Virus record (IMG/VR): IMGVR_UViG_3300018476_000127
Location: 1-44,279 of that record
Reading direction: 5' to 3' (one strand)
Length of the DNA: 44,279 bases
From: a virus
Part shown: positions 1 to 44,279 of the stretch, one piece after another
How positions within the stretch are numbered: position 1 is the stretch's first letter
Layout: every line of letters starts with the position of its first letter
Translations under genes and position numbers: made by a program
Notes under the pieces: generated by a model
Told to the model about the DNA's origin: nothing
Database searches by the model: none
Seen by the model: the letters and a program-made list of their open reading frames with translations, nothing else

Positions 1-584
1 AAAAGTTTCAGACGGACTGTCCATTCAAGACTCTAGTCTTCGATTCCATTACTTCAATGGCTGACATGACATTACGTCAGACTACCAAAATGAAGTATGG
101 TCAGACACGTCAGTCAGGGGCAGCGGCAGGTAAACTCATTGCAGGCATCGCAGTCAATGAGATTGAAGATTACAATGCCGAAGCCGCTGCAATTCAGGAA
201 CTCGTCGCACTCACAAAGGATATTCATTCATTCCATAAGGTGAATATCATTCTGATCGCTCACGTCATTCAGGCTGAGTACAGGAATACAACCAACAATA
301 CCACGCATGTCAGTCGAACTATTGTGACGGCAGGTAAGAAGGTTGCAGCTAAAATCCCTGCATATTGTGGTGAAGTCTATCACTTCAATATCAAGAAGGG
401 ATTTGTAGAGGGAGGAGGAGGTGACTATTCATTATTGACCACCCATACGGGTGATGACTTCGCACGTACTGCACTCGAAATTCCAACCGAAATCGTGTTC
501 GGTGATAAACCACTGTACGATACGTGGGTCCAGCCTGCGATTGCAAAATCAAAGGTAGTGTTCGTTCCAACATCGAAGTTCTAA
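1..584 (+). CDS. RecA/Sak4-like phage ATPase, C-terminal part (5' truncated by window)
   Basis: The reading frame is open from the window edge (first full codon at base 3), so the first Met at 57 is not the true start. Just upstream of that Met the frame reads TLVFDSI, a hydrophobic strand ending in an acidic residue as expected of a Walker B motif, followed later by a strand ending in IAHVI. This pattern is that of P-loop recombinase-like phage ATPases (Sak4/AAA_24 type), which assist single-strand annealing or strand exchange. The Walker A loop must lie before the window. The next gene, 18 bases downstream, resembles the DUF669 ssDNA-binding proteins often paired with Sak4. Sak4 assignment is inference from motif and neighbourhood. 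Confidence 0.7.
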   Translation, partial: KFQTDCPFKTLVFDSITSMADMTLRQTTKMKYGQTRQSGAAAGKLIAGIAVNEIEDYNAEAAAIQELVALTKDIHSFHKVNIILIAHVIQAEYRNTTNNTTHVSRTIVTAGKKVAAKIPAYCGEVYHFNIKKGFVEGGGGDYSLLTTHTGDDFARTALEIPTEIVFGDKPLYDTWVQPAIAKSKVVFVPTSKF

Positions 585-602
585 CATCAGAAAGAGTCAA
601 CA

Positions 603-995
603 ATGCCCATCATCAGCTTTTCGGATCGGGATCTGCTGCGCGGTAAGGTCGTTGAACCCGCGTGGTACGTGGTGAATATTGCTTCCATCGGTGAAGCACC
701 GTCCAAGGATGGTGGTAGCACCAACTATCCGGTGGAGGGATGGATCGTGTGTAATGCCGATAGTGGCAGCGAGGAGTACAAGGGGGTTCCACTCGATTGG
801 AACTTCAACAGCAAGGCGATTGGCTTTGCAGTGGGTTTCCTCGCGGCTCTCGGTGTGGATGTCAAGGCTGGTGCGCGCTTCGATTTGGCGAACGCGGCTG
901 GTAAGGCGATCGAAGTATTCGTCGAGAACGGCGAATGGCAGGGTCGTATCGTCAATCGCGTGAACCACAAGTATCGCGCACTTCGCGGTAAGTAG
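603..995 (+). CDS. DUF669-like putative ssDNA-binding protein
   Basis: 130 residues, beginning MPIISFSDRD. The protein has alternating beta strands with a tryptophan-rich stretch (WYVVNI, GWIVCN, LDWNFN) and ends in a basic segment (GRIVNRVNHKYRALRGK). This layout and the position right after a Sak4-like ATPase fit the small DUF669/SSB-like partners seen in phage recombination modules, but I cannot see a diagnostic motif. Base composition is clearly higher in GC than its neighbours (39 of the 60 bases from 841 to 900 are G or C), which may reflect strong expression or a different origin. An upstream AGAAAGAG could serve as ribosome site. A hairpin terminator follows directly. Confidence 0.55.
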   Translation: MPIISFSDRDLLRGKVVEPAWYVVNIASIGEAPSKDGGSTNYPVEGWIVCNADSGSEEYKGVPLDWNFNSKAIGFAVGFLAALGVDVKAGARFDLANAAGKAIEVFVENGEWQGRIVNRVNHKYRALRGK

Positions 996-1002
996 TAGGA
1001 TG

Positions 1003-1034
1003 TGGGCTAGGACTCATCAGTGGGTTCTAGCCCA
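1003..1034 (+). terminator. Hairpin after the DUF669-like gene
   Basis: TGGGCTAG (1003-1010) pairs perfectly with CTAGCCCA (1027-1034), and the stem can extend inward by wobble pairs. A short TATTT follows. It is probably a weak intrinsic terminator or mRNA-end stabiliser isolating the putative ssDNA-binding gene. Confidence 0.6.
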
Positions 1035-1088
1035 TATTTCAGCAGTCACGACTACACTGTAAGAGAGTCCAACGGAAGGAGAAATGTC

Positions 1089-1262
1089 ATGAGTTTTTAT
1101 GAGATGATTTTGGCTGAAATGGAAACTCCAGTTCCCATCACTGAACCAGATACAGATGATGTGGAGTTGGAGGATGAAGATCTTCTGGATGAAGAAGATG
1201 ACGATGACGATGAACTGGAAGTAGAAGACGAAGATGAAGAAGATGAAGAGGAAGAGAAGTAA
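1089..1262 (+). CDS. Hyperacidic 57-residue protein
   Basis: Translation from ATG 1089 is preferred over more upstream codons because GGAAGGAG sits just upstream (around 1074-1081) and the residues before 1089 would cross the preceding leader. The protein starts MSFYEMILAE and then becomes an almost uninterrupted run of Asp and Glu; 33 of 57 residues are acidic, with one terminal Lys. No domain can be assigned. Such polyacidic mini-proteins could mimic DNA or bind basic proteins, but that is speculation. It lies between the recombination genes and a cold-shock-type gene, with hairpins on both sides. Confidence 0.6.
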   Translation: MSFYEMILAEMETPVPITEPDTDDVELEDEDLLDEEDDDDDELEVEDEDEEDEEEEK

Positions 1263-1274
1263 GAGACTCATCTA

Positions 1275-1367
1275 CTAACATATGGGGCCTATGAACCCTT
1301 TTGTTAGAGGATGACAGGGGGCGCACTCAACACTGTTAAATCAGATTACGAGTGCGTCCCCGATTTT
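1275..1367 (+). terminator. Tandem hairpins before the cold-shock gene
   Basis: A first hairpin has CTAACA (1275-1280) opposite TGTTAG (1302-1307). A second, stronger one pairs GGGGGCGCACTC (around 1316-1328) with GAGTGCGTCCCC (1350-1361), allowing one G-U pair, and is followed by GATTTTTC. The second has the form of an intrinsic terminator. It ends only about 10 bases before the ribosome site of the next gene, so it could instead control that gene's translation. Confidence 0.6.
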
Positions 1368-1389
1368 TCGGTAAATGGGAGTAATTCAA

Positions 1390-1692
1390 GTGACTGAGAT
1401 GATTGGTAGGGAAGTAATTAAACCGGCGATTGGACGTATCATTACGATTAGTCAAAATGGATGGGGATTTATTAGTTCAAAAGAGATTAAATTCACACGT
1501 ATCTTTTTCCACTGGACTGCACTGAAGCAGAATACAGTTCCCTTCCTCGAATTGAAGGTAGGAATGAAGGTGGAATTCACTCCGATTAAATTAGCTGATA
1601 AGGGTTATAGGGCGATTCATGTGCGTGTGCTAGAAACAAAGGAATCAGATGCCTCAGTATCAAGTTCCGAAATGTCGCCACTGCCAGAATGA
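1390..1692 (+). CDS. Cold-shock-domain (CSD) protein
   Basis: The product carries the CSD signature: GRIITISQNGWGFI resembles the RNP1 strand (K-G-F-G-F-I type), followed by IFFHWTAL in the place of the RNP2 strand (VFVH type) and a final VEFTPIKLADKGYRAIHV strand. Members bind single-stranded RNA or DNA as chaperones. I choose GTG 1390 rather than ATG 1375: GGGAG (1377-1381) is 8 bases before 1390, whereas 1375 has no ribosome site. About 100 residues, somewhat longer than host Csp proteins (about 70), with a Ser-rich tail. It overlaps the next gene by 44 bases. Confidence 0.8.
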   Translation: MTEMIGREVIKPAIGRIITISQNGWGFISSKEIKFTRIFFHWTALKQNTVPFLELKVGMKVEFTPIKLADKGYRAIHVRVLETKESDASVSSSEMSPLPE

Positions 1693-1879
1693 TGACGAAT
1701 CAATGATGGAACATATGGGACTATTGAAGGGTGAACGTTACTTCATGTGTAATGTGTGTACCAAAGTGACTGGAGTGAAACTACATGGAAAGACTTCAAC
1801 AGACAATACTAGTGGCGAGAATACTCCAGAAGGAAATCAAGAAAATGGGAGCACACGAGGCAATAACGATTGCTACTAA
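1649..1879 (+). CDS. Small zinc-ribbon protein
   Basis: 76 residues with two Cys pairs (C9/C12 and C34/C37), a typical zinc ribbon. AAGGA lies about 6 bases before ATG 1649. The N-terminal half looks folded; the C-terminal half after residue 45 is Asn/Ser/Thr/Gly-rich and overlaps, in another frame, a convincing small ORF (1785-1907). That tail may therefore be a read-through extension rather than a functional domain. No specific function can be assigned; DNA- or RNA-linked roles are plausible given the neighbours. Confidence 0.65.
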   Translation: MPQYQVPKCRHCQNDDESMMEHMGLLKGERYFMCNVCTKVTGVKLHGKTSTDNTSGENTPEGNQENGSTRGNNDCY

Positions 1880-1907
1880 GATACTGGATGGATTGAATGG
1901 AAAGTAA
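1785..1907 (+). CDS. 40-residue helical mini-protein overlapping the zinc-ribbon gene
   Basis: Starts MERLQQTILV and ends KILDGLNGK. It has a good ribosome site, GGAG (1772-1775), 9 bases upstream of ATG. The sequence is amphipathic-helix-like with normal residue composition, in contrast to the low-complexity tail read in the overlapping frame. The stop lies inside the start of the polymerase gene (ATG 1897), giving an 11-base overlap and likely translational coupling. Unrecognised family. Confidence 0.55.
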   Translation: MERLQQTILVARILQKEIKKMGAHEAITIATKILDGLNGK

Positions 1908-4413
1908 ATACGTACCCGGAGGTGGTCCAATTGGAGCCAAGATGATGATTCTTGGCGAAGCTCCTCAGGTGGGTGAATCTAAACCATTCTGCGGGCCTCA
2001 TGGTAGAGAATTGGATCGTCTACTGAAGGACTGTGGAATATACAAGGATAACTGTTGGGTCAGTTACGTCAGCAAGTTTGCAGTTCCGGCTAATCTAGAT
2101 CGTAAGAAACTTCCTTTCCATATACGCGCTCGAAACGCGGGCATTGATATGGAGAAACAATTAGAGGAACTACAAGTTGAAATCAATGACGTTAAACCTA
2201 ACGTTATTCTCGCTCTCGGTGGGACTGCTCTGTGGGCACTCTCCGGTAAGACTAAAATTAGCAACTTTCGAGGCTCTATCCTCCGAGGCATGGGCACTAA
2301 GTTTGTTGCTACCTATAATCCCGCGCACTTGTTATCTCACATTCAGGGTGGAGAAATCAAGGGTTATTGGAACAGACAGATAATTCTATTCGACATTAAG
2401 CGCGCAATAGAAGAGTCATCTAGTCCCGAATCCAATCTACCTAGTCGGGCATTACAGATTTGCCGAAATTCAGGTGATCTGTACGAGTTCCTCGAAAAGT
2501 ACAAACACCATAAGAAGATGAGCGCCGATATCGAATCGGGCGGTCACTGTATCCCTGTGTGTGTAGGCTTGGCTTTCAGTAAGTCTCACGGCATGACGGT
2601 CCCTCTATGGAACAAAGACGGTATTTCAACTATCCCTGATTCCGATATTGCTGTTATCTGGGGCATGTTGGCTCAGGTTTTATGGGAGAAAGACATTGTC
2701 GGACAAAACTTTAATTATGACCGGGACAAGCTCCGAAGATTGGGATTCGCTATCAGAAGAATACAATCTGATACTATGCTCAAGGCATTCACAATTAACC
2801 CTGAACTCCCAAAAGGGCTTGCATTTAATACAAGTATCTACACCAGAGAACCCTTCTACAAAGATGAGGGCATGTATGAGGGGGACACTAGAGATCTATT
2901 ACTCGGATGTGCTAGAGATTCGTGTGTTACGTACGAAATAGATGAAGCGATGGACGCGGATATCGATGAGTTGGGTGTGCGGAAGTTCTATGAAAACTTC
3001 GTCATGTCACTCCCTGACTTCTATCTAGAGATTGAAAACAATGGTTTCCGTATAAACGAGGCGAAGCGCAGCGAGCTGATAGAGAAGTATGTCAAGTGGG
3101 ATGAGCGTCTTGGTTATGAGATGTATCAATTAGCTGGCATCGAGACTAACGTTTCATCACCTCTACAAGTTCATTCTCTTCTATTCGACCACTGGAAACT
3201 TCCACGTAGGAAGGGAGTTGGTGAAGAGGAACTTACAGCTCTACTGAACTTAAAGAATGGCATTAAAGCACCTGAACATAGACTTTGGATTGAAAAGTGT
3301 TTGGAGAGACGACGTGTTAAGAAGACGATTAGTACGTATCTTTTTGCGATTCCGGATTATGATGGTAAAATGCGTACTACGTGTTTTCCTTGCTTGGAAA
3401 CGGGTAGAAGTTCCACATCCAGACAAGAGCCACCAATCAGACCATTCATAGACATTGGTGGTAAGGGTAAGAAAGTCGATCAGAGAGTTATGGGTACGTC
3501 ATTCCAAGTATTCACTAAACATGGTGATATTGGAGCTGATGTGCGTGGAATGTATGAACCCGATGAGGGTGAGATATTCGTACAACTAGACAGTTCCCAA
3601 GCAGAAGCCAGAGTCGTATTCAATTTAGCGATGGACGAGGATGCTTTAAGGGACATTGATGAACATGACTATCACGCACTTACTGCGAGCTGGTTTTTCG
3701 GTGGTGTCGAGGCTGACTATTCCAAGAAGATACTGGGGTACGAATCGCCAATTAGATTCGCAGGGAAGACTCTACGTCATGCGGGCCATCTTGGAGCTGG
3801 ACCGAAGAGAGCGTCTACGGAACTCAACACCCAAGCGCGTAAATATAAGATTGACATTACAATCAATGAAGCAATTGCTGAACGCGCGCTTAAAATCTTC
3901 CACTCTAAGCAGCCGAAGATTCAACACATCTTTCATGCACAAGTTGTGGAGGCTCTGAAAAATGGCCGAAAACTTATCGCCCCTCTTCCGTGGGGTATCG
4001 ATGCAGACTGTGGTGGCATACGAATTTTCTATGAACGATGGGGGGATGATCTCTTCCGAGAAGCTCTCTCTTACATACCACAACGTGCTGTATCTGACAA
4101 TACCAAAGCAGCTGGTATACGAATTAAAAAGCAGTGCCGAGATGCGAGACTTATTCTTGAAGCGCATGACGCTCTTCTGTTCGCAGTTAGAATAAAGGAA
4201 GTCGATGACTTCATTATGATCGCAAAGAAGGAGATGGAACGTCCCATCAATTTCAAAGCTTGTTCTCTACCACGTCGGCATCTTAGGATTCCATGTGACG
4301 TGGAAATTGGTGAGAACTATAAGGACTTTAAGAAGTACAAGTTCAAGGAAGTGGAAGTGGAAGTAGAGAAACCACGTGTACTTACGATCACTGAACAGTT
4401 CCAAGTGGAGTAA
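1897..4413 (+). CDS. Uracil-DNA-glycosylase-like domain fused to proofreading family A DNA polymerase
   Basis: 838 residues; replicative polymerase of the phage. Residues 1-165 match the UDG superfamily (family 4/5 style): GEAP at 20-23, E27, PF at 30-31 and NPAHLL at 141-146, where family 4 has HPS. Residues 205-350 form a 3'-5' exonuclease: D211/E213 (Exo I), N271...D275 (Exo II), and a D341 region for Exo III. Residues 370-810 are the polymerase: motif A D565-SSQAEAR, motif B R620-x3-K624-x3-H628, motif C H757-D758-A759. Motif B has Leu (632) where the O-helix Tyr usually stands, and motif C has Ala where E. coli Pol I has Glu. Both Pol I catalytic aspartate positions (D565, D758) are present, so it is probably active. 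Whether the UDG-like domain removes or merely senses uracil is unknown. Confidence 0.9.
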   Translation: MESKYVPGGGPIGAKMMILGEAPQVGESKPFCGPHGRELDRLLKDCGIYKDNCWVSYVSKFAVPANLDRKKLPFHIRARNAGIDMEKQLEELQVEINDVKPNVILALGGTALWALSGKTKISNFRGSILRGMGTKFVATYNPAHLLSHIQGGEIKGYWNRQIILFDIKRAIEESSSPESNLPSRALQICRNSGDLYEFLEKYKHHKKMSADIESGGHCIPVCVGLAFSKSHGMTVPLWNKDGISTIPDSDIAVIWGMLAQVLWEKDIVGQNFNYDRDKLRRLGFAIRRIQSDTMLKAFTINPELPKGLAFNTSIYTREPFYKDEGMYEGDTRDLLLGCARDSCVTYEIDEAMDADIDELGVRKFYENFVMSLPDFYLEIENNGFRINEAKRSELIEKYVKWDERLGYEMYQLAGIETNVSSPLQVHSLLFDHWKLPRRKGVGEEELTALLNLKNGIKAPEHRLWIEKCLERRRVKKTISTYLFAIPDYDGKMRTTCFPCLETGRSSTSRQEPPIRPFIDIGGKGKKVDQRVMGTSFQVFTKHGDIGADVRGMYEPDEGEIFVQLDSSQAEARVVFNLAMDEDALRDIDEHDYHALTASWFFGGVEADYSKKILGYESPIRFAGKTLRHAGHLGAGPKRASTELNTQARKYKIDITINEAIAERALKIFHSKQPKIQHIFHAQVVEALKNGRKLIAPLPWGIDADCGGIRIFYERWGDDLFREALSYIPQRAVSDNTKAAGIRIKKQCRDARLILEAHDALLFAVRIKEVDDFIMIAKKEMERPINFKACSLPRRHLRIPCDVEIGENYKDFKKYKFKEVEVEVEKPRVLTITEQFQVE

Positions 4414-4417
4414 CTAG

Positions 4418-5695
4418 GTGACATGGCTAGAGAAATTATTAGGTCAGCACTCCGAACTCGAAAGCCCGACTAACTTTTGGTTATGGGGTGGGTTAGCTTC
4501 GATAAGTGCGATAGTCAAGGACAATGTATGGATAGACCGACAGATTTACAATCTCTACCCGAACATTTACGTGATGTTCCATGCAGAGAGTGGATTGAAG
4601 AAAGGTCCACCCATCAGTATGGCGAAACAGTTAGTGCGTGGTGTAGGTGGGACGAGGATAATTTCTGGTCGTAGTTCCATACAAGGCATTCTGAAGGAAC
4701 TGGGAACAGCCCAGACTCAACCCGGCGGACGGGTGATTAACAAATCTACGGCATTCATTTGCAGTAGTGAGTTAACAAGTTCCATCGTCGAAGACAAAGT
4801 AGCAACAGATATTCTCACTGACCTCTATGATAGACAGTACAATATAGGGGAGTGGCGGAGTCTGTTGAAAATGGAGTCCTTCAACTTAAAGGACCCCACG
4901 ATCACTATGCTAACTGCAACGAATGAGGCGCACTCCACTGACTTCTTTGGTAAGAAGGATCTACATGGAGGTTATTTCGCCAGAACATTCGTCATCTCTG
5001 AGAACAAACGTAATAGAGCTAATAGTCTGATAGCTCCACTGAGGAATCCACCAAAGTATTTAGAGGCTGTCGAGTATCTAAAGGAACTAGATAAACTAAA
5101 GGGTCCATTCGCTCCATTGGCGATGCAGGAACCAAGTGACGAATACTATATTCCTATAGTGGAAGCCGAGACAGGTGAGACAAACTACTTCAATCGTGCA
5201 GGTCAGGTGTATCAGGAGTGGTATGAGGACTTCATTGTAACCATTCAGCATCAAGAAATTAAAGATGAAACTGGTACATTGAATCGATTTGGTGACAGTG
5301 TATTGAAGGTGGCGATGCTTATCGCACTTAGTAAAGAGCCGAAACTAGAGATAGATGAGGACTCGATGCAATTGGCTATCAATTACACAGAGAAACTCGT
5401 AGGTAACGTGAGGGAAATGACCTATGGTAAAAAGGGTCTATCCGATTCGAAAGGAATTAAGCAGCTGATTATCGCGGAATTACTCGGCAGGGGTGGACAT
5501 CAGATTTCTCGCCCTATGCTACTGAAGAAGATGTGGGCGCATTACAAGGATGCCACAGAATTGGATGAGATTATGATCTCATTCGACCAAGCGAAGATGA
5601 TACGAACTGAGACGATCGGAAATCAAATCGTGTATACCATGAATGAGAATATGGTCGATGATTTGAAGCGTATGTACGCAGGTAAATTCAAATGA
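4418..5695 (+). CDS. DUF3987-like phage ATPase/helicase
   Basis: 425 residues. A degenerate P-loop, AESGLKKGPP (56-65), follows a hydrophobic strand (YPNIYVMF); a Walker-B-like strand TAFICSSEL and the sensor-like HGGYFARTF with a candidate arginine finger follow. This is the layout of DUF3987-type ATPases, found beside phage polymerases and probably acting as replicative helicase or primase-helicase subunits. The Ser/Thr after the P-loop Lys is absent, as in a subset of phage homologues. GTG 4418 is chosen as start: GGAG (4407-4410) lies 7 bases upstream, directly over the polymerase stop. No separate primase or DnaB-like helicase is visible, so this gene is the best candidate for fork unwinding. 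Confidence 0.7.
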   Translation: MTWLEKLLGQHSELESPTNFWLWGGLASISAIVKDNVWIDRQIYNLYPNIYVMFHAESGLKKGPPISMAKQLVRGVGGTRIISGRSSIQGILKELGTAQTQPGGRVINKSTAFICSSELTSSIVEDKVATDILTDLYDRQYNIGEWRSLLKMESFNLKDPTITMLTATNEAHSTDFFGKKDLHGGYFARTFVISENKRNRANSLIAPLRNPPKYLEAVEYLKELDKLKGPFAPLAMQEPSDEYYIPIVEAETGETNYFNRAGQVYQEWYEDFIVTIQHQEIKDETGTLNRFGDSVLKVAMLIALSKEPKLEIDEDSMQLAINYTEKLVGNVREMTYGKKGLSDSKGIKQLIIAELLGRGGHQISRPMLLKKMWAHYKDATELDEIMISFDQAKMIRTETIGNQIVYTMNENMVDDLKRMYAGKFK

Positions 5696-5904
5696 TGTCC
5701 CCTGATTGCAGTTCAGGACTGCACGAACACTGTATTCCATGTGACTGTGGATGTCACCATCAGGGCTTGCAGAAGGAACTACTTGATCTGATTACACTAA
5801 TGCCTGATAGTCAGACTCAAGAGATTATCAATTACATCACTGAACTTCGTGCAATCAGGAAACGTCGAGATGATAATTCCAGTTCCTACATTCAACGAAC
5901 CTGA
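5692..5904 (+). CDS. Cys/His-rich small protein with helical tail
   Basis: 70 residues. The first 25 hold C6, H11, H13, C14, C17, C19, C21, H22 and H23, a dense metal-binding knot; the remainder is a charged helix. The start ATG overlaps the TGA of the upstream ATPase gene (ATGA), implying coupled translation. It overlaps the following gene by 35 bases. No function can be named. Confidence 0.65.
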   Translation: MMSPDCSSGLHEHCIPCDCGCHHQGLQKELLDLITLMPDSQTQEIINYITELRAIRKRRDDNSSSYIQRT

Positions 5905-6070
5905 ACCCATCGAACTACCATTCAATCATTACAGAATACAACAATTCATGGATATCCAACCCTGGAAGTGCGTACAATGTCGATTAGTAAACTTCGGCCA
6001 TAACAAAGTCTGTGCGAATTTCCAATGTAGGACTAGTAGACCGGCAGATTTCAAGGAGAGAAGACGATGA
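5870..6070 (+). CDS. RanBP2-type zinc-finger mini-protein
   Basis: 66 residues from ATG 5870, chosen over the in-frame GTG 5849 because AGGA (5857-5860) sits 9 bases upstream. Residues 32-53 read W-x-C-x2-C-x3-N-x6-C-x4-C, essentially the RanBP2 zinc-finger pattern (usually with x2 between the last two Cys). In characterised proteins this fold binds ssRNA or ubiquitin. The N-terminal 30 residues are Pro/Glu-rich and probably flexible. It is the next-to-last gene of the left arm. Confidence 0.65.
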   Translation: MIIPVPTFNEPEPIELPFNHYRIQQFMDIQPWKCVQCRLVNFGHNKVCANFQCRTSRPADFKERRR

Positions 6071-6204
6071 ATAAGTGGGAAGTACCTTTACCGAAGTTGA
6101 GTAAGTATCAATGGGCGGAAGTTGCAAATGAGGTATGCAAACTTCCGCCCATCTTTTGGGAATTTCTTAACTTGAGATCACCAAAGCTCACCACCCTTAA
6201 ATAA
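6067..6204 (+). CDS. 45-residue ORF running through the bidirectional hairpin
   Basis: MNKWEVPLPK... starts within an ATGA overlap with the preceding stop and has a strong AAGGAG (6053-6058) 8 bases upstream, so initiation is likely. The coding sequence then passes through the 6111-6152 hairpin and 27 bases into the convergent late gene. The start is well supported, but whether the C-terminus is meaningful is unclear. Confidence 0.4.
   Translation: MNKWEVPLPKLSKYQWAEVANEVCKLPPIFWEFLNLRSPKLTTLK
6111..6156. terminator. Bidirectional hairpin between convergent operons
   Basis: ATGGGCGGAAGTTGC (6111-6125) pairs with GCAAACTTCCGCCCAT (6137-6152) with one bulged base, giving a stem of about 15 bp; CTTTT follows on the + strand. 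It sits exactly where the rightward left-arm transcripts and the leftward late transcripts meet. Confidence 0.8.
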
Positions 6205-9200
6205 CCAATCATTCTCAGGTGCAATGAACCGACCTTGAGATTCCCCCTTCTCGTAAGTCTGTGTACCCATTCCTGCTACTACTGGAGCCATTAGTGGTAA
6301 CAGGGATGGGTCTTCGTTAATCATCTCCGTCATATCCCCAATTACCAACGGCACAAACAGTTGCATCGTTCTGTCCTTCACATGGAAGGGCTGATACTTC
6401 GATGCAAATGCCAAGTCATTAGCGAACTTAGCGATTGGATGTAGCTTATTGGTTATGAACCTCTGAGCTACAGTACCTCTCGTTTCAGCTCTATATCCCT
6501 GACCTAATTCAAAGTCTGCCTCTGATGAACCTGATGATGTGGTGTGTCCACTCAGTAGTCTAGAAAATGCGACTAGATACTGTTGGAATCCACCCGCCGG
6601 ATCGAGGCGCGTATTACCAAATTTAATCTTACCGAAGTCAGCACTGTTCGTATCCCCTGATACTTCAGCTCCTCCAGCCTTAGCTAACATACTAACAGTA
6701 CCCCATGCAGCGGCAGTCGATAGTGCAGCCTTCATGTATTGCTTACGCACCATTGGAGGGGCCATCATGTAGGTTGCAGGATTCAACATCCTCATACGTG
6801 ATGCGAACAGACGTGGTGAGAAGAGGGTATTCGTCAGGAGTTCAGCATTCTTCTCCAGTGAATACTCTTTCAGTCCGAAACTACCACTCTCATTAGTTCC
6901 GGGTAATGCAATCTTCAGTGGTCCACGTCCAGTAGCAGTATTCACGAAATCTGCAATTTTCTTCGCAAGATCCTTGTTATGGAATGGATCTAATTCCATT
7001 GCCTCTACTGGACTGAACTTCTGTTTCATCAGTCCCGGCCGCGCATAGCCTGTTTCAATAGCCCCTGCTGCCATCCTCTGAGCATCCTTCATTAGTGACT
7101 CAAAGGTATCTGCTCTCAATTGGTTTAGGAAGGCAGTATAGGCTCTATTACTAGCCCTCACACCCCTACCTAATGTACCCTTATAGAGTGCTTGAGCACC
7201 AGGAATTGCCTTCAGGAAATCCCCTGTTTCAGCCCATTGAGATGCAGCAGCTTCCTCTCTTCTAGTAGGCACAGAAGAGATGTCACTAAGTTTCATACCT
7301 GCTTTATGGGCATCAGATGGAATGAATTTATTTGTTGCATCATCCCATCCTGATTGGAATATTTCCCTTGCTTTAATGTCACTTAAACTCTTCTGAAATG
7401 CTTTCTCAGATCCCAATGCTTTAACCATTGGAATCCACGCTTTCCACCAGTGTTTAGTTGCAATGAGTGGAAGTCCTTGACGTAGTGGGGCTGATAAGTC
7501 AAGTGTAGTAGTCAGTCCTCTTGCTAAGTTATATGCTTGAGAAATGATACTAGGTTTCTTCTCTTCCTTGGACATTGCTGTTAATAGTTTTTCGGCTCTC
7601 TGCTGCTGGGAAAGAACTCTTCCTCCAGTGTTTCCACGACTGTAAGAAACTCCTTCCGGTCCTTCGGCTGTAGGGTCAAGGCGAGATTGCGCTCGTTTGA
7701 TAAGATCAACTGTAGTGTCTCCTCTCCCTCTGACCTCAAGATGTTGCTGTAATAACTTCTGTAATTCTGGAGAGTATTGCCCATCCCTGCCGGAGATGGC
7801 TGCGATGATCGCATTTCTGGCATTTAACTGGTCCTCCAAATCCAACTTACCATGTACTTCCATCAGTTTATAGGTGAATTTATCACCCTCTACACGGATG
7901 ATGTTGTGAGTAAATTCATGCATCATAGCATGAACTAATAGTTGAGCCGCCTGTCGAGGATTCTTAGCCTTTGCTAATGCATTGAAGATATTAATCATAA
8001 CCGCGTGTTCCCTAGCACCTTTAGGGGAACCTTGGTTAGGAAGGTTTATTCCTGCAATATCCGTATCATGTAGTAGAATCCCATGCTTGGAAGTTCTTCC
8101 AATTTGTTCAGTTGGAAACAGGGTATCTAACTTGTCTAATACACCTTTAAATACCTTATTGAATTTAATGATGATAGGATTGTCATTCAATCCCTGAATC
8201 TCTTCAGGTGTATATCGATCACCTGAATCGTGTAGTACGAAGTCATTCGGAGTACCATCAGATTGAGTAGCTGGTACAGAACTATCGTATGCGTCCTGAA
8301 GATCCTTCTTAATTGCTCTCTTTGTAGCAATATCTAGATCCTGCTTAACGATAGCATCTACTTCTGCTACTCCATCCTCTGTATTACGTACATATGATGG
8401 TGCCTCAAAATCTCCCATCTTTGGAGATGGACCTAAATCTAATGTTCCGGGGGTTTCTTCATTTGCACCCCTACTCCAAGGTAATTCTAACTGTCCCTCT
8501 TGTGGGATAGCCGCATCCCATGCACTGGTTGAACGTGGTCCCAACTTAGGAGCTACACTTCCTAATGGCCCATTCAATTCGGGCATATTAGGATACTGTG
8601 CATCCTGACCACTCTGTCTACGTGCATGTTCCTCTGCAAACCATCCGGGTTCACCGGGTTTCTTTGGTGCAGATCGAACTTGTTGTATATGATTCTCAAG
8701 TTCTTGAAACATCCGAGTATAGAGTTCAAGTTCTGTAGTATTACCACTTTTACGATGGTAATTAATTCCTTTAGCTATAATCTGAGCATACCCCACAAGT
8801 TCATCAGTATCATTCACCTGTTGCATTGTCTCTACAGCTTGGTCAAATATACCATCAAGTTGTGGAGGCGGATCACCTTGTGGTGGAGCAGGAGTAGCAG
8901 GAGGGGGTCTATAATCTGGTCCTACAGGTTCACCATACTTATCCAGAGTTGCACGCTTCACCAAACGCGCTTGTACCATCTCACCACCTTTCAATTGGTA
9001 GTCGATGGTTGGTGCGCCTTTAGTAGCTGTCGCATCAGTAGGAATTACACTTCCATCAGGTAACTCATAGTGATCCATCCCCGCTCGTTGTGGGGGAGTG
9101 AATGGAGCTACATTACCAGTGGATTCAGTAGGAGCGCGTGTGTATCTACCCTCACTAAAAGGGTCTACGTTCTCTCCATCCTCACCACCAGTATCACGAG

Positions 9201-10722
9201 CGAATGCAGGTTCATTTGCAGGGTCAGGACCAAATGTAATAGTCCCATTTACTTCATCCTTACTGATGACAACAAATCCCTGTTTCTTTAATGCCCTGAT
9301 TTTAGCAGGATTTCGTTCTAAATCGGCTCTCTTGAGTGTTAATCCATTATCTGCATTGAATCTAGTGACACCGCCTAACTGACTGGGCGGAGCACCTGAT
9401 GGGGCAGTAGGTGGTGGTACATCTGCTGGCATAGCATTAGGCTGACCACCCTTTAATACAAGAACCGGCTTATTACCTTCCGGAGTTTTAACAGTCTGAC
9501 CAGAAGGTACATATCCCTGTTGCTTCTGAATCTCAAAGTCAGTGGCATTAGAATACACCACATACTGAGGTAACCCTGATGTGGGGGCTGGGGCTGGGGC
9601 AGGAGGTGGAGCTACAGGTGGAACTTCTGGTGGTAACACCCCAGCAGGAGGTGGAATACCTTCTAATGCCGCAGCCGGTGGTCTATCTGAAGCGAATGGA
9701 GCAGTTAATGGTGCATCCTCTGGGAAATCAGTAATATGCTGATCATCCACCAAGAAATTCTGCTGCATAGGCTCTTGGAAGAGTGGTCCATATTTAGGTG
9801 GTATGCCCGGACCACCCTGTCCAGTTGCGAATCTCCCTGCCGCACTCCTGTATGGGCCTAAATTTAAGTCCATCTGAGTAGGCTGATTTACATCCATACC
9901 GAAATCTATGGATGGCTCACTCACTGAAGGAGGAGGTATACCCGCTAATAGATTCTCTCCACCCTGAGGAGGCATAGATCCCTCAAAAGGTAACCAATTA
10001 GGTGGATATGGTGTACCGGGTGGTACATTTGGAGCAGGAGGCGGGGGTGGTACATTAGCGATAGCAGCTAATGCCCCCGGAGTCTGTCCAGCCCCTACTG
10101 GCACTGGTGGAACTACTGGAGGAACTACAGGAGGAGGAGCATTATTCAATGCCCTACCGTGGAATCCTCCAATACCAGCACCTAATCCGAAGCCAGTGAC
10201 TGCACCACCTCCGAGATTAGCCATGTATTCAGATGCAGGTGCATCTAATGAACCTGTCTGTGCCCAATGTTGGAATGGTGTTCCAGCACCACTAACTACG
10301 GCACCTTCCAAGCCACTTCTAAGGCCCGTATTGAGCATGTACTTACCGATTGCACCTGCTCCCTTACCAACGAATTTAGCAGGACCAAGAATAGGTGGAG
10401 CACCACCTAATACAGTCTCTACACCAAATTCAGCTGGATTAAATTCCTTACCACTGTACCAATTTCCAAGTAAATTACCTACAGCAGCACCCGCTGAACC
10501 ACCTGCCATACCCCCACCTACGGCACCCAAACCAAGTGCGGGAATACCAGCTAAACCACCTGCTAAACCACCTACTACAGCAGGGGTAGTGCGTAAAACC
10601 TGTTCAACCCACCAGTCTATACCGGATTGTGGTGGTGGTGGTCTTCTTTGATGAGAAGAGGAACGAGGAGGTGTATCCTCTACCCATCTGGGGACATCTT
10701 CTACCCACCTTGGTTCAGGCAT
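6178..10722 (-). CDS. Giant internal virion / DNA-ejection protein with zincin motif
   Basis: 1514 residues. Residues about 45-90 are a glycine-zipper-like hydrophobic segment suited to membrane insertion. Residues about 195-640 are Pro-rich linkers with repeated PP(P) and PVPP patterns. Near 935 lies HEFTH within a hydrophobic helix (LLVHAMMHEFTH), a zinc-metallopeptidase signature. The last 450 residues are helical with a hydrophobic stretch near the end. Large polyvalent proteins of this kind are packaged and ejected by podoviruses, where they help the DNA cross the envelope and may cleave peptidoglycan cross-links or host proteins. It is last in the late operon, and its ATG overlaps the previous stop (TAATG). 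Confidence 0.65.
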   Translation of the reverse strand: MPEPRWVEDVPRWVEDTPPRSSSHQRRPPPPQSGIDWWVEQVLRTTPAVVGGLAGGLAGIPALGLGAVGGGMAGGSAGAAVGNLLGNWYSGKEFNPAEFGVETVLGGAPPILGPAKFVGKGAGAIGKYMLNTGLRSGLEGAVVSGAGTPFQHWAQTGSLDAPASEYMANLGGGAVTGFGLGAGIGGFHGRALNNAPPPVVPPVVPPVPVGAGQTPGALAAIANVPPPPPAPNVPPGTPYPPNWLPFEGSMPPQGGENLLAGIPPPSVSEPSIDFGMDVNQPTQMDLNLGPYRSAAGRFATGQGGPGIPPKYGPLFQEPMQQNFLVDDQHITDFPEDAPLTAPFASDRPPAAALEGIPPPAGVLPPEVPPVAPPPAPAPAPTSGLPQYVVYSNATDFEIQKQQGYVPSGQTVKTPEGNKPVLVLKGGQPNAMPADVPPPTAPSGAPPSQLGGVTRFNADNGLTLKRADLERNPAKIRALKKQGFVVISKDEVNGTITFGPDPANEPAFARDTGGEDGENVDPFSEGRYTRAPTESTGNVAPFTPPQRAGMDHYELPDGSVIPTDATATKGAPTIDYQLKGGEMVQARLVKRATLDKYGEPVGPDYRPPPATPAPPQGDPPPQLDGIFDQAVETMQQVNDTDELVGYAQIIAKGINYHRKSGNTTELELYTRMFQELENHIQQVRSAPKKPGEPGWFAEEHARRQSGQDAQYPNMPELNGPLGSVAPKLGPRSTSAWDAAIPQEGQLELPWSRGANEETPGTLDLGPSPKMGDFEAPSYVRNTEDGVAEVDAIVKQDLDIATKRAIKKDLQDAYDSSVPATQSDGTPNDFVLHDSGDRYTPEEIQGLNDNPIIIKFNKVFKGVLDKLDTLFPTEQIGRTSKHGILLHDTDIAGINLPNQGSPKGAREHAVMINIFNALAKAKNPRQAAQLLVHAMMHEFTHNIIRVEGDKFTYKLMEVHGKLDLEDQLNARNAIIAAISGRDGQYSPELQKLLQQHLEVRGRGDTTVDLIKRAQSRLDPTAEGPEGVSYSRGNTGGRVLSQQQRAEKLLTAMSKEEKKPSIISQAYNLARGLTTTLDLSAPLRQGLPLIATKHWWKAWIPMVKALGSEKAFQKSLSDIKAREIFQSGWDDATNKFIPSDAHKAGMKLSDISSVPTRREEAAASQWAETGDFLKAIPGAQALYKGTLGRGVRASNRAYTAFLNQLRADTFESLMKDAQRMAAGAIETGYARPGLMKQKFSPVEAMELDPFHNKDLAKKIADFVNTATGRGPLKIALPGTNESGSFGLKEYSLEKNAELLTNTLFSPRLFASRMRMLNPATYMMAPPMVRKQYMKAALSTAAAWGTVSMLAKAGGAEVSGDTNSADFGKIKFGNTRLDPAGGFQQYLVAFSRLLSGHTTSSGSSEADFELGQGYRAETRGTVAQRFITNKLHPIAKFANDLAFASKYQPFHVKDRTMQLFVPLVIGDMTEMINEDPSLLPLMAPVVAGMGTQTYEKGESQGRFIAPENDWLFKGGELW

Positions 10723-12380
10723 TACTGTTCTCCCCAGGTTTGACCACCATCATATGAGTATTCATAGGTATTACCACCATCAGCAGTTCTACGCTTATTC
10801 TGGGGATTATCTGCGTCTGTATAGGTTCTATATGCTTTTGAAGGTGGGGCAGGTGTATTAACTGCTTTCCTATCCTTAATTCCCTGTAATTGAGCTTCTA
10901 ATTGCTGACGCTGGCTACCTCTTACATTTGGATTTTTGAGAATTTCATTAATTTCAGCTTCTTTCTTTGTATCAGTAGCTCTAGTATCAGTGATACCCCT
11001 CAACTGATTCTCAAGACTAGCTCGTCCACGAGGATCTAGTTTTGGATTCTTTAAATCTTGTTGAAGCTGCTGTTCTCTAGTTAATTTAGGTGGTGCAGGT
11101 TCAGTTGGAAATGATGTTTCCATTGACTGGTCAAATGCATCTGGAGGAGGAGTGGTATCAGCATTGTCATCAGTATATGCCGTCCCACCACCTTCAATTG
11201 CATCGATCTGAGCGCGTAACTTATCATACTTCGCTTTTTTAGCAGGATCGACTTCACTCCAGAATCCGAATGGTTTCTTAGGTGGAATTAACTTCCAATG
11301 TCCATTTACAGTAGCAGGAGCTTCAACGAATTCCGCTGTATCGGGGTCATCTAATGCTTTAACTAGAACCTTCTTTCGTTGTGCTTCAAATTCTGCCTCT
11401 GGTGTAGTCCCTGCCCTTCTACCACCGGGATTAGCAGGATTGTAACCTGGAATTGCTTCCTTAGTTGCAACAGCTCCCTGATTCTCAAGTCGCTGAAGAG
11501 CCATCCGACCATCTTGCCTATATTTTTCTAATTCAAGAGGAGAGAAAGCAGTATTTTCATCAGCAACGTAAGTAGAACCATCTGGCCTAGTTGCAATCAA
11601 TCTATTTCCATTTCTTACAAATTTATATCCAAGTCTCCAGAGTGCTTCAATTTCATTCTTCTTCTCTCGAATTGTAGCATCGGATTCATTCTTCTCTTCA
11701 GTAATTCTAGCCCTATCCCTATTATTTCGTTCAATTTCTTCAGCTCTTAATCGAGCCGTTTCATTAGCCTGTTCCCAACGACGATTATTGACCTCATTGG
11801 TTACAATTCCACTAGCTAATGTACGTTCTTGAGTATTGGCAGTATTCTCCAGTGATGCACCCTGATAGAATGGTTGGGCTTTATCCTTCCAATCAGACAT
11901 TGCGCGATTGTGAGGCGCGTACATCACATCTTCTTGCAGTTTAGGATCAATACTCCTTGGACCTACTCCAATACCTGATGCTACGATGGTACGTAACAAA
12001 CCGGGTTCTTGACGTTGGGGAGCGTTATCTAGTAATCCTCTAAATCTGTCCCTATCTACGGTAGATGGAGTATATAATTCATCCATCATTCTTCTCAGGT
12101 CCATAGTAGGTTCGGTACCATCATTAATTGGACGTGATGGAATTGTATTCGCTGCCCTATCTACATCTCGTCCAATGAATCCAGCGTCAACTTCAGGTTC
12201 CTGCAATGGACCCATGAAATTAGGGTCTGAACCCATCTGAGGTATAGGATTCTGTCCCATCTGTTGTTGTGGACTTACTGGAGGTTGTTCATCAGGATTA
12301 GGCATTCCGTAGTTATCAAATAGGGTCTTACGACGTAATGCATTAATGTCCATCTGTGGGTAGTAGGCAGGAGGAAACAT
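10722..12380 (-). CDS. Coiled-coil, Pro/Gln-rich internal virion protein (putative)
   Basis: 552 residues, unrecognised at family level. The N-terminus is Pro/Gln/Met-rich; the centre (about 195-250) is a highly charged heptad-like helix (ETARLRAEEIERNNRDRAR); the C-terminal half has repeated helical segments (QQLQQDLKNPKLDPRGR and NEILKNPNVRGSQRQQ are internal near-repeats). Its place between the 391- and 1514-residue proteins suggests it belongs to the ejection complex, like the trio of internal proteins in T7- or P22-like phages. Confidence 0.5.
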   Translation of the reverse strand: MFPPAYYPQMDINALRRKTLFDNYGMPNPDEQPPVSPQQQMGQNPIPQMGSDPNFMGPLQEPEVDAGFIGRDVDRAANTIPSRPINDGTEPTMDLRRMMDELYTPSTVDRDRFRGLLDNAPQRQEPGLLRTIVASGIGVGPRSIDPKLQEDVMYAPHNRAMSDWKDKAQPFYQGASLENTANTQERTLASGIVTNEVNNRRWEQANETARLRAEEIERNNRDRARITEEKNESDATIREKKNEIEALWRLGYKFVRNGNRLIATRPDGSTYVADENTAFSPLELEKYRQDGRMALQRLENQGAVATKEAIPGYNPANPGGRRAGTTPEAEFEAQRKKVLVKALDDPDTAEFVEAPATVNGHWKLIPPKKPFGFWSEVDPAKKAKYDKLRAQIDAIEGGGTAYTDDNADTTPPPDAFDQSMETSFPTEPAPPKLTREQQLQQDLKNPKLDPRGRASLENQLRGITDTRATDTKKEAEINEILKNPNVRGSQRQQLEAQLQGIKDRKAVNTPAPPSKAYRTYTDADNPQNKRRTADGGNTYEYSYDGGQTWGEQ

Positions 12381-12382
12381 GA

Positions 12383-13558
12383 TTAACCTCCCACCGGGAA
12401 CTTGATATTCTTATTCAGAATAGGCTGTTGCGTCCCACCTGATGTATATCCACCATCAGGCTGAACTCCGCCATATTGTGGGGTAGCCGGCTTCTTCTTA
12501 AAGTATTGTTCTAACATACCAAGAGCAGGATTCACATAACCCATTGCATCCTGAATATAACCCTTAGTATTCTCATACTGGCCCGGATTCTGTTGAGCCT
12601 GATTCTCGTGGCCGATATAGGAGGAACCTTGTTGACCACTTTGGGCTATAGCATTGCCAAGCTGATTGCTAAACATATTAGCCATTCCAGGAGTAGTACC
12701 ATATAGTGAAGACATACCCTGAAGCGCATTCAGCTTATTCCCCTGATTAAACTGATCTGCCTGCATTCCCATCTGAGCATTGAACTGATTAGTCTGCATT
12801 TCTGCACCTAATCTCTGGCCTTCAATGTTTGACATCCCTTGCATACCCTGAAGCTGATTACCGATACGATTCGTATCAATTCCAGCCATCCCACCGTATC
12901 CAGCTAATTTATTTCGATTTCTTGAATCGACAATTCCAGCTTCTACATTCTGAAGCGCGTCTGCACCTGCCTGACCCTGTTCTCTAGCCATTTTGGCGAG
13001 TGTAGCAGTCGCATTAGGTGAGTATCCGCCCTGTAAACTCCTCTGCCGACCTACTTCTCTCTCGGCATTTCCATAAGCAGCCCTAATAGGAGACACGCCA
13101 CGAGAGCGGAGATTAGCAATATCAGATGGGGAGTATCCACCTGTTTCACCGAACCCTTTGTATCCCTGATAAGCGTCGTTAGTAGGAATATCATATCCAC
13201 CCGTTTTGCTCATCCCTTCAAAGTCACCATATGACTTGAATGGATCTGAATAACTAGATGATCTAGCCATGATACCCGGACTATTCATCATGGACCCATA
13301 TCCGCCCATGATTTTATTGTAGTCTCGGTTACCAGACTCCATCGCACCGCCGAATCCCTTACCCAATTCATTGATATAAGGGTCCATTTGACCCCTGAAT
13401 CGGGAGGATTCGTCTAAAATACGATTTTGAACACGTCCGCGCTCATCATTCGCACTGACTTTATAGATGTCAGTGTTGGCAGCAGGAGATGTGTTCTGTG
13501 ACCACGCACTTCTAGGAGCTGCCTTGGGTTTAGTCGTAGCGGGAGGTTTAGTTGCCAT
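12383..13558 (-). CDS. Gly/Gln/Met-rich putative internal virion protein
   Basis: 391 residues. A basic Ala/Pro-rich head (ATKPPATTKPKAAPRS) is followed by long Gly/Ser/Tyr segments and then a helical Gln/Asn/Met-rich region (about 195-300) with a repeating GMQGM, FNAQMGM, ADQFNQ pattern. There is no catalytic motif. Composition and gene order suggest a flexible protein packed inside the virion or at the tail hub. It is first of three consecutive genes I assign to the ejection apparatus. Confidence 0.5.
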   Translation of the reverse strand: MATKPPATTKPKAAPRSAWSQNTSPAANTDIYKVSANDERGRVQNRILDESSRFRGQMDPYINELGKGFGGAMESGNRDYNKIMGGYGSMMNSPGIMARSSSYSDPFKSYGDFEGMSKTGGYDIPTNDAYQGYKGFGETGGYSPSDIANLRSRGVSPIRAAYGNAEREVGRQRSLQGGYSPNATATLAKMAREQGQAGADALQNVEAGIVDSRNRNKLAGYGGMAGIDTNRIGNQLQGMQGMSNIEGQRLGAEMQTNQFNAQMGMQADQFNQGNKLNALQGMSSLYGTTPGMANMFSNQLGNAIAQSGQQGSSYIGHENQAQQNPGQYENTKGYIQDAMGYVNPALGMLEQYFKKKPATPQYGGVQPDGGYTSGGTQQPILNKNIKFPVGG

Positions 13559-13910
13559 GTTGCCTCGCAGATAACTGCATCCAATCTAATGTTTCCAATG
13601 CATTCCTACTGGGTGTACCAGTTTGCCACGGAACTCCCGCTATGTAATTGTATATCAGGTCGTATTCTTGCATAGTGAGCTGTAACTGACGACTTCCTTC
13701 AGTCTTCAATTGTCTATCAGGCTCACCATTAACCATCTTCTTACCACATGGCTTCAATTCGCTGATTCCTTCGAATTTCTCGAAGATAGCCACTTCAGTA
13801 CGCAGGATTTGCATACCCTTCTTCTCTTGCATACTACCGCCCAAGATGAATCCTACAAAACAGAACTCAAATCTTGTCTTTCCACGGTCATCTTCAAAGT
13901 TTAGAATCAT
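13548..13910 (-). CDS. Hypothetical late protein
   Basis: 120 residues, unrecognised. A beta-rich N-terminal half (RFEFCFVGFILGG, ILRTEVAIFEKF) is followed by a helical C-terminus (LTMQEYDLIYNYIAGVPW). It is coupled to the fibre gene upstream through an ATGA overlap and overlaps the next gene by 11 bases. The position between receptor-binding and internal virion genes suggests a tail-tip or assembly role. Confidence 0.5.
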   Translation of the reverse strand: MILNFEDDRGKTRFEFCFVGFILGGSMQEKKGMQILRTEVAIFEKFEGISELKPCGKKMVNGEPDRQLKTEGSRQLQLTMQEYDLIYNYIAGVPWQTGTPSRNALETLDWMQLSARQHGN

Positions 13911-15076
13911 GATGTCTTCTGACAGAATAATACGTCAATAAATGGTGGCATATGATCTGTAAAACCAATTCCACCAGTTGCTCCAATTGCTGCAGCATTC
14001 TGCACAGTGACTTCGTGTGAGTGATTTCCACCACCTACAGTATTTCCACCGAATGATGCACCAAAGTCATGTGAGTGCGCGTAATATGGAGCAGTGAAAC
14101 TACCACCCGCATCAGCTCCAGACGATCCACCTAATGAATCACCTGTCCTACCAGCGATGGAACCATTGAATGGATGTGTATGATCTCCACTTAATGTAGT
14201 GACTCCAGGTCCGTGACCGTGTGCTGGAATTGCAATATCATGAGTGTGATTATGATATGAAACACCACCCATCACACCATAAGTAGGACCACTCTTGAGG
14301 AACCTTCCATCCCAATTTACACGAGTCCATCCGGGTGGACATGGACCTGCACTAATTACAATTAGTCCAAGTGGAAATGGATCGACCTGAGGAGGAAATG
14401 GAATAGTTGCCCATGTATTGTCACCACGGAGAAACGTAGCAGTAGTAGGCGCCCCATTTCCCATTCGTGCCGTATGAATTAATCCACTAGCAATATTAGA
14501 TCCATTTAATGCTGTAATCTGAGCACCATTACCTATAAATTGTCCTGTTGCATATATGGTATGTGATGCAAATTGACCATTTGTAAGAAAATTATAACTA
14601 GCCTGAATCGTTCCCGTGTCAGTAAGAGATTCAATTCTATATGATCCATCACCATAACATACAATTCTCCAAACTCTTTGATTAACTGGAGATGTAGATG
14701 CTGTGAATCCAAGGAGAGAATTTCCTCCTACAATTTCACTTCCTGAACCTAATGTTTGAGGTGCAAAGAAGTTATTGATATTCTTGAGTGCAACGTTGCT
14801 AGTTAATCGATTATCTGGTAGGATTCCTGTTGTGTCAGTGAGTGGAATGGTTGGAACTACACTCGGTTCACCAGCAGTTGATCTGACATATCCTGTAGTG
14901 AATGCATTAAGCGCGCGTGCATTAGTTAATCCCGCAAATGGTTCTACAACCCAGTATTTAGCTGCCGCTACAGCTGCACCAGCAGGACCAGATGGACCCG
15001 GTGGACCTACGGGACCAGTAGCTACGGGATTCCATATAGGAACCCATTCATTAGTAGCAGGATTCGGTCCAGCCAT
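13907..15076 (-). CDS. Tail fibre with collagen-like neck and His-rich receptor-binding tip
   Basis: 389 residues. A short collagen-like Gly-x-y run (GPVGPPGPSGPAG, about 21-33) follows the N-terminus. Residues about 105-195 contain a fibre repeat shared with the 479-residue neighbour. The C-terminus begins GLIVISAGPCPPGWTRVNWDG, like tail-collar domains, and then holds HNHTHD, PAHGHG, GDHTHP, HSHD and GNHSHE. In T4 gp12 comparable His-x-His motifs bind metal along a trimeric needle. It is therefore the likely receptor-binding fibre. Confidence 0.8.
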   Translation of the reverse strand: MAGPNPATNEWVPIWNPVATGPVGPPGPSGPAGAAVAAAKYWVVEPFAGLTNARALNAFTTGYVRSTAGEPSVVPTIPLTDTTGILPDNRLTSNVALKNINNFFAPQTLGSGSEIVGGNSLLGFTASTSPVNQRVWRIVCYGDGSYRIESLTDTGTIQASYNFLTNGQFASHTIYATGQFIGNGAQITALNGSNIASGLIHTARMGNGAPTTATFLRGDNTWATIPFPPQVDPFPLGLIVISAGPCPPGWTRVNWDGRFLKSGPTYGVMGGVSYHNHTHDIAIPAHGHGPGVTTLSGDHTHPFNGSIAGRTGDSLGGSSGADAGGSFTAPYYAHSHDFGASFGGNTVGGGNHSHEVTVQNAAAIGATGGIGFTDHMPPFIDVLFCQKTS

Positions 15077-15427
15077 TTACGTGGGTGTATCGATACCTGC
15101 GAGTGAATTCCAGAGAGTCAGAATCTGTGACTGTAAATCAATATCTGCCATCGTACAGACTGAAGTCTTAGTCTCCTCATCATATGTAGTGGATGCTACC
15201 ACATTGACTCCCATTACAATCTGTGGGCCAGCTTGAGTAGCTGCCTGATGAGGAGTTCTCACCACTGATTGAGCGAATATTGCCCTTTCCTGATGGTAGG
15301 GCGTATTACTCGGCTCACTTAGGATTGTACTGCATACGAAGGATAGCATCGCAGTGACACGTTCCATAAATCCACCCGGACCCGTGTCTCTAGTGAGTGC
15401 CATCTGTTGAGTTGACGAATCAGCCAT
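15077..15427 (-). CDS. Hypothetical protein between the two fibre genes
   Basis: 116 residues, unrecognised. An Ala/Ser-rich helical N-terminal half contains two Cys; a short beta section follows and then a helix (DLQSQILTLWNSLAG). It ends one base before the fibre start. A fibre chaperone or attachment subunit is possible from position only. Confidence 0.5.
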   Translation of the reverse strand: MADSSTQQMALTRDTGPGGFMERVTAMLSFVCSTILSEPSNTPYHQERAIFAQSVVRTPHQAATQAGPQIVMGVNVVASTTYDEETKTSVCTMADIDLQSQILTLWNSLAGIDTPT

Positions 15428-15441
15428 TTACTTCCTCTCTA

Positions 15442-16881
15442 TTATGCGATTGGAAATGCGATATTTCCTGCGATTGTATGAGTGCCTGCTGGAATTGCTG
15501 TTAATGCTGCATCTCTATAAAGATTCAAATTTTGTCCACTTGGAGCCGATTGTGCAAGTCCATTATAAGTATCTATAAGAAAAGGAGTTGCTGTATAAGT
15601 TGCATTTCCTGTATACCCAGCAGGTAACTGTAATCCTAAATTAACAGTACTAGCACTAGTTACAATTACTAAATAAAAACAAATAATCATAGTTTTACCG
15701 ATAAGTGTATATTGACATCCATTATTAGCCTGTATCGTAACTGTTCCTGCCCCGGCGAATACAACTGGATTCAATGCAGTCCAGTATCCCATCGGAGTAA
15801 CACGATTGGCTTCATGATACCATGCATTAGTTTGAATGGCGCCATTACGATAAAATCCTATTCGACCAACTACTGCAGTTTCAGCATCAGTAACTGCATC
15901 AAATAAAAGTTGCTGACCTGTATTTAGTATTCTGAATTTACGTCCATCAGCGACTTGAGCGGTATCATTAAATACAATACCAGGACTAGCCAATGCAAGA
16001 TGCTGACTTTGTGTAAATATATTAACTTTATCTTTCTGGGCTACATTTCCATTTACTCCATTTACAGTTAGATTTCCATAAAAAGTTGCATCTCCGTTAC
16101 GTAAAATTCGTAACGGAGTCGAGACTACGGCATTCTCAGCATCATTAGTTGCTTGGATATAGAATCCACCTGAATTTGCATAGATTTCCCACTTCTTCTG
16201 GTCTAGTGGTTGACTAGTTACAGTAAATTGAATTAACGGACTGAGTGGAGATGCGATATCAATTGCCGCGAATCCATCTTTAGTGAATGTATTTCGTTGA
16301 GTGAATATATTAGTTAGATTTACCCACGCTGCACCCTGAATCTGATCACCACCGCCCGGTTCATGCGTAGTATGGTGGACTATACTACCGGGAGATGAAC
16401 CTGGCCACGGTTCTGGAGGTGTTGTAATACCATCTTTCGTACAGACATAGGTGATTCCATCAGGACCAACTACTATGTCACCGTCATTATACGTGTTTCC
16501 AGGGACATAATCACCCAGATACTCTAAATCTGTATTTCCACTCGCTAATGCGTTAATTACTCGTTTATTAGGAGCCGTATCGTCGAATGCAACATTAGTT
16601 CCAGGGAGTAATTGACGTGAATTTGGTAATGTTCCAACTTCATTATCTGAAGTAATGAATGTAGCTGTCTGATCTAGGAGACCATTGATGATATTGTTGA
16701 TAATATTAATACTATTAGTAATATTATTAACTACATCACCACGTTGGAATTCCAACTCTTCTAATCTCTCTAATAGGATTTGAATTGTTTGATATAAGGC
16801 ATTATCAGTCACCTTGGACTGTGCCAATATCTTCTTCAAATCGAGGAATTCTGTTGGCTTATCTTCTGATCTGAATGCCAT
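15442..16881 (-). CDS. Tail fibre with coiled-coil stem and repeated beta modules
   Basis: 479 residues. Residues about 10-70 are a coiled coil with an Asn/Ile heptad run (NNITNSINIINNIINGL), probably a trimeric stem. A small GDYVPGNTYNDGDIVVG carbohydrate-binding-like module follows (about 150-165). Two tandem modules begin NIFTQRNTF and NIFTQSQHL, each ending in a 'RxGxxxxxG'-type strand; a third copy is in the 389-residue fibre. The C-terminus is a beta-rich head ending near PAGTHTIAG. It probably forms side fibres or part of a branched adhesin. Confidence 0.75.
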   Translation of the reverse strand: MAFRSEDKPTEFLDLKKILAQSKVTDNALYQTIQILLERLEELEFQRGDVVNNITNSINIINNIINGLLDQTATFITSDNEVGTLPNSRQLLPGTNVAFDDTAPNKRVINALASGNTDLEYLGDYVPGNTYNDGDIVVGPDGITYVCTKDGITTPPEPWPGSSPGSIVHHTTHEPGGGDQIQGAAWVNLTNIFTQRNTFTKDGFAAIDIASPLSPLIQFTVTSQPLDQKKWEIYANSGGFYIQATNDAENAVVSTPLRILRNGDATFYGNLTVNGVNGNVAQKDKVNIFTQSQHLALASPGIVFNDTAQVADGRKFRILNTGQQLLFDAVTDAETAVVGRIGFYRNGAIQTNAWYHEANRVTPMGYWTALNPVVFAGAGTVTIQANNGCQYTLIGKTMIICFYLVIVTSASTVNLGLQLPAGYTGNATYTATPFLIDTYNGLAQSAPSGQNLNLYRDAALTAIPAGTHTIAGNIAFPIA

Positions 16882-16883
16882 GA

Positions 16884-17195
16884 TTAGGAACCAGGATAAG
16901 ATGTGAAAGTAGATTTAGAGTAAACTACGATTCGTTGAATTCGAAATGATTCATTAATTCCAGTTGTCTTAATTTCAAATGCTGAACGTTGACTATTGAA
17001 ATTCACCAATCTAGTTGGAATGATTCGATTCTGTTTCTCTAGTTTGAATGGAACTAGTATCTTTCGAATCACATCATCTAATGTATAGACTGACATGAGT
17101 AATTGACCTGCTCCATACGCACGCATCCGAATTGCTGCAATGTGGGATACATTATCTCCCGAACTACCTTCACTCGTTACAGCCCCTAATGGCAT
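16884..17195 (-). CDS. Hypothetical beta-rich tail protein
   Basis: 103 residues, unrecognised. Strand-rich (GQLLMSVYTLD, RKILVPFKL, FRIQRIVVYSK) with no Cys. It is two bases from the flanking genes in the tail cluster. Likely a tail-platform or nozzle accessory subunit; the evidence is positional. Confidence 0.5.
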   Translation of the reverse strand: MPLGAVTSEGSSGDNVSHIAAIRMRAYGAGQLLMSVYTLDDVIRKILVPFKLEKQNRIIPTRLVNFNSQRSAFEIKTTGINESFRIQRIVVYSKSTFTSYPGS

Positions 17196-17197
17196 GA

Positions 17198-17563
17198 CTA
17201 TTCTCCAATCATAGCTGTACGAATGGTTGGATCAGGAATCTTCTTTAATATTTGATTGTAAGTGTCTCTCATCTGTCGTCTATTAGGTTCAATGTAATAG
17301 ATTCCAGACAAGTCCTGAAGTGGACATTGGATGGCTATTTCAAATAACACTCGTCCATTATATTCTATTTGATAGACCCCGTTTACTAACGCGGGAGCAA
17401 AATTACTTAACCGAATTAAATATGGTGTAGGAATGGCTATGAGAAATGTAGTATAAACTCCACTTAGATTCTTTAATTTCAGACCATCGTCACCAATTAA
17501 ATTCGTTCCAATGATATCAAGATATAGAAATGGACAGGTTACAGATACTGTTGAAACTGTCAT
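17198..17563 (-). CDS. Hypothetical beta-rich tail protein
   Basis: 121 residues, unrecognised. A mostly beta N-terminal 85 residues is followed by a basic helix (NRRQMRDTYNQILKK). It overlaps the end of the 668-residue tail gene by 4 bases, suggesting coupled translation and a shared structure. Confidence 0.5.
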   Translation of the reverse strand: MTVSTVSVTCPFLYLDIIGTNLIGDDGLKLKNLSGVYTTFLIAIPTPYLIRLSNFAPALVNGVYQIEYNGRVLFEIAIQCPLQDLSGIYYIEPNRRQMRDTYNQILKKIPDPTIRTAMIGE

Positions 17564-19566
17564 TGTTCCGCTCCGAAAATGACTTTATTAGCTTCAATTA
17601 AACATACTGAACTGATTTTTGCGTCAAATATCCATTTCGCCCACTTAATATTCTTCGCATCCATTCCATTACTGTAATCTGCATATAGAACTATATTTTG
17701 GAATAATGGAGGTAGTGTAATGTAGATCTTTTTACCGATTGAATCATTAGCGATTTGAATATAATGAAAGCTATTTCGTACCAGTGAAGCCCAAAAGTCC
17801 TCAATCTTAAATGTCATCTCAGGTCTGGTGTATGTGCCATTAAATAACATCAGACCAGACCAATCAGTGATTAGAAGGAAATCTGTATTCACACCACCAG
17901 AGTCAAGGACTGATGCGATGCCATGTACAGGCGCTCCAACTCCTTGATCTAATACCTCTTCGGCCCATGTCGATGGCTCATCGAAGTTGTCTGAATACGC
18001 GTAAGTGCGTGTTTTCTTAAATAGATAAAGAATGTCACGGAATTCCTGACAATTAGTCAAAGGAGTTCCATCTGGTGGAGTGACGATTAATCCCTCTACT
18101 TTACTAATTGCTTCAGGTTCTCCGGGTGCTGAAACTCGTGCGATTGACCGATTGTCAGTTTGAGCCGTAACTACACGAGTGCGACGTCTTCCTCTGATTT
18201 CACCAGCTCTCAGTGATTCTACTGTACCAGTCTCACCTACAACCACGAGTCTGGAATGGTAGGTATTGAGGTTTACACCTGCTGGAATTTGGGTGAAATT
18301 ATCAACTAGATGCGATGCATCCGAAACTAGGTCTGAATCGTAATAATTGATTTCTTTTGATGTATCTGTGTTATTATCAATTACTCCACCCGGAATGAAG
18401 AAATATTGATACCCATTCTGGTCACCATTATAATTAACAATTTCCTTAGTTGATACTAGATGACGTTTCTTAACGTGTGCATCAGGTGAAACTGGAATAT
18501 TGTAGACCTTAATGGTTCTAGTTGTACTAACGTATGTTTGACCACCAAAGAATCTAGGTCCGGGTGCAGTTAAATAGCCAGTATCAGTCTCGTATACTAC
18601 ACCGATTAGATGAAATCCTAAGTCAGCGAATCCACTTTTAGTTAACTGAACAACTAAAAGTGCGTCCGTCATTGGAGGCGGAAATACTCCAGGTGTATAT
18701 GGAGGCCATATAGCAGGATTAGCTAATATAGACTCATCTGAAATATTTAATAACACTTCAGTTGTAGTATTATCATTAATATTTAAGATAGTATAATAAG
18801 TATAAATAAGAGGATCAGGATTAAATTTCTCAGGTGGAATTGCAAGAGTCATTTGGATATTACGTGAAGTAACACCCGCAGGTCCAATTGGAATGCCGGT
18901 TAATTTAATTTGATTCTTTCCGGGTGAATTGACGATTCTAAATACTTCAACGCTAAGTGCAGGCGTAGTATTCGGACCCGGAAGTCCTCCATTGTATGTA
19001 ACTGCAATGGAATGGATACCTTCAGTTGTAATTCCTTCAATCGTAGAATTGTATGCTAATAATGGTTTCAAGTCACCATTAGTAGGTGGCGGCCCGGCAG
19101 CTCTACGAGCAGGAGTAAGTCCATCTCCACTATAGACATGTACATACTCGTCTTTCAAACCAAGTTCGTATGTTTGACCTGAATTATCAACGTATGTCTT
19201 GAATGGAGTGATATACGCGCGCCCGGCAATAGCCACGAATCCGAAATCAGTTGCTTCAGGAAATGTTGCAATTAGAAATGGAATGGCGTTAGGCTTAGTA
19301 ATGTGATAAATCTTACCACCTTGATTCATTACAAGGAGGGATTGACCATTTTGCATTACATAATTGTAAATTCGTAGAATTCCACTTAAATTTACACCAG
19401 AATTCTGCCATTGATTGAGTGGATTACGTGTTTCAACTCCAGACTCGAAGTATTGAACGTTATCTGCAACAGTTAGATGGTCTGATGGACATGACTCATC
19501 ATCACCCCTATCCCAGAGGCCATTGAAAGTTTCAATTACGAATGGTTGATGTCCTCTAACTGTCAT
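17560..19566 (-). CDS. Large beta-rich tail (nozzle/stabilisation) protein
   Basis: 668 residues, starting MTVRGHQPFVIETFNGLWDR. This opening (a short glycine-rich start describing a 'DNVQYFESGVETR' strand) and the all-beta, blade-like repeats resemble podoviral tail proteins that form the tube after the adaptor (P22 gp10 or T7 gp12 functional class). Long Pro/Gly loops and few Cys fit a stable extracellular assembly. It lies two genes after the adaptor candidate, as expected. Assignment rests on size, fold pattern and order rather than on a motif. Confidence 0.55.
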   Translation of the reverse strand: MTVRGHQPFVIETFNGLWDRGDDESCPSDHLTVADNVQYFESGVETRNPLNQWQNSGVNLSGILRIYNYVMQNGQSLLVMNQGGKIYHITKPNAIPFLIATFPEATDFGFVAIAGRAYITPFKTYVDNSGQTYELGLKDEYVHVYSGDGLTPARRAAGPPPTNGDLKPLLAYNSTIEGITTEGIHSIAVTYNGGLPGPNTTPALSVEVFRIVNSPGKNQIKLTGIPIGPAGVTSRNIQMTLAIPPEKFNPDPLIYTYYTILNINDNTTTEVLLNISDESILANPAIWPPYTPGVFPPPMTDALLVVQLTKSGFADLGFHLIGVVYETDTGYLTAPGPRFFGGQTYVSTTRTIKVYNIPVSPDAHVKKRHLVSTKEIVNYNGDQNGYQYFFIPGGVIDNNTDTSKEINYYDSDLVSDASHLVDNFTQIPAGVNLNTYHSRLVVVGETGTVESLRAGEIRGRRRTRVVTAQTDNRSIARVSAPGEPEAISKVEGLIVTPPDGTPLTNCQEFRDILYLFKKTRTYAYSDNFDEPSTWAEEVLDQGVGAPVHGIASVLDSGGVNTDFLLITDWSGLMLFNGTYTRPEMTFKIEDFWASLVRNSFHYIQIANDSIGKKIYITLPPLFQNIVLYADYSNGMDAKNIKWAKWIFDAKISSVCLIEANKVIFGAEQ

Positions 19567-19569
19567 TAG

Positions 19570-19953
19570 TTAGTACCAGATGAACGTGAATGGAATTTTA
19601 AAACCTGCAGGACCATTATGACTGATGAGCATTGGCCCTCTAATAATTTCAACCATAGAAAGTACCGATGGTGCAGTTGGATGGTAGACAATTGTAGCGT
19701 TATCTGGACCCTGATTACCTTCTAAGATAATATTATATCGATGAATATTATCTCTAGGTGGAACTACTATGATACCATTCATAATAGTTCCATCAATTGG
19801 CATGGGATTGACTACTGGTTGATAACTACCACCGATTACTACTTGTGTATAGACTACAGCAGGAGAGTTTGGATTCTCAACATGGTACACCTGATCCGCA
19901 TTGAAATCTCCCAGCATTTGGAGATGGATACGGATAATTGATCTAGTAGACAT
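19570..19953 (-). CDS. Hypothetical beta-sandwich tail/connector protein
   Basis: 127 residues, unrecognised. Beta strands dominate (NGIIVVPPRDN, IHRYNIILEG, PFTFIWY). It lies between adaptor and large tail protein with gaps of 1-3 bases. A connector subunit or tail completion factor is plausible. Confidence 0.45.
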   Translation of the reverse strand: MSTRSIIRIHLQMLGDFNADQVYHVENPNSPAVVYTQVVIGGSYQPVVNPMPIDGTIMNGIIVVPPRDNIHRYNIILEGNQGPDNATIVYHPTAPSVLSMVEIIRGPMLISHNGPAGFKIPFTFIWY

Positions 19954-19954
19954 C

Positions 19955-20635
19955 TTAATAACCCCTCGACTTGTATCCAGCGCGGAATGGTCTGTGACGA
20001 GTCATTATCTGTTGTCTACCCTTGTTACTAATGCCAATGATTCGTTCTAACGCCATTTCTGCTTGCTCATTGAGAATACCCGCACGTTGAGAGTCTTCAC
20101 CAATGAATTGAGCACATAATGCTGCAGTCTTGAAAGAAAGGAAGGAGTTAGCATTTGAACTACCGATAACTCCTTCCGCATCTTTAACTCGTCGAATTGG
20201 TTTACAGGTGTATTTTAATTGAACTTCTTTAGTTTCATTAGCCCCATTCGGATTGAATAGAAGTCTTTGACCAAAGTAAACCCAATATGAGAGTGAACCA
20301 GTTTGGGGAAGGATGTCAGGAAATTCTCTACGCGGTAGTGGTGTGTATGCCACGTTCTGACCGCGTGTCCTTTCCCCAACTTCCTGAATCTCAATGATAT
20401 CAATTGGAGGATTGAGAATCTTATCCTCACCTGGATACACTACAATTGGTTCGGATAAACGATTAGTAATAGCAACATTCGCTTCTTCCAAATGTTCATT
20501 CAGTTCTTCAATTGCCATATTAAGATACGGCAATACTGCCATGAATGTATAGTCAGTATAAGCAGGATCATTCATTAGTGCTGCAACATTTACCATCACC
20601 TCTACGGCACTTAAATCTGCAGTACTAATAGCCAT
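19955..20635 (-). CDS. Head-tail adaptor protein (podoviral gp4/gp11-like)
   Basis: 226 residues. The N-terminal half is helical (YLNMAIEELNEHLEEANVA), a mid section has the VVYPGEDKILNPPIDIIEI strand pattern followed by LPRREFPD, and a basic C-terminus ends KSRGY. This helix-beta-helix order with a DxPxD-like loop is common in dodecameric adaptors that sit under the portal and seed the tail. The order MCP, head-completion genes, adaptor, tail supports this. Confidence 0.65.
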   Translation of the reverse strand: MAISTADLSAVEVMVNVAALMNDPAYTDYTFMAVLPYLNMAIEELNEHLEEANVAITNRLSEPIVVYPGEDKILNPPIDIIEIQEVGERTRGQNVAYTPLPRREFPDILPQTGSLSYWVYFGQRLLFNPNGANETKEVQLKYTCKPIRRVKDAEGVIGSSNANSFLSFKTAALCAQFIGEDSQRAGILNEQAEMALERIIGISNKGRQQIMTRHRPFRAGYKSRGY

Positions 20636-20642
20636 GATTTAC

Positions 20643-20915
20643 CTACTTATTCCGCGATTCGTTAATCAGCTGTCGATACTGACCTGTGAGACCCCAATAT
20701 TCACTAGTCAGAGGAACATTGGATTCTAGACCACCGTGGTCTTTAAGAATCTTTCCGATCTTTTGAAGCAGTTCTGTCCGTTCCTTGTTCTCGCTTGGTG
20801 GCTCGATCTGCCGCTCCTTCAGCAGATCCTCTGCTTTCACCGGCTGCTGAGAGTCTTGTGGCTTCTGCTCCACCATCAATCCGCCCTCGGTTTTCGTCTT
20901 GTTTGGTTCGCTCAT
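20643..20915 (-). CDS. Small charged protein, overprinted on the upstream gene
   Basis: 90 residues. It starts inside the 135-residue gene in another frame (173-base overlap). Initiation is well supported: GGAGGA lies about 6-7 bases before ATG on the minus strand. The protein has a charged, disordered start, then a helix (RTELLQKIGKILKDHGG) and an ordered-looking end (LTSEYWGLTGQYRQLI). Unrecognised family. Confidence 0.65.
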   Translation of the reverse strand: MSEPNKTKTEGGLMVEQKPQDSQQPVKAEDLLKERQIEPPSENKERTELLQKIGKILKDHGGLESNVPLTSEYWGLTGQYRQLINESRNK

Positions 20916-21150
20916 TGGTATCCTCCACAGGAACTGACGTAATTGACACAGTGAAATCGTTGTTACCAGTGCTGCTAACGTTAATCGTCTGGACTTGAAC
21001 TAAATCATAGAAACCCGTGCTTCCATCACGATTAACGACTTCAACCACTTGCTTCTTCAGACGGAATGTAATCTCCTGAATTCCATCTGAAAACAACAGT
21101 GTACGTCTACCCGGTCCAGTAACACCATCGATAGCTGCGACATTTGCCAT
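20743..21150 (-). CDS. Beta-domain protein with out-of-frame charged tail
   Basis: 135 residues. Residues 1-80 are strand-rich (RRTLLFSDGIQEITFRLK, VVEVVNRDG), like a small virion protein. Residues 81-135 are a low-complexity Arg/Glu/Ala/Gly string read in a different frame from the overlapping 90-residue gene. The ordered part ends about where the second gene starts, suggesting loss of an ancestral stop codon. AGGAG precedes the ATG. Confidence 0.6.
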   Translation of the reverse strand: MANVAAIDGVTGPGRRTLLFSDGIQEITFRLKKQVVEVVNRDGSTGFYDLVQVQTINVSSTGNNDFTVSITSVPVEDTNERTKQDENRGRIDGGAEATRLSAAGESRGSAEGAADRATKREQGTDRTASKDRKDS

Positions 21151-21158
21151 GATATCTC

Positions 21159-21854
21159 CTATTGAGCGAATGTAAGACCCAGTTCCTTAGCTTTAACAGG
21201 ATCAGCAATTGCCTTACACGTCTGACAGATTGGAAATGTAGGATTCCGTAGTGAACCACATGCGACACATCGAATGAGTTCCATCGTCTGAATGTCGCCT
21301 AACCACGGTTTGTTGGTGATATTCAATTCCTTACATGCCAAGCGCGCATCATCACTGATAGAAAGTGGATTACCATTAGTACGACTCCACAGAATATCAG
21401 CGACTCGAATCAGTTCAAAGTACCACTTCTTCTGTGTAGCTTGGGCCTTCAAAAGGAGTGGCATATATTCCTTCTTCAGTCTTTCTCTATCCACTTCACC
21501 GGGTACATAGAAGATTCCCGGCATCATGTCCGACATATTGCACGCCAATAATCCATTGCAATAATCTTTAACAATGGAATCAGCAACCTGGATACTTGAT
21601 ACAGGGATTTCAAGCAGTGGCTGATTCTCATCTACCTCACGCCACCAGCTAGAAGTTCCCACCACTAGAATTGCCGGTTTCTCAAAGCTACCGGGTGGAA
21701 TCTCAAATACTCCCGGTTGAATCGTAATCTTCCGTTCATGAATATATTTCGGAAGAATTGATACAACAGTGGATTTATCTAATGGATTGACTGCCGCTCG
21801 GATAGTACGACGATTGGCTGGTGCAAACCCTGGAAATTCACCTACTAATGCCAT
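21159..21854 (-). CDS. Late protein with C-terminal zinc ribbon
   Basis: 231 residues. The N-terminal 90 residues are beta-rich; the middle is helical (VDRERLKKEYMPLLLKAQ). Residues 196-213 contain C196/C199 and C210/C213, a zinc ribbon. I do not recognise the family. It starts within a TAATG overlap with the preceding stop. The position between capsid and adaptor genes suggests a head-completion or tail-assembly protein. Confidence 0.5.
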   Translation of the reverse strand: MALVGEFPGFAPANRRTIRAAVNPLDKSTVVSILPKYIHERKITIQPGVFEIPPGSFEKPAILVVGTSSWWREVDENQPLLEIPVSSIQVADSIVKDYCNGLLACNMSDMMPGIFYVPGEVDRERLKKEYMPLLLKAQATQKKWYFELIRVADILWSRTNGNPLSISDDARLACKELNITNKPWLGDIQTMELIRCVACGSLRNPTFPICQTCKAIADPVKAKELGLTFAQ

Positions 21855-22390
21855 TATTCTGATTCCTTCATGGGATGAAATCCCGCAACACCCTCTTTGT
21901 AAGTGAGAGCATCACCTACTTGAGTCTCGTTTCCGAACAGTTCTTCTTGTAATTTATTGATTCTCTCTTCACGCACTTCAGGGTCATTCTCTGTATCGAT
22001 GTATTTCCTTAACGACTGTTTACCGAGAGCCGCGTACAGTACATCAATCACTAATTTCGCAGCATCGAATACTGGAGGGAGTGGATTTCTGGATGAGTCA
22101 CAGAATGTCCAAATTGGTTCATAACTTAATTTACTATCCGGTAGTTCCCTCTGTTGAAACTCAGGAATCTCTACCAGACGTTCCAAAACATAGAAATCTT
22201 TGAGATACGGATATTTATGGACTAAACGGACAGTAGAGTACAATAACTGCACCCCACTGTCCGTCACATCCACCAATCGATTCTCTAACTGTTCGTTAGC
22301 CCACACTACTCTGAATATAGCTTTCCCAGTAGCCGTATCCATTCCGTAGTGATCGACTAAACGTTGGTTAAGAGATTCGATTGATTCCAT
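21854..22390 (-). CDS. Hypothetical head-completion candidate
   Basis: 178 residues, unrecognised. It is mostly helical, with a PxFDAAKLVIDVLYAAL helix and an acidic C-terminal segment (PEVREERINKLQEELFG). Its stop is shared with the next gene's start (TAATG), so the two are probably made in fixed ratio. No catalytic residues stand out. Confidence 0.5.
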   Translation of the reverse strand: MESIESLNQRLVDHYGMDTATGKAIFRVVWANEQLENRLVDVTDSGVQLLYSTVRLVHKYPYLKDFYVLERLVEIPEFQQRELPDSKLSYEPIWTFCDSSRNPLPPVFDAAKLVIDVLYAALGKQSLRKYIDTENDPEVREERINKLQEELFGNETQVGDALTYKEGVAGFHPMKESE

Positions 22391-22398
22391 TGTACTGT

Positions 22399-22545
22399 CT
22401 ACTTCGTCGGCGGAACTGGAGATGGAGATGGTCTATCTCCACCCTGTCCACTCCCCGGTTTATCAGTCCCGCTACCACTTTTATCAGGCGCACCGCCACC
22501 CTTACCACTCGGCTGTTCGCGCTCACCCTGTGTAGGTTCAGGCAT
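22399..22545 (-). CDS. 48-residue Pro/Gly/Ser-rich protein
   Basis: MPEPTQGERE... to ...SPVPPTK. AAGGAG lies about 7 bases upstream of ATG 22545 on the minus strand. The sequence is disordered (GKGGGAPDKSGSGTDKPGS) and Pro-rich, with no secondary structure. It fills an otherwise empty slot of 165 bases in a tightly packed operon, which supports it being real. Function unknown. Confidence 0.6.
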   Translation of the reverse strand: MPEPTQGEREQPSGKGGGAPDKSGSGTDKPGSGQGGDRPSPSPVPPTK

Positions 22546-22555
22546 TTTATTCTCC

Positions 22556-22846
22556 TTACACTCCAGAGTTAATACACCACGTACCCTGCGAACGAACGTA
22601 CACCATGAAAACAGCCCTATTCACAGCAGCAGTAATACCAACTGCGATATTACCTGATGCTCCGAGAACAATAGGACCATTCACTGGCACCAGAACCAAG
22701 AACTGCGATTGTGCAGAACCAAGTCCCGGTAGGATAGTATTGATTTGAGTTGAACCCGTTACTTTAACAATGTCAGTTTTAACTGTAATTGTTGCAGCAG
22801 ATGGTACGGTCGATTCGGTTAACTTGCTTACGCTACCAGGAATCAT
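22556..22846 (-). CDS. Capsid-associated beta protein 2 (decoration/head-fibre candidate)
   Basis: 96 residues, nearly all beta, with a Thr/Val-rich start and a centre of the form 'TGSTQINTILPG...FLVLVPVNGPIVLGASGNI'. The same strand order occurs in the 102-residue protein at 22935-23243, so the two look like diverged duplicates. A very strong GGAGGAGG ribosome site precedes the ATG. A small abundant beta protein after the capsid gene suggests a decoration or cementing role. The hairpin at 22876-22917 lies just upstream. Confidence 0.55.
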   Translation of the reverse strand: MIPGSVSKLTESTVPSAATITVKTDIVKVTGSTQINTILPGLGSAQSQFLVLVPVNGPIVLGASGNIAVGITAAVNRAVFMVYVRSQGTWCINSGV

Positions 22847-22875
22847 CTCAGTCCTCCTCCACCTTCGAGATGAAT

Positions 22876-22917
22876 GTGGGTGCTGGAATATAAGGGTGTA
22901 ATATATCCAGCACCCAC
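22876..22917 (-). terminator. Long hairpin between the two capsid-associated genes
   Basis: GTGGGTGCTGGA (22876-22887) pairs exactly with TCCAGCACCCAC (22906-22917), and ATATA flanks extend the stem with one bulge. No U-run follows on either strand, so it is more likely an attenuator or an mRNA-stability or processing hairpin than a full terminator. It would shield the 3' end of capsid mRNA. Confidence 0.65.
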
Positions 22918-22934
22918 CATATCATCCAATCAAA

Positions 22935-23243
22935 TTAACCGACCGGATGATACTTCGCTTGAGCGGGATTATAGACTACTAAAACGACTTCACCAACGAC
23001 TGAAGCCTTTGCAGTCTGAATATTCCCACCCGCAGCCAAACCAGCAGTTCCCGCGAACAGGAATGCCAGCATGTGTCCGAAAGGAACAGGTGGCGTAATC
23101 GTAGTGATTGCCACGTTACCTGACAGGATAGTGAGGAATGTAGTAGGAGCAACAGTCGCCGCTGATGCCACAGTAGCACCACGGGGAGAAGTTGGACCCT
23201 GTACAGTCTGAAGTTGCGCCCAATCCGATTCTGTAATAGGCAT
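22935..23243 (-). CDS. Capsid-associated beta protein 1 (decoration/head-fibre candidate)
   Basis: 102 residues. Ala/Thr/Val-rich strands lead to 'LSGNVAITTITPPVPFGHMLAFLF' (here abbreviated) and a GLAAGGNI turn, the same order as in the neighbouring 96-residue protein. AGGAG precedes the ATG. It directly follows the major capsid gene (9-base gap) and ends before a strong hairpin, so its expression probably tracks the capsid. Role inferred from position and composition. Confidence 0.55.
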   Translation of the reverse strand: MPITESDWAQLQTVQGPTSPRGATVASAATVAPTTFLTILSGNVAITTITPPVPFGHMLAFLFAGTAGLAAGGNIQTAKASVVGEVVLVVYNPAQAKYHPVG

Positions 23244-23252
23244 TATTATCTC

Positions 23253-24503
23253 CTAGTAACCAATCGGAACTGCGAGGTTATCGATGTAGCTGCAAGCAGC
23301 AGGATTGGTCACGAACGTCTGCATACCCACAACCATGTAGAAAATCTCGGCAGCGGCTACACCACCAGACGGTCCACGGATTTCGAAGATTTTCCTACCG
23401 TCGGTTGTATAGAATCCGATGGGAAGAATCTCTGCCCTGCCCCAGACTTCGTCCAGAATGAAGTCAATACGAGTCTTATCCCAGCTGTAAGAGGGCTTAA
23501 CACCTGCTCCAGCCAGTTGCATATTGTCTCCGAAATACATATTCAGACCTTCACTCTTCGTGGTCTTCTGAATAGTGGAAACAAGCTGCCCGATTTCCTC
23601 GTATGCCGCCATCTGAGCGGGGTGTAACCATGCAGTAGGCTTGAAATTATGTTCAATTCCAACCCTATTGCCGATCTTATTCATAGCCAAACGTGGCAGA
23701 GGCAGTGTCATCGCCTGGCCTCCGGCGTTGACTCTGTTTGCTCTGATTTCTGGGGTGTTTGAACGTGAGAAGCCGAGCCACGTACCAGTGGATGCATTGG
23801 AATGATGGTATGGAACACCATACAATCCGGGCAGTGACGCTGGAGCCGACAGACCATTGGTGACAATCTTATCACCACCAATGATACCAGCAATCTGAGG
23901 AGTCAGACTGACAGTCTTATTCTCCACATCATACATGGTGATCTTCGCACTACCCTTATTGACTGTAAGAGTGGTATCGAAGACCTGAACGGTCTGGTCA
24001 TAACGCATCAGACGCGCACCGAAACCATCAGTGGTAAGCGTCAGAACGTTGGAACCACCAGCCGGTGTATCAGTGGTGATAACACCAATGACACCATCTC
24101 CTGCCTGCATCATCTGACTATCGAGCTGACGACGCATTTCATCTAATGCCGTAGCTGTTAATCTCCTCACAGCATTGGTAATAGCCTTACGTGCATCATC
24201 AGTAGCCCACTGAGTCAACTTGGTGTACTCGATGTTCTCCGAGAGGAAAACACAGTTGAGTACAGCCTTATCGAACGTCGGCCCACCACCACGACCTAAG
24301 TCGCCACCATCCGGATTGAAATACTGGAATGAACCACCCGGACGCAGTTCCAGAGGAACACGCATCTGACGATGAGAAATCTTCTCCACATCACGCTTCT
24401 TGATGTGCGCGTAGAATTTATCATCACGCTCGAACAGCACACGAATCTTGGGAAGAACCTTCTCAAGTTCTGTAGCTGCTACTTGACTTTCAGTAACTGC
24501 CAT
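23253..24503 (-). CDS. Major capsid protein (HK97-fold expected)
   Basis: 416 residues, immediately after the scaffold. The N-terminal helix-rich arm (ATELEKVLPKIRVLFERDD) leads to a long spine helix (KAITNAVRRLTATALDEMRR) and a beta-rich P/A-domain region (IDFILDEVWGRAEILPIGF). This order is that expected of HK97-fold capsid proteins assembled on a separate scaffold, as in P22-like viruses. GC content is a little higher than in flanking genes, consistent with heavy translation. A purine-rich AGGGGGCT precedes the ATG. Confidence 0.85.
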   Translation of the reverse strand: MAVTESQVAATELEKVLPKIRVLFERDDKFYAHIKKRDVEKISHRQMRVPLELRPGGSFQYFNPDGGDLGRGGGPTFDKAVLNCVFLSENIEYTKLTQWATDDARKAITNAVRRLTATALDEMRRQLDSQMMQAGDGVIGVITTDTPAGGSNVLTLTTDGFGARLMRYDQTVQVFDTTLTVNKGSAKITMYDVENKTVSLTPQIAGIIGGDKIVTNGLSAPASLPGLYGVPYHHSNASTGTWLGFSRSNTPEIRANRVNAGGQAMTLPLPRLAMNKIGNRVGIEHNFKPTAWLHPAQMAAYEEIGQLVSTIQKTTKSEGLNMYFGDNMQLAGAGVKPSYSWDKTRIDFILDEVWGRAEILPIGFYTTDGRKIFEIRGPSGGVAAAEIFYMVVGMQTFVTNPAACSYIDNLAVPIGY

Positions 24504-24512
24504 TATAGCCCC

Positions 24513-25802
24513 CTAGTCCTTCATTAGATAATCTAACGAAGACATATTACTTGGAATTTCCTTTGCTGAACGAATTTTTCCACTAGGAGGGGCTGTGGAT
24601 CTGCCATTTGAACTAATCGATGGACTCTTTTTAGGAGAGTCAAGAATATCTTCCCTACTAGAACGACTACCCATTCCCTTCAAAGCATTATTGCGTGCCG
24701 TTTTTATGACTGACGGCAACAGTGTTTTCGCTTTGGAGAGATAGGCTGATTTGATCTTATCCGTCGAATCTTTATCGAATCGTTTCTCAAACGCTTTAAC
24801 CCATAGTCTGTCAAGTAACCCCCTGAAGCGCGTATCTCTCGAAATCAAGTCTTCAAGGATATTCATTGCCTCAGTAGTTGCATGACCTTTCACATAATCA
24901 GTCATCGACTCTTTAGGATCGATATGTTGACTGATAGTAGATTTCAATACATTATCAGCCTTCGTCTGAAGATCATCACGGGTAGATTCAAAATGTCCAC
25001 GGAACCTCTGTTGTTCCTCATATTGAATCTGTTGTTCCCTATTCTGCTCTTCAGGTCTAACTTGTTTACCAAGAGTAGTAGGAGGAGTGAATGTCTGTGA
25101 ACCAAATACAAATTGGTTCAAAACATTGGCAGCAGCCTGTAATGGCGCGCCCTGATCTCCTAGATTCCTACCTTCCTTGACCATTGTGATGATAGTGTCT
25201 TTAATGACATTACCAAGCACATGATAATACGCCTGTTGATCTACTTTCCTTAAAGCAGGAAGATAGTTGTCGGCAATCTTATAGAATGCCTCTTGACTCT
25301 CTGACTTTGCAGCGGCTAACATGGTGGTAATGTCACCACCCATCACCTGCTGTTCGACTGTATCTAGAATCCTAGCCTTCTCTGATGCAATTTTCGCATC
25401 CTGAATGGTAGGAAATGTTTCAGTGAACTGTTGCTCTCGATAGTATGCCTTCTCTAAGTAAGGAAAATCCTTGAATAGTTTCGGATACTTTGCGAGGATT
25501 TCCTTCCGTCGAACAGGAGTAGTGAGTTCTAAATCCTCTTCCTTCGGACCAGCTAATTCCTCTTCAATTTCTTTTAGTTCATCTACTTCCTCATCTTCGT
25601 CTTCATCTTTATCAGTATCGTCTGTAACTTCTCCAGACTTTTCCTTAACTCCCGTAATGTCGAGAGTCTCGTCTTCGGTTTCTGGCTCATTTAATAACTC
25701 CAGTGTTTCCAGATTATCATCACTTCCACCACCAGATCCCGCATCTTCTGGTGAGAGTAATGGATATTGAATTAAACTATTGAACAGTTGGTACACTTTC
25801 AT
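24513..25802 (-). CDS. Scaffolding protein
   Basis: 429 residues. The first 100 residues are very acidic (TDKDEDEDEEVDELKEIEEE), the middle is helical with Gln-rich linkers (PEEQNREQQIQYEEQQR), and the C-terminus is basic (DSPKKSPSISSNGRS). Acidic/helical/basic-tail proteins encoded between portal and capsid genes are the usual scaffolds; the basic C-terminal helix normally binds the capsid. The start overlaps the end of the portal gene by 26 bases. Confidence 0.75.
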   Translation of the reverse strand: MKVYQLFNSLIQYPLLSPEDAGSGGGSDDNLETLELLNEPETEDETLDITGVKEKSGEVTDDTDKDEDEDEEVDELKEIEEELAGPKEEDLELTTPVRRKEILAKYPKLFKDFPYLEKAYYREQQFTETFPTIQDAKIASEKARILDTVEQQVMGGDITTMLAAAKSESQEAFYKIADNYLPALRKVDQQAYYHVLGNVIKDTIITMVKEGRNLGDQGAPLQAAANVLNQFVFGSQTFTPPTTLGKQVRPEEQNREQQIQYEEQQRFRGHFESTRDDLQTKADNVLKSTISQHIDPKESMTDYVKGHATTEAMNILEDLISRDTRFRGLLDRLWVKAFEKRFDKDSTDKIKSAYLSKAKTLLPSVIKTARNNALKGMGSRSSREDILDSPKKSPSISSNGRSTAPPSGKIRSAKEIPSNMSSLDYLMKD

Positions 25803-28158
25803 CTCCTTGATTCATTTGAACCCCGGCATTGGGTTCTGGTGGTTGTTGTGCCGGTTCTTGGCCTCCCTCTGGAGGAGGCATCATCTGTTGCTGCATTTCC
25901 ATCTGTTTCTGCATATCCATGTCTTTATGCATCTTCATATGGAGTAGGACATTTTCATATCCTGCAGGATTCTCTAGTTTCGCCTGCCTACCCGCATCTG
26001 ATACAAGCCATCGACGACAGATATCAGCTTCAAGTGGATGATTGTCTACATCCATATCAGCTTCAACACTTGGTAGACGTTGAACAGGTGGAATCTGCTG
26101 ACCCATCATTGCAGCCTGTTGCATCATCATGGGATCAGTTGGAATTTCAATAGGTTCACTGTTTACCAGTAGTTGAATCTCTTCGTATTGCTTAGTTCTG
26201 TCATCTTCACCTGGAATGATGTAATCTGTCAAGCCAATAGCTTTCTTCAGATATGGCAGATTCTCTGGTGAGGTGAGTGACTGTTGAATTCCTTCATTCT
26301 GAATCTGAAGGAGTTCCATAATAGCATCTTTCTGCTGATTCCAAGTAATCGGGAGATTTTCATTCGCTTCCAGTTCGATGGAACCGATTTTACCCTGTAA
26401 TTCCGCCATACGCACAAATACGTTGATGAAATTACCGTGCTCATCCCTCTTTACTTGTTTTTCATCATCTTTCATTTCTTTAATGTACATCGGAATTACC
26501 TTCCCATGTACATTCTTCCACCACATCGTCAACATTTTCCATGACGACTGTAATCTCTGGAGGGCTTGTGCTCTGGACATCGAATATTCAGATGCAGTAC
26601 GAGAGCCACTCATCTGACCGCCAAATAATGACGGCAGAGCACCAGACACTACCTGACCTAATTCTTGGACTTTTGTAGCGAACGGTAAAACCTCTTGGCT
26701 GAGTGTGGCTGTTCTGACTTCATAAAAGCCTTCACTAAGAGGGCTGCCACTTTTGGGTGTCGCAGGGTAGATTCCACCGGGAATAACTTCTGAATTTCTA
26801 TAAGAATTGAAGTTAAGGACTTTTGGGTCTGCAAACGTCTGTGGAATGCCATGTTCGATAGTCTGAATCACCAACGAGATCAAATCGTTCGTAATATCCT
26901 GAACAGAAGTTAATAGAAGACCAATAGGATCAAAATGAACGTAATCAGACAGAGGATTATGTGTAATAGTCCATAAATCATCAAGATTCTCATTACACGC
27001 ATCCGCTACTGCATCATTCACTACAGTGACTTTACATCCATTCGGGTACTTCTTACGAATTATATCAGCATCTTCTTCTGGTAAGATATGATATGCCGCA
27101 GGTCGAAGCCAACACTTCCTTACAGTGACATTATGGATTGGATGTTCGCTACGATATTGTGGACTGATACGACCCCACTGTTCATACTGATCATACGAGG
27201 ACATCGACTCACCTACGACTTTTTCTCGTAGCTCAGGATATTCCTCAAGTATGTTAGCGAAGTGGGTTTCGTATGAATAAATCAGATACGTGCATTCCTT
27301 CTGATTACGCGCCCATACAGGAACTTTAACTGAAAGTCCACCATAGACTTCCATGCAAATACGTGACTTCGGATGTGTAGTCACGCCAACTAACCGAGTA
27401 ATCGTTAGATTACTTTCTGATTTCTTAGGAACTACCATTCTAAAACATGATGGACATTCTTCATGTTCAAATGGTTCTGGCATAAATTCATCTGATGGAG
27501 GTTCCATTGCTTCCATCTCTGCCATCATTTGAGCTTCAGCTAATTTCTCTTGTTGTTCCATCTCCGAGATGGGATTAGTGATTGTATCTGAAATTTCAGC
27601 CTGACAGAATGGACAGGTTTTGATTTCGTGTTCTTCTAATGTGTCTTCGTATTGTTTCTTCTCGTATGTTCCGTATTCGTCACTTTCCTTTGGATACGTG
27701 TAACACGCGGTCATTCCTTCTGTGACGAAAACGAATAATGCATGAATCCACAGAAGTGGCATGTCGTTGTGACGAAACACCAATTCTGCTATCTTATTTC
27801 CTGCCTTAGCAGTTGTGACATCCAGGGGATTATCCGCGTCGTCAGGATAACACACAACAGGAGGAACAGTGACACTGAGAGCAGCAATAATAGATTCAAG
27901 ATATGCGCGGTATATATTGACCGGCTTATCATAAAATCCTTGATCCGAATCAGCACCCGCTCTCTCACTCTCTGGAATCCTCCAGTCATGTGCAACCTCG
28001 CTATAATACACGTGTTGTACATTTTCCCACAGCAGTTTTAACCGACGCCAAGTGCGTATCTGTCTATCTCTGACAGCTCTATCTTCGTCATCGAAGTGGT
28101 CTACGATGACTTTTAATAGACGCTTCTCGTCGTCAGTTAGTTCTTTATCTTTACTCAT
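25777..28158 (-). CDS. Portal protein (podoviral) with zinc-ribbon insertion
   Basis: 793 residues, the size of P22-like portals (about 725). It begins with a charged helix, then the clip/stem region (DKPVNIYRAYLESIIAALSV, about 78-97). Residues 182-185 (CPFC) and 235-238 (CPSC) form a split zinc ribbon around a Met/Glu-rich loop. The C-terminal third is long helices with a Met/Gln-rich barrel end (KQMEMQQQMMPPPEGG). Twelve copies would form the DNA channel and dock the terminase. It overlaps the stop of the preceding gene (ATGA). Confidence 0.85.
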   Translation of the reverse strand: MSKDKELTDDEKRLLKVIVDHFDDEDRAVRDRQIRTWRRLKLLWENVQHVYYSEVAHDWRIPESERAGADSDQGFYDKPVNIYRAYLESIIAALSVTVPPVVCYPDDADNPLDVTTAKAGNKIAELVFRHNDMPLLWIHALFVFVTEGMTACYTYPKESDEYGTYEKKQYEDTLEEHEIKTCPFCQAEISDTITNPISEMEQQEKLAEAQMMAEMEAMEPPSDEFMPEPFEHEECPSCFRMVVPKKSESNLTITRLVGVTTHPKSRICMEVYGGLSVKVPVWARNQKECTYLIYSYETHFANILEEYPELREKVVGESMSSYDQYEQWGRISPQYRSEHPIHNVTVRKCWLRPAAYHILPEEDADIIRKKYPNGCKVTVVNDAVADACNENLDDLWTITHNPLSDYVHFDPIGLLLTSVQDITNDLISLVIQTIEHGIPQTFADPKVLNFNSYRNSEVIPGGIYPATPKSGSPLSEGFYEVRTATLSQEVLPFATKVQELGQVVSGALPSLFGGQMSGSRTASEYSMSRAQALQRLQSSWKMLTMWWKNVHGKVIPMYIKEMKDDEKQVKRDEHGNFINVFVRMAELQGKIGSIELEANENLPITWNQQKDAIMELLQIQNEGIQQSLTSPENLPYLKKAIGLTDYIIPGEDDRTKQYEEIQLLVNSEPIEIPTDPMMMQQAAMMGQQIPPVQRLPSVEADMDVDNHPLEADICRRWLVSDAGRQAKLENPAGYENVLLHMKMHKDMDMQKQMEMQQQMMPPPEGGQEPAQQPPEPNAGVQMNQGDESVPTVQ

Positions 28159-28754
28159 GCGAATACCGATCTTCTACGCTCTTGTCGTCGTCCTGCATTT
28201 ATTGAATCAGCTAAACTAGGCTGTTGTTGCTGAAACATATTCTCTGGAATGAACATTTCTGATGATGGTGCCATTGCTCTCTGGGGCTGTTGTTGTGGCT
28301 GTTGTTGGGCCATCTGTTGTTGCTGATCGCCACCAGAACCAATACGATCTAATGCGTTCATTCCGAATGTATTAGCTGTATTACCAAGTAATCCCATCAT
28401 TCCACTTCCTCCACCACCAAGTCCTTGGAGGAAATTACTTACCTTACCTGTATTAGCCGCAACACTACCAACTTTGGAACCAACATCACCAGCTTTACCT
28501 AATGCACCTAATTGACCACCTGGAATGAACATCGATGCCATACTGGCACCAGCGTTTACTTTTCCAAGGATGTTATCGAATTTACTAGGCGCGAGTCCTT
28601 TTGCTACAGCTTTCTTGGCGTCGGATTCACTCCACTTCTGGACAGCTTTGTTAGCTGCACCAGTTCCCATGAGTGATAATCCACCAGTAAATGGAGCAGC
28701 TACATATGGGGCGGCTGATAGAGCTATCTTTCCAAACTTGTTCCAGAACCCCAT
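28155..28754 (-). CDS. Hydrophobic Gly/Ala-rich virion protein
   Basis: 199 residues. The N-terminus is an amphipathic helix (MGFWNKFGKIALSAAPYVA), followed by Gly/Ala-rich membrane-active-looking segments (GGQLGALGKAG, GGGGSGMMGLLG), then a Gln-rich linker (QQQQMAQQQPQQQPQ) and a basic end. Small ejection proteins such as T7 gp14 or P22 gp7 are similar in character. It is coupled to the portal gene. No motif gives a definite family. Confidence 0.5.
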   Translation of the reverse strand: MGFWNKFGKIALSAAPYVAAPFTGGLSLMGTGAANKAVQKWSESDAKKAVAKGLAPSKFDNILGKVNAGASMASMFIPGGQLGALGKAGDVGSKVGSVAANTGKVSNFLQGLGGGGSGMMGLLGNTANTFGMNALDRIGSGGDQQQQMAQQQPQQQPQRAMAPSSEMFIPENMFQQQQPSLADSINAGRRQERRRSVFA

Positions 28755-28758
28755 AATA

Positions 28759-29538
28759 TTATCCGTTCATTCCGATGTTAGTCCAGCCCGCTCTACCCCT
28801 GCCGCCTTTGTATCCGATACCCATATCGAGAATTTCACCGAATGGAGTGCGTACTACACCGGCATCATTTAATCTCTGACCACCGTTTTGTGCAAGCCAC
28901 GCATCCATTCCTGCTGAATCACCAATACCAGATCCCATCCATGCATCACGGTATGCATCTCGATTCATTCCACTCTTTGCAGTACCTTCATGTCCTACTG
29001 CATCTTCAAATCCACCATATGCATCGAATTTATTTCCACCACCTGAATATCCCTGATCTTCTTGTGGATAGTCTGGTTGGGTTCCCTGAGTTGCATTTCC
29101 AGTGGTTGCATTAGCCTGATTGTTGGGCGCGTATGCCTTCATTGCTTCTGCAATACCTGCTTGAATAGCCGATTGAAAGTCAGTTTCAGTGTATTGTTTC
29201 TCTGGTTTTGCTTTCGCTGCTCTCATTCCTGATGGTACAGCTTGCTGACTGCCACCGATGGGCGCGCGCCTGATATTAGTTCCATATCCCCCAGCAGATG
29301 TACCGGCTGTCACTCCACCCGCACCTACACCAGCGATTCCGCCAGATGATGGTTGAGTGGTAGTAGATCCGGGACCAGTAGATGGAGCAACATTCGCAGA
29401 TGGACCAATTCCTCTACTCTGAGGAAATCCTCCACCCATACCACCAGCAGATTGATTGACTGGTTGTCCAGTCATTGGACGTACTATCTGCTGTTGCCGT
29501 CGTGGTTGTCCACCTAAACTATTCCAGTAACTACCCAT
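28759..29538 (-). CDS. Gly/Ser/Thr-rich structural protein
   Basis: 259 residues. The first 140 are a disordered Gly/Ser/Pro/Gln region (GGMGGGFPQSRGIG). The C-terminal 90 residues look folded (RDAYRDAWMGSGI, DAWLAQNGG, RTPFGEILDMGIG) and end in a Gly-rich tail. It ends four bases before the next gene. Presumed minor virion protein; function unknown. Confidence 0.5.
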   Translation of the reverse strand: MGSYWNSLGGQPRRQQQIVRPMTGQPVNQSAGGMGGGFPQSRGIGPSANVAPSTGPGSTTTQPSSGGIAGVGAGGVTAGTSAGGYGTNIRRAPIGGSQQAVPSGMRAAKAKPEKQYTETDFQSAIQAGIAEAMKAYAPNNQANATTGNATQGTQPDYPQEDQGYSGGGNKFDAYGGFEDAVGHEGTAKSGMNRDAYRDAWMGSGIGDSAGMDAWLAQNGGQRLNDAGVVRTPFGEILDMGIGYKGGRGRAGWTNIGMNG

Positions 29539-29539
29539 G

Positions 29540-29713
29540 TCATCCCCTGACTGGAACGTCAGCGATACCGAATGCGCGTAAGATTAGAAGGATAGCAAAT
29601 ACAACGATGACGATTCGAATGAGCATCTTGAATGGAGTCGGCATTGGAATCATTGACTCTATCACGTAGAGAACGACTCCGAGTACGAGTAGAGTGAGAA
29701 TGAGAGTAATCAT
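29540..29713 (-). CDS. Small two-TM membrane protein, holin-like
   Basis: 57 residues. Two hydrophobic helices, ITLILTLLVLGVVLYVI and MLIRIVIVVFAILLILRAF, are joined by a short polar/Pro loop (ESMIPMPTPFK). Size and topology match class II-type holins and the many unnamed phage two-TM proteins. The ATG overlaps the TGA of the metallopeptidase gene (ATGA), so the two are translated together. The holin reading is inference; the membrane nature is seen directly. Confidence 0.65.
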   Translation of the reverse strand: MITLILTLLVLGVVLYVIESMIPMPTPFKMLIRIVIVVFAILLILRAFGIADVPVRG

Positions 29714-30258
29714 TTCTTCTTTCTCTTCCCCAGCGTTTCCGCGGTTTGTTCACCTATTGTATATGCTTCAGGATGTCCTGAACCAGAAGTATGAGCTAAC
29801 TCATGACCTAAAGTTTCCCAGAGGAAATCCTCATCTTCTTTATACAATCTAGGATTAATTCCAATATCCTTCTTACCTTCAGTTATTCCAAGTAAATTCG
29901 ATGTTTCAAATTTTCTAAGCGGGTAATCTTCTTCTGCTAATCGTTCAATTATACCATTAGATGGTCCCATTAAGATTCTCTTAGCCTTCCCACGTAATTC
30001 AGGAGCTGCTTTTAAAATCTTATCCGTCATCTTTGCAACTCTAGGCTGACCAATTACTAATGGCTCTTGTCTAAATGATGGTTCATGTGAAACAAATGGT
30101 AAATCTGCACTTGCAAAGATGCTTTTTTCACTTTTATTATCGACAGTATTAGGTTTACCACCTAATCTATCACGCCATATTTCCCTTTCAATATCCCACT
30201 TGAAGGGAGGTTCAGAAGGAGAGAGTCCTTTCTTAGGCTTTGCCAGTGGCATTTGCAA
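29710..30258 (-). CDS. Small zinc metallopeptidase with metzincin-type motif
   Basis: 182 residues. The key segment is H152-E153-L-A-H156-T-S-G159-S-G-H162, an exact HExxHxxGxxH, which supplies three zinc His ligands and the catalytic Glu. The N-terminal 140 residues show no known domain; the C-terminus is basic (LGKRKKK). It is translationally coupled to a holin-like gene, so a cell-wall peptidase in lysis is attractive; a capsid-maturation or host-protein protease is possible. A later start (Met 3) cannot be excluded. Confidence 0.6.
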   Translation of the reverse strand: MQMPLAKPKKGLSPSEPPFKWDIEREIWRDRLGGKPNTVDNKSEKSIFASADLPFVSHEPSFRQEPLVIGQPRVAKMTDKILKAAPELRGKAKRILMGPSNGIIERLAEEDYPLRKFETSNLLGITEGKKDIGINPRLYKEDEDFLWETLGHELAHTSGSGHPEAYTIGEQTAETLGKRKKK

Positions 30259-30562
30259 TTCCTAGTTCGGACTCTAAATCTGCAATTTCCTTGGTTTTAT
30301 CTCGCATCAACTGTGCCTTCTTAGCATCTTCAGCCTCTAACATCTGTTGTCTGACACGCCAAGGTACAAACTGAGATTGAACTGGCTTAAATTCCTCTTC
30401 TTTTAATGGAAGTGGTTCAGGTGTATCTTTGATAAGGAGTCGGTTTAATAGTTCCTTACGCTCTCTATTGCTCTCATCGAGCTGAGCGCGTAAGACTTCA
30501 CACGTCTCACATACATCTTCGGATAGTCCGAACCACTTATAGCAGAGTTTCTTCCACATCAC
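30233..30562 (-). CDS. Coiled-coil protein with CxxC pair
   Basis: 109 residues. A tryptophan-rich start (MMWKKLCYKWFGLSED) is followed by C18 and C21 (CETC), then a heptad-like charged helix. Proteins of this look recur beside phage terminases, without known function. It overlaps both neighbours by a few bases. Confidence 0.55.
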   Translation of the reverse strand: MMWKKLCYKWFGLSEDVCETCEVLRAQLDESNRERKELLNRLLIKDTPEPLPLKEEEFKPVQSQFVPWRVRQQMLEAEDAKKAQLMRDKTKEIADLESELGIANATGKA

Positions 30563-31167
30563 TTCTTTACTTTCTTAGAAGGACCGATTCCTTTTTCAGC
30601 AGGTAGATTGATGTCTTCACCAGGACCTGTATAAACTTGATCTGGAAACTTTCCGTTTTTCATATTAATTGGAAACCTATCGTATACATTAAAAGGAGTT
30701 CCACCTTTAGTTAAATACTTATCAGCGGGATCTTCAAAATCCCATGCATCGTACACAGATAAATAGGGATTACCAGTTTCATCTAATCCTAGTGATCTAG
30801 TTGCAGTTCCTAAACCTAATCTAGTTCCAATATCTAAGAAATGATTTCCCATTAAACCCTTACCAGAATTCATGCCTAATGTCGGTAAAGTATTTGAAAA
30901 CTTATGAGGAAATTCGATATCTTTAATATCCACACCTCTAATACCTGCTGGTAATCCTACATTTGATGGATATTTATCCTTTTGAGAACGCCATTCATAA
31001 TCATTAGTTTTAGTTAATGATGTTGGACGTTTATCAGTCTTTGGAAATACATCTTCTTCCGGATGAAAGAATTGTTTAATTTGATCCCTTCTGTTTCCTG
31101 AGAAGAAGAAATATTTATCAAGTAACTTCTCCCTCATTTTAGCAGATGGACCTAATTTGTCAGGCAT
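30559..31167 (-). CDS. Hypothetical late protein next to large terminase
   Basis: 202 residues, unrecognised. It is basic at both ends (LLDKYFFFSGNRRDQIKQ; GIGPSKKVKK), with Gly/Asp-rich loops in the middle (GTRLGLGTATRSLGLDETGN). It starts two bases after the terminase stop. No catalytic pattern is visible. Low Cys content and loops fit a structural or packaging accessory. Confidence 0.5.
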   Translation of the reverse strand: MPDKLGPSAKMREKLLDKYFFFSGNRRDQIKQFFHPEEDVFPKTDKRPTSLTKTNDYEWRSQKDKYPSNVGLPAGIRGVDIKDIEFPHKFSNTLPTLGMNSGKGLMGNHFLDIGTRLGLGTATRSLGLDETGNPYLSVYDAWDFEDPADKYLTKGGTPFNVYDRFPINMKNGKFPDQVYTGPGEDINLPAEKGIGPSKKVKK

Positions 31168-31169
31168 GA

Positions 31170-32834
31170 TTAGTGTCTATACCTAGCAATTGGCTTAATG
31201 ACTTCCGATTCCTCAGTCTTAGCCATATTCCTGTAGAATGCAGTCCAGTCTCCATTACCCGTTAGCTGTTGGACCAGTGCTTCCTGCTTTTCAATTCGTT
31301 TGAATTCTGTATTAGATTCATCAAAGAAACCTTCCGCCGCATCCACCAAATATCTTAACCCGTCTATAGGGTCGTCACCTTCAAATTCAGCGATGTCTTC
31401 TGCCGGCTTATTTCCTTTAGGTTTGTCATATGAGCAGGCTTTAATGGCTTCAACAAGTACATCACAACCTTTGAAAATCTGTAATTTAGGTAAATTCTTC
31501 TCTGGTTCTTGTGGTTGGAATGAATTCATGTACGCTTTGTACTCATTCATTCCTCTATTACGCATAATCCACATGGCATATTCTTCGTTATATGGAGGAA
31601 GTTCAGTTGGATTTAACTCTCTTGGCTTCCAACGAAGATATTCATGAATTAAAATCTTACCAGCTACTCTACTTCCGGGAGTGTTGTTGGATAATTCGAT
31701 TGATTGTCCGAGTTCATCTTCAATCTGTTGTTGGATCGTATGCTCTTGACCACGATCTTGGCCCGCGGATTTACAGAATCTTATAAGTCTTGGGTTTTCT
31801 TTATCGATGTATGTTTTAACATGTGAAGCCCACTCTGCAATCTTCGTTTTTACCCAATGTTGTTCTCTATAGATGTAAACTCTACGATTAGGTGCGATAG
31901 CTGCGTAGCCAATCCATGTCATCGCAGCAAATCCCCAATCACCAACTACAATCTTAGGCCACCATTCAGGAATTTCAAATGGTTCCACGACATGTAATGC
32001 GTTGTCTGATTCATCTTCGAATTTCCTGTCTCTAAATTCGTCGAATACCTGCCCCTGATACGCGTCCCAATCACCGAATAACTTTGCTTTACGCTCTGCA
32101 TCGATTGTGATGCCTTGAAGTGACTGTTTATAGTTTGGATCTACGTGTTTATTGTCTTCGAGGGTGGAATGAATGTAGATTCGTTTATTTCCACCTTTTC
32201 CAATGATGATTTTTCCACCTTTCGGGGCTGGCTTAATGAACCGTTTATATGTCCAAGTATGCCCAATACCTCCGGGCATTCCAGCCGCTCTAATAATAGC
32301 AGGCAACTCTGGGTCAGGGGTTCTAACGCGTTGAAATCCAATATAGAGATAGATCCATTCTGTAATGGAAGTAAGCTCATCAGGGGTGAACAAGTTGATC
32401 TGCATTGAATCGTATTTGTGCACATCATCTTCGTTCTCACAGTGGCCGAGAAATATCATAGATCCTTCATTAGAAGGACCGTATTTAGTGGATGTTCCTG
32501 TCCCGTATTGATCGGATCGTGGGAAAGTCCAGCACATTTCGGTACGATTGAGAGTGGCACCGAATCTGCGATATAACTCGCGACTTCTAGGTACTATCTC
32601 GTTTCTTAGTTCAGGAAATGTACGACGCATAAACACCTGTTTGAATTTTGGGTGTTCATGCCATCGATGGACGATTCCATAAAGTAACAATACATCTGAT
32701 TTTCCACTACCTGCACCTCCGCCATAGAAAGCCTCTTTAACTGAGGTGGGTACAGATAAGAATAAAGACTGCTTTGGCTCAGGTTTCCACTCATTGGGAT
32801 TTCTTGAGTATTTTTCCGGGATTTCATTTGCCAT
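31170..32834 (-). CDS. terL: Terminase large subunit
   Basis: 554 residues. Walker A GGGAGSGKS at 38-46, then arginine-rich MRRTFPELRNE and the Walker-B-like INLFTPDEL with D153/E154. The nuclease half has VVGDWGFAAMTW with the first RNase-H-like Asp near residue 295. It translocates DNA into the prohead and cuts the concatemer. Length is typical. It overlaps the endonuclease VII gene start by 11 bases. Confidence 0.95.
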   Translation of the reverse strand: MANEIPEKYSRNPNEWKPEPKQSLFLSVPTSVKEAFYGGGAGSGKSDVLLLYGIVHRWHEHPKFKQVFMRRTFPELRNEIVPRSRELYRRFGATLNRTEMCWTFPRSDQYGTGTSTKYGPSNEGSMIFLGHCENEDDVHKYDSMQINLFTPDELTSITEWIYLYIGFQRVRTPDPELPAIIRAAGMPGGIGHTWTYKRFIKPAPKGGKIIIGKGGNKRIYIHSTLEDNKHVDPNYKQSLQGITIDAERKAKLFGDWDAYQGQVFDEFRDRKFEDESDNALHVVEPFEIPEWWPKIVVGDWGFAAMTWIGYAAIAPNRRVYIYREQHWVKTKIAEWASHVKTYIDKENPRLIRFCKSAGQDRGQEHTIQQQIEDELGQSIELSNNTPGSRVAGKILIHEYLRWKPRELNPTELPPYNEEYAMWIMRNRGMNEYKAYMNSFQPQEPEKNLPKLQIFKGCDVLVEAIKACSYDKPKGNKPAEDIAEFEGDDPIDGLRYLVDAAEGFFDESNTEFKRIEKQEALVQQLTGNGDWTAFYRNMAKTEESEVIKPIARYRH

Positions 32835-33330
32835 TAGATCGAATTGATGGAATGTTATTACGATATGAACTCCGGCTTTCTAAATAAGCCGCAGCCTTCA
32901 GTAATAAATTTGCATCATCCTTAAAGATTCCAAGTGCTTTATTACACGCACGACAAAGAATCCCACGCACTTCATTCGTATCGTGGTCATGGTCTACGGC
33001 TAAGTCTTCCATCACACCGCAAATCATACAACCATCTTTACACATTTCTGCATGTTCTTCAGGTGTAAGATTATATCGAACCTTAAGATGATTCTTGAAG
33101 TTTCGTTCAGAGATGATTTCCTTATTATTAGATGCATACTCTTTCTGTCGTGCTAATACTGTATCTCTATTTTCAAGATACTCTACTTTACAACATTCCT
33201 TACACTTATTCTGAACTCCATACGAACATGCTGCCGCCTGATGGAATTCAGTGAGTGGTTTGAACTCTTGACAAGTTCTACACTTCTTTTCAACGTTACC
33301 GTTATTAGTTCGAGTCTCAGTTCTTTTCAT
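32824..33330 (-). CDS. Recombination endonuclease VII homologue (HNH/His-Me nuclease)
   Basis: 168 residues. A first Cys pair C17/C20 with partners C43/C46 forms an N-terminal zinc site. The second part is the Endo VII core: C101/C104, DHDHD at 113-117, and CRACN at 126-130. T4 gp49 of this family resolves branched DNA before packaging. Its location directly upstream of the large terminase (overlapping it) fits a packaging-linked role. Its start overlaps the preceding stop (TAATG). Confidence 0.85.
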   Translation of the reverse strand: MKRTETRTNNGNVEKKCRTCQEFKPLTEFHQAAACSYGVQNKCKECCKVEYLENRDTVLARQKEYASNNKEIISERNFKNHLKVRYNLTPEEHAEMCKDGCMICGVMEDLAVDHDHDTNEVRGILCRACNKALGIFKDDANLLLKAAAYLESRSSYRNNIPSIRSNGK

Positions 33331-33836
33331 TACATCCGTCCACTGATACCAGTATTACGAGCGCGCATCTTCGCAAGTAATTGTTCCATTCCTTGTGGGG
33401 ATGGTCCCATGCCGGGATTCATACCCATTGGATTAGGAGCTGGTGGACGAATATTCATTCCACTATCAACTCCACCAGGCATCGGACCAAATACTCCTGT
33501 ATTAGGATTATTGTATGGAACTGGTTCCATTCCCTCACCACTCATTGGTGGAATATCAGGAGGCATAGATTTCTGTGGCATTTGCATACCAGGATTGAAT
33601 GGTTGCATTTGGGGTTTCATTCCACCCATCTGAGGATTCCTACTTAATCCGGGATTCTTATTCATCAATCCTTGTGCGATTCCACTGAAGCCACTAGGTG
33701 ATGGACCGATTCCTCCACCAGGTAATTTCTGAGCAGTTCCTTGTTTCGGACCACCCATTCCCGGTAACATCTTTTTCACAAGATTCGGCTTCAATCCACC
33801 TTTAATTGCATTACCAATTGCACCAAACATTCCCAT
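33330..33836 (-). CDS. Pro/Gly/Met-rich protein
   Basis: 168 residues. The first 25 residues are hydrophobic/basic (MGMFGAIGNAIKGGLKPN), then the sequence is almost all Gly, Pro, Met and Asn with repeated PGMG and NPGM units. No fold can be assigned; it may be unstructured. It precedes the packaging nuclease gene. A virion or assembly role is only suggested by operon membership. Confidence 0.5.
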   Translation of the reverse strand: MGMFGAIGNAIKGGLKPNLVKKMLPGMGGPKQGTAQKLPGGGIGPSPSGFSGIAQGLMNKNPGLSRNPQMGGMKPQMQPFNPGMQMPQKSMPPDIPPMSGEGMEPVPYNNPNTGVFGPMPGGVDSGMNIRPPAPNPMGMNPGMGPSPQGMEQLLAKMRARNTGISGRM

Positions 33837-33839
33837 GAT

Positions 33840-34508
33840 TTACTTCTTTCTCGCTCTCAATACGAATGTTTCAAATGCTGGATTATACCAGAGGTTTGAA
33901 TCAGGTGGACCCACATGATTGAATGCTGGCCTAGCTTCATCACTAACAGAGTTGGAGATGATGTCGTATACACCAGCGACTACACCATCGAAATCCATCA
34001 GTAGCATGATGGCATCGACTGCGTGTCCATTATACTGATTTTGTCCTGGTGTCTTACTAATGTGTCCATACAATGGACTTAATGAATTAGATAAAGCAGT
34101 CTGAACATTCTCAGTGAATTGACCGCACCCATCATGGGTAGATAAGTTTGGAAGAGTGGATTCGTAGACGTACTGAATGATTTCTTCCGGTGTTTCACCG
34201 GGTACTGGAATTGGTCCGGGTTCAGGTTCATCTACTTTCTTACATAGACGCCATACATCATGCAGAAGCCACCACTTGTCACCAGTCTCACGAACTAGAA
34301 GACAGTGTTGTGGTTCAATCTCATAGTCTGGATGGGACCATTCTACAGTACAACCATTCCCGGCAGGGATTGATGGTGGGATATCAACCTTAAGACACGC
34401 ATTCCCATGTTGATCGTGTGAAAAGTATCCCGTGAGAACCACCCCATTATCATGGGTGATGGTTGGAATCGCATCATTGATTGGTTGACTGTATAGAATC
34501 GCCTGCAT
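33840..34508 (-). CDS. Cys/His/Asp hydrolase-like protein (candidate lysin)
   Basis: 222 residues. Residues 1-92 form a beta domain ending in a Trp pair (DKWWLLHDVW). A Pro/Glu linker (EPEPGPIPVPGETPEE) leads to the second domain with G-C128-G-Q-F, NGH162AVDA and VYD182II. The spacing and context of Cys, His and Asp suggest a papain-like fold of the NlpC/CHAP type, so it may hydrolyse peptidoglycan. This is inference; no family signature is fully present. It is the only candidate endolysin in the late operon other than the metzincin-like gene. Confidence 0.45.
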   Translation of the reverse strand: MQAILYSQPINDAIPTITHDNGVVLTGYFSHDQHGNACLKVDIPPSIPAGNGCTVEWSHPDYEIEPQHCLLVRETGDKWWLLHDVWRLCKKVDEPEPGPIPVPGETPEEIIQYVYESTLPNLSTHDGCGQFTENVQTALSNSLSPLYGHISKTPGQNQYNGHAVDAIMLLMDFDGVVAGVYDIISNSVSDEARPAFNHVGPPDSNLWYNPAFETFVLRARKK

Positions 34509-34521
34509 TCACATCTCCGAA

Positions 34522-34740
34522 CTACGTCAGTTTACAAGTGACTAATGCGTTGCCGACAGTGGAACGTACAAACACTCCACCCGTTAGTTTATCTGCCACG
34601 TATGGAACCCACGTCGTGCCATCTAATGACGTTTCTAATGCGATAGATGACGTGAGAAGACATGCCCTACCCGGAAGTGCGTATGCCACGTTCTGATTGA
34701 GAGTGACTGATGGACCGACAGGAACTGATTGTACAGGCAT
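34522..34740 (-). CDS. Small beta-rich protein
   Basis: 72 residues, all beta in appearance (VTLNQNVAYALPGRACLLTS, GTTWVPYVADK). The Trp-containing loop and final LVTCKLT strand resemble capsid- or fibre-associated mini-domains. It sits 3 bases from the IPT/TIG gene. Function unknown. Confidence 0.5.
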   Translation of the reverse strand: MPVQSVPVGPSVTLNQNVAYALPGRACLLTSSIALETSLDGTTWVPYVADKLTGGVFVRSTVGNALVTCKLT

Positions 34741-34743
34741 GAC

Positions 34744-35289
34744 TTACTTCTTCTTTTTCAGATCATAGTCGAATGGAAGCTTCAATTGCTTCTCATCTCT
34801 ATTTGACAGAACTTCAGGAGTGGATGGAAGGAATTCAAAGTTCATAGGATTCGATACGACGCCATCTCTAGTAGAGACCTGAACTGTCACCACAACTGGA
34901 GCCTGCCACAATGGCATATTCACACCAGTCGTCACTTCAGTATCAGATACTACAGTAGTCGGCTCCTCGAATCCGTTGAAAATAATCTTAGTATTCTCAC
35001 CGAATCCCGTGCCGTGGACATGAATATCGAATGCCTCTGATCCGATAGTCGCATTAGCAGGAGAGAGTGATGTAATTTCAGGGACTAGAACCGATCCCTT
35101 TGTCAACACAAGCATGATTGAATCGAAAGCCTTGATGGTATACATGGAATCACTACATGCATCATCAAGAATCTTATGGATGTATTCTTGCTGCTCGATA
35201 CTGACTTCTAATGCTTCAGAGGATGTAAGGACTGGATTGAATGGATCGACGTATCGTGGTTTCAGACGCTCTCTAAATCCTGTATCCAT
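34744..35289 (-). CDS. IPT/TIG (Ig-like) domain protein
   Basis: 181 residues. Residues about 73-155 match the IPT/TIG pattern: PEITSLSPANATIGSEAFDI, then GTGFGENTKIIFNG and a VSNPMNFEF end strand. The domain is an immunoglobulin-like fold, often exposed on virions and thought to give weak carbohydrate binding. The N-terminus is helical (VSIEQQEYIHKILDDA) and the C-terminus basic (DLKKKK). Probably a minor surface or capsid-associated protein. Confidence 0.75.
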   Translation of the reverse strand: MDTGFRERLKPRYVDPFNPVLTSSEALEVSIEQQEYIHKILDDACSDSMYTIKAFDSIMLVLTKGSVLVPEITSLSPANATIGSEAFDIHVHGTGFGENTKIIFNGFEEPTTVVSDTEVTTGVNMPLWQAPVVVTVQVSTRDGVVSNPMNFEFLPSTPEVLSNRDEKQLKLPFDYDLKKKK

Positions 35290-35298
35290 TTTCTACTC

Positions 35299-35868
35299 CT
35301 ATTCGCTCACAACAATGTGTTCATAGTTCCGTTCATCACGAAACTGTGGAGCGAAAATGACGAATTGAGGTTGGTTACTGACTGGAGTTTCCACCTGAGG
35401 AGGTGGTTCGAGGTTTTTGATTACGACTGACATATCTTTCGCTATTGCTGAAAGATCCTTCGCATCAGTGTAATCTAACTTCTCTTGAGTGATGGCTGAT
35501 AACGCGCCATCTAATGTCTTAGATGCACGCTTTATAGCTCTCTGTCTAGATTTGGAGATATGATTGCGAATTGAATCGACGGGGGAATTGTATGATTTAG
35601 TAGATGTCGCCCCGTTGGCATACGCGCTTACGCTGGAAGGAGAGATGCCAAATGCAGATGCCAAGGACAGAGCCGACTGTCTGCCGTTGATGACTGATTC
35701 CTCACCAATGATTTGTCTCAGTGCATCGGGGACATTATTATCCCCCTCTTTCCTGCCTGGTCTTTCAATGTCTATGATCTCTGGTTTATTCTCTACATGA
35801 GACTCTTTTTTAGATAGTTTAGCCAGTTCACGTTCAAATACATCGTCAGAAATAATACCTATTGGCAT
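35299..35868 (-). CDS. HTH protein, probable small terminase subunit
   Basis: 189 residues and first gene of the late operon. Residues about 55-95 hold an HTH-like segment (ALSLASAFGISPSSVSAYANG), followed by a basic helix (SKSRQRAIKRASK) and a helical oligomerisation region; this is the domain order of many small terminases, which recognise the pac or cos site. Position ahead of terL supports this. GGAG lies 7 bases upstream of the ATG. A transcription regulator is the alternative. Confidence 0.6.
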   Translation of the reverse strand: MPIGIISDDVFERELAKLSKKESHVENKPEIIDIERPGRKEGDNNVPDALRQIIGEESVINGRQSALSLASAFGISPSSVSAYANGATSTKSYNSPVDSIRNHISKSRQRAIKRASKTLDGALSAITQEKLDYTDAKDLSAIAKDMSVVIKNLEPPPQVETPVSNQPQFVIFAPQFRDERNYEHIVVSE

Positions 35869-36160
35869 ACGTCCACTCCATACGCACTTTCAATCATTGT
35901 ATTGACAGTTTGTATTGGAGATGGGCGGATGCCGCCGCCGAATGGGAGATTAGCATAAGATAAGCCGATTGTCAAATGGTCTAGTAAGTGACTGATTTGT
36001 TTGGACTTAGCGGAGCGAAGCTCCCCTGTTGGCGGTCTGAAGGTGAAATGTATATATCTACTATTAGAATATGGTACCGAAATATGGGACCCTATTCTGT
36101 CATTTCTTTCCTGAGACTTCTCATTGCTACGCCACCCCCGCCAGTACTTGTGGATGTTCT
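35869..36160 (-). other. Late-operon leader, no convincing gene
   Basis: About 290 bases between the predicted late promoter and the first late gene. I see a small hairpin with stem GGAGC/GCTCC (near 36012-36024) and a stray TATTGACA (35900-35907), but no ORF with a ribosome site. The rightward 113-codon ORF in this area overlaps promoter and repeats and looks spurious. Confidence 0.5.
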
Positions 36161-36190
36161 ATTATATCATGGGTATACCCCACCTGTCAA
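36161..36190 (-). promoter_or_regulatory. Near-consensus sigma70 promoter for the late operon
   Basis: On the minus strand: TTGACA (36190-36185), an 18-base spacer, then TATAAT (36166-36161). Both boxes are perfect; the spacer is one base above optimum. The spacer contains the palindrome GGGTATACCC (36171-36180), well placed for an operator. The -35 box is part of the repeated element described at 36186. No other minus-strand promoter of this quality was seen. Confidence 0.85.
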
Positions 36191-36360
36191 TACCCAAATA
36201 CATATAGATGAAAATAAATACCTAAAAACAAATACAACGCACAAGCTGTACGCTCTGTCAATACCTAAATCTATATACCTAAGTTTGGATATTGACATGG
36301 ACGAAACCTCGGTCGAGGCCCATAACTAGTAGAGGATGTCAATACCCAAATACAGATATT
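36186..36360. repeat. Repeat cluster A (GTCAATAYC-type element)
   Basis: Direct copies start at 36186, 36257 and 36338 (spacing 71 and 81). Each begins GTCAATACC and continues AAATA/AAATC. An inverted copy, TTTGGATATTGACA, lies at about 36284-36297. Copy 1 is followed by ATACCTAAAAACAAATAC and GCTGTACG, also found in cluster B. The reverse complement of the start, TTGAC, supplies the late -35 box. Spacing and dyad content suggest protein-binding sites. Confidence 0.8.
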
Positions 36361-36403
36361 GCGCCCTGTAGTATCATGGATAGTGGAAAGGAGTGATTGA
36401 TTG

Positions 36404-36670
36404 ATGACAAAGCAGCAAGCGGCGAAGGCAGTAGCAGACATGGGTCTGGTCTGCAAGTGGAGCGTCGAGTGGCAGGAATTCACAGTGGACTATCGTGTCG
36501 GCGATGCTCGACGCACACCGCACACGTCCTATCACACGCAAGACGTGATGGACGCTATCGGCACAGCGAAGGCTATGTCGAACTGGAAACCCACGCGCCT
36601 ATGCTCGGCGTGTGGCGGACGGTATCCACTCGATTTCGAGTGTCAGTGTTTCGACAACGGCTGTCAGTAG
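36404..36670 (+). CDS. Small protein with C-terminal Cys cluster
   Basis: 88 residues. AAAGGAG (36387-36393) lies 10 bases before ATG 36404, preferred over the TTG three bases earlier. The first 60 residues form a small mixed alpha/beta domain (AKAVADMGLVCKWSVEWQEF); the end has C67, C70, C80, C82 and C87, a metal site. GC content is high compared with the replication genes. A strong hairpin follows. Unrecognised. Confidence 0.65.
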   Translation: MTKQQAAKAVADMGLVCKWSVEWQEFTVDYRVGDARRTPHTSYHTQDVMDAIGTAKAMSNWKPTRLCSACGGRYPLDFECQCFDNGCQ

Positions 36671-36678
36671 CGTAAACC

Positions 36679-36704
36679 GGAAGGGGAGACAGCCATCCCC
36701 TTCC
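36679..36704 (+). terminator. Hairpin with GACAGCCA loop
   Basis: GGAAGGGGA (36679-36687) pairs with TCCCCTTCC (36696-36704). The loop, GACAGCCA, resembles the loops of the next two hairpins downstream. A short pyrimidine tract ACTTTC follows, so termination would be partial. It separates two small genes. Confidence 0.7.
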
Positions 36705-36724
36705 ACTTTCGGAGAGGAGATTCT

Positions 36725-36934
36725 ATGGCTAGATGTGAGGACTATCCCTGTTGCGGGCACACTGACGGCGACCCGTGCCCACGCAGAAGCGCATCAGGCC
36801 GCATCATCGCGGAGTGCTGCTTCTGCTTCAAGCGCCTGCCGCGCGGAGCACGTTCGAGCATTTGCGTCGGATGCCAGCGTCGTATGGCTCGGATTGAATC
36901 CGAGGGCGGCTTTCCCGAAGACTTCGGCTACTAG
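36725..36934 (+). CDS. Cys-rich small protein with zinc ribbon
   Basis: 69 residues with ten Cys/His in the first 50 (C4, C9, C10, H12, C18, C31, C32, C34, C47, C50). A loop such as CCFCFKRLPRG and SSICVGC gives a ribbon-like pair. A doubled GGAGAGGAG ribosome site precedes the ATG. The coding sequence is GC-rich: 38 of the 60 bases from 36781 to 36840 are G or C. Function unknown; a regulator or host-takeover factor is conceivable. Confidence 0.65.
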   Translation: MARCEDYPCCGHTDGDPCPRRSASGRIIAECCFCFKRLPRGARSSICVGCQRRMARIESEGGFPEDFGY

Positions 36935-36954
36935 TATCAGATTGGAGTATCAGA

Positions 36955-37158
36955 ATGGATATGAATGACGTTCTCGCGCGCATGACCCCCGAACAGTTCA
37001 TCGAGTGGATGGAATCGAAACCGGCCGACGTTCGCTATGTGCTGGCGACCGTTCTGCGAGCGATGATGGATTCGGGCATGGATACGCGCGAGGCTGCGCT
37101 GTATGTGTATCAGGCGCAAACGATGATGGAGATAGAGGACGAGGCAGCGAAGAACTAG
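36955..37158 (+). CDS. Small helical protein
   Basis: 67 residues, all helix (DVLARMTPEQFIEWMES, REAALYVYQAQTMMEIED). GGAG (36944-36947) is 7 bases before the ATG. No Cys. It probably forms an operon with the preceding Cys-rich gene (20-base gap) and ends before a strong terminator. Unrecognised. Confidence 0.65.
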   Translation: MDMNDVLARMTPEQFIEWMESKPADVRYVLATVLRAMMDSGMDTREAALYVYQAQTMMEIEDEAAKN

Positions 37159-37166
37159 AAAAAGTC

Positions 37167-37198
37167 AAGGGGAGACTGCATATCTCCCCTTCTTTTTT
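37167..37198 (+). terminator. Rho-independent terminator
   Basis: AAGGGGAGA (37167-37175) pairs perfectly with TCTCCCCTT (37183-37191), loop CTGCATA, followed by CTTTTTT. Textbook form, ending the 36404-37158 gene group. Read with the last stem bases, the loop context is GACTGCATA, shared with a downstream hairpin. Confidence 0.92.
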
Positions 37199-37205
37199 CA
37201 CCCAT

Positions 37206-37260
37206 TAATTCATATATGAATTATGGCATCCACCCCAAATAATAGTTCATATATGTAGTA
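37206..37260. promoter_or_regulatory. Paired palindromic operator-like sites
   Basis: TAATTCATATATGAATTA (37206-37223) is a perfect 18-base palindrome. A second site, TAGTTCATATATGTAGTA (37243-37260), shares the core TTCATATATG with mismatched flanks. Their starts are 37 bases apart. This looks like two sites for a dimeric DNA-binding protein, but no promoter is obvious in between. Confidence 0.6.
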
Positions 37261-37330
37261 GGGCATGTGACCCAAGTAGCCAGTATCTGTACGATTCTGT
37301 GCGATGCACACCTAAAGGTGTTCGAATTTT

Positions 37331-37572
37331 TCTGTACGAGTCAATATCCAAATATAGATATATAAATACATATATCTAAAAACAAATACTCCCAAAAATC
37401 TGTACGATTTGTCAATATCCAAATATAGATATTAGATTGTATATACCTAAAAGCAAAGACGCGCCCAAATCTGTACGGATGTCAATATCCAAATATGGAT
37501 ACCCGGCCCGGCGCACCACGGCGCGCGTCTGCTTCATTTTTGGGCGCGTGTCAATACCCAAGTTTGGATAGG
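37331..37572. repeat. Repeat array B, about 70-bp period
   Basis: GTCAATATCC/GTCAATACCC begins at 37340, 37411, 37481 and 37550 (periods 71, 70, 69). The first three are preceded by TCTGTACG. The first two contain the dyad ATATCCAAATATAGATAT and a later TATATCTAAAAACAAA or TATACCTAAAAGCAAA segment. The third and fourth carry shortened dyads (TATCCAAATATGGATA; TACCCAAGTTTGGATA). The same element forms cluster A. Tandem, evenly spaced and intergenic, so iterons or operators are the likely explanation. Confidence 0.85.
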
Positions 37573-37588
37573 CGGATTCCAAAAATAA

Positions 37589-37619
37589 TTGGCGCAGCGG
37601 CTGAGGGCTGTGCTATTAT
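37589..37619 (+). promoter_or_regulatory. Candidate rightward promoter
   Basis: TTGGCG (37589-37594), 19-base spacer, TATTAT (37614-37619). The -10 is good, the -35 only fair and the spacer slightly long. It follows the last copy of repeat array B and precedes a perfect hairpin near the expected transcription start. Confidence 0.55.
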
Positions 37620-37625
37620 CTCTTT

Positions 37626-37646
37626 GTTGGTTGATGGTCAACCAAC
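37626..37646 (+). promoter_or_regulatory. Perfect hairpin/operator at predicted 5' end
   Basis: GTTGGTTGA (37626-37634), loop TGG, TCAACCAAC (37638-37646). It lies about 7 bases after the -10 box, so it is either an operator or a 5' hairpin protecting the mRNA. The ribosome site follows two bases later. Confidence 0.65.
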
Positions 37647-37662
37647 GAAGGAGAGAAACGAA

Positions 37663-38049
37663 ATGAAGACCGTAAAGATCAAGGGCAAGATTCGGAACTT
37701 CTGGAAGCAGAAGATCGACCCGGTTCTGTCGTATGCGACCGAGTCACGCGCGTTCGAGAACATCGACGAAGTTCGGGCAGCGGGTGCCTATCCGAAGGAC
37801 GCCACCATCGTCAAGTTCCTGAACGCGAAGGAGAAGGCGAAGGCGAAACAGGCCGAAATGGTCGCCACCGTCGAGGGCGCTGGCTACGTGAAGCCAACGG
37901 CAGCGAACGACCCGCAAATCGCACTGCGCGATATGGTTCGGACGCTCATGGCGGGTGGTCGGAAGACGTTGGAAGAGGCACGCGCTGCTGCCTCTGTCGC
38001 GCTCGGTATCGAGTGGGAAGACGACGAAGACGAAGACAACGACGAGTAG
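37663..38049 (+). CDS. Hypothetical GC-rich gene with acidic tail
   Basis: 128 residues. ATG 37663 has AAGGAG (37648-37653) at ideal distance; the frame is open further upstream but runs into promoter and repeat sequence, so a longer protein is rejected. A basic start (MKTVKIKGKIRNFWKQK) leads to a Lys/Ala-rich helix (FLNAKEKAKAKQAEM), then an acidic C-terminus (EWEDDEDEDNDE). The gene has its own promoter and terminators, which suggests an independently expressed accessory (moron-like) gene. Confidence 0.65.
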   Translation: MKTVKIKGKIRNFWKQKIDPVLSYATESRAFENIDEVRAAGAYPKDATIVKFLNAKEKAKAKQAEMVATVEGAGYVKPTAANDPQIALRDMVRTLMAGGRKTLEEARAAASVALGIEWEDDEDEDNDE

Positions 38050-38055
38050 TAGATT

Positions 38056-38089
38056 CGGGCAGTGGGACTGCAAACCACTGCCCGGTTTT
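38056..38089 (+). terminator. Terminator after 37663 gene
   Basis: CGGGCAGTGG (38056-38065) pairs with CCACTGCCCG (38075-38084); TTTT follows. The loop, GACTGCAAA, shares GACTGCA with the 37167 hairpin. Confidence 0.85.
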
Positions 38090-38096
38090 CCTACCT

Positions 38097-38116
38097 GAAT
38101 TTGGCTATCCAAATTC
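38097..38116. promoter_or_regulatory. Palindrome between two terminators
   Basis: GAATTTGG-CTAT-CCAAATTC is a perfect inverted repeat (38097-38116). The half-site CCAAAT also occurs in the GTCAATATCCAAAT repeats. Three CTACCTG copies (from about 38091, 38120 and 38134) flank it. Possible binding site for the same factor. Confidence 0.5.
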
Positions 38117-38139
38117 TGCTACCTGATTTTTGCCTACCT

Positions 38140-38168
38140 GGCCCACGCGATCGTGGGCCTTCTTTTTT
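38140..38168 (+). terminator. Second, stronger terminator
   Basis: GGCCCACG (38140-38147), loop CGAT, CGTGGGCC (38152-38159), then TTCTTTTTT. Textbook rho-independent form, about 80 bases after the first terminator. Confidence 0.93.
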
Positions 38169-38421
38169 GCCCGCCAATATCCTGCGCGTATCTGTACGAC
38201 CTTTCTCGCTTCGCTCGAAACCCAAATTCTGTACGACCTTCTGATACTATCACCAGATACCGAATTAGTCCGTCTGTGTGTGTCCCTGTGATGAATTCAG
38301 GCCAGACCCACCACACACACCACCCTCGATCCAACCTTTTGGATGTTTTCTAGTTTTCTATCTCTTTTTTTTTTTTGTTTTTTTTTTATATAATTAAATT
38401 ATTGAATTTAGGGAACGGGTA
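38169..38421. other. Gene-free AT-rich spacer with poly-T tract
   Basis: No gene is visible. It contains two TCTGTACGACC copies (near 38191 and 38230) related to the repeat arrays, a hairpin ATCCAA-CCTT-TTGGAT (38329-38344), and a T12-G-T10 tract (38365-38387) leading into ATATAATTAAATTATTGAATTT. The bent/easily melted AT tract just upstream of a promoter could act as an UP element or a DNA-unwinding site. Confidence 0.6.
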
Positions 38422-38450
38422 TTGACGAAACCCAGTGTGTGTGGTATGCT
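38422..38450 (+). promoter_or_regulatory. Rightward sigma70 promoter
   Basis: TTGACG (38422-38427), exactly 17 bases, TATGCT (38445-38450). The preceding GGGTATTGAC matches the inverted form of the repeat element. It drives the right-arm genes from 38572. Confidence 0.78.
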
Positions 38451-38483
38451 TGGCCTCGGTTCAACACGGACGCACACACAGAT

Positions 38484-38502
38484 AGAGGATACCGAATCCT
38501 CT
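38484..38502 (+). promoter_or_regulatory. Leader hairpin
   Basis: AGAGGAT (38484-38490), loop ACCGA, ATCCTCT (38496-38502) in the 5' leader of the 38572 gene. A modest stem; could affect mRNA stability or regulation. Confidence 0.4.
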
Positions 38503-38571
38503 AATGTATTGAAAACAAACGAGTTATCCGGCAACGAAGTTGTCTTTACTTACACAGAGAGGGTGAATTAA

Positions 38572-38817
38572 ATGGCTAAACATCCACATTTGCTGATTCT
38601 GATGAACAAGAAGACGTGGAAATGCGCGCTTGAAGGATGTGGGTTCTTTGTGCATCTTGGCTTGGCACATATTCTAATCGGTAAAACTGCTATATGTTGG
38701 GACTGTCAGGAAAAGTTCATGGTATCAGAGGAGTCACTGAAGGAAGAGAAACCGAGATGTTATGAATGTAAGACTGGAGTTAACATCGAACAGTATCTTA
38801 AGGATAAGGGACTGTAA
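38572..38817 (+). CDS. Cys-rich zinc-binding protein
   Basis: 81 residues. C18, C23 and H28 form one site; C42/C45 and C63/C66 form a zinc ribbon (CWDC...CYEC). AGAGAGGG precedes the ATG. First gene after the 38422 promoter. Its stop overlaps the next start (TAATG). Unrecognised family. Confidence 0.65.
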   Translation: MAKHPHLLILMNKKTWKCALEGCGFFVHLGLAHILIGKTAICWDCQEKFMVSEESLKEEKPRCYECKTGVNIEQYLKDKGL

Positions 38818-38993
38818 TGACACCAAAGGACACGCGCTCACACAAAGAACAGTATAGACAGGAACACTTCAAACATTTAATGGATTTAGTATCAATCAAA
38901 ATGGATGAAGTTACTCGTGCTCTATATCGACTCAGAAATGTAGATATTGAATTTGAGGAATGGTATAAATCAAGGTTTCCAGATGGTGAATAA
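38817..38993 (+). CDS. 58-residue charged helical protein
   Basis: MTPKDTRSHKEQYR... to ...RFPDGE. The TAATG overlap with the upstream stop implies re-initiation. It is helical and amphipathic (HLMDLVSIKMDEVTRALYRL). No known family. Followed by non-coding DNA with hairpins. Confidence 0.6.
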   Translation: MTPKDTRSHKEQYRQEHFKHLMDLVSIKMDEVTRALYRLRNVDIEFEEWYKSRFPDGE

Positions 38994-39052
38994 AATGTAG
39001 GTATTTCGCCGACGGGACGTTCCCGATTCGTGTCAAATTTACATACCCCATA

Positions 39053-39094
39053 TGTAGTGGTCCTGACCCCGTTTTTCCGGTCAGGGTCACTACA
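39053..39094 (+). terminator. 16-bp stem hairpin
   Basis: TGTAGTGGTCCTGACC (39053-39068) pairs fully with GGTCAGGGTCACTACA (39079-39094), including two G-U pairs; the loop is CCGTTTTTCC. It sits after 38993 and just before the next promoter, so it probably ends the upstream transcript, although only TCTT follows. Confidence 0.65.
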
Positions 39095-39102
39095 TCTTGT
39101 GG

Positions 39103-39131
39103 TTGACACCGTTTAGCCCATCTGTCAAAAT
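39103..39131 (+). promoter_or_regulatory. Rightward promoter
   Basis: TTGACA (39103-39108), 17 bases, CAAAAT (39126-39131). The -35 is perfect, the -10 matches 4 of 6. TGTCAA at 39123-39128 makes an inverted repeat with the -35 box, which a regulator could use. Confidence 0.6.
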
Positions 39132-39157
39132 CGGGGCTCGGGCGACGTGTGGCAATC

Positions 39158-39190
39158 GAATACTAGTATTTTTTCATAGTATTCAATACT
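39158..39190. promoter_or_regulatory. Inverted repeat in leader
   Basis: GAATACT (39158-39164) is opposite AGTATTC (39178-39184), and AATACTAGTATT inside is itself a 12-base palindrome; a further AATACT follows. Located between promoter and the 39225 gene. Operator-like; no protein can be named. Confidence 0.5.
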
Positions 39191-39224
39191 CAGAAAAATC
39201 TGAAACTCCGAAAGGACAGATTAA

Positions 39225-39452
39225 ATGACAAAACAGGCAGTCGGATTCGTAGAGTACAACGAAAACGTACTCTCCCACCTCGAATCCATCGGTTATCCCG
39301 CACTCATACTCGGCGCTGATGAAATGGCAACTGCCAGACTCATGGCATCTGCTATTCATTTGTGCTACGTCGAATCGCTATCTGCAAAGAAAGCGGCACG
39401 GCGTGTGTACAATCTCACGGCATCACTCATTTCCACCCTGACAGTTCAGTAG
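39225..39452 (+). CDS. Hypothetical helical protein
   Basis: 75 residues, helical (VLSHLESIGYPALILG, MATARLMASAIHLCYVES, AKKAARRVYNLTASLIS). AAAGGAC sits before the ATG in a leader repeated with variations at two following genes. Unrecognised. Confidence 0.6.
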   Translation: MTKQAVGFVEYNENVLSHLESIGYPALILGADEMATARLMASAIHLCYVESLSAKKAARRVYNLTASLISTLTVQ

Positions 39453-39481
39453 ATTCAACTCGAATCCGAAAGGACGATACA

Positions 39482-39703
39482 ATGAAGAGATTCTTTTGTG
39501 TGACGTGTAAGTCGGTTAAACGGGTTCGCACTCTTCCGCTCGAAATCAACGACATCTATTCCAACATTCCATCAGATAGAATCGGACGTTGTGATTGGCA
39601 TACGTCTGGTGTTATCAACGGACGCGCGGTCACTCCGAAGCAGGTAAACTACAAGAAGACGAAGGCATCCACTGTTCAGACCAAACAGAAGAAGGCAAGC
39701 TAA
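39482..39703 (+). CDS. Small Cys/His protein with basic tail
   Basis: 73 residues from ATG 39482, with AAAGGA upstream; the longer upstream frame runs through the previous gene and is rejected. C6/C9 and a CDWH motif form a zinc site; the C-terminus is Lys-rich (KASTVQTKQKKAS). It may bind nucleic acid. The stop overlaps the next start (TAATG). Confidence 0.65.
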   Translation: MKRFFCVTCKSVKRVRTLPLEINDIYSNIPSDRIGRCDWHTSGVINGRAVTPKQVNYKKTKASTVQTKQKKAS

Positions 39704-40407
39704 TGATTACCACAACTACTCAGAAGCGTAAATTCGGTGAGTGCGATACGTGTGATTCGAAGAATGTTCAAATCACACTTGAGCATCACAACATCTGGAT
39801 GTGTGAATCCTGCAAGACAGAGGATGACGAGCGTACCGAGAAGAATAAGCAGGTACAGGCGATCATCACTGAGGCGAAGGTAATCGATACCACGATTGAA
39901 TTGAAGTCGGATATCTTCAATGCCGTGACGGTTCCTGCTACTGCCATCAAGGCTGCAATCTGGGCTGATGATTCGATTCCAGATAATAAGAAGGACTTCG
40001 CATACACGAGTATGATGAATGAGCGTCATCTTCACTTCAAGAAGATAGTATTCGAACGTCGCGCTGAACTCTTGAAGCTTGAGAATGAGATGCTGGCATG
40101 GCAGGTGCAGGCACAACATGCAGCCGGTAAATTGCATGGCGAGGAACGCGCGAAGTTTCGTGAGATTGATGTCAACTATCAGCCCGCACCTGTAAAATCC
40201 GTCAAAGTGGCGGCTGGTGTTTCAGGTAAGAAGGGACCATCGAAGAACGACTATAAGAGAAACGAGATGGCAGCAGCAGTGGAGAAATACGGACTTCCAG
40301 CTAATGCAATCCGTATGATGATGCTGCGGAAGAATATGACGGCGGATGAAGCAGGGAAGGCACTAGCAGCGGCAGAGAATCAAGCATCGGCATCTGTTTC
40401 CAACTAG
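39703..40407 (+). CDS. Zinc-ribbon helical protein
   Basis: 234 residues from ATG 39703. C14/C17 and C34/C37 form an N-terminal ribbon; a long charged helix follows (KKIVFERRAELLKLENEMLAW is its core, here quoted only in part), then a basic Gly/Lys linker and a C-terminal helix-loop (YGLPANAIRMMMLRKNMTADE) with HTH-like character. DNA-binding is plausible. The longer upstream frame is a shadow of the preceding gene. It lies upstream of the SprT-SNF2 fusion. Confidence 0.65.
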   Translation: MITTTTQKRKFGECDTCDSKNVQITLEHHNIWMCESCKTEDDERTEKNKQVQAIITEAKVIDTTIELKSDIFNAVTVPATAIKAAIWADDSIPDNKKDFAYTSMMNERHLHFKKIVFERRAELLKLENEMLAWQVQAQHAAGKLHGEERAKFREIDVNYQPAPVKSVKVAAGVSGKKGPSKNDYKRNEMAAAVEKYGLPANAIRMMMLRKNMTADEAGKALAAAENQASASVSN

Positions 40408-40460
40408 TATCAACTGATTCATTGAACTGATTCGATTGCATTCCGTAAGGACAATCAACT

Positions 40461-42548
40461 ATGACCAGACAAGAAGCGTCACAACTACTGCGGGAAGAAC
40501 TCAATAAACACGGGCTGAGAGATTGGTCCGTGAGACTCAATCAGAATGCCGACTCTAAATTTTTGGGTCTATGTAGCTATAAAGATCGCTGCATCATTCT
40601 GAGTGCCCACCATATCGACATCCACCCATCACCGGATGTCATCAATACAATCAAGCACGAAGTAGCACACGCGCTCGTAGGTCCGGGACATGGGCACGAT
40701 GATGTGTGGTCAGCTAAGGCACGGGAAGTGGGGTGTGACAACACTCTGCCGTGTTCTAATCTTTCATTGTCGCCATATGTGATCGATGCAATTCGATCAG
40801 GCGCTACAGTGGAAGTGACATTCGAGGAGCAGGTAATACGCACTCCACGATATAACATCACTCGCCTGCAGGATAAGTGCGAAGTATGTGGTGTAGTGGC
40901 AGTGATGAAGGAAGAGAAGATTGTAGTGATGGATGGGGACACGGAACCCAACCTGAAATACATTCTTCTGGAGTGTGGGCATACCATCATCAAGCAGATA
41001 CCAAAGGGAACACCGTTCCATACGTTCCAGTTTGGTGGTGACATCAATTGCAAGCATGAGTGGAATAAGAATACTTGTCTCGCTTGCAATCGGAAGCGTC
41101 CATACGATTTTCAACTCGAAGGAATGGCGTTTCTTGAGGTAGCACTATCTACAGCCAATGGCGGCGCGTGTTTCGATGAAATGGGATTAGGTAAGACCAT
41201 ACAGGCAGGTGGTGTGTTGAAATTCCACCCTGAACTGTGGCCTGTATTGTGGATTGTCAAATCCGGTCTGAAGTATCAGACGGCAGTATTTCTCATCGAT
41301 TGGCAAGGGGATGCATTCGTTCCACAGATAATCAATTCCTCGAAGGATTATCTGATGCCCGGTCTGAAGAACTACATCATCGGATATGATATGTTGGTGC
41401 CGAAGACACGCACTCTCAAATCAGGGAAGGTGGTTAGTAGCGGATTCGATATCAGCCAATTCGAGCGTGTCGGCATCAAATGTGTTGTGTTAGACGAGTG
41501 TCAGCAAATCAAGAATGTAGACTCGTCACGGACGCAGATGGTACGACGTGTAGTCAAAGGCAAGAAGGTAATTCCACTGTCTGGAACGCCATGGAACAAT
41601 CGTGGCTCAGAGCTGTTTCCAGTGTTGAATATGCTGGACTCCACGAAGTTCCACTCTGAAGCTGATTTCAAACGTCGTTGGGTTGACACGTATTGGAGTG
41701 GGAATCAGCTGAAGGAAGGTGGTATTCGTAACATCAAGGCATTCAAAGAGTACACAAAGTCTCTTTGCATCAGGAGAGAGCGCGTGGAAGTGATGCCAGA
41801 ACTACCGTTGGTCAATAGGACCAAACTTCATGTCAAGATGGACCTCACCACGGAACAACAGTATGACGAGGCAGTAGAAGAGTTCGTCAAGTGGTATGAG
41901 GAGCAGGCTGGTAATCTGACTGGTATGGCAATCATCGCAGCCATGCAGAAGATGCGGCATCTAGTGGGTGTCGCCAAGATTCCTGCTACGATGGAATACT
42001 TGGAAGAGTTCGCAGAAGACACTGACAGGAAGATCGTAGTGTTCGCACATCATATCGACGTTCAGGACATGCTCTACACTCAGGTAAAGGAACGGTTTGA
42101 TTCGGATGGTGTGGAAGAGAGAATTCCTGTATTGAAGCTGTTCGCAGAGACGGATGGTGCTGAAAAGTTCGAAATTCAAGAACGTTTCAATAAGCTACCA
42201 CGCGCTATCCTCGTCGCATCACAATTGGCAGCAGGTGAGGGTCTTAACCTTCAGACGTGCTGTGACTGTGTGATGCATGAGAGGCAGTGGAATCCGGGTA
42301 AGGAAGAACAATGTGAAGGTCGATTTATTCGCATCGGTTCAGTGTCTAACAGTGTGTCGGCAGTATACGCACACATGGAAGGACTCACTACCATCGACCC
42401 TCAGTTGGATGAGATGGTAGAGAGGAAGCGTATTCAATTCCATAACGTCATGAACAATGGCGAGATGCAGGTATGGAATGAAGACAGTATGCTGAAGGAA
42501 TTGGCTGAAGTGATTGTATCAGCCCATAGACGGAAGAAGGGGCTGTAA
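40461..42548 (+). CDS. SprT-like metalloprotease - zinc ribbon - SNF2 helicase fusion
   Basis: 695 residues. Residues 1-100 match SprT: HEVAH (66-70), GPGHGHDDVW (74-83) giving the third ligand. A Cys pair and ECGH (about 137-180) and CKHEW...CLACN form zinc sites. Residues about 215-680 are an SNF2-type two-lobe ATPase: DEMGLGKT (motif I, about 239-246), DECQQ (motif II in the place of DEAH), LSGTPWNN (III), LAAGEGLNL (V) and QCEGRFIRIG (VI). SprT/SPRTN proteases cut DNA-protein crosslinks; SNF2 motors remodel protein-DNA complexes. A combined machine that pulls on and cleaves proteins bound to DNA is an attractive inference. TAAGGAC precedes ATG 40461. Confidence 0.88.
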   Translation: MTRQEASQLLREELNKHGLRDWSVRLNQNADSKFLGLCSYKDRCIILSAHHIDIHPSPDVINTIKHEVAHALVGPGHGHDDVWSAKAREVGCDNTLPCSNLSLSPYVIDAIRSGATVEVTFEEQVIRTPRYNITRLQDKCEVCGVVAVMKEEKIVVMDGDTEPNLKYILLECGHTIIKQIPKGTPFHTFQFGGDINCKHEWNKNTCLACNRKRPYDFQLEGMAFLEVALSTANGGACFDEMGLGKTIQAGGVLKFHPELWPVLWIVKSGLKYQTAVFLIDWQGDAFVPQIINSSKDYLMPGLKNYIIGYDMLVPKTRTLKSGKVVSSGFDISQFERVGIKCVVLDECQQIKNVDSSRTQMVRRVVKGKKVIPLSGTPWNNRGSELFPVLNMLDSTKFHSEADFKRRWVDTYWSGNQLKEGGIRNIKAFKEYTKSLCIRRERVEVMPELPLVNRTKLHVKMDLTTEQQYDEAVEEFVKWYEEQAGNLTGMAIIAAMQKMRHLVGVAKIPATMEYLEEFAEDTDRKIVVFAHHIDVQDMLYTQVKERFDSDGVEERIPVLKLFAETDGAEKFEIQERFNKLPRAILVASQLAAGEGLNLQTCCDCVMHERQWNPGKEEQCEGRFIRIGSVSNSVSAVYAHMEGLTTIDPQLDEMVERKRIQFHNVMNNGEMQVWNEDSMLKELAEVIVSAHRRKKGL

Positions 42549-42568
42549 TTAGCTGATGGTAAGTAGAG

Positions 42569-42593
42569 GGATGGAGTCTAATCAATTCCATCC
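42569..42593 (+). terminator. Hairpin after SprT-SNF2 gene
   Basis: GGATGGA (42569-42575) pairs with TCCATCC (42587-42593). Only TTC follows, so a weak terminator or mRNA-end hairpin. Confidence 0.45.
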
Positions 42594-42627
42594 TTCAATC
42601 GTACTATCAACTAACTGGAGGTAACTA

Positions 42628-42921
42628 ATGGGTGTTAGAACTATCGGTCACGACGATTTCGCTGCGATGTATTGCAGCACTACTGATTGGGCATTTGGGC
42701 CTGTATTCTCTGAAAGGAATGGCTACAGTGCGTATCAACGCATTGATTCATTCCTCACTTGGTTTCGATACAATGGTCGCGTGGGTATGTTACATTACGA
42801 TGACCCACGTCAACTGACGGATTCAGAACTGTCAGCCAAATACAACGAATGGGCTGTGCAGGAAGATGAACAGTGGGCACTGGCAGAGAAGGCCGAACTG
42901 GATAAGTGGGAGGCACAATGA
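42628..42921 (+). CDS. Hypothetical protein
   Basis: 97 residues, Trp- and Tyr-rich (FLTWFRYNGRVGMLHYDD) with a C-terminal charged helix (EWAVQEDEQWALAEKAEL). AACTGGAGG precedes the ATG. Unrecognised. Its stop overlaps the next start. Confidence 0.6.
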   Translation: MGVRTIGHDDFAAMYCSTTDWAFGPVFSERNGYSAYQRIDSFLTWFRYNGRVGMLHYDDPRQLTDSELSAKYNEWAVQEDEQWALAEKAELDKWEAQ

Positions 42922-43262
42922 CTGTAAAAGAACTGATTGAAAAGTTGGGAACACTGGAACAAGACAAAAACATCGATTTACTTGAGAGTGAATCAGGTAA
43001 ATTTGAGATCATCACCATCATCAATGAAGCCGATCGTGTGGCAGGTTACACGATTGAACCTGAACTGGATCAGGTGATGGCTGCTCTCAAGATGGAAGAG
43101 CTGATTATGCTCTGCCAACTGGCTATCATGGGCATCACACGCGCTCAGCAACTCAATCCGAAGGACTACAACAATCTTCTGACTATCGAGATGAAGATTC
43201 GTAGGAACCTTCTGAAGTATGAGAAGGTTTTTGAAGAAGCGAAGTTAGAAGTGTTAGACTAG
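42918..43262 (+). CDS. Hypothetical helical protein
   Basis: 114 residues from ATG 42918 (ATGA overlap; GGGAGG upstream), preferred to the GTG four codons before. A beta-like start (TVKELIEKLGTLEQDKNID) resembles phage DUFs with a KLK-type repeat; the remainder is helices (MAALKMEELIMLCQLAIMG). Function unknown. The tRNA follows 6 bases later. Confidence 0.6.
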   Translation: MTVKELIEKLGTLEQDKNIDLLESESGKFEIITIINEADRVAGYTIEPELDQVMAALKMEELIMLCQLAIMGITRAQQLNPKDYNNLLTIEMKIRRNLLKYEKVFEEAKLEVLD

Positions 43263-43268
43263 ACTGTA

Positions 43269-43353
43269 GCCGGGATGGCGGAACTGGTATACGCTCAAAA
43301 CTTAAAATTTTGCGCTGCGAAGCAGCATGTGGGTTCGACTCCCACTCCCGGCA
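43269..43353 (+). tRNA. tRNA-Leu (anticodon UAA)
   Basis: Acceptor GCCGGGA (43269-43275) pairs with TCCCGGC (43346-43352); discriminator A at 43353. D-arm GCG...CGC; anticodon stem CAAAA/TTTTG around loop CTTAAAA, anticodon UAA; long variable arm GCTGC-GAA-GCAGC, typical of Leu; T-arm GTGGG-TTCGACT-CCCAC. No CCA is encoded (ATT follows). Reads UUA/UUG leucine codons, which an AT-leaning phage may use more than its host. Confidence 0.95.
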
Positions 43354-43377
43354 TTACTTTTCAAACTGGAGTATCAA

Positions 43378-43605
43378 ATGTATAGAGACTTCATCGGACC
43401 GGAACCTCTCAGCAGACTACAGATTGCAGTCGGCGGCATTCTCACGTTGGAATGTGTCGGACACATTAAAGACCTGAGAAACATCTGGGCTGATTGGTGT
43501 GAGTCACGTAGCATCATGGGATTGCATCCGGGTGGCTCGATTATGTATTTGGCATCTAAGCCACGTACTTGGGACGTAACTATCGGTAACTACATCGAGG
43601 ACTAG
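43378..43605 (+). CDS. Hypothetical protein after tRNA
   Basis: 75 residues from ATG 43378 (CTGGAG upstream); the earlier in-frame start lies inside the tRNA and is rejected. Pattern: small alpha/beta (RLQIAVGGILTLECVGHIKDL, shortened here to key residues) ending in a Thr-Trp-Asp strand. Unrecognised. Confidence 0.6.
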   Translation: MYRDFIGPEPLSRLQIAVGGILTLECVGHIKDLRNIWADWCESRSIMGLHPGGSIMYLASKPRTWDVTIGNYIED

Positions 43606-43606
43606 A

Positions 43607-43816
43607 ATGAAACTACTGCATGAGACTGAAAAAGTGAATACACACGACAGATTCTTCATCTGTGGTAAAGACCCGGATGGGAGTGGCGGTGGTGTCATCG
43701 CTACACGTGATACGCTCGATGGCGCGACAACTCTACAAGCCAGAGCAATTATGCAAGGGTACACGAAGGTACGTGTACTCACTTGGAAAGAACTGAACGA
43801 AGAGGGTGACCTGTGA
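43607..43816 (+). CDS. Hypothetical small protein
   Basis: 69 residues, alpha/beta (HDRFFICGKDPDGSGGGVI, TTLQARAIMQGYTKVRVL). It starts right after the previous stop and overlaps the next start. It has the look of a compact single domain. Unrecognised. Confidence 0.55.
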   Translation: MKLLHETEKVNTHDRFFICGKDPDGSGGGVIATRDTLDGATTLQARAIMQGYTKVRVLTWKELNEEGDL

Positions 43817-43968
43817 TGACACCTGATGAGAAGATTGCAATGTTGATTGACACTGTACAGTCACTGACCAATTCGATAGAACACATAGCAGGAATAATCG
43901 ATAAGATTCACATTCGATTAGCTCAGATTGAATACATGCTGAATACTGAAGACCATACCAAACACTAA
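43816..43968 (+). CDS. 50-residue helical protein
   Basis: MTPDEKIAML... to ...NTEDHTKH, a continuous heptad-like helix (probable coiled coil). The ATG overlaps the previous TGA; coupled translation. Unrecognised. Confidence 0.55.
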   Translation: MTPDEKIAMLIDTVQSLTNSIEHIAGIIDKIHIRLAQIEYMLNTEDHTKH

Positions 43969-43979
43969 CTGGAGAACTG

Positions 43980-44279
43980 ATGACTGAGATGCAACCACTG
44001 AAACCACTCACTGAAGGCATCGTACTAATCGTCGGTACGAAGCCATCAAATTTCGACCCATTCATTAAGGAACATCCACGGGTTGTATTGTGGGAGAGTC
44101 AGAGTCAACATTGGAGTGATAAAGACTTACCATCGAATACTCGTGCGATATTTATGACGAGATTCATTGGACACGCGGCATTCAATAAAATCATTGGAGA
44201 GGCGCGTAAGAGACACATCACCATATTCAATCCGATGGGAACTGGTATCATTGCACGTCAGGTCAAGGAACTATTAACT
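43980..44279 (+). CDS. DUF2325-like protein, 3' truncated by window
   Basis: 100 codons remain open at the window edge. GGAG lies about 6 bases before ATG 43980. The fragment has IVLIVGTKPSNFDPF, then RAIFMTRFIGHAAFNKI and ITIFNPMGTGIIARQ: alternating strands and helices like the Rossmann-type DUF2325 domain (VGG...H...vk..ak). The exact family cannot be confirmed from the fragment. Confidence 0.4.
   Translation, partial: MTEMQPLKPLTEGIVLIVGTKPSNFDPFIKEHPRVVLWESQSQHWSDKDLPSNTRAIFMTRFIGHAAFNKIIGEARKRHITIFNPMGTGIIARQVKELLT

Follow-up and report, generated by a model that had tools for sequence, protein, structure and literature searches.

A 44,279-base viral record, the window analysed here, carries on its + strand a gene of 695 codons with an ATG start (40461-42548) whose product joins an SprT-like zinc protease to an SNF2 motor. 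The original prediction, made from the letters alone, proposed an SprT protease fused to a full SNF2 ATPase, and we found the reading frame, its coordinates and its motifs as described there. Three Pfam profiles scored above their cut-offs: SprT-like (PF10263, residues 15-93, taking in the HEVAH region; 38.7 bits versus 25.6), SNF2-rel_dom (PF00176, 79.3 bits versus 24.9) and Helicase_C (PF00271, 41.1 bits versus 23.5). All 30 members of a family alignment (A1) match the same three profiles. The SprT-like zincin domain occupies residues 1-112 (40461-40796), with the protease motif HEVAH at residues 66-70 (40656-40670) and the third ligand, H79 (40695-40697), inside GPGHGHDDVW (residues 74-83). 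PHROG matches to residues 1-118 are phage families without an assigned function. The motor spans residues 213-640 (41097-42380) and contains SNF2 motifs I, II, III, V and VI, among them the Walker A sequence DEMGLGKT (residues 239-246, 41175-41198), DECQ (345-348, 41493-41504), SGTPW (374-378) and motif VI, QCEGRFIRIG (617-626, 42309-42338). The PHROG DNA-helicase family phrog_62 covers residues 212-683 (E 4.7e-74).

Downstream of the protease domain lie two four-ligand zinc sites, C140, C143, C172 and H174 (40878-40982) and C197, H199, C206 and C209 (41049-41087), which bear out the predicted Cys/His sites and are invariant wherever covered (137-139 and 140-141 alignment rows, respectively). 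As homologues that lack SprT retain both sites together with the motor, the sites may be part of the motor and not of the protease. A Pfam domain search of the window protein returned no ubiquitin, PCNA or p97 recruitment domain beside SprT, SNF2 and Helicase_C.

We assessed conservation in an alignment of 166 rows, 126 of them open reading frames with the SprT domain. All 126 of these retain the HExxH motif and third histidine ligand (H66, E67, H70 and H79), and with no dead site among them a protease pseudogene is ruled out. The original prediction depended on conserved zinc ligands and SNF2 catalytic residues; the Walker A GxGK, DE, S-T and motif VI arginine of the motor are likewise invariant wherever covered across the 166 rows. 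As a control for bias from searching with HExxH, loci were also collected by a motor-only pattern scan and by a scan with a zinc-region/motor pattern. These loci include 72 distinct fused reading frames with protease, 70 of them recognised by a motif search within the first 140 residues; in the other two, the stop-to-stop frame is longer and the motif falls past residue 140, and the alignment contains no dead site. Median dN/dS is about 0.07-0.09 in every region. Across 41 close pairs, the median ratio of SprT dN to gene dS is 0.093 versus 0.071-0.076 for SNF2. Mean pairwise identity is 0.63 for SprT and 0.57 for SNF2. Both halves are thus under similar purifying selection, and a protease half this strongly constrained shows no trace of an arms race against a changing defence target. 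In one relative (L331, 5968-9138), the fusion gene has 1,057 residues and is interrupted by 337 residues that follow the Walker A lysine (GLGK^T); LAGLIDADG/homing-endonuclease matches mark this insertion as an intein in the ATP-binding loop of the motor.

Structure prediction agreed with the domain assignments. AlphaFold2, run on the family alignment, gave a model with pLDDT 83.8 and pTM 0.77, in which Foldseek matched the motor to the SNF2 remodellers Ino80, CSB, ISW1 and Rad54. When residues 1-214 were modelled alone, Foldseek matched the archaeal minigluzincins jannalysin, abylysin and selecase with probability 1.00, human SPRTN (6mdx) with 0.99 and Wss1 with 0.92, at modest E-values for these zincin folds (0.004-0.02). 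The protease domain is accordingly modelled as a zincin fold. The linker at about residues 113-136 has low confidence, so the model does not fix how protease and motor lie relative to each other.

The fusion is widespread among uncultivated viral sequences. IMG/VR was scanned with the protein and with alignments and distant members of its family, which gave hundreds of loci; after removal of duplicates, at least 125 distinct full fusions remained, with identity down to about 43%. That number, together with purifying selection, rules out a chance reading frame or a chimera of a single assembly. Long contigs among these loci are mostly 44-48 kb, and one contig of 47,596 bases carrying the family has a 127-base terminal repeat. 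Elsewhere we found the parts but not the whole: no place covering 80% of the query exists in 50,697 phage and 72,556 plasmid records, where matches are to SprT alone or SNF2 alone. No relative, and hence no prophage clue to the host, turned up when the family alignment was run against 84,980 bacterial and archaeal genomes, and none of the best 80 bacterial SprT loci has an SNF2 fusion. The best 50 BFVD structural matches are SNF2 or helicase-type where named, none is described as an SprT fusion and their query-normalized TM-score never exceeds 0.55. Residues 136-246, the zinc region through Walker A, have no phage-database match on their own. We know of no single-chain ATP-driven DNA-tracking protease. 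The literature searched likewise describes no SprT-SNF2 fusion, although papers beyond that search may exist; a phage paper that has both SprT and SNF2 describes two separate genes (PMC7824862). As far as the collections searched show, which span cultured phages, plasmids and the literature, the original prediction, which knew of no described phage system of this kind, is borne out, and two known families meet here in an undescribed architecture.

We asked how the two halves came together and how stably they have remained so. In a tree with ten stand-alone phage SprTs, the fused SprT domains group together as one separate clade (support 86/96), so a single fusion origin is likely. Nine distinct, 5'-complete motor genes lack SprT (L077/L078, L316, L319, L320, L321, L328, L345, L282 and L277), and most begin a few residues from the zinc region (MAVVTRLQDKCPECGK...). 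L318 was not counted as a loss, as its contig begins there. On the motor tree these genes are scattered among fused relatives and require at least eight changes; given one fusion origin, this means at least eight losses. A search of the SprT-less contigs, three of them near full-length at 46.6-47.7 kb, found no protein or Pfam match to a separate SprT. We therefore rejected the idea that the domain had moved to a gene of its own, although a very diverged protease could escape such searches. At one further locus (L336, 5992-8078), SprT and SNF2 occupy two overlapping reading frames that are out of frame with each other, which reflects either a genuine split of the gene or a frameshift introduced in assembly. 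Judged from sequence, the SprT domain behaves as a module, either whole and catalytically intact or cleanly gone, with no decayed active site. Such all-or-none retention is the main reason to take proteolysis as the activity under selection, and the clean losses point to a motor and zinc region with a function of their own. The original picture is revised in one respect: the protease appears to be an accessory module and not an obligatory one, lost at least eight times while the motor stayed.

The surrounding genes place the fusion in a tailed phage and, within it, near replication functions. As originally proposed, the contig is of phage origin, since it encodes a terminase large subunit (31170-32834, - strand; phrog_979, E 4e-32) and a major head protein; an endonuclease VII is also present. 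The fusion gene belongs to a block of early genes on the + strand. Should the two ends of the genome be joined, it continues into genes, all on the + strand, for a Sak4-like single-stranded DNA annealing protein/recombinase (57-584; phrog_124, E 2e-6), a uracil-DNA glycosylase fused to a family A DNA polymerase (UDG-PolA, 1897-4413; PF03167 and PF00476) and a primase/DUF3987 ATPase (4418-5695; phrog_14296, with DUF3987 just under cut-off). All three are present in each of six genomes compared, one of which is SprT-less, and the glycosylase part occurs in 15 of 16 related records. This arrangement supports assignment of the fusion protein to a replication/recombination block. A specific tie between SprT and UDG-PolA through AP-site crosslinks was considered and dropped, as the glycosylase part occurs both with and without SprT and shows no simple correlation. 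Immediately upstream of the fusion, a gene at 39703-40407 (+ strand) encodes N-terminal Cys pairs resembling a zinc ribbon; it has no Pfam or PHROG match and, of 94 loci that could be tested, 91 have it upstream of the motor gene. Just downstream lies a tRNA-Leu (TAA) at 43269-43353. Two further reading frames on the - strand drew our attention. One, of 182 residues, lies between the head and terminase genes (29710-30258) and has a sub-threshold SprT-like match at residues 127-157 (18 bits); it is possibly another zinc peptidase. The other, of 1,514 residues (6178-10722), has no PHROG match and shares 31-51% identity with counterparts in related genomes.

The architecture suggests a motor-coupled protease. 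We propose, with a probability of about one in two and by analogy with human repair, that the protein removes bound or crosslinked proteins from phage DNA during its replication, as a single-chain analogue of FANCJ plus SPRTN. As its family would predict, the SNF2 motor with its zinc region would bind phage DNA and move along it. Where it meets a protein that is tightly bound or covalently crosslinked to the DNA, it would use ATP hydrolysis to push against the obstacle or unfold it, and the tethered SprT zincin, whose active site is intact, would cut the exposed chain and thereby let the phage genome be replicated and recombined. The motor would be the core of this enzyme and the protease an add-on; the pattern of retention is observed, and we infer that the protease is kept only where obstacles matter. 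This reading is favoured because both enzymes are complete and in one chain, under strong constraint, lost all-or-none and set in a replication context. Repeated SprT loss counts against it, since the protease cannot then be essential for this phage group. More tentatively, and somewhat short of even odds, the motor may drive obstructing proteins into the active site of the SprT domain tethered to it, which would couple cleavage to translocation within the single chain.

Other targets deserve consideration. The motor might instead bring the protease to host DNA-bound proteins, such as nucleoid proteins, restriction enzymes or other defence complexes, and destroy them in the course of host takeover or counter-defence. 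The patchy retention of SprT among related phages would fit a host-dependent target, and a jumbo-phage survey proposed that separate SprT proteases act on host proteins (PMC7824862). Moreover, the stand-alone SprT of a mycobacteriophage, LHTSCC gp83, has a bactericidal effect on M. smegmatis and makes its cells filamentous (PMC7474061), an example of the strong effect that a phage SprT can have in a host; the toxicity and filamentation also speak for the obstacle-clearing reading, being what an SprT that attacks DNA metabolism would cause. Yet the protease of the fusion is about as constrained as the motor, without the signature of an arms race, and its gene sits among replication genes and not in a variable accessory region; we consider takeover rather unlikely. 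Conflict between transcription and replication offers another role, in which a RapA-like or CSB-like motor strips stalled RNA polymerase from phage DNA and SprT degrades it. CSB-Pol II complexes are among the best structural matches, and RapA of bacteria, which belongs to the SNF2 proteins, recycles RNA polymerase (PMC7824862). These Foldseek matches are, however, generic to SNF2; the general Pfam result for the window protein includes no RapA-specific domain such as the polymerase-binding N-terminal Tudor-like domains, and the scanned proteins include no recognisable phage RNA polymerase; we regard polymerase clearance as improbable.

The remaining alternatives concern the protease itself. 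SPRTN cuts itself, and the SprT domain could by extension cleave its own chain or process a phage protein, such as the product of the upstream gene, and thereby switch the motor off. The conserved position of that gene beside the fusion speaks for such a role, but it also lies beside SprT-less motors (for example, L077 and L319) and evolves fast (23-33% identity), unlike a fixed substrate, and we regard this explanation as quite improbable. Least probable of all, and very much so, is that the SprT domain serves as a non-proteolytic DNA- or protein-binding module, given that all four active-site positions are intact in every domain-bearing reading frame; a domain used for binding alone should have lost E67 in at least a few of these many diverged sequences.

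What is known of the repair of protein-blocked DNA comes mainly from eukaryotes, which use separate motor and protease proteins under the control of ubiquitin. If clearance of obstacles from phage DNA is indeed the function, a compact phage enzyme with both activities would constitute a minimal system in which motor-protease coupling is directly testable by point mutants, with the SprT-less motors found in nature serving as controls. A further question is what proteins obstruct phage DNA as it replicates, and why cutting them is needed in some of these phages only.

Among known proteins, each half has counterparts in phages. Stand-alone SprTs of Mycobacterium phages (KFPoly gp80, LHTSCC gp83) and Gordonia phage Amok (gp31) share the SprT-like domain with HExxH and third histidine, and the domain in the fusion is 46-48% identical to those of KFPoly and Amok. 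They differ in length (155-230 residues), in having a C-terminal Cys-rich tail of their own and no motor, and in falling outside the clade of fused copies. Some stand-alone actinophage SprT genes lie near genes for PolA, Cas4 exonuclease, RecA-like protein and resolvase, a setting similar to that of the fusion gene and a point in favour of the proposed clearance of obstacles. In the T4-like phages phiR1-RT and CPRSA (L351 and L352), a stand-alone SprT gene lies directly 3' of a DNA topoisomerase subunit gene; as topoisomerases form covalent DNA links, a functional tie between the two is possible there. Phage SNF2 helicases (PHROG 62) belong to the same motor family as the fusion, with no SprT domain found in them; the best BLAST match among them is p104 of Rhodothermus phage RM378, at 27% identity. 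Acinetobacter phage Loki encodes an SprT-like gp24 near a helicase, gp26, according to its paper. We rejected this pair as an unfused precursor, since gp26 is a PHROG 16 helicase outside the SNF2 group of the fusion and gp24 scores below the SprT cut-off, leaving a loose parallel only.

Beyond phages, the archaeal minigluzincins proabylysin, projannalysin and selecase are the best structural matches of the protease domain, with a marginal sequence match, and unlike the fused domain they are stand-alone proteins of 100-110 residues. Human SPRTN and yeast Wss1 share with the phage protein the zincin fold and HExxH with a third histidine. A zinc region follows the protease in them as in the fusion, where it may however belong to the motor. 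Their ubiquitin- and PCNA-binding parts are not recognised in the phage fusion, and neither carries a motor of its own; both work with separate motors such as FANCJ. FANCJ is an XPD-like single-stranded DNA helicase, whereas the phage motor is of the SNF2 type. SNF2 proteins are usually double-stranded DNA translocases, and this difference weighs against the proposed unfolding by the phage motor. In human repair, FANCJ meets the crosslinked protein and unfolds it, and SPRTN then cleaves (PMC12279946). That pairing brings a DNA motor and an SprT protease to one substrate, as the fusion would, but does so in trans, with two proteins in place of one.
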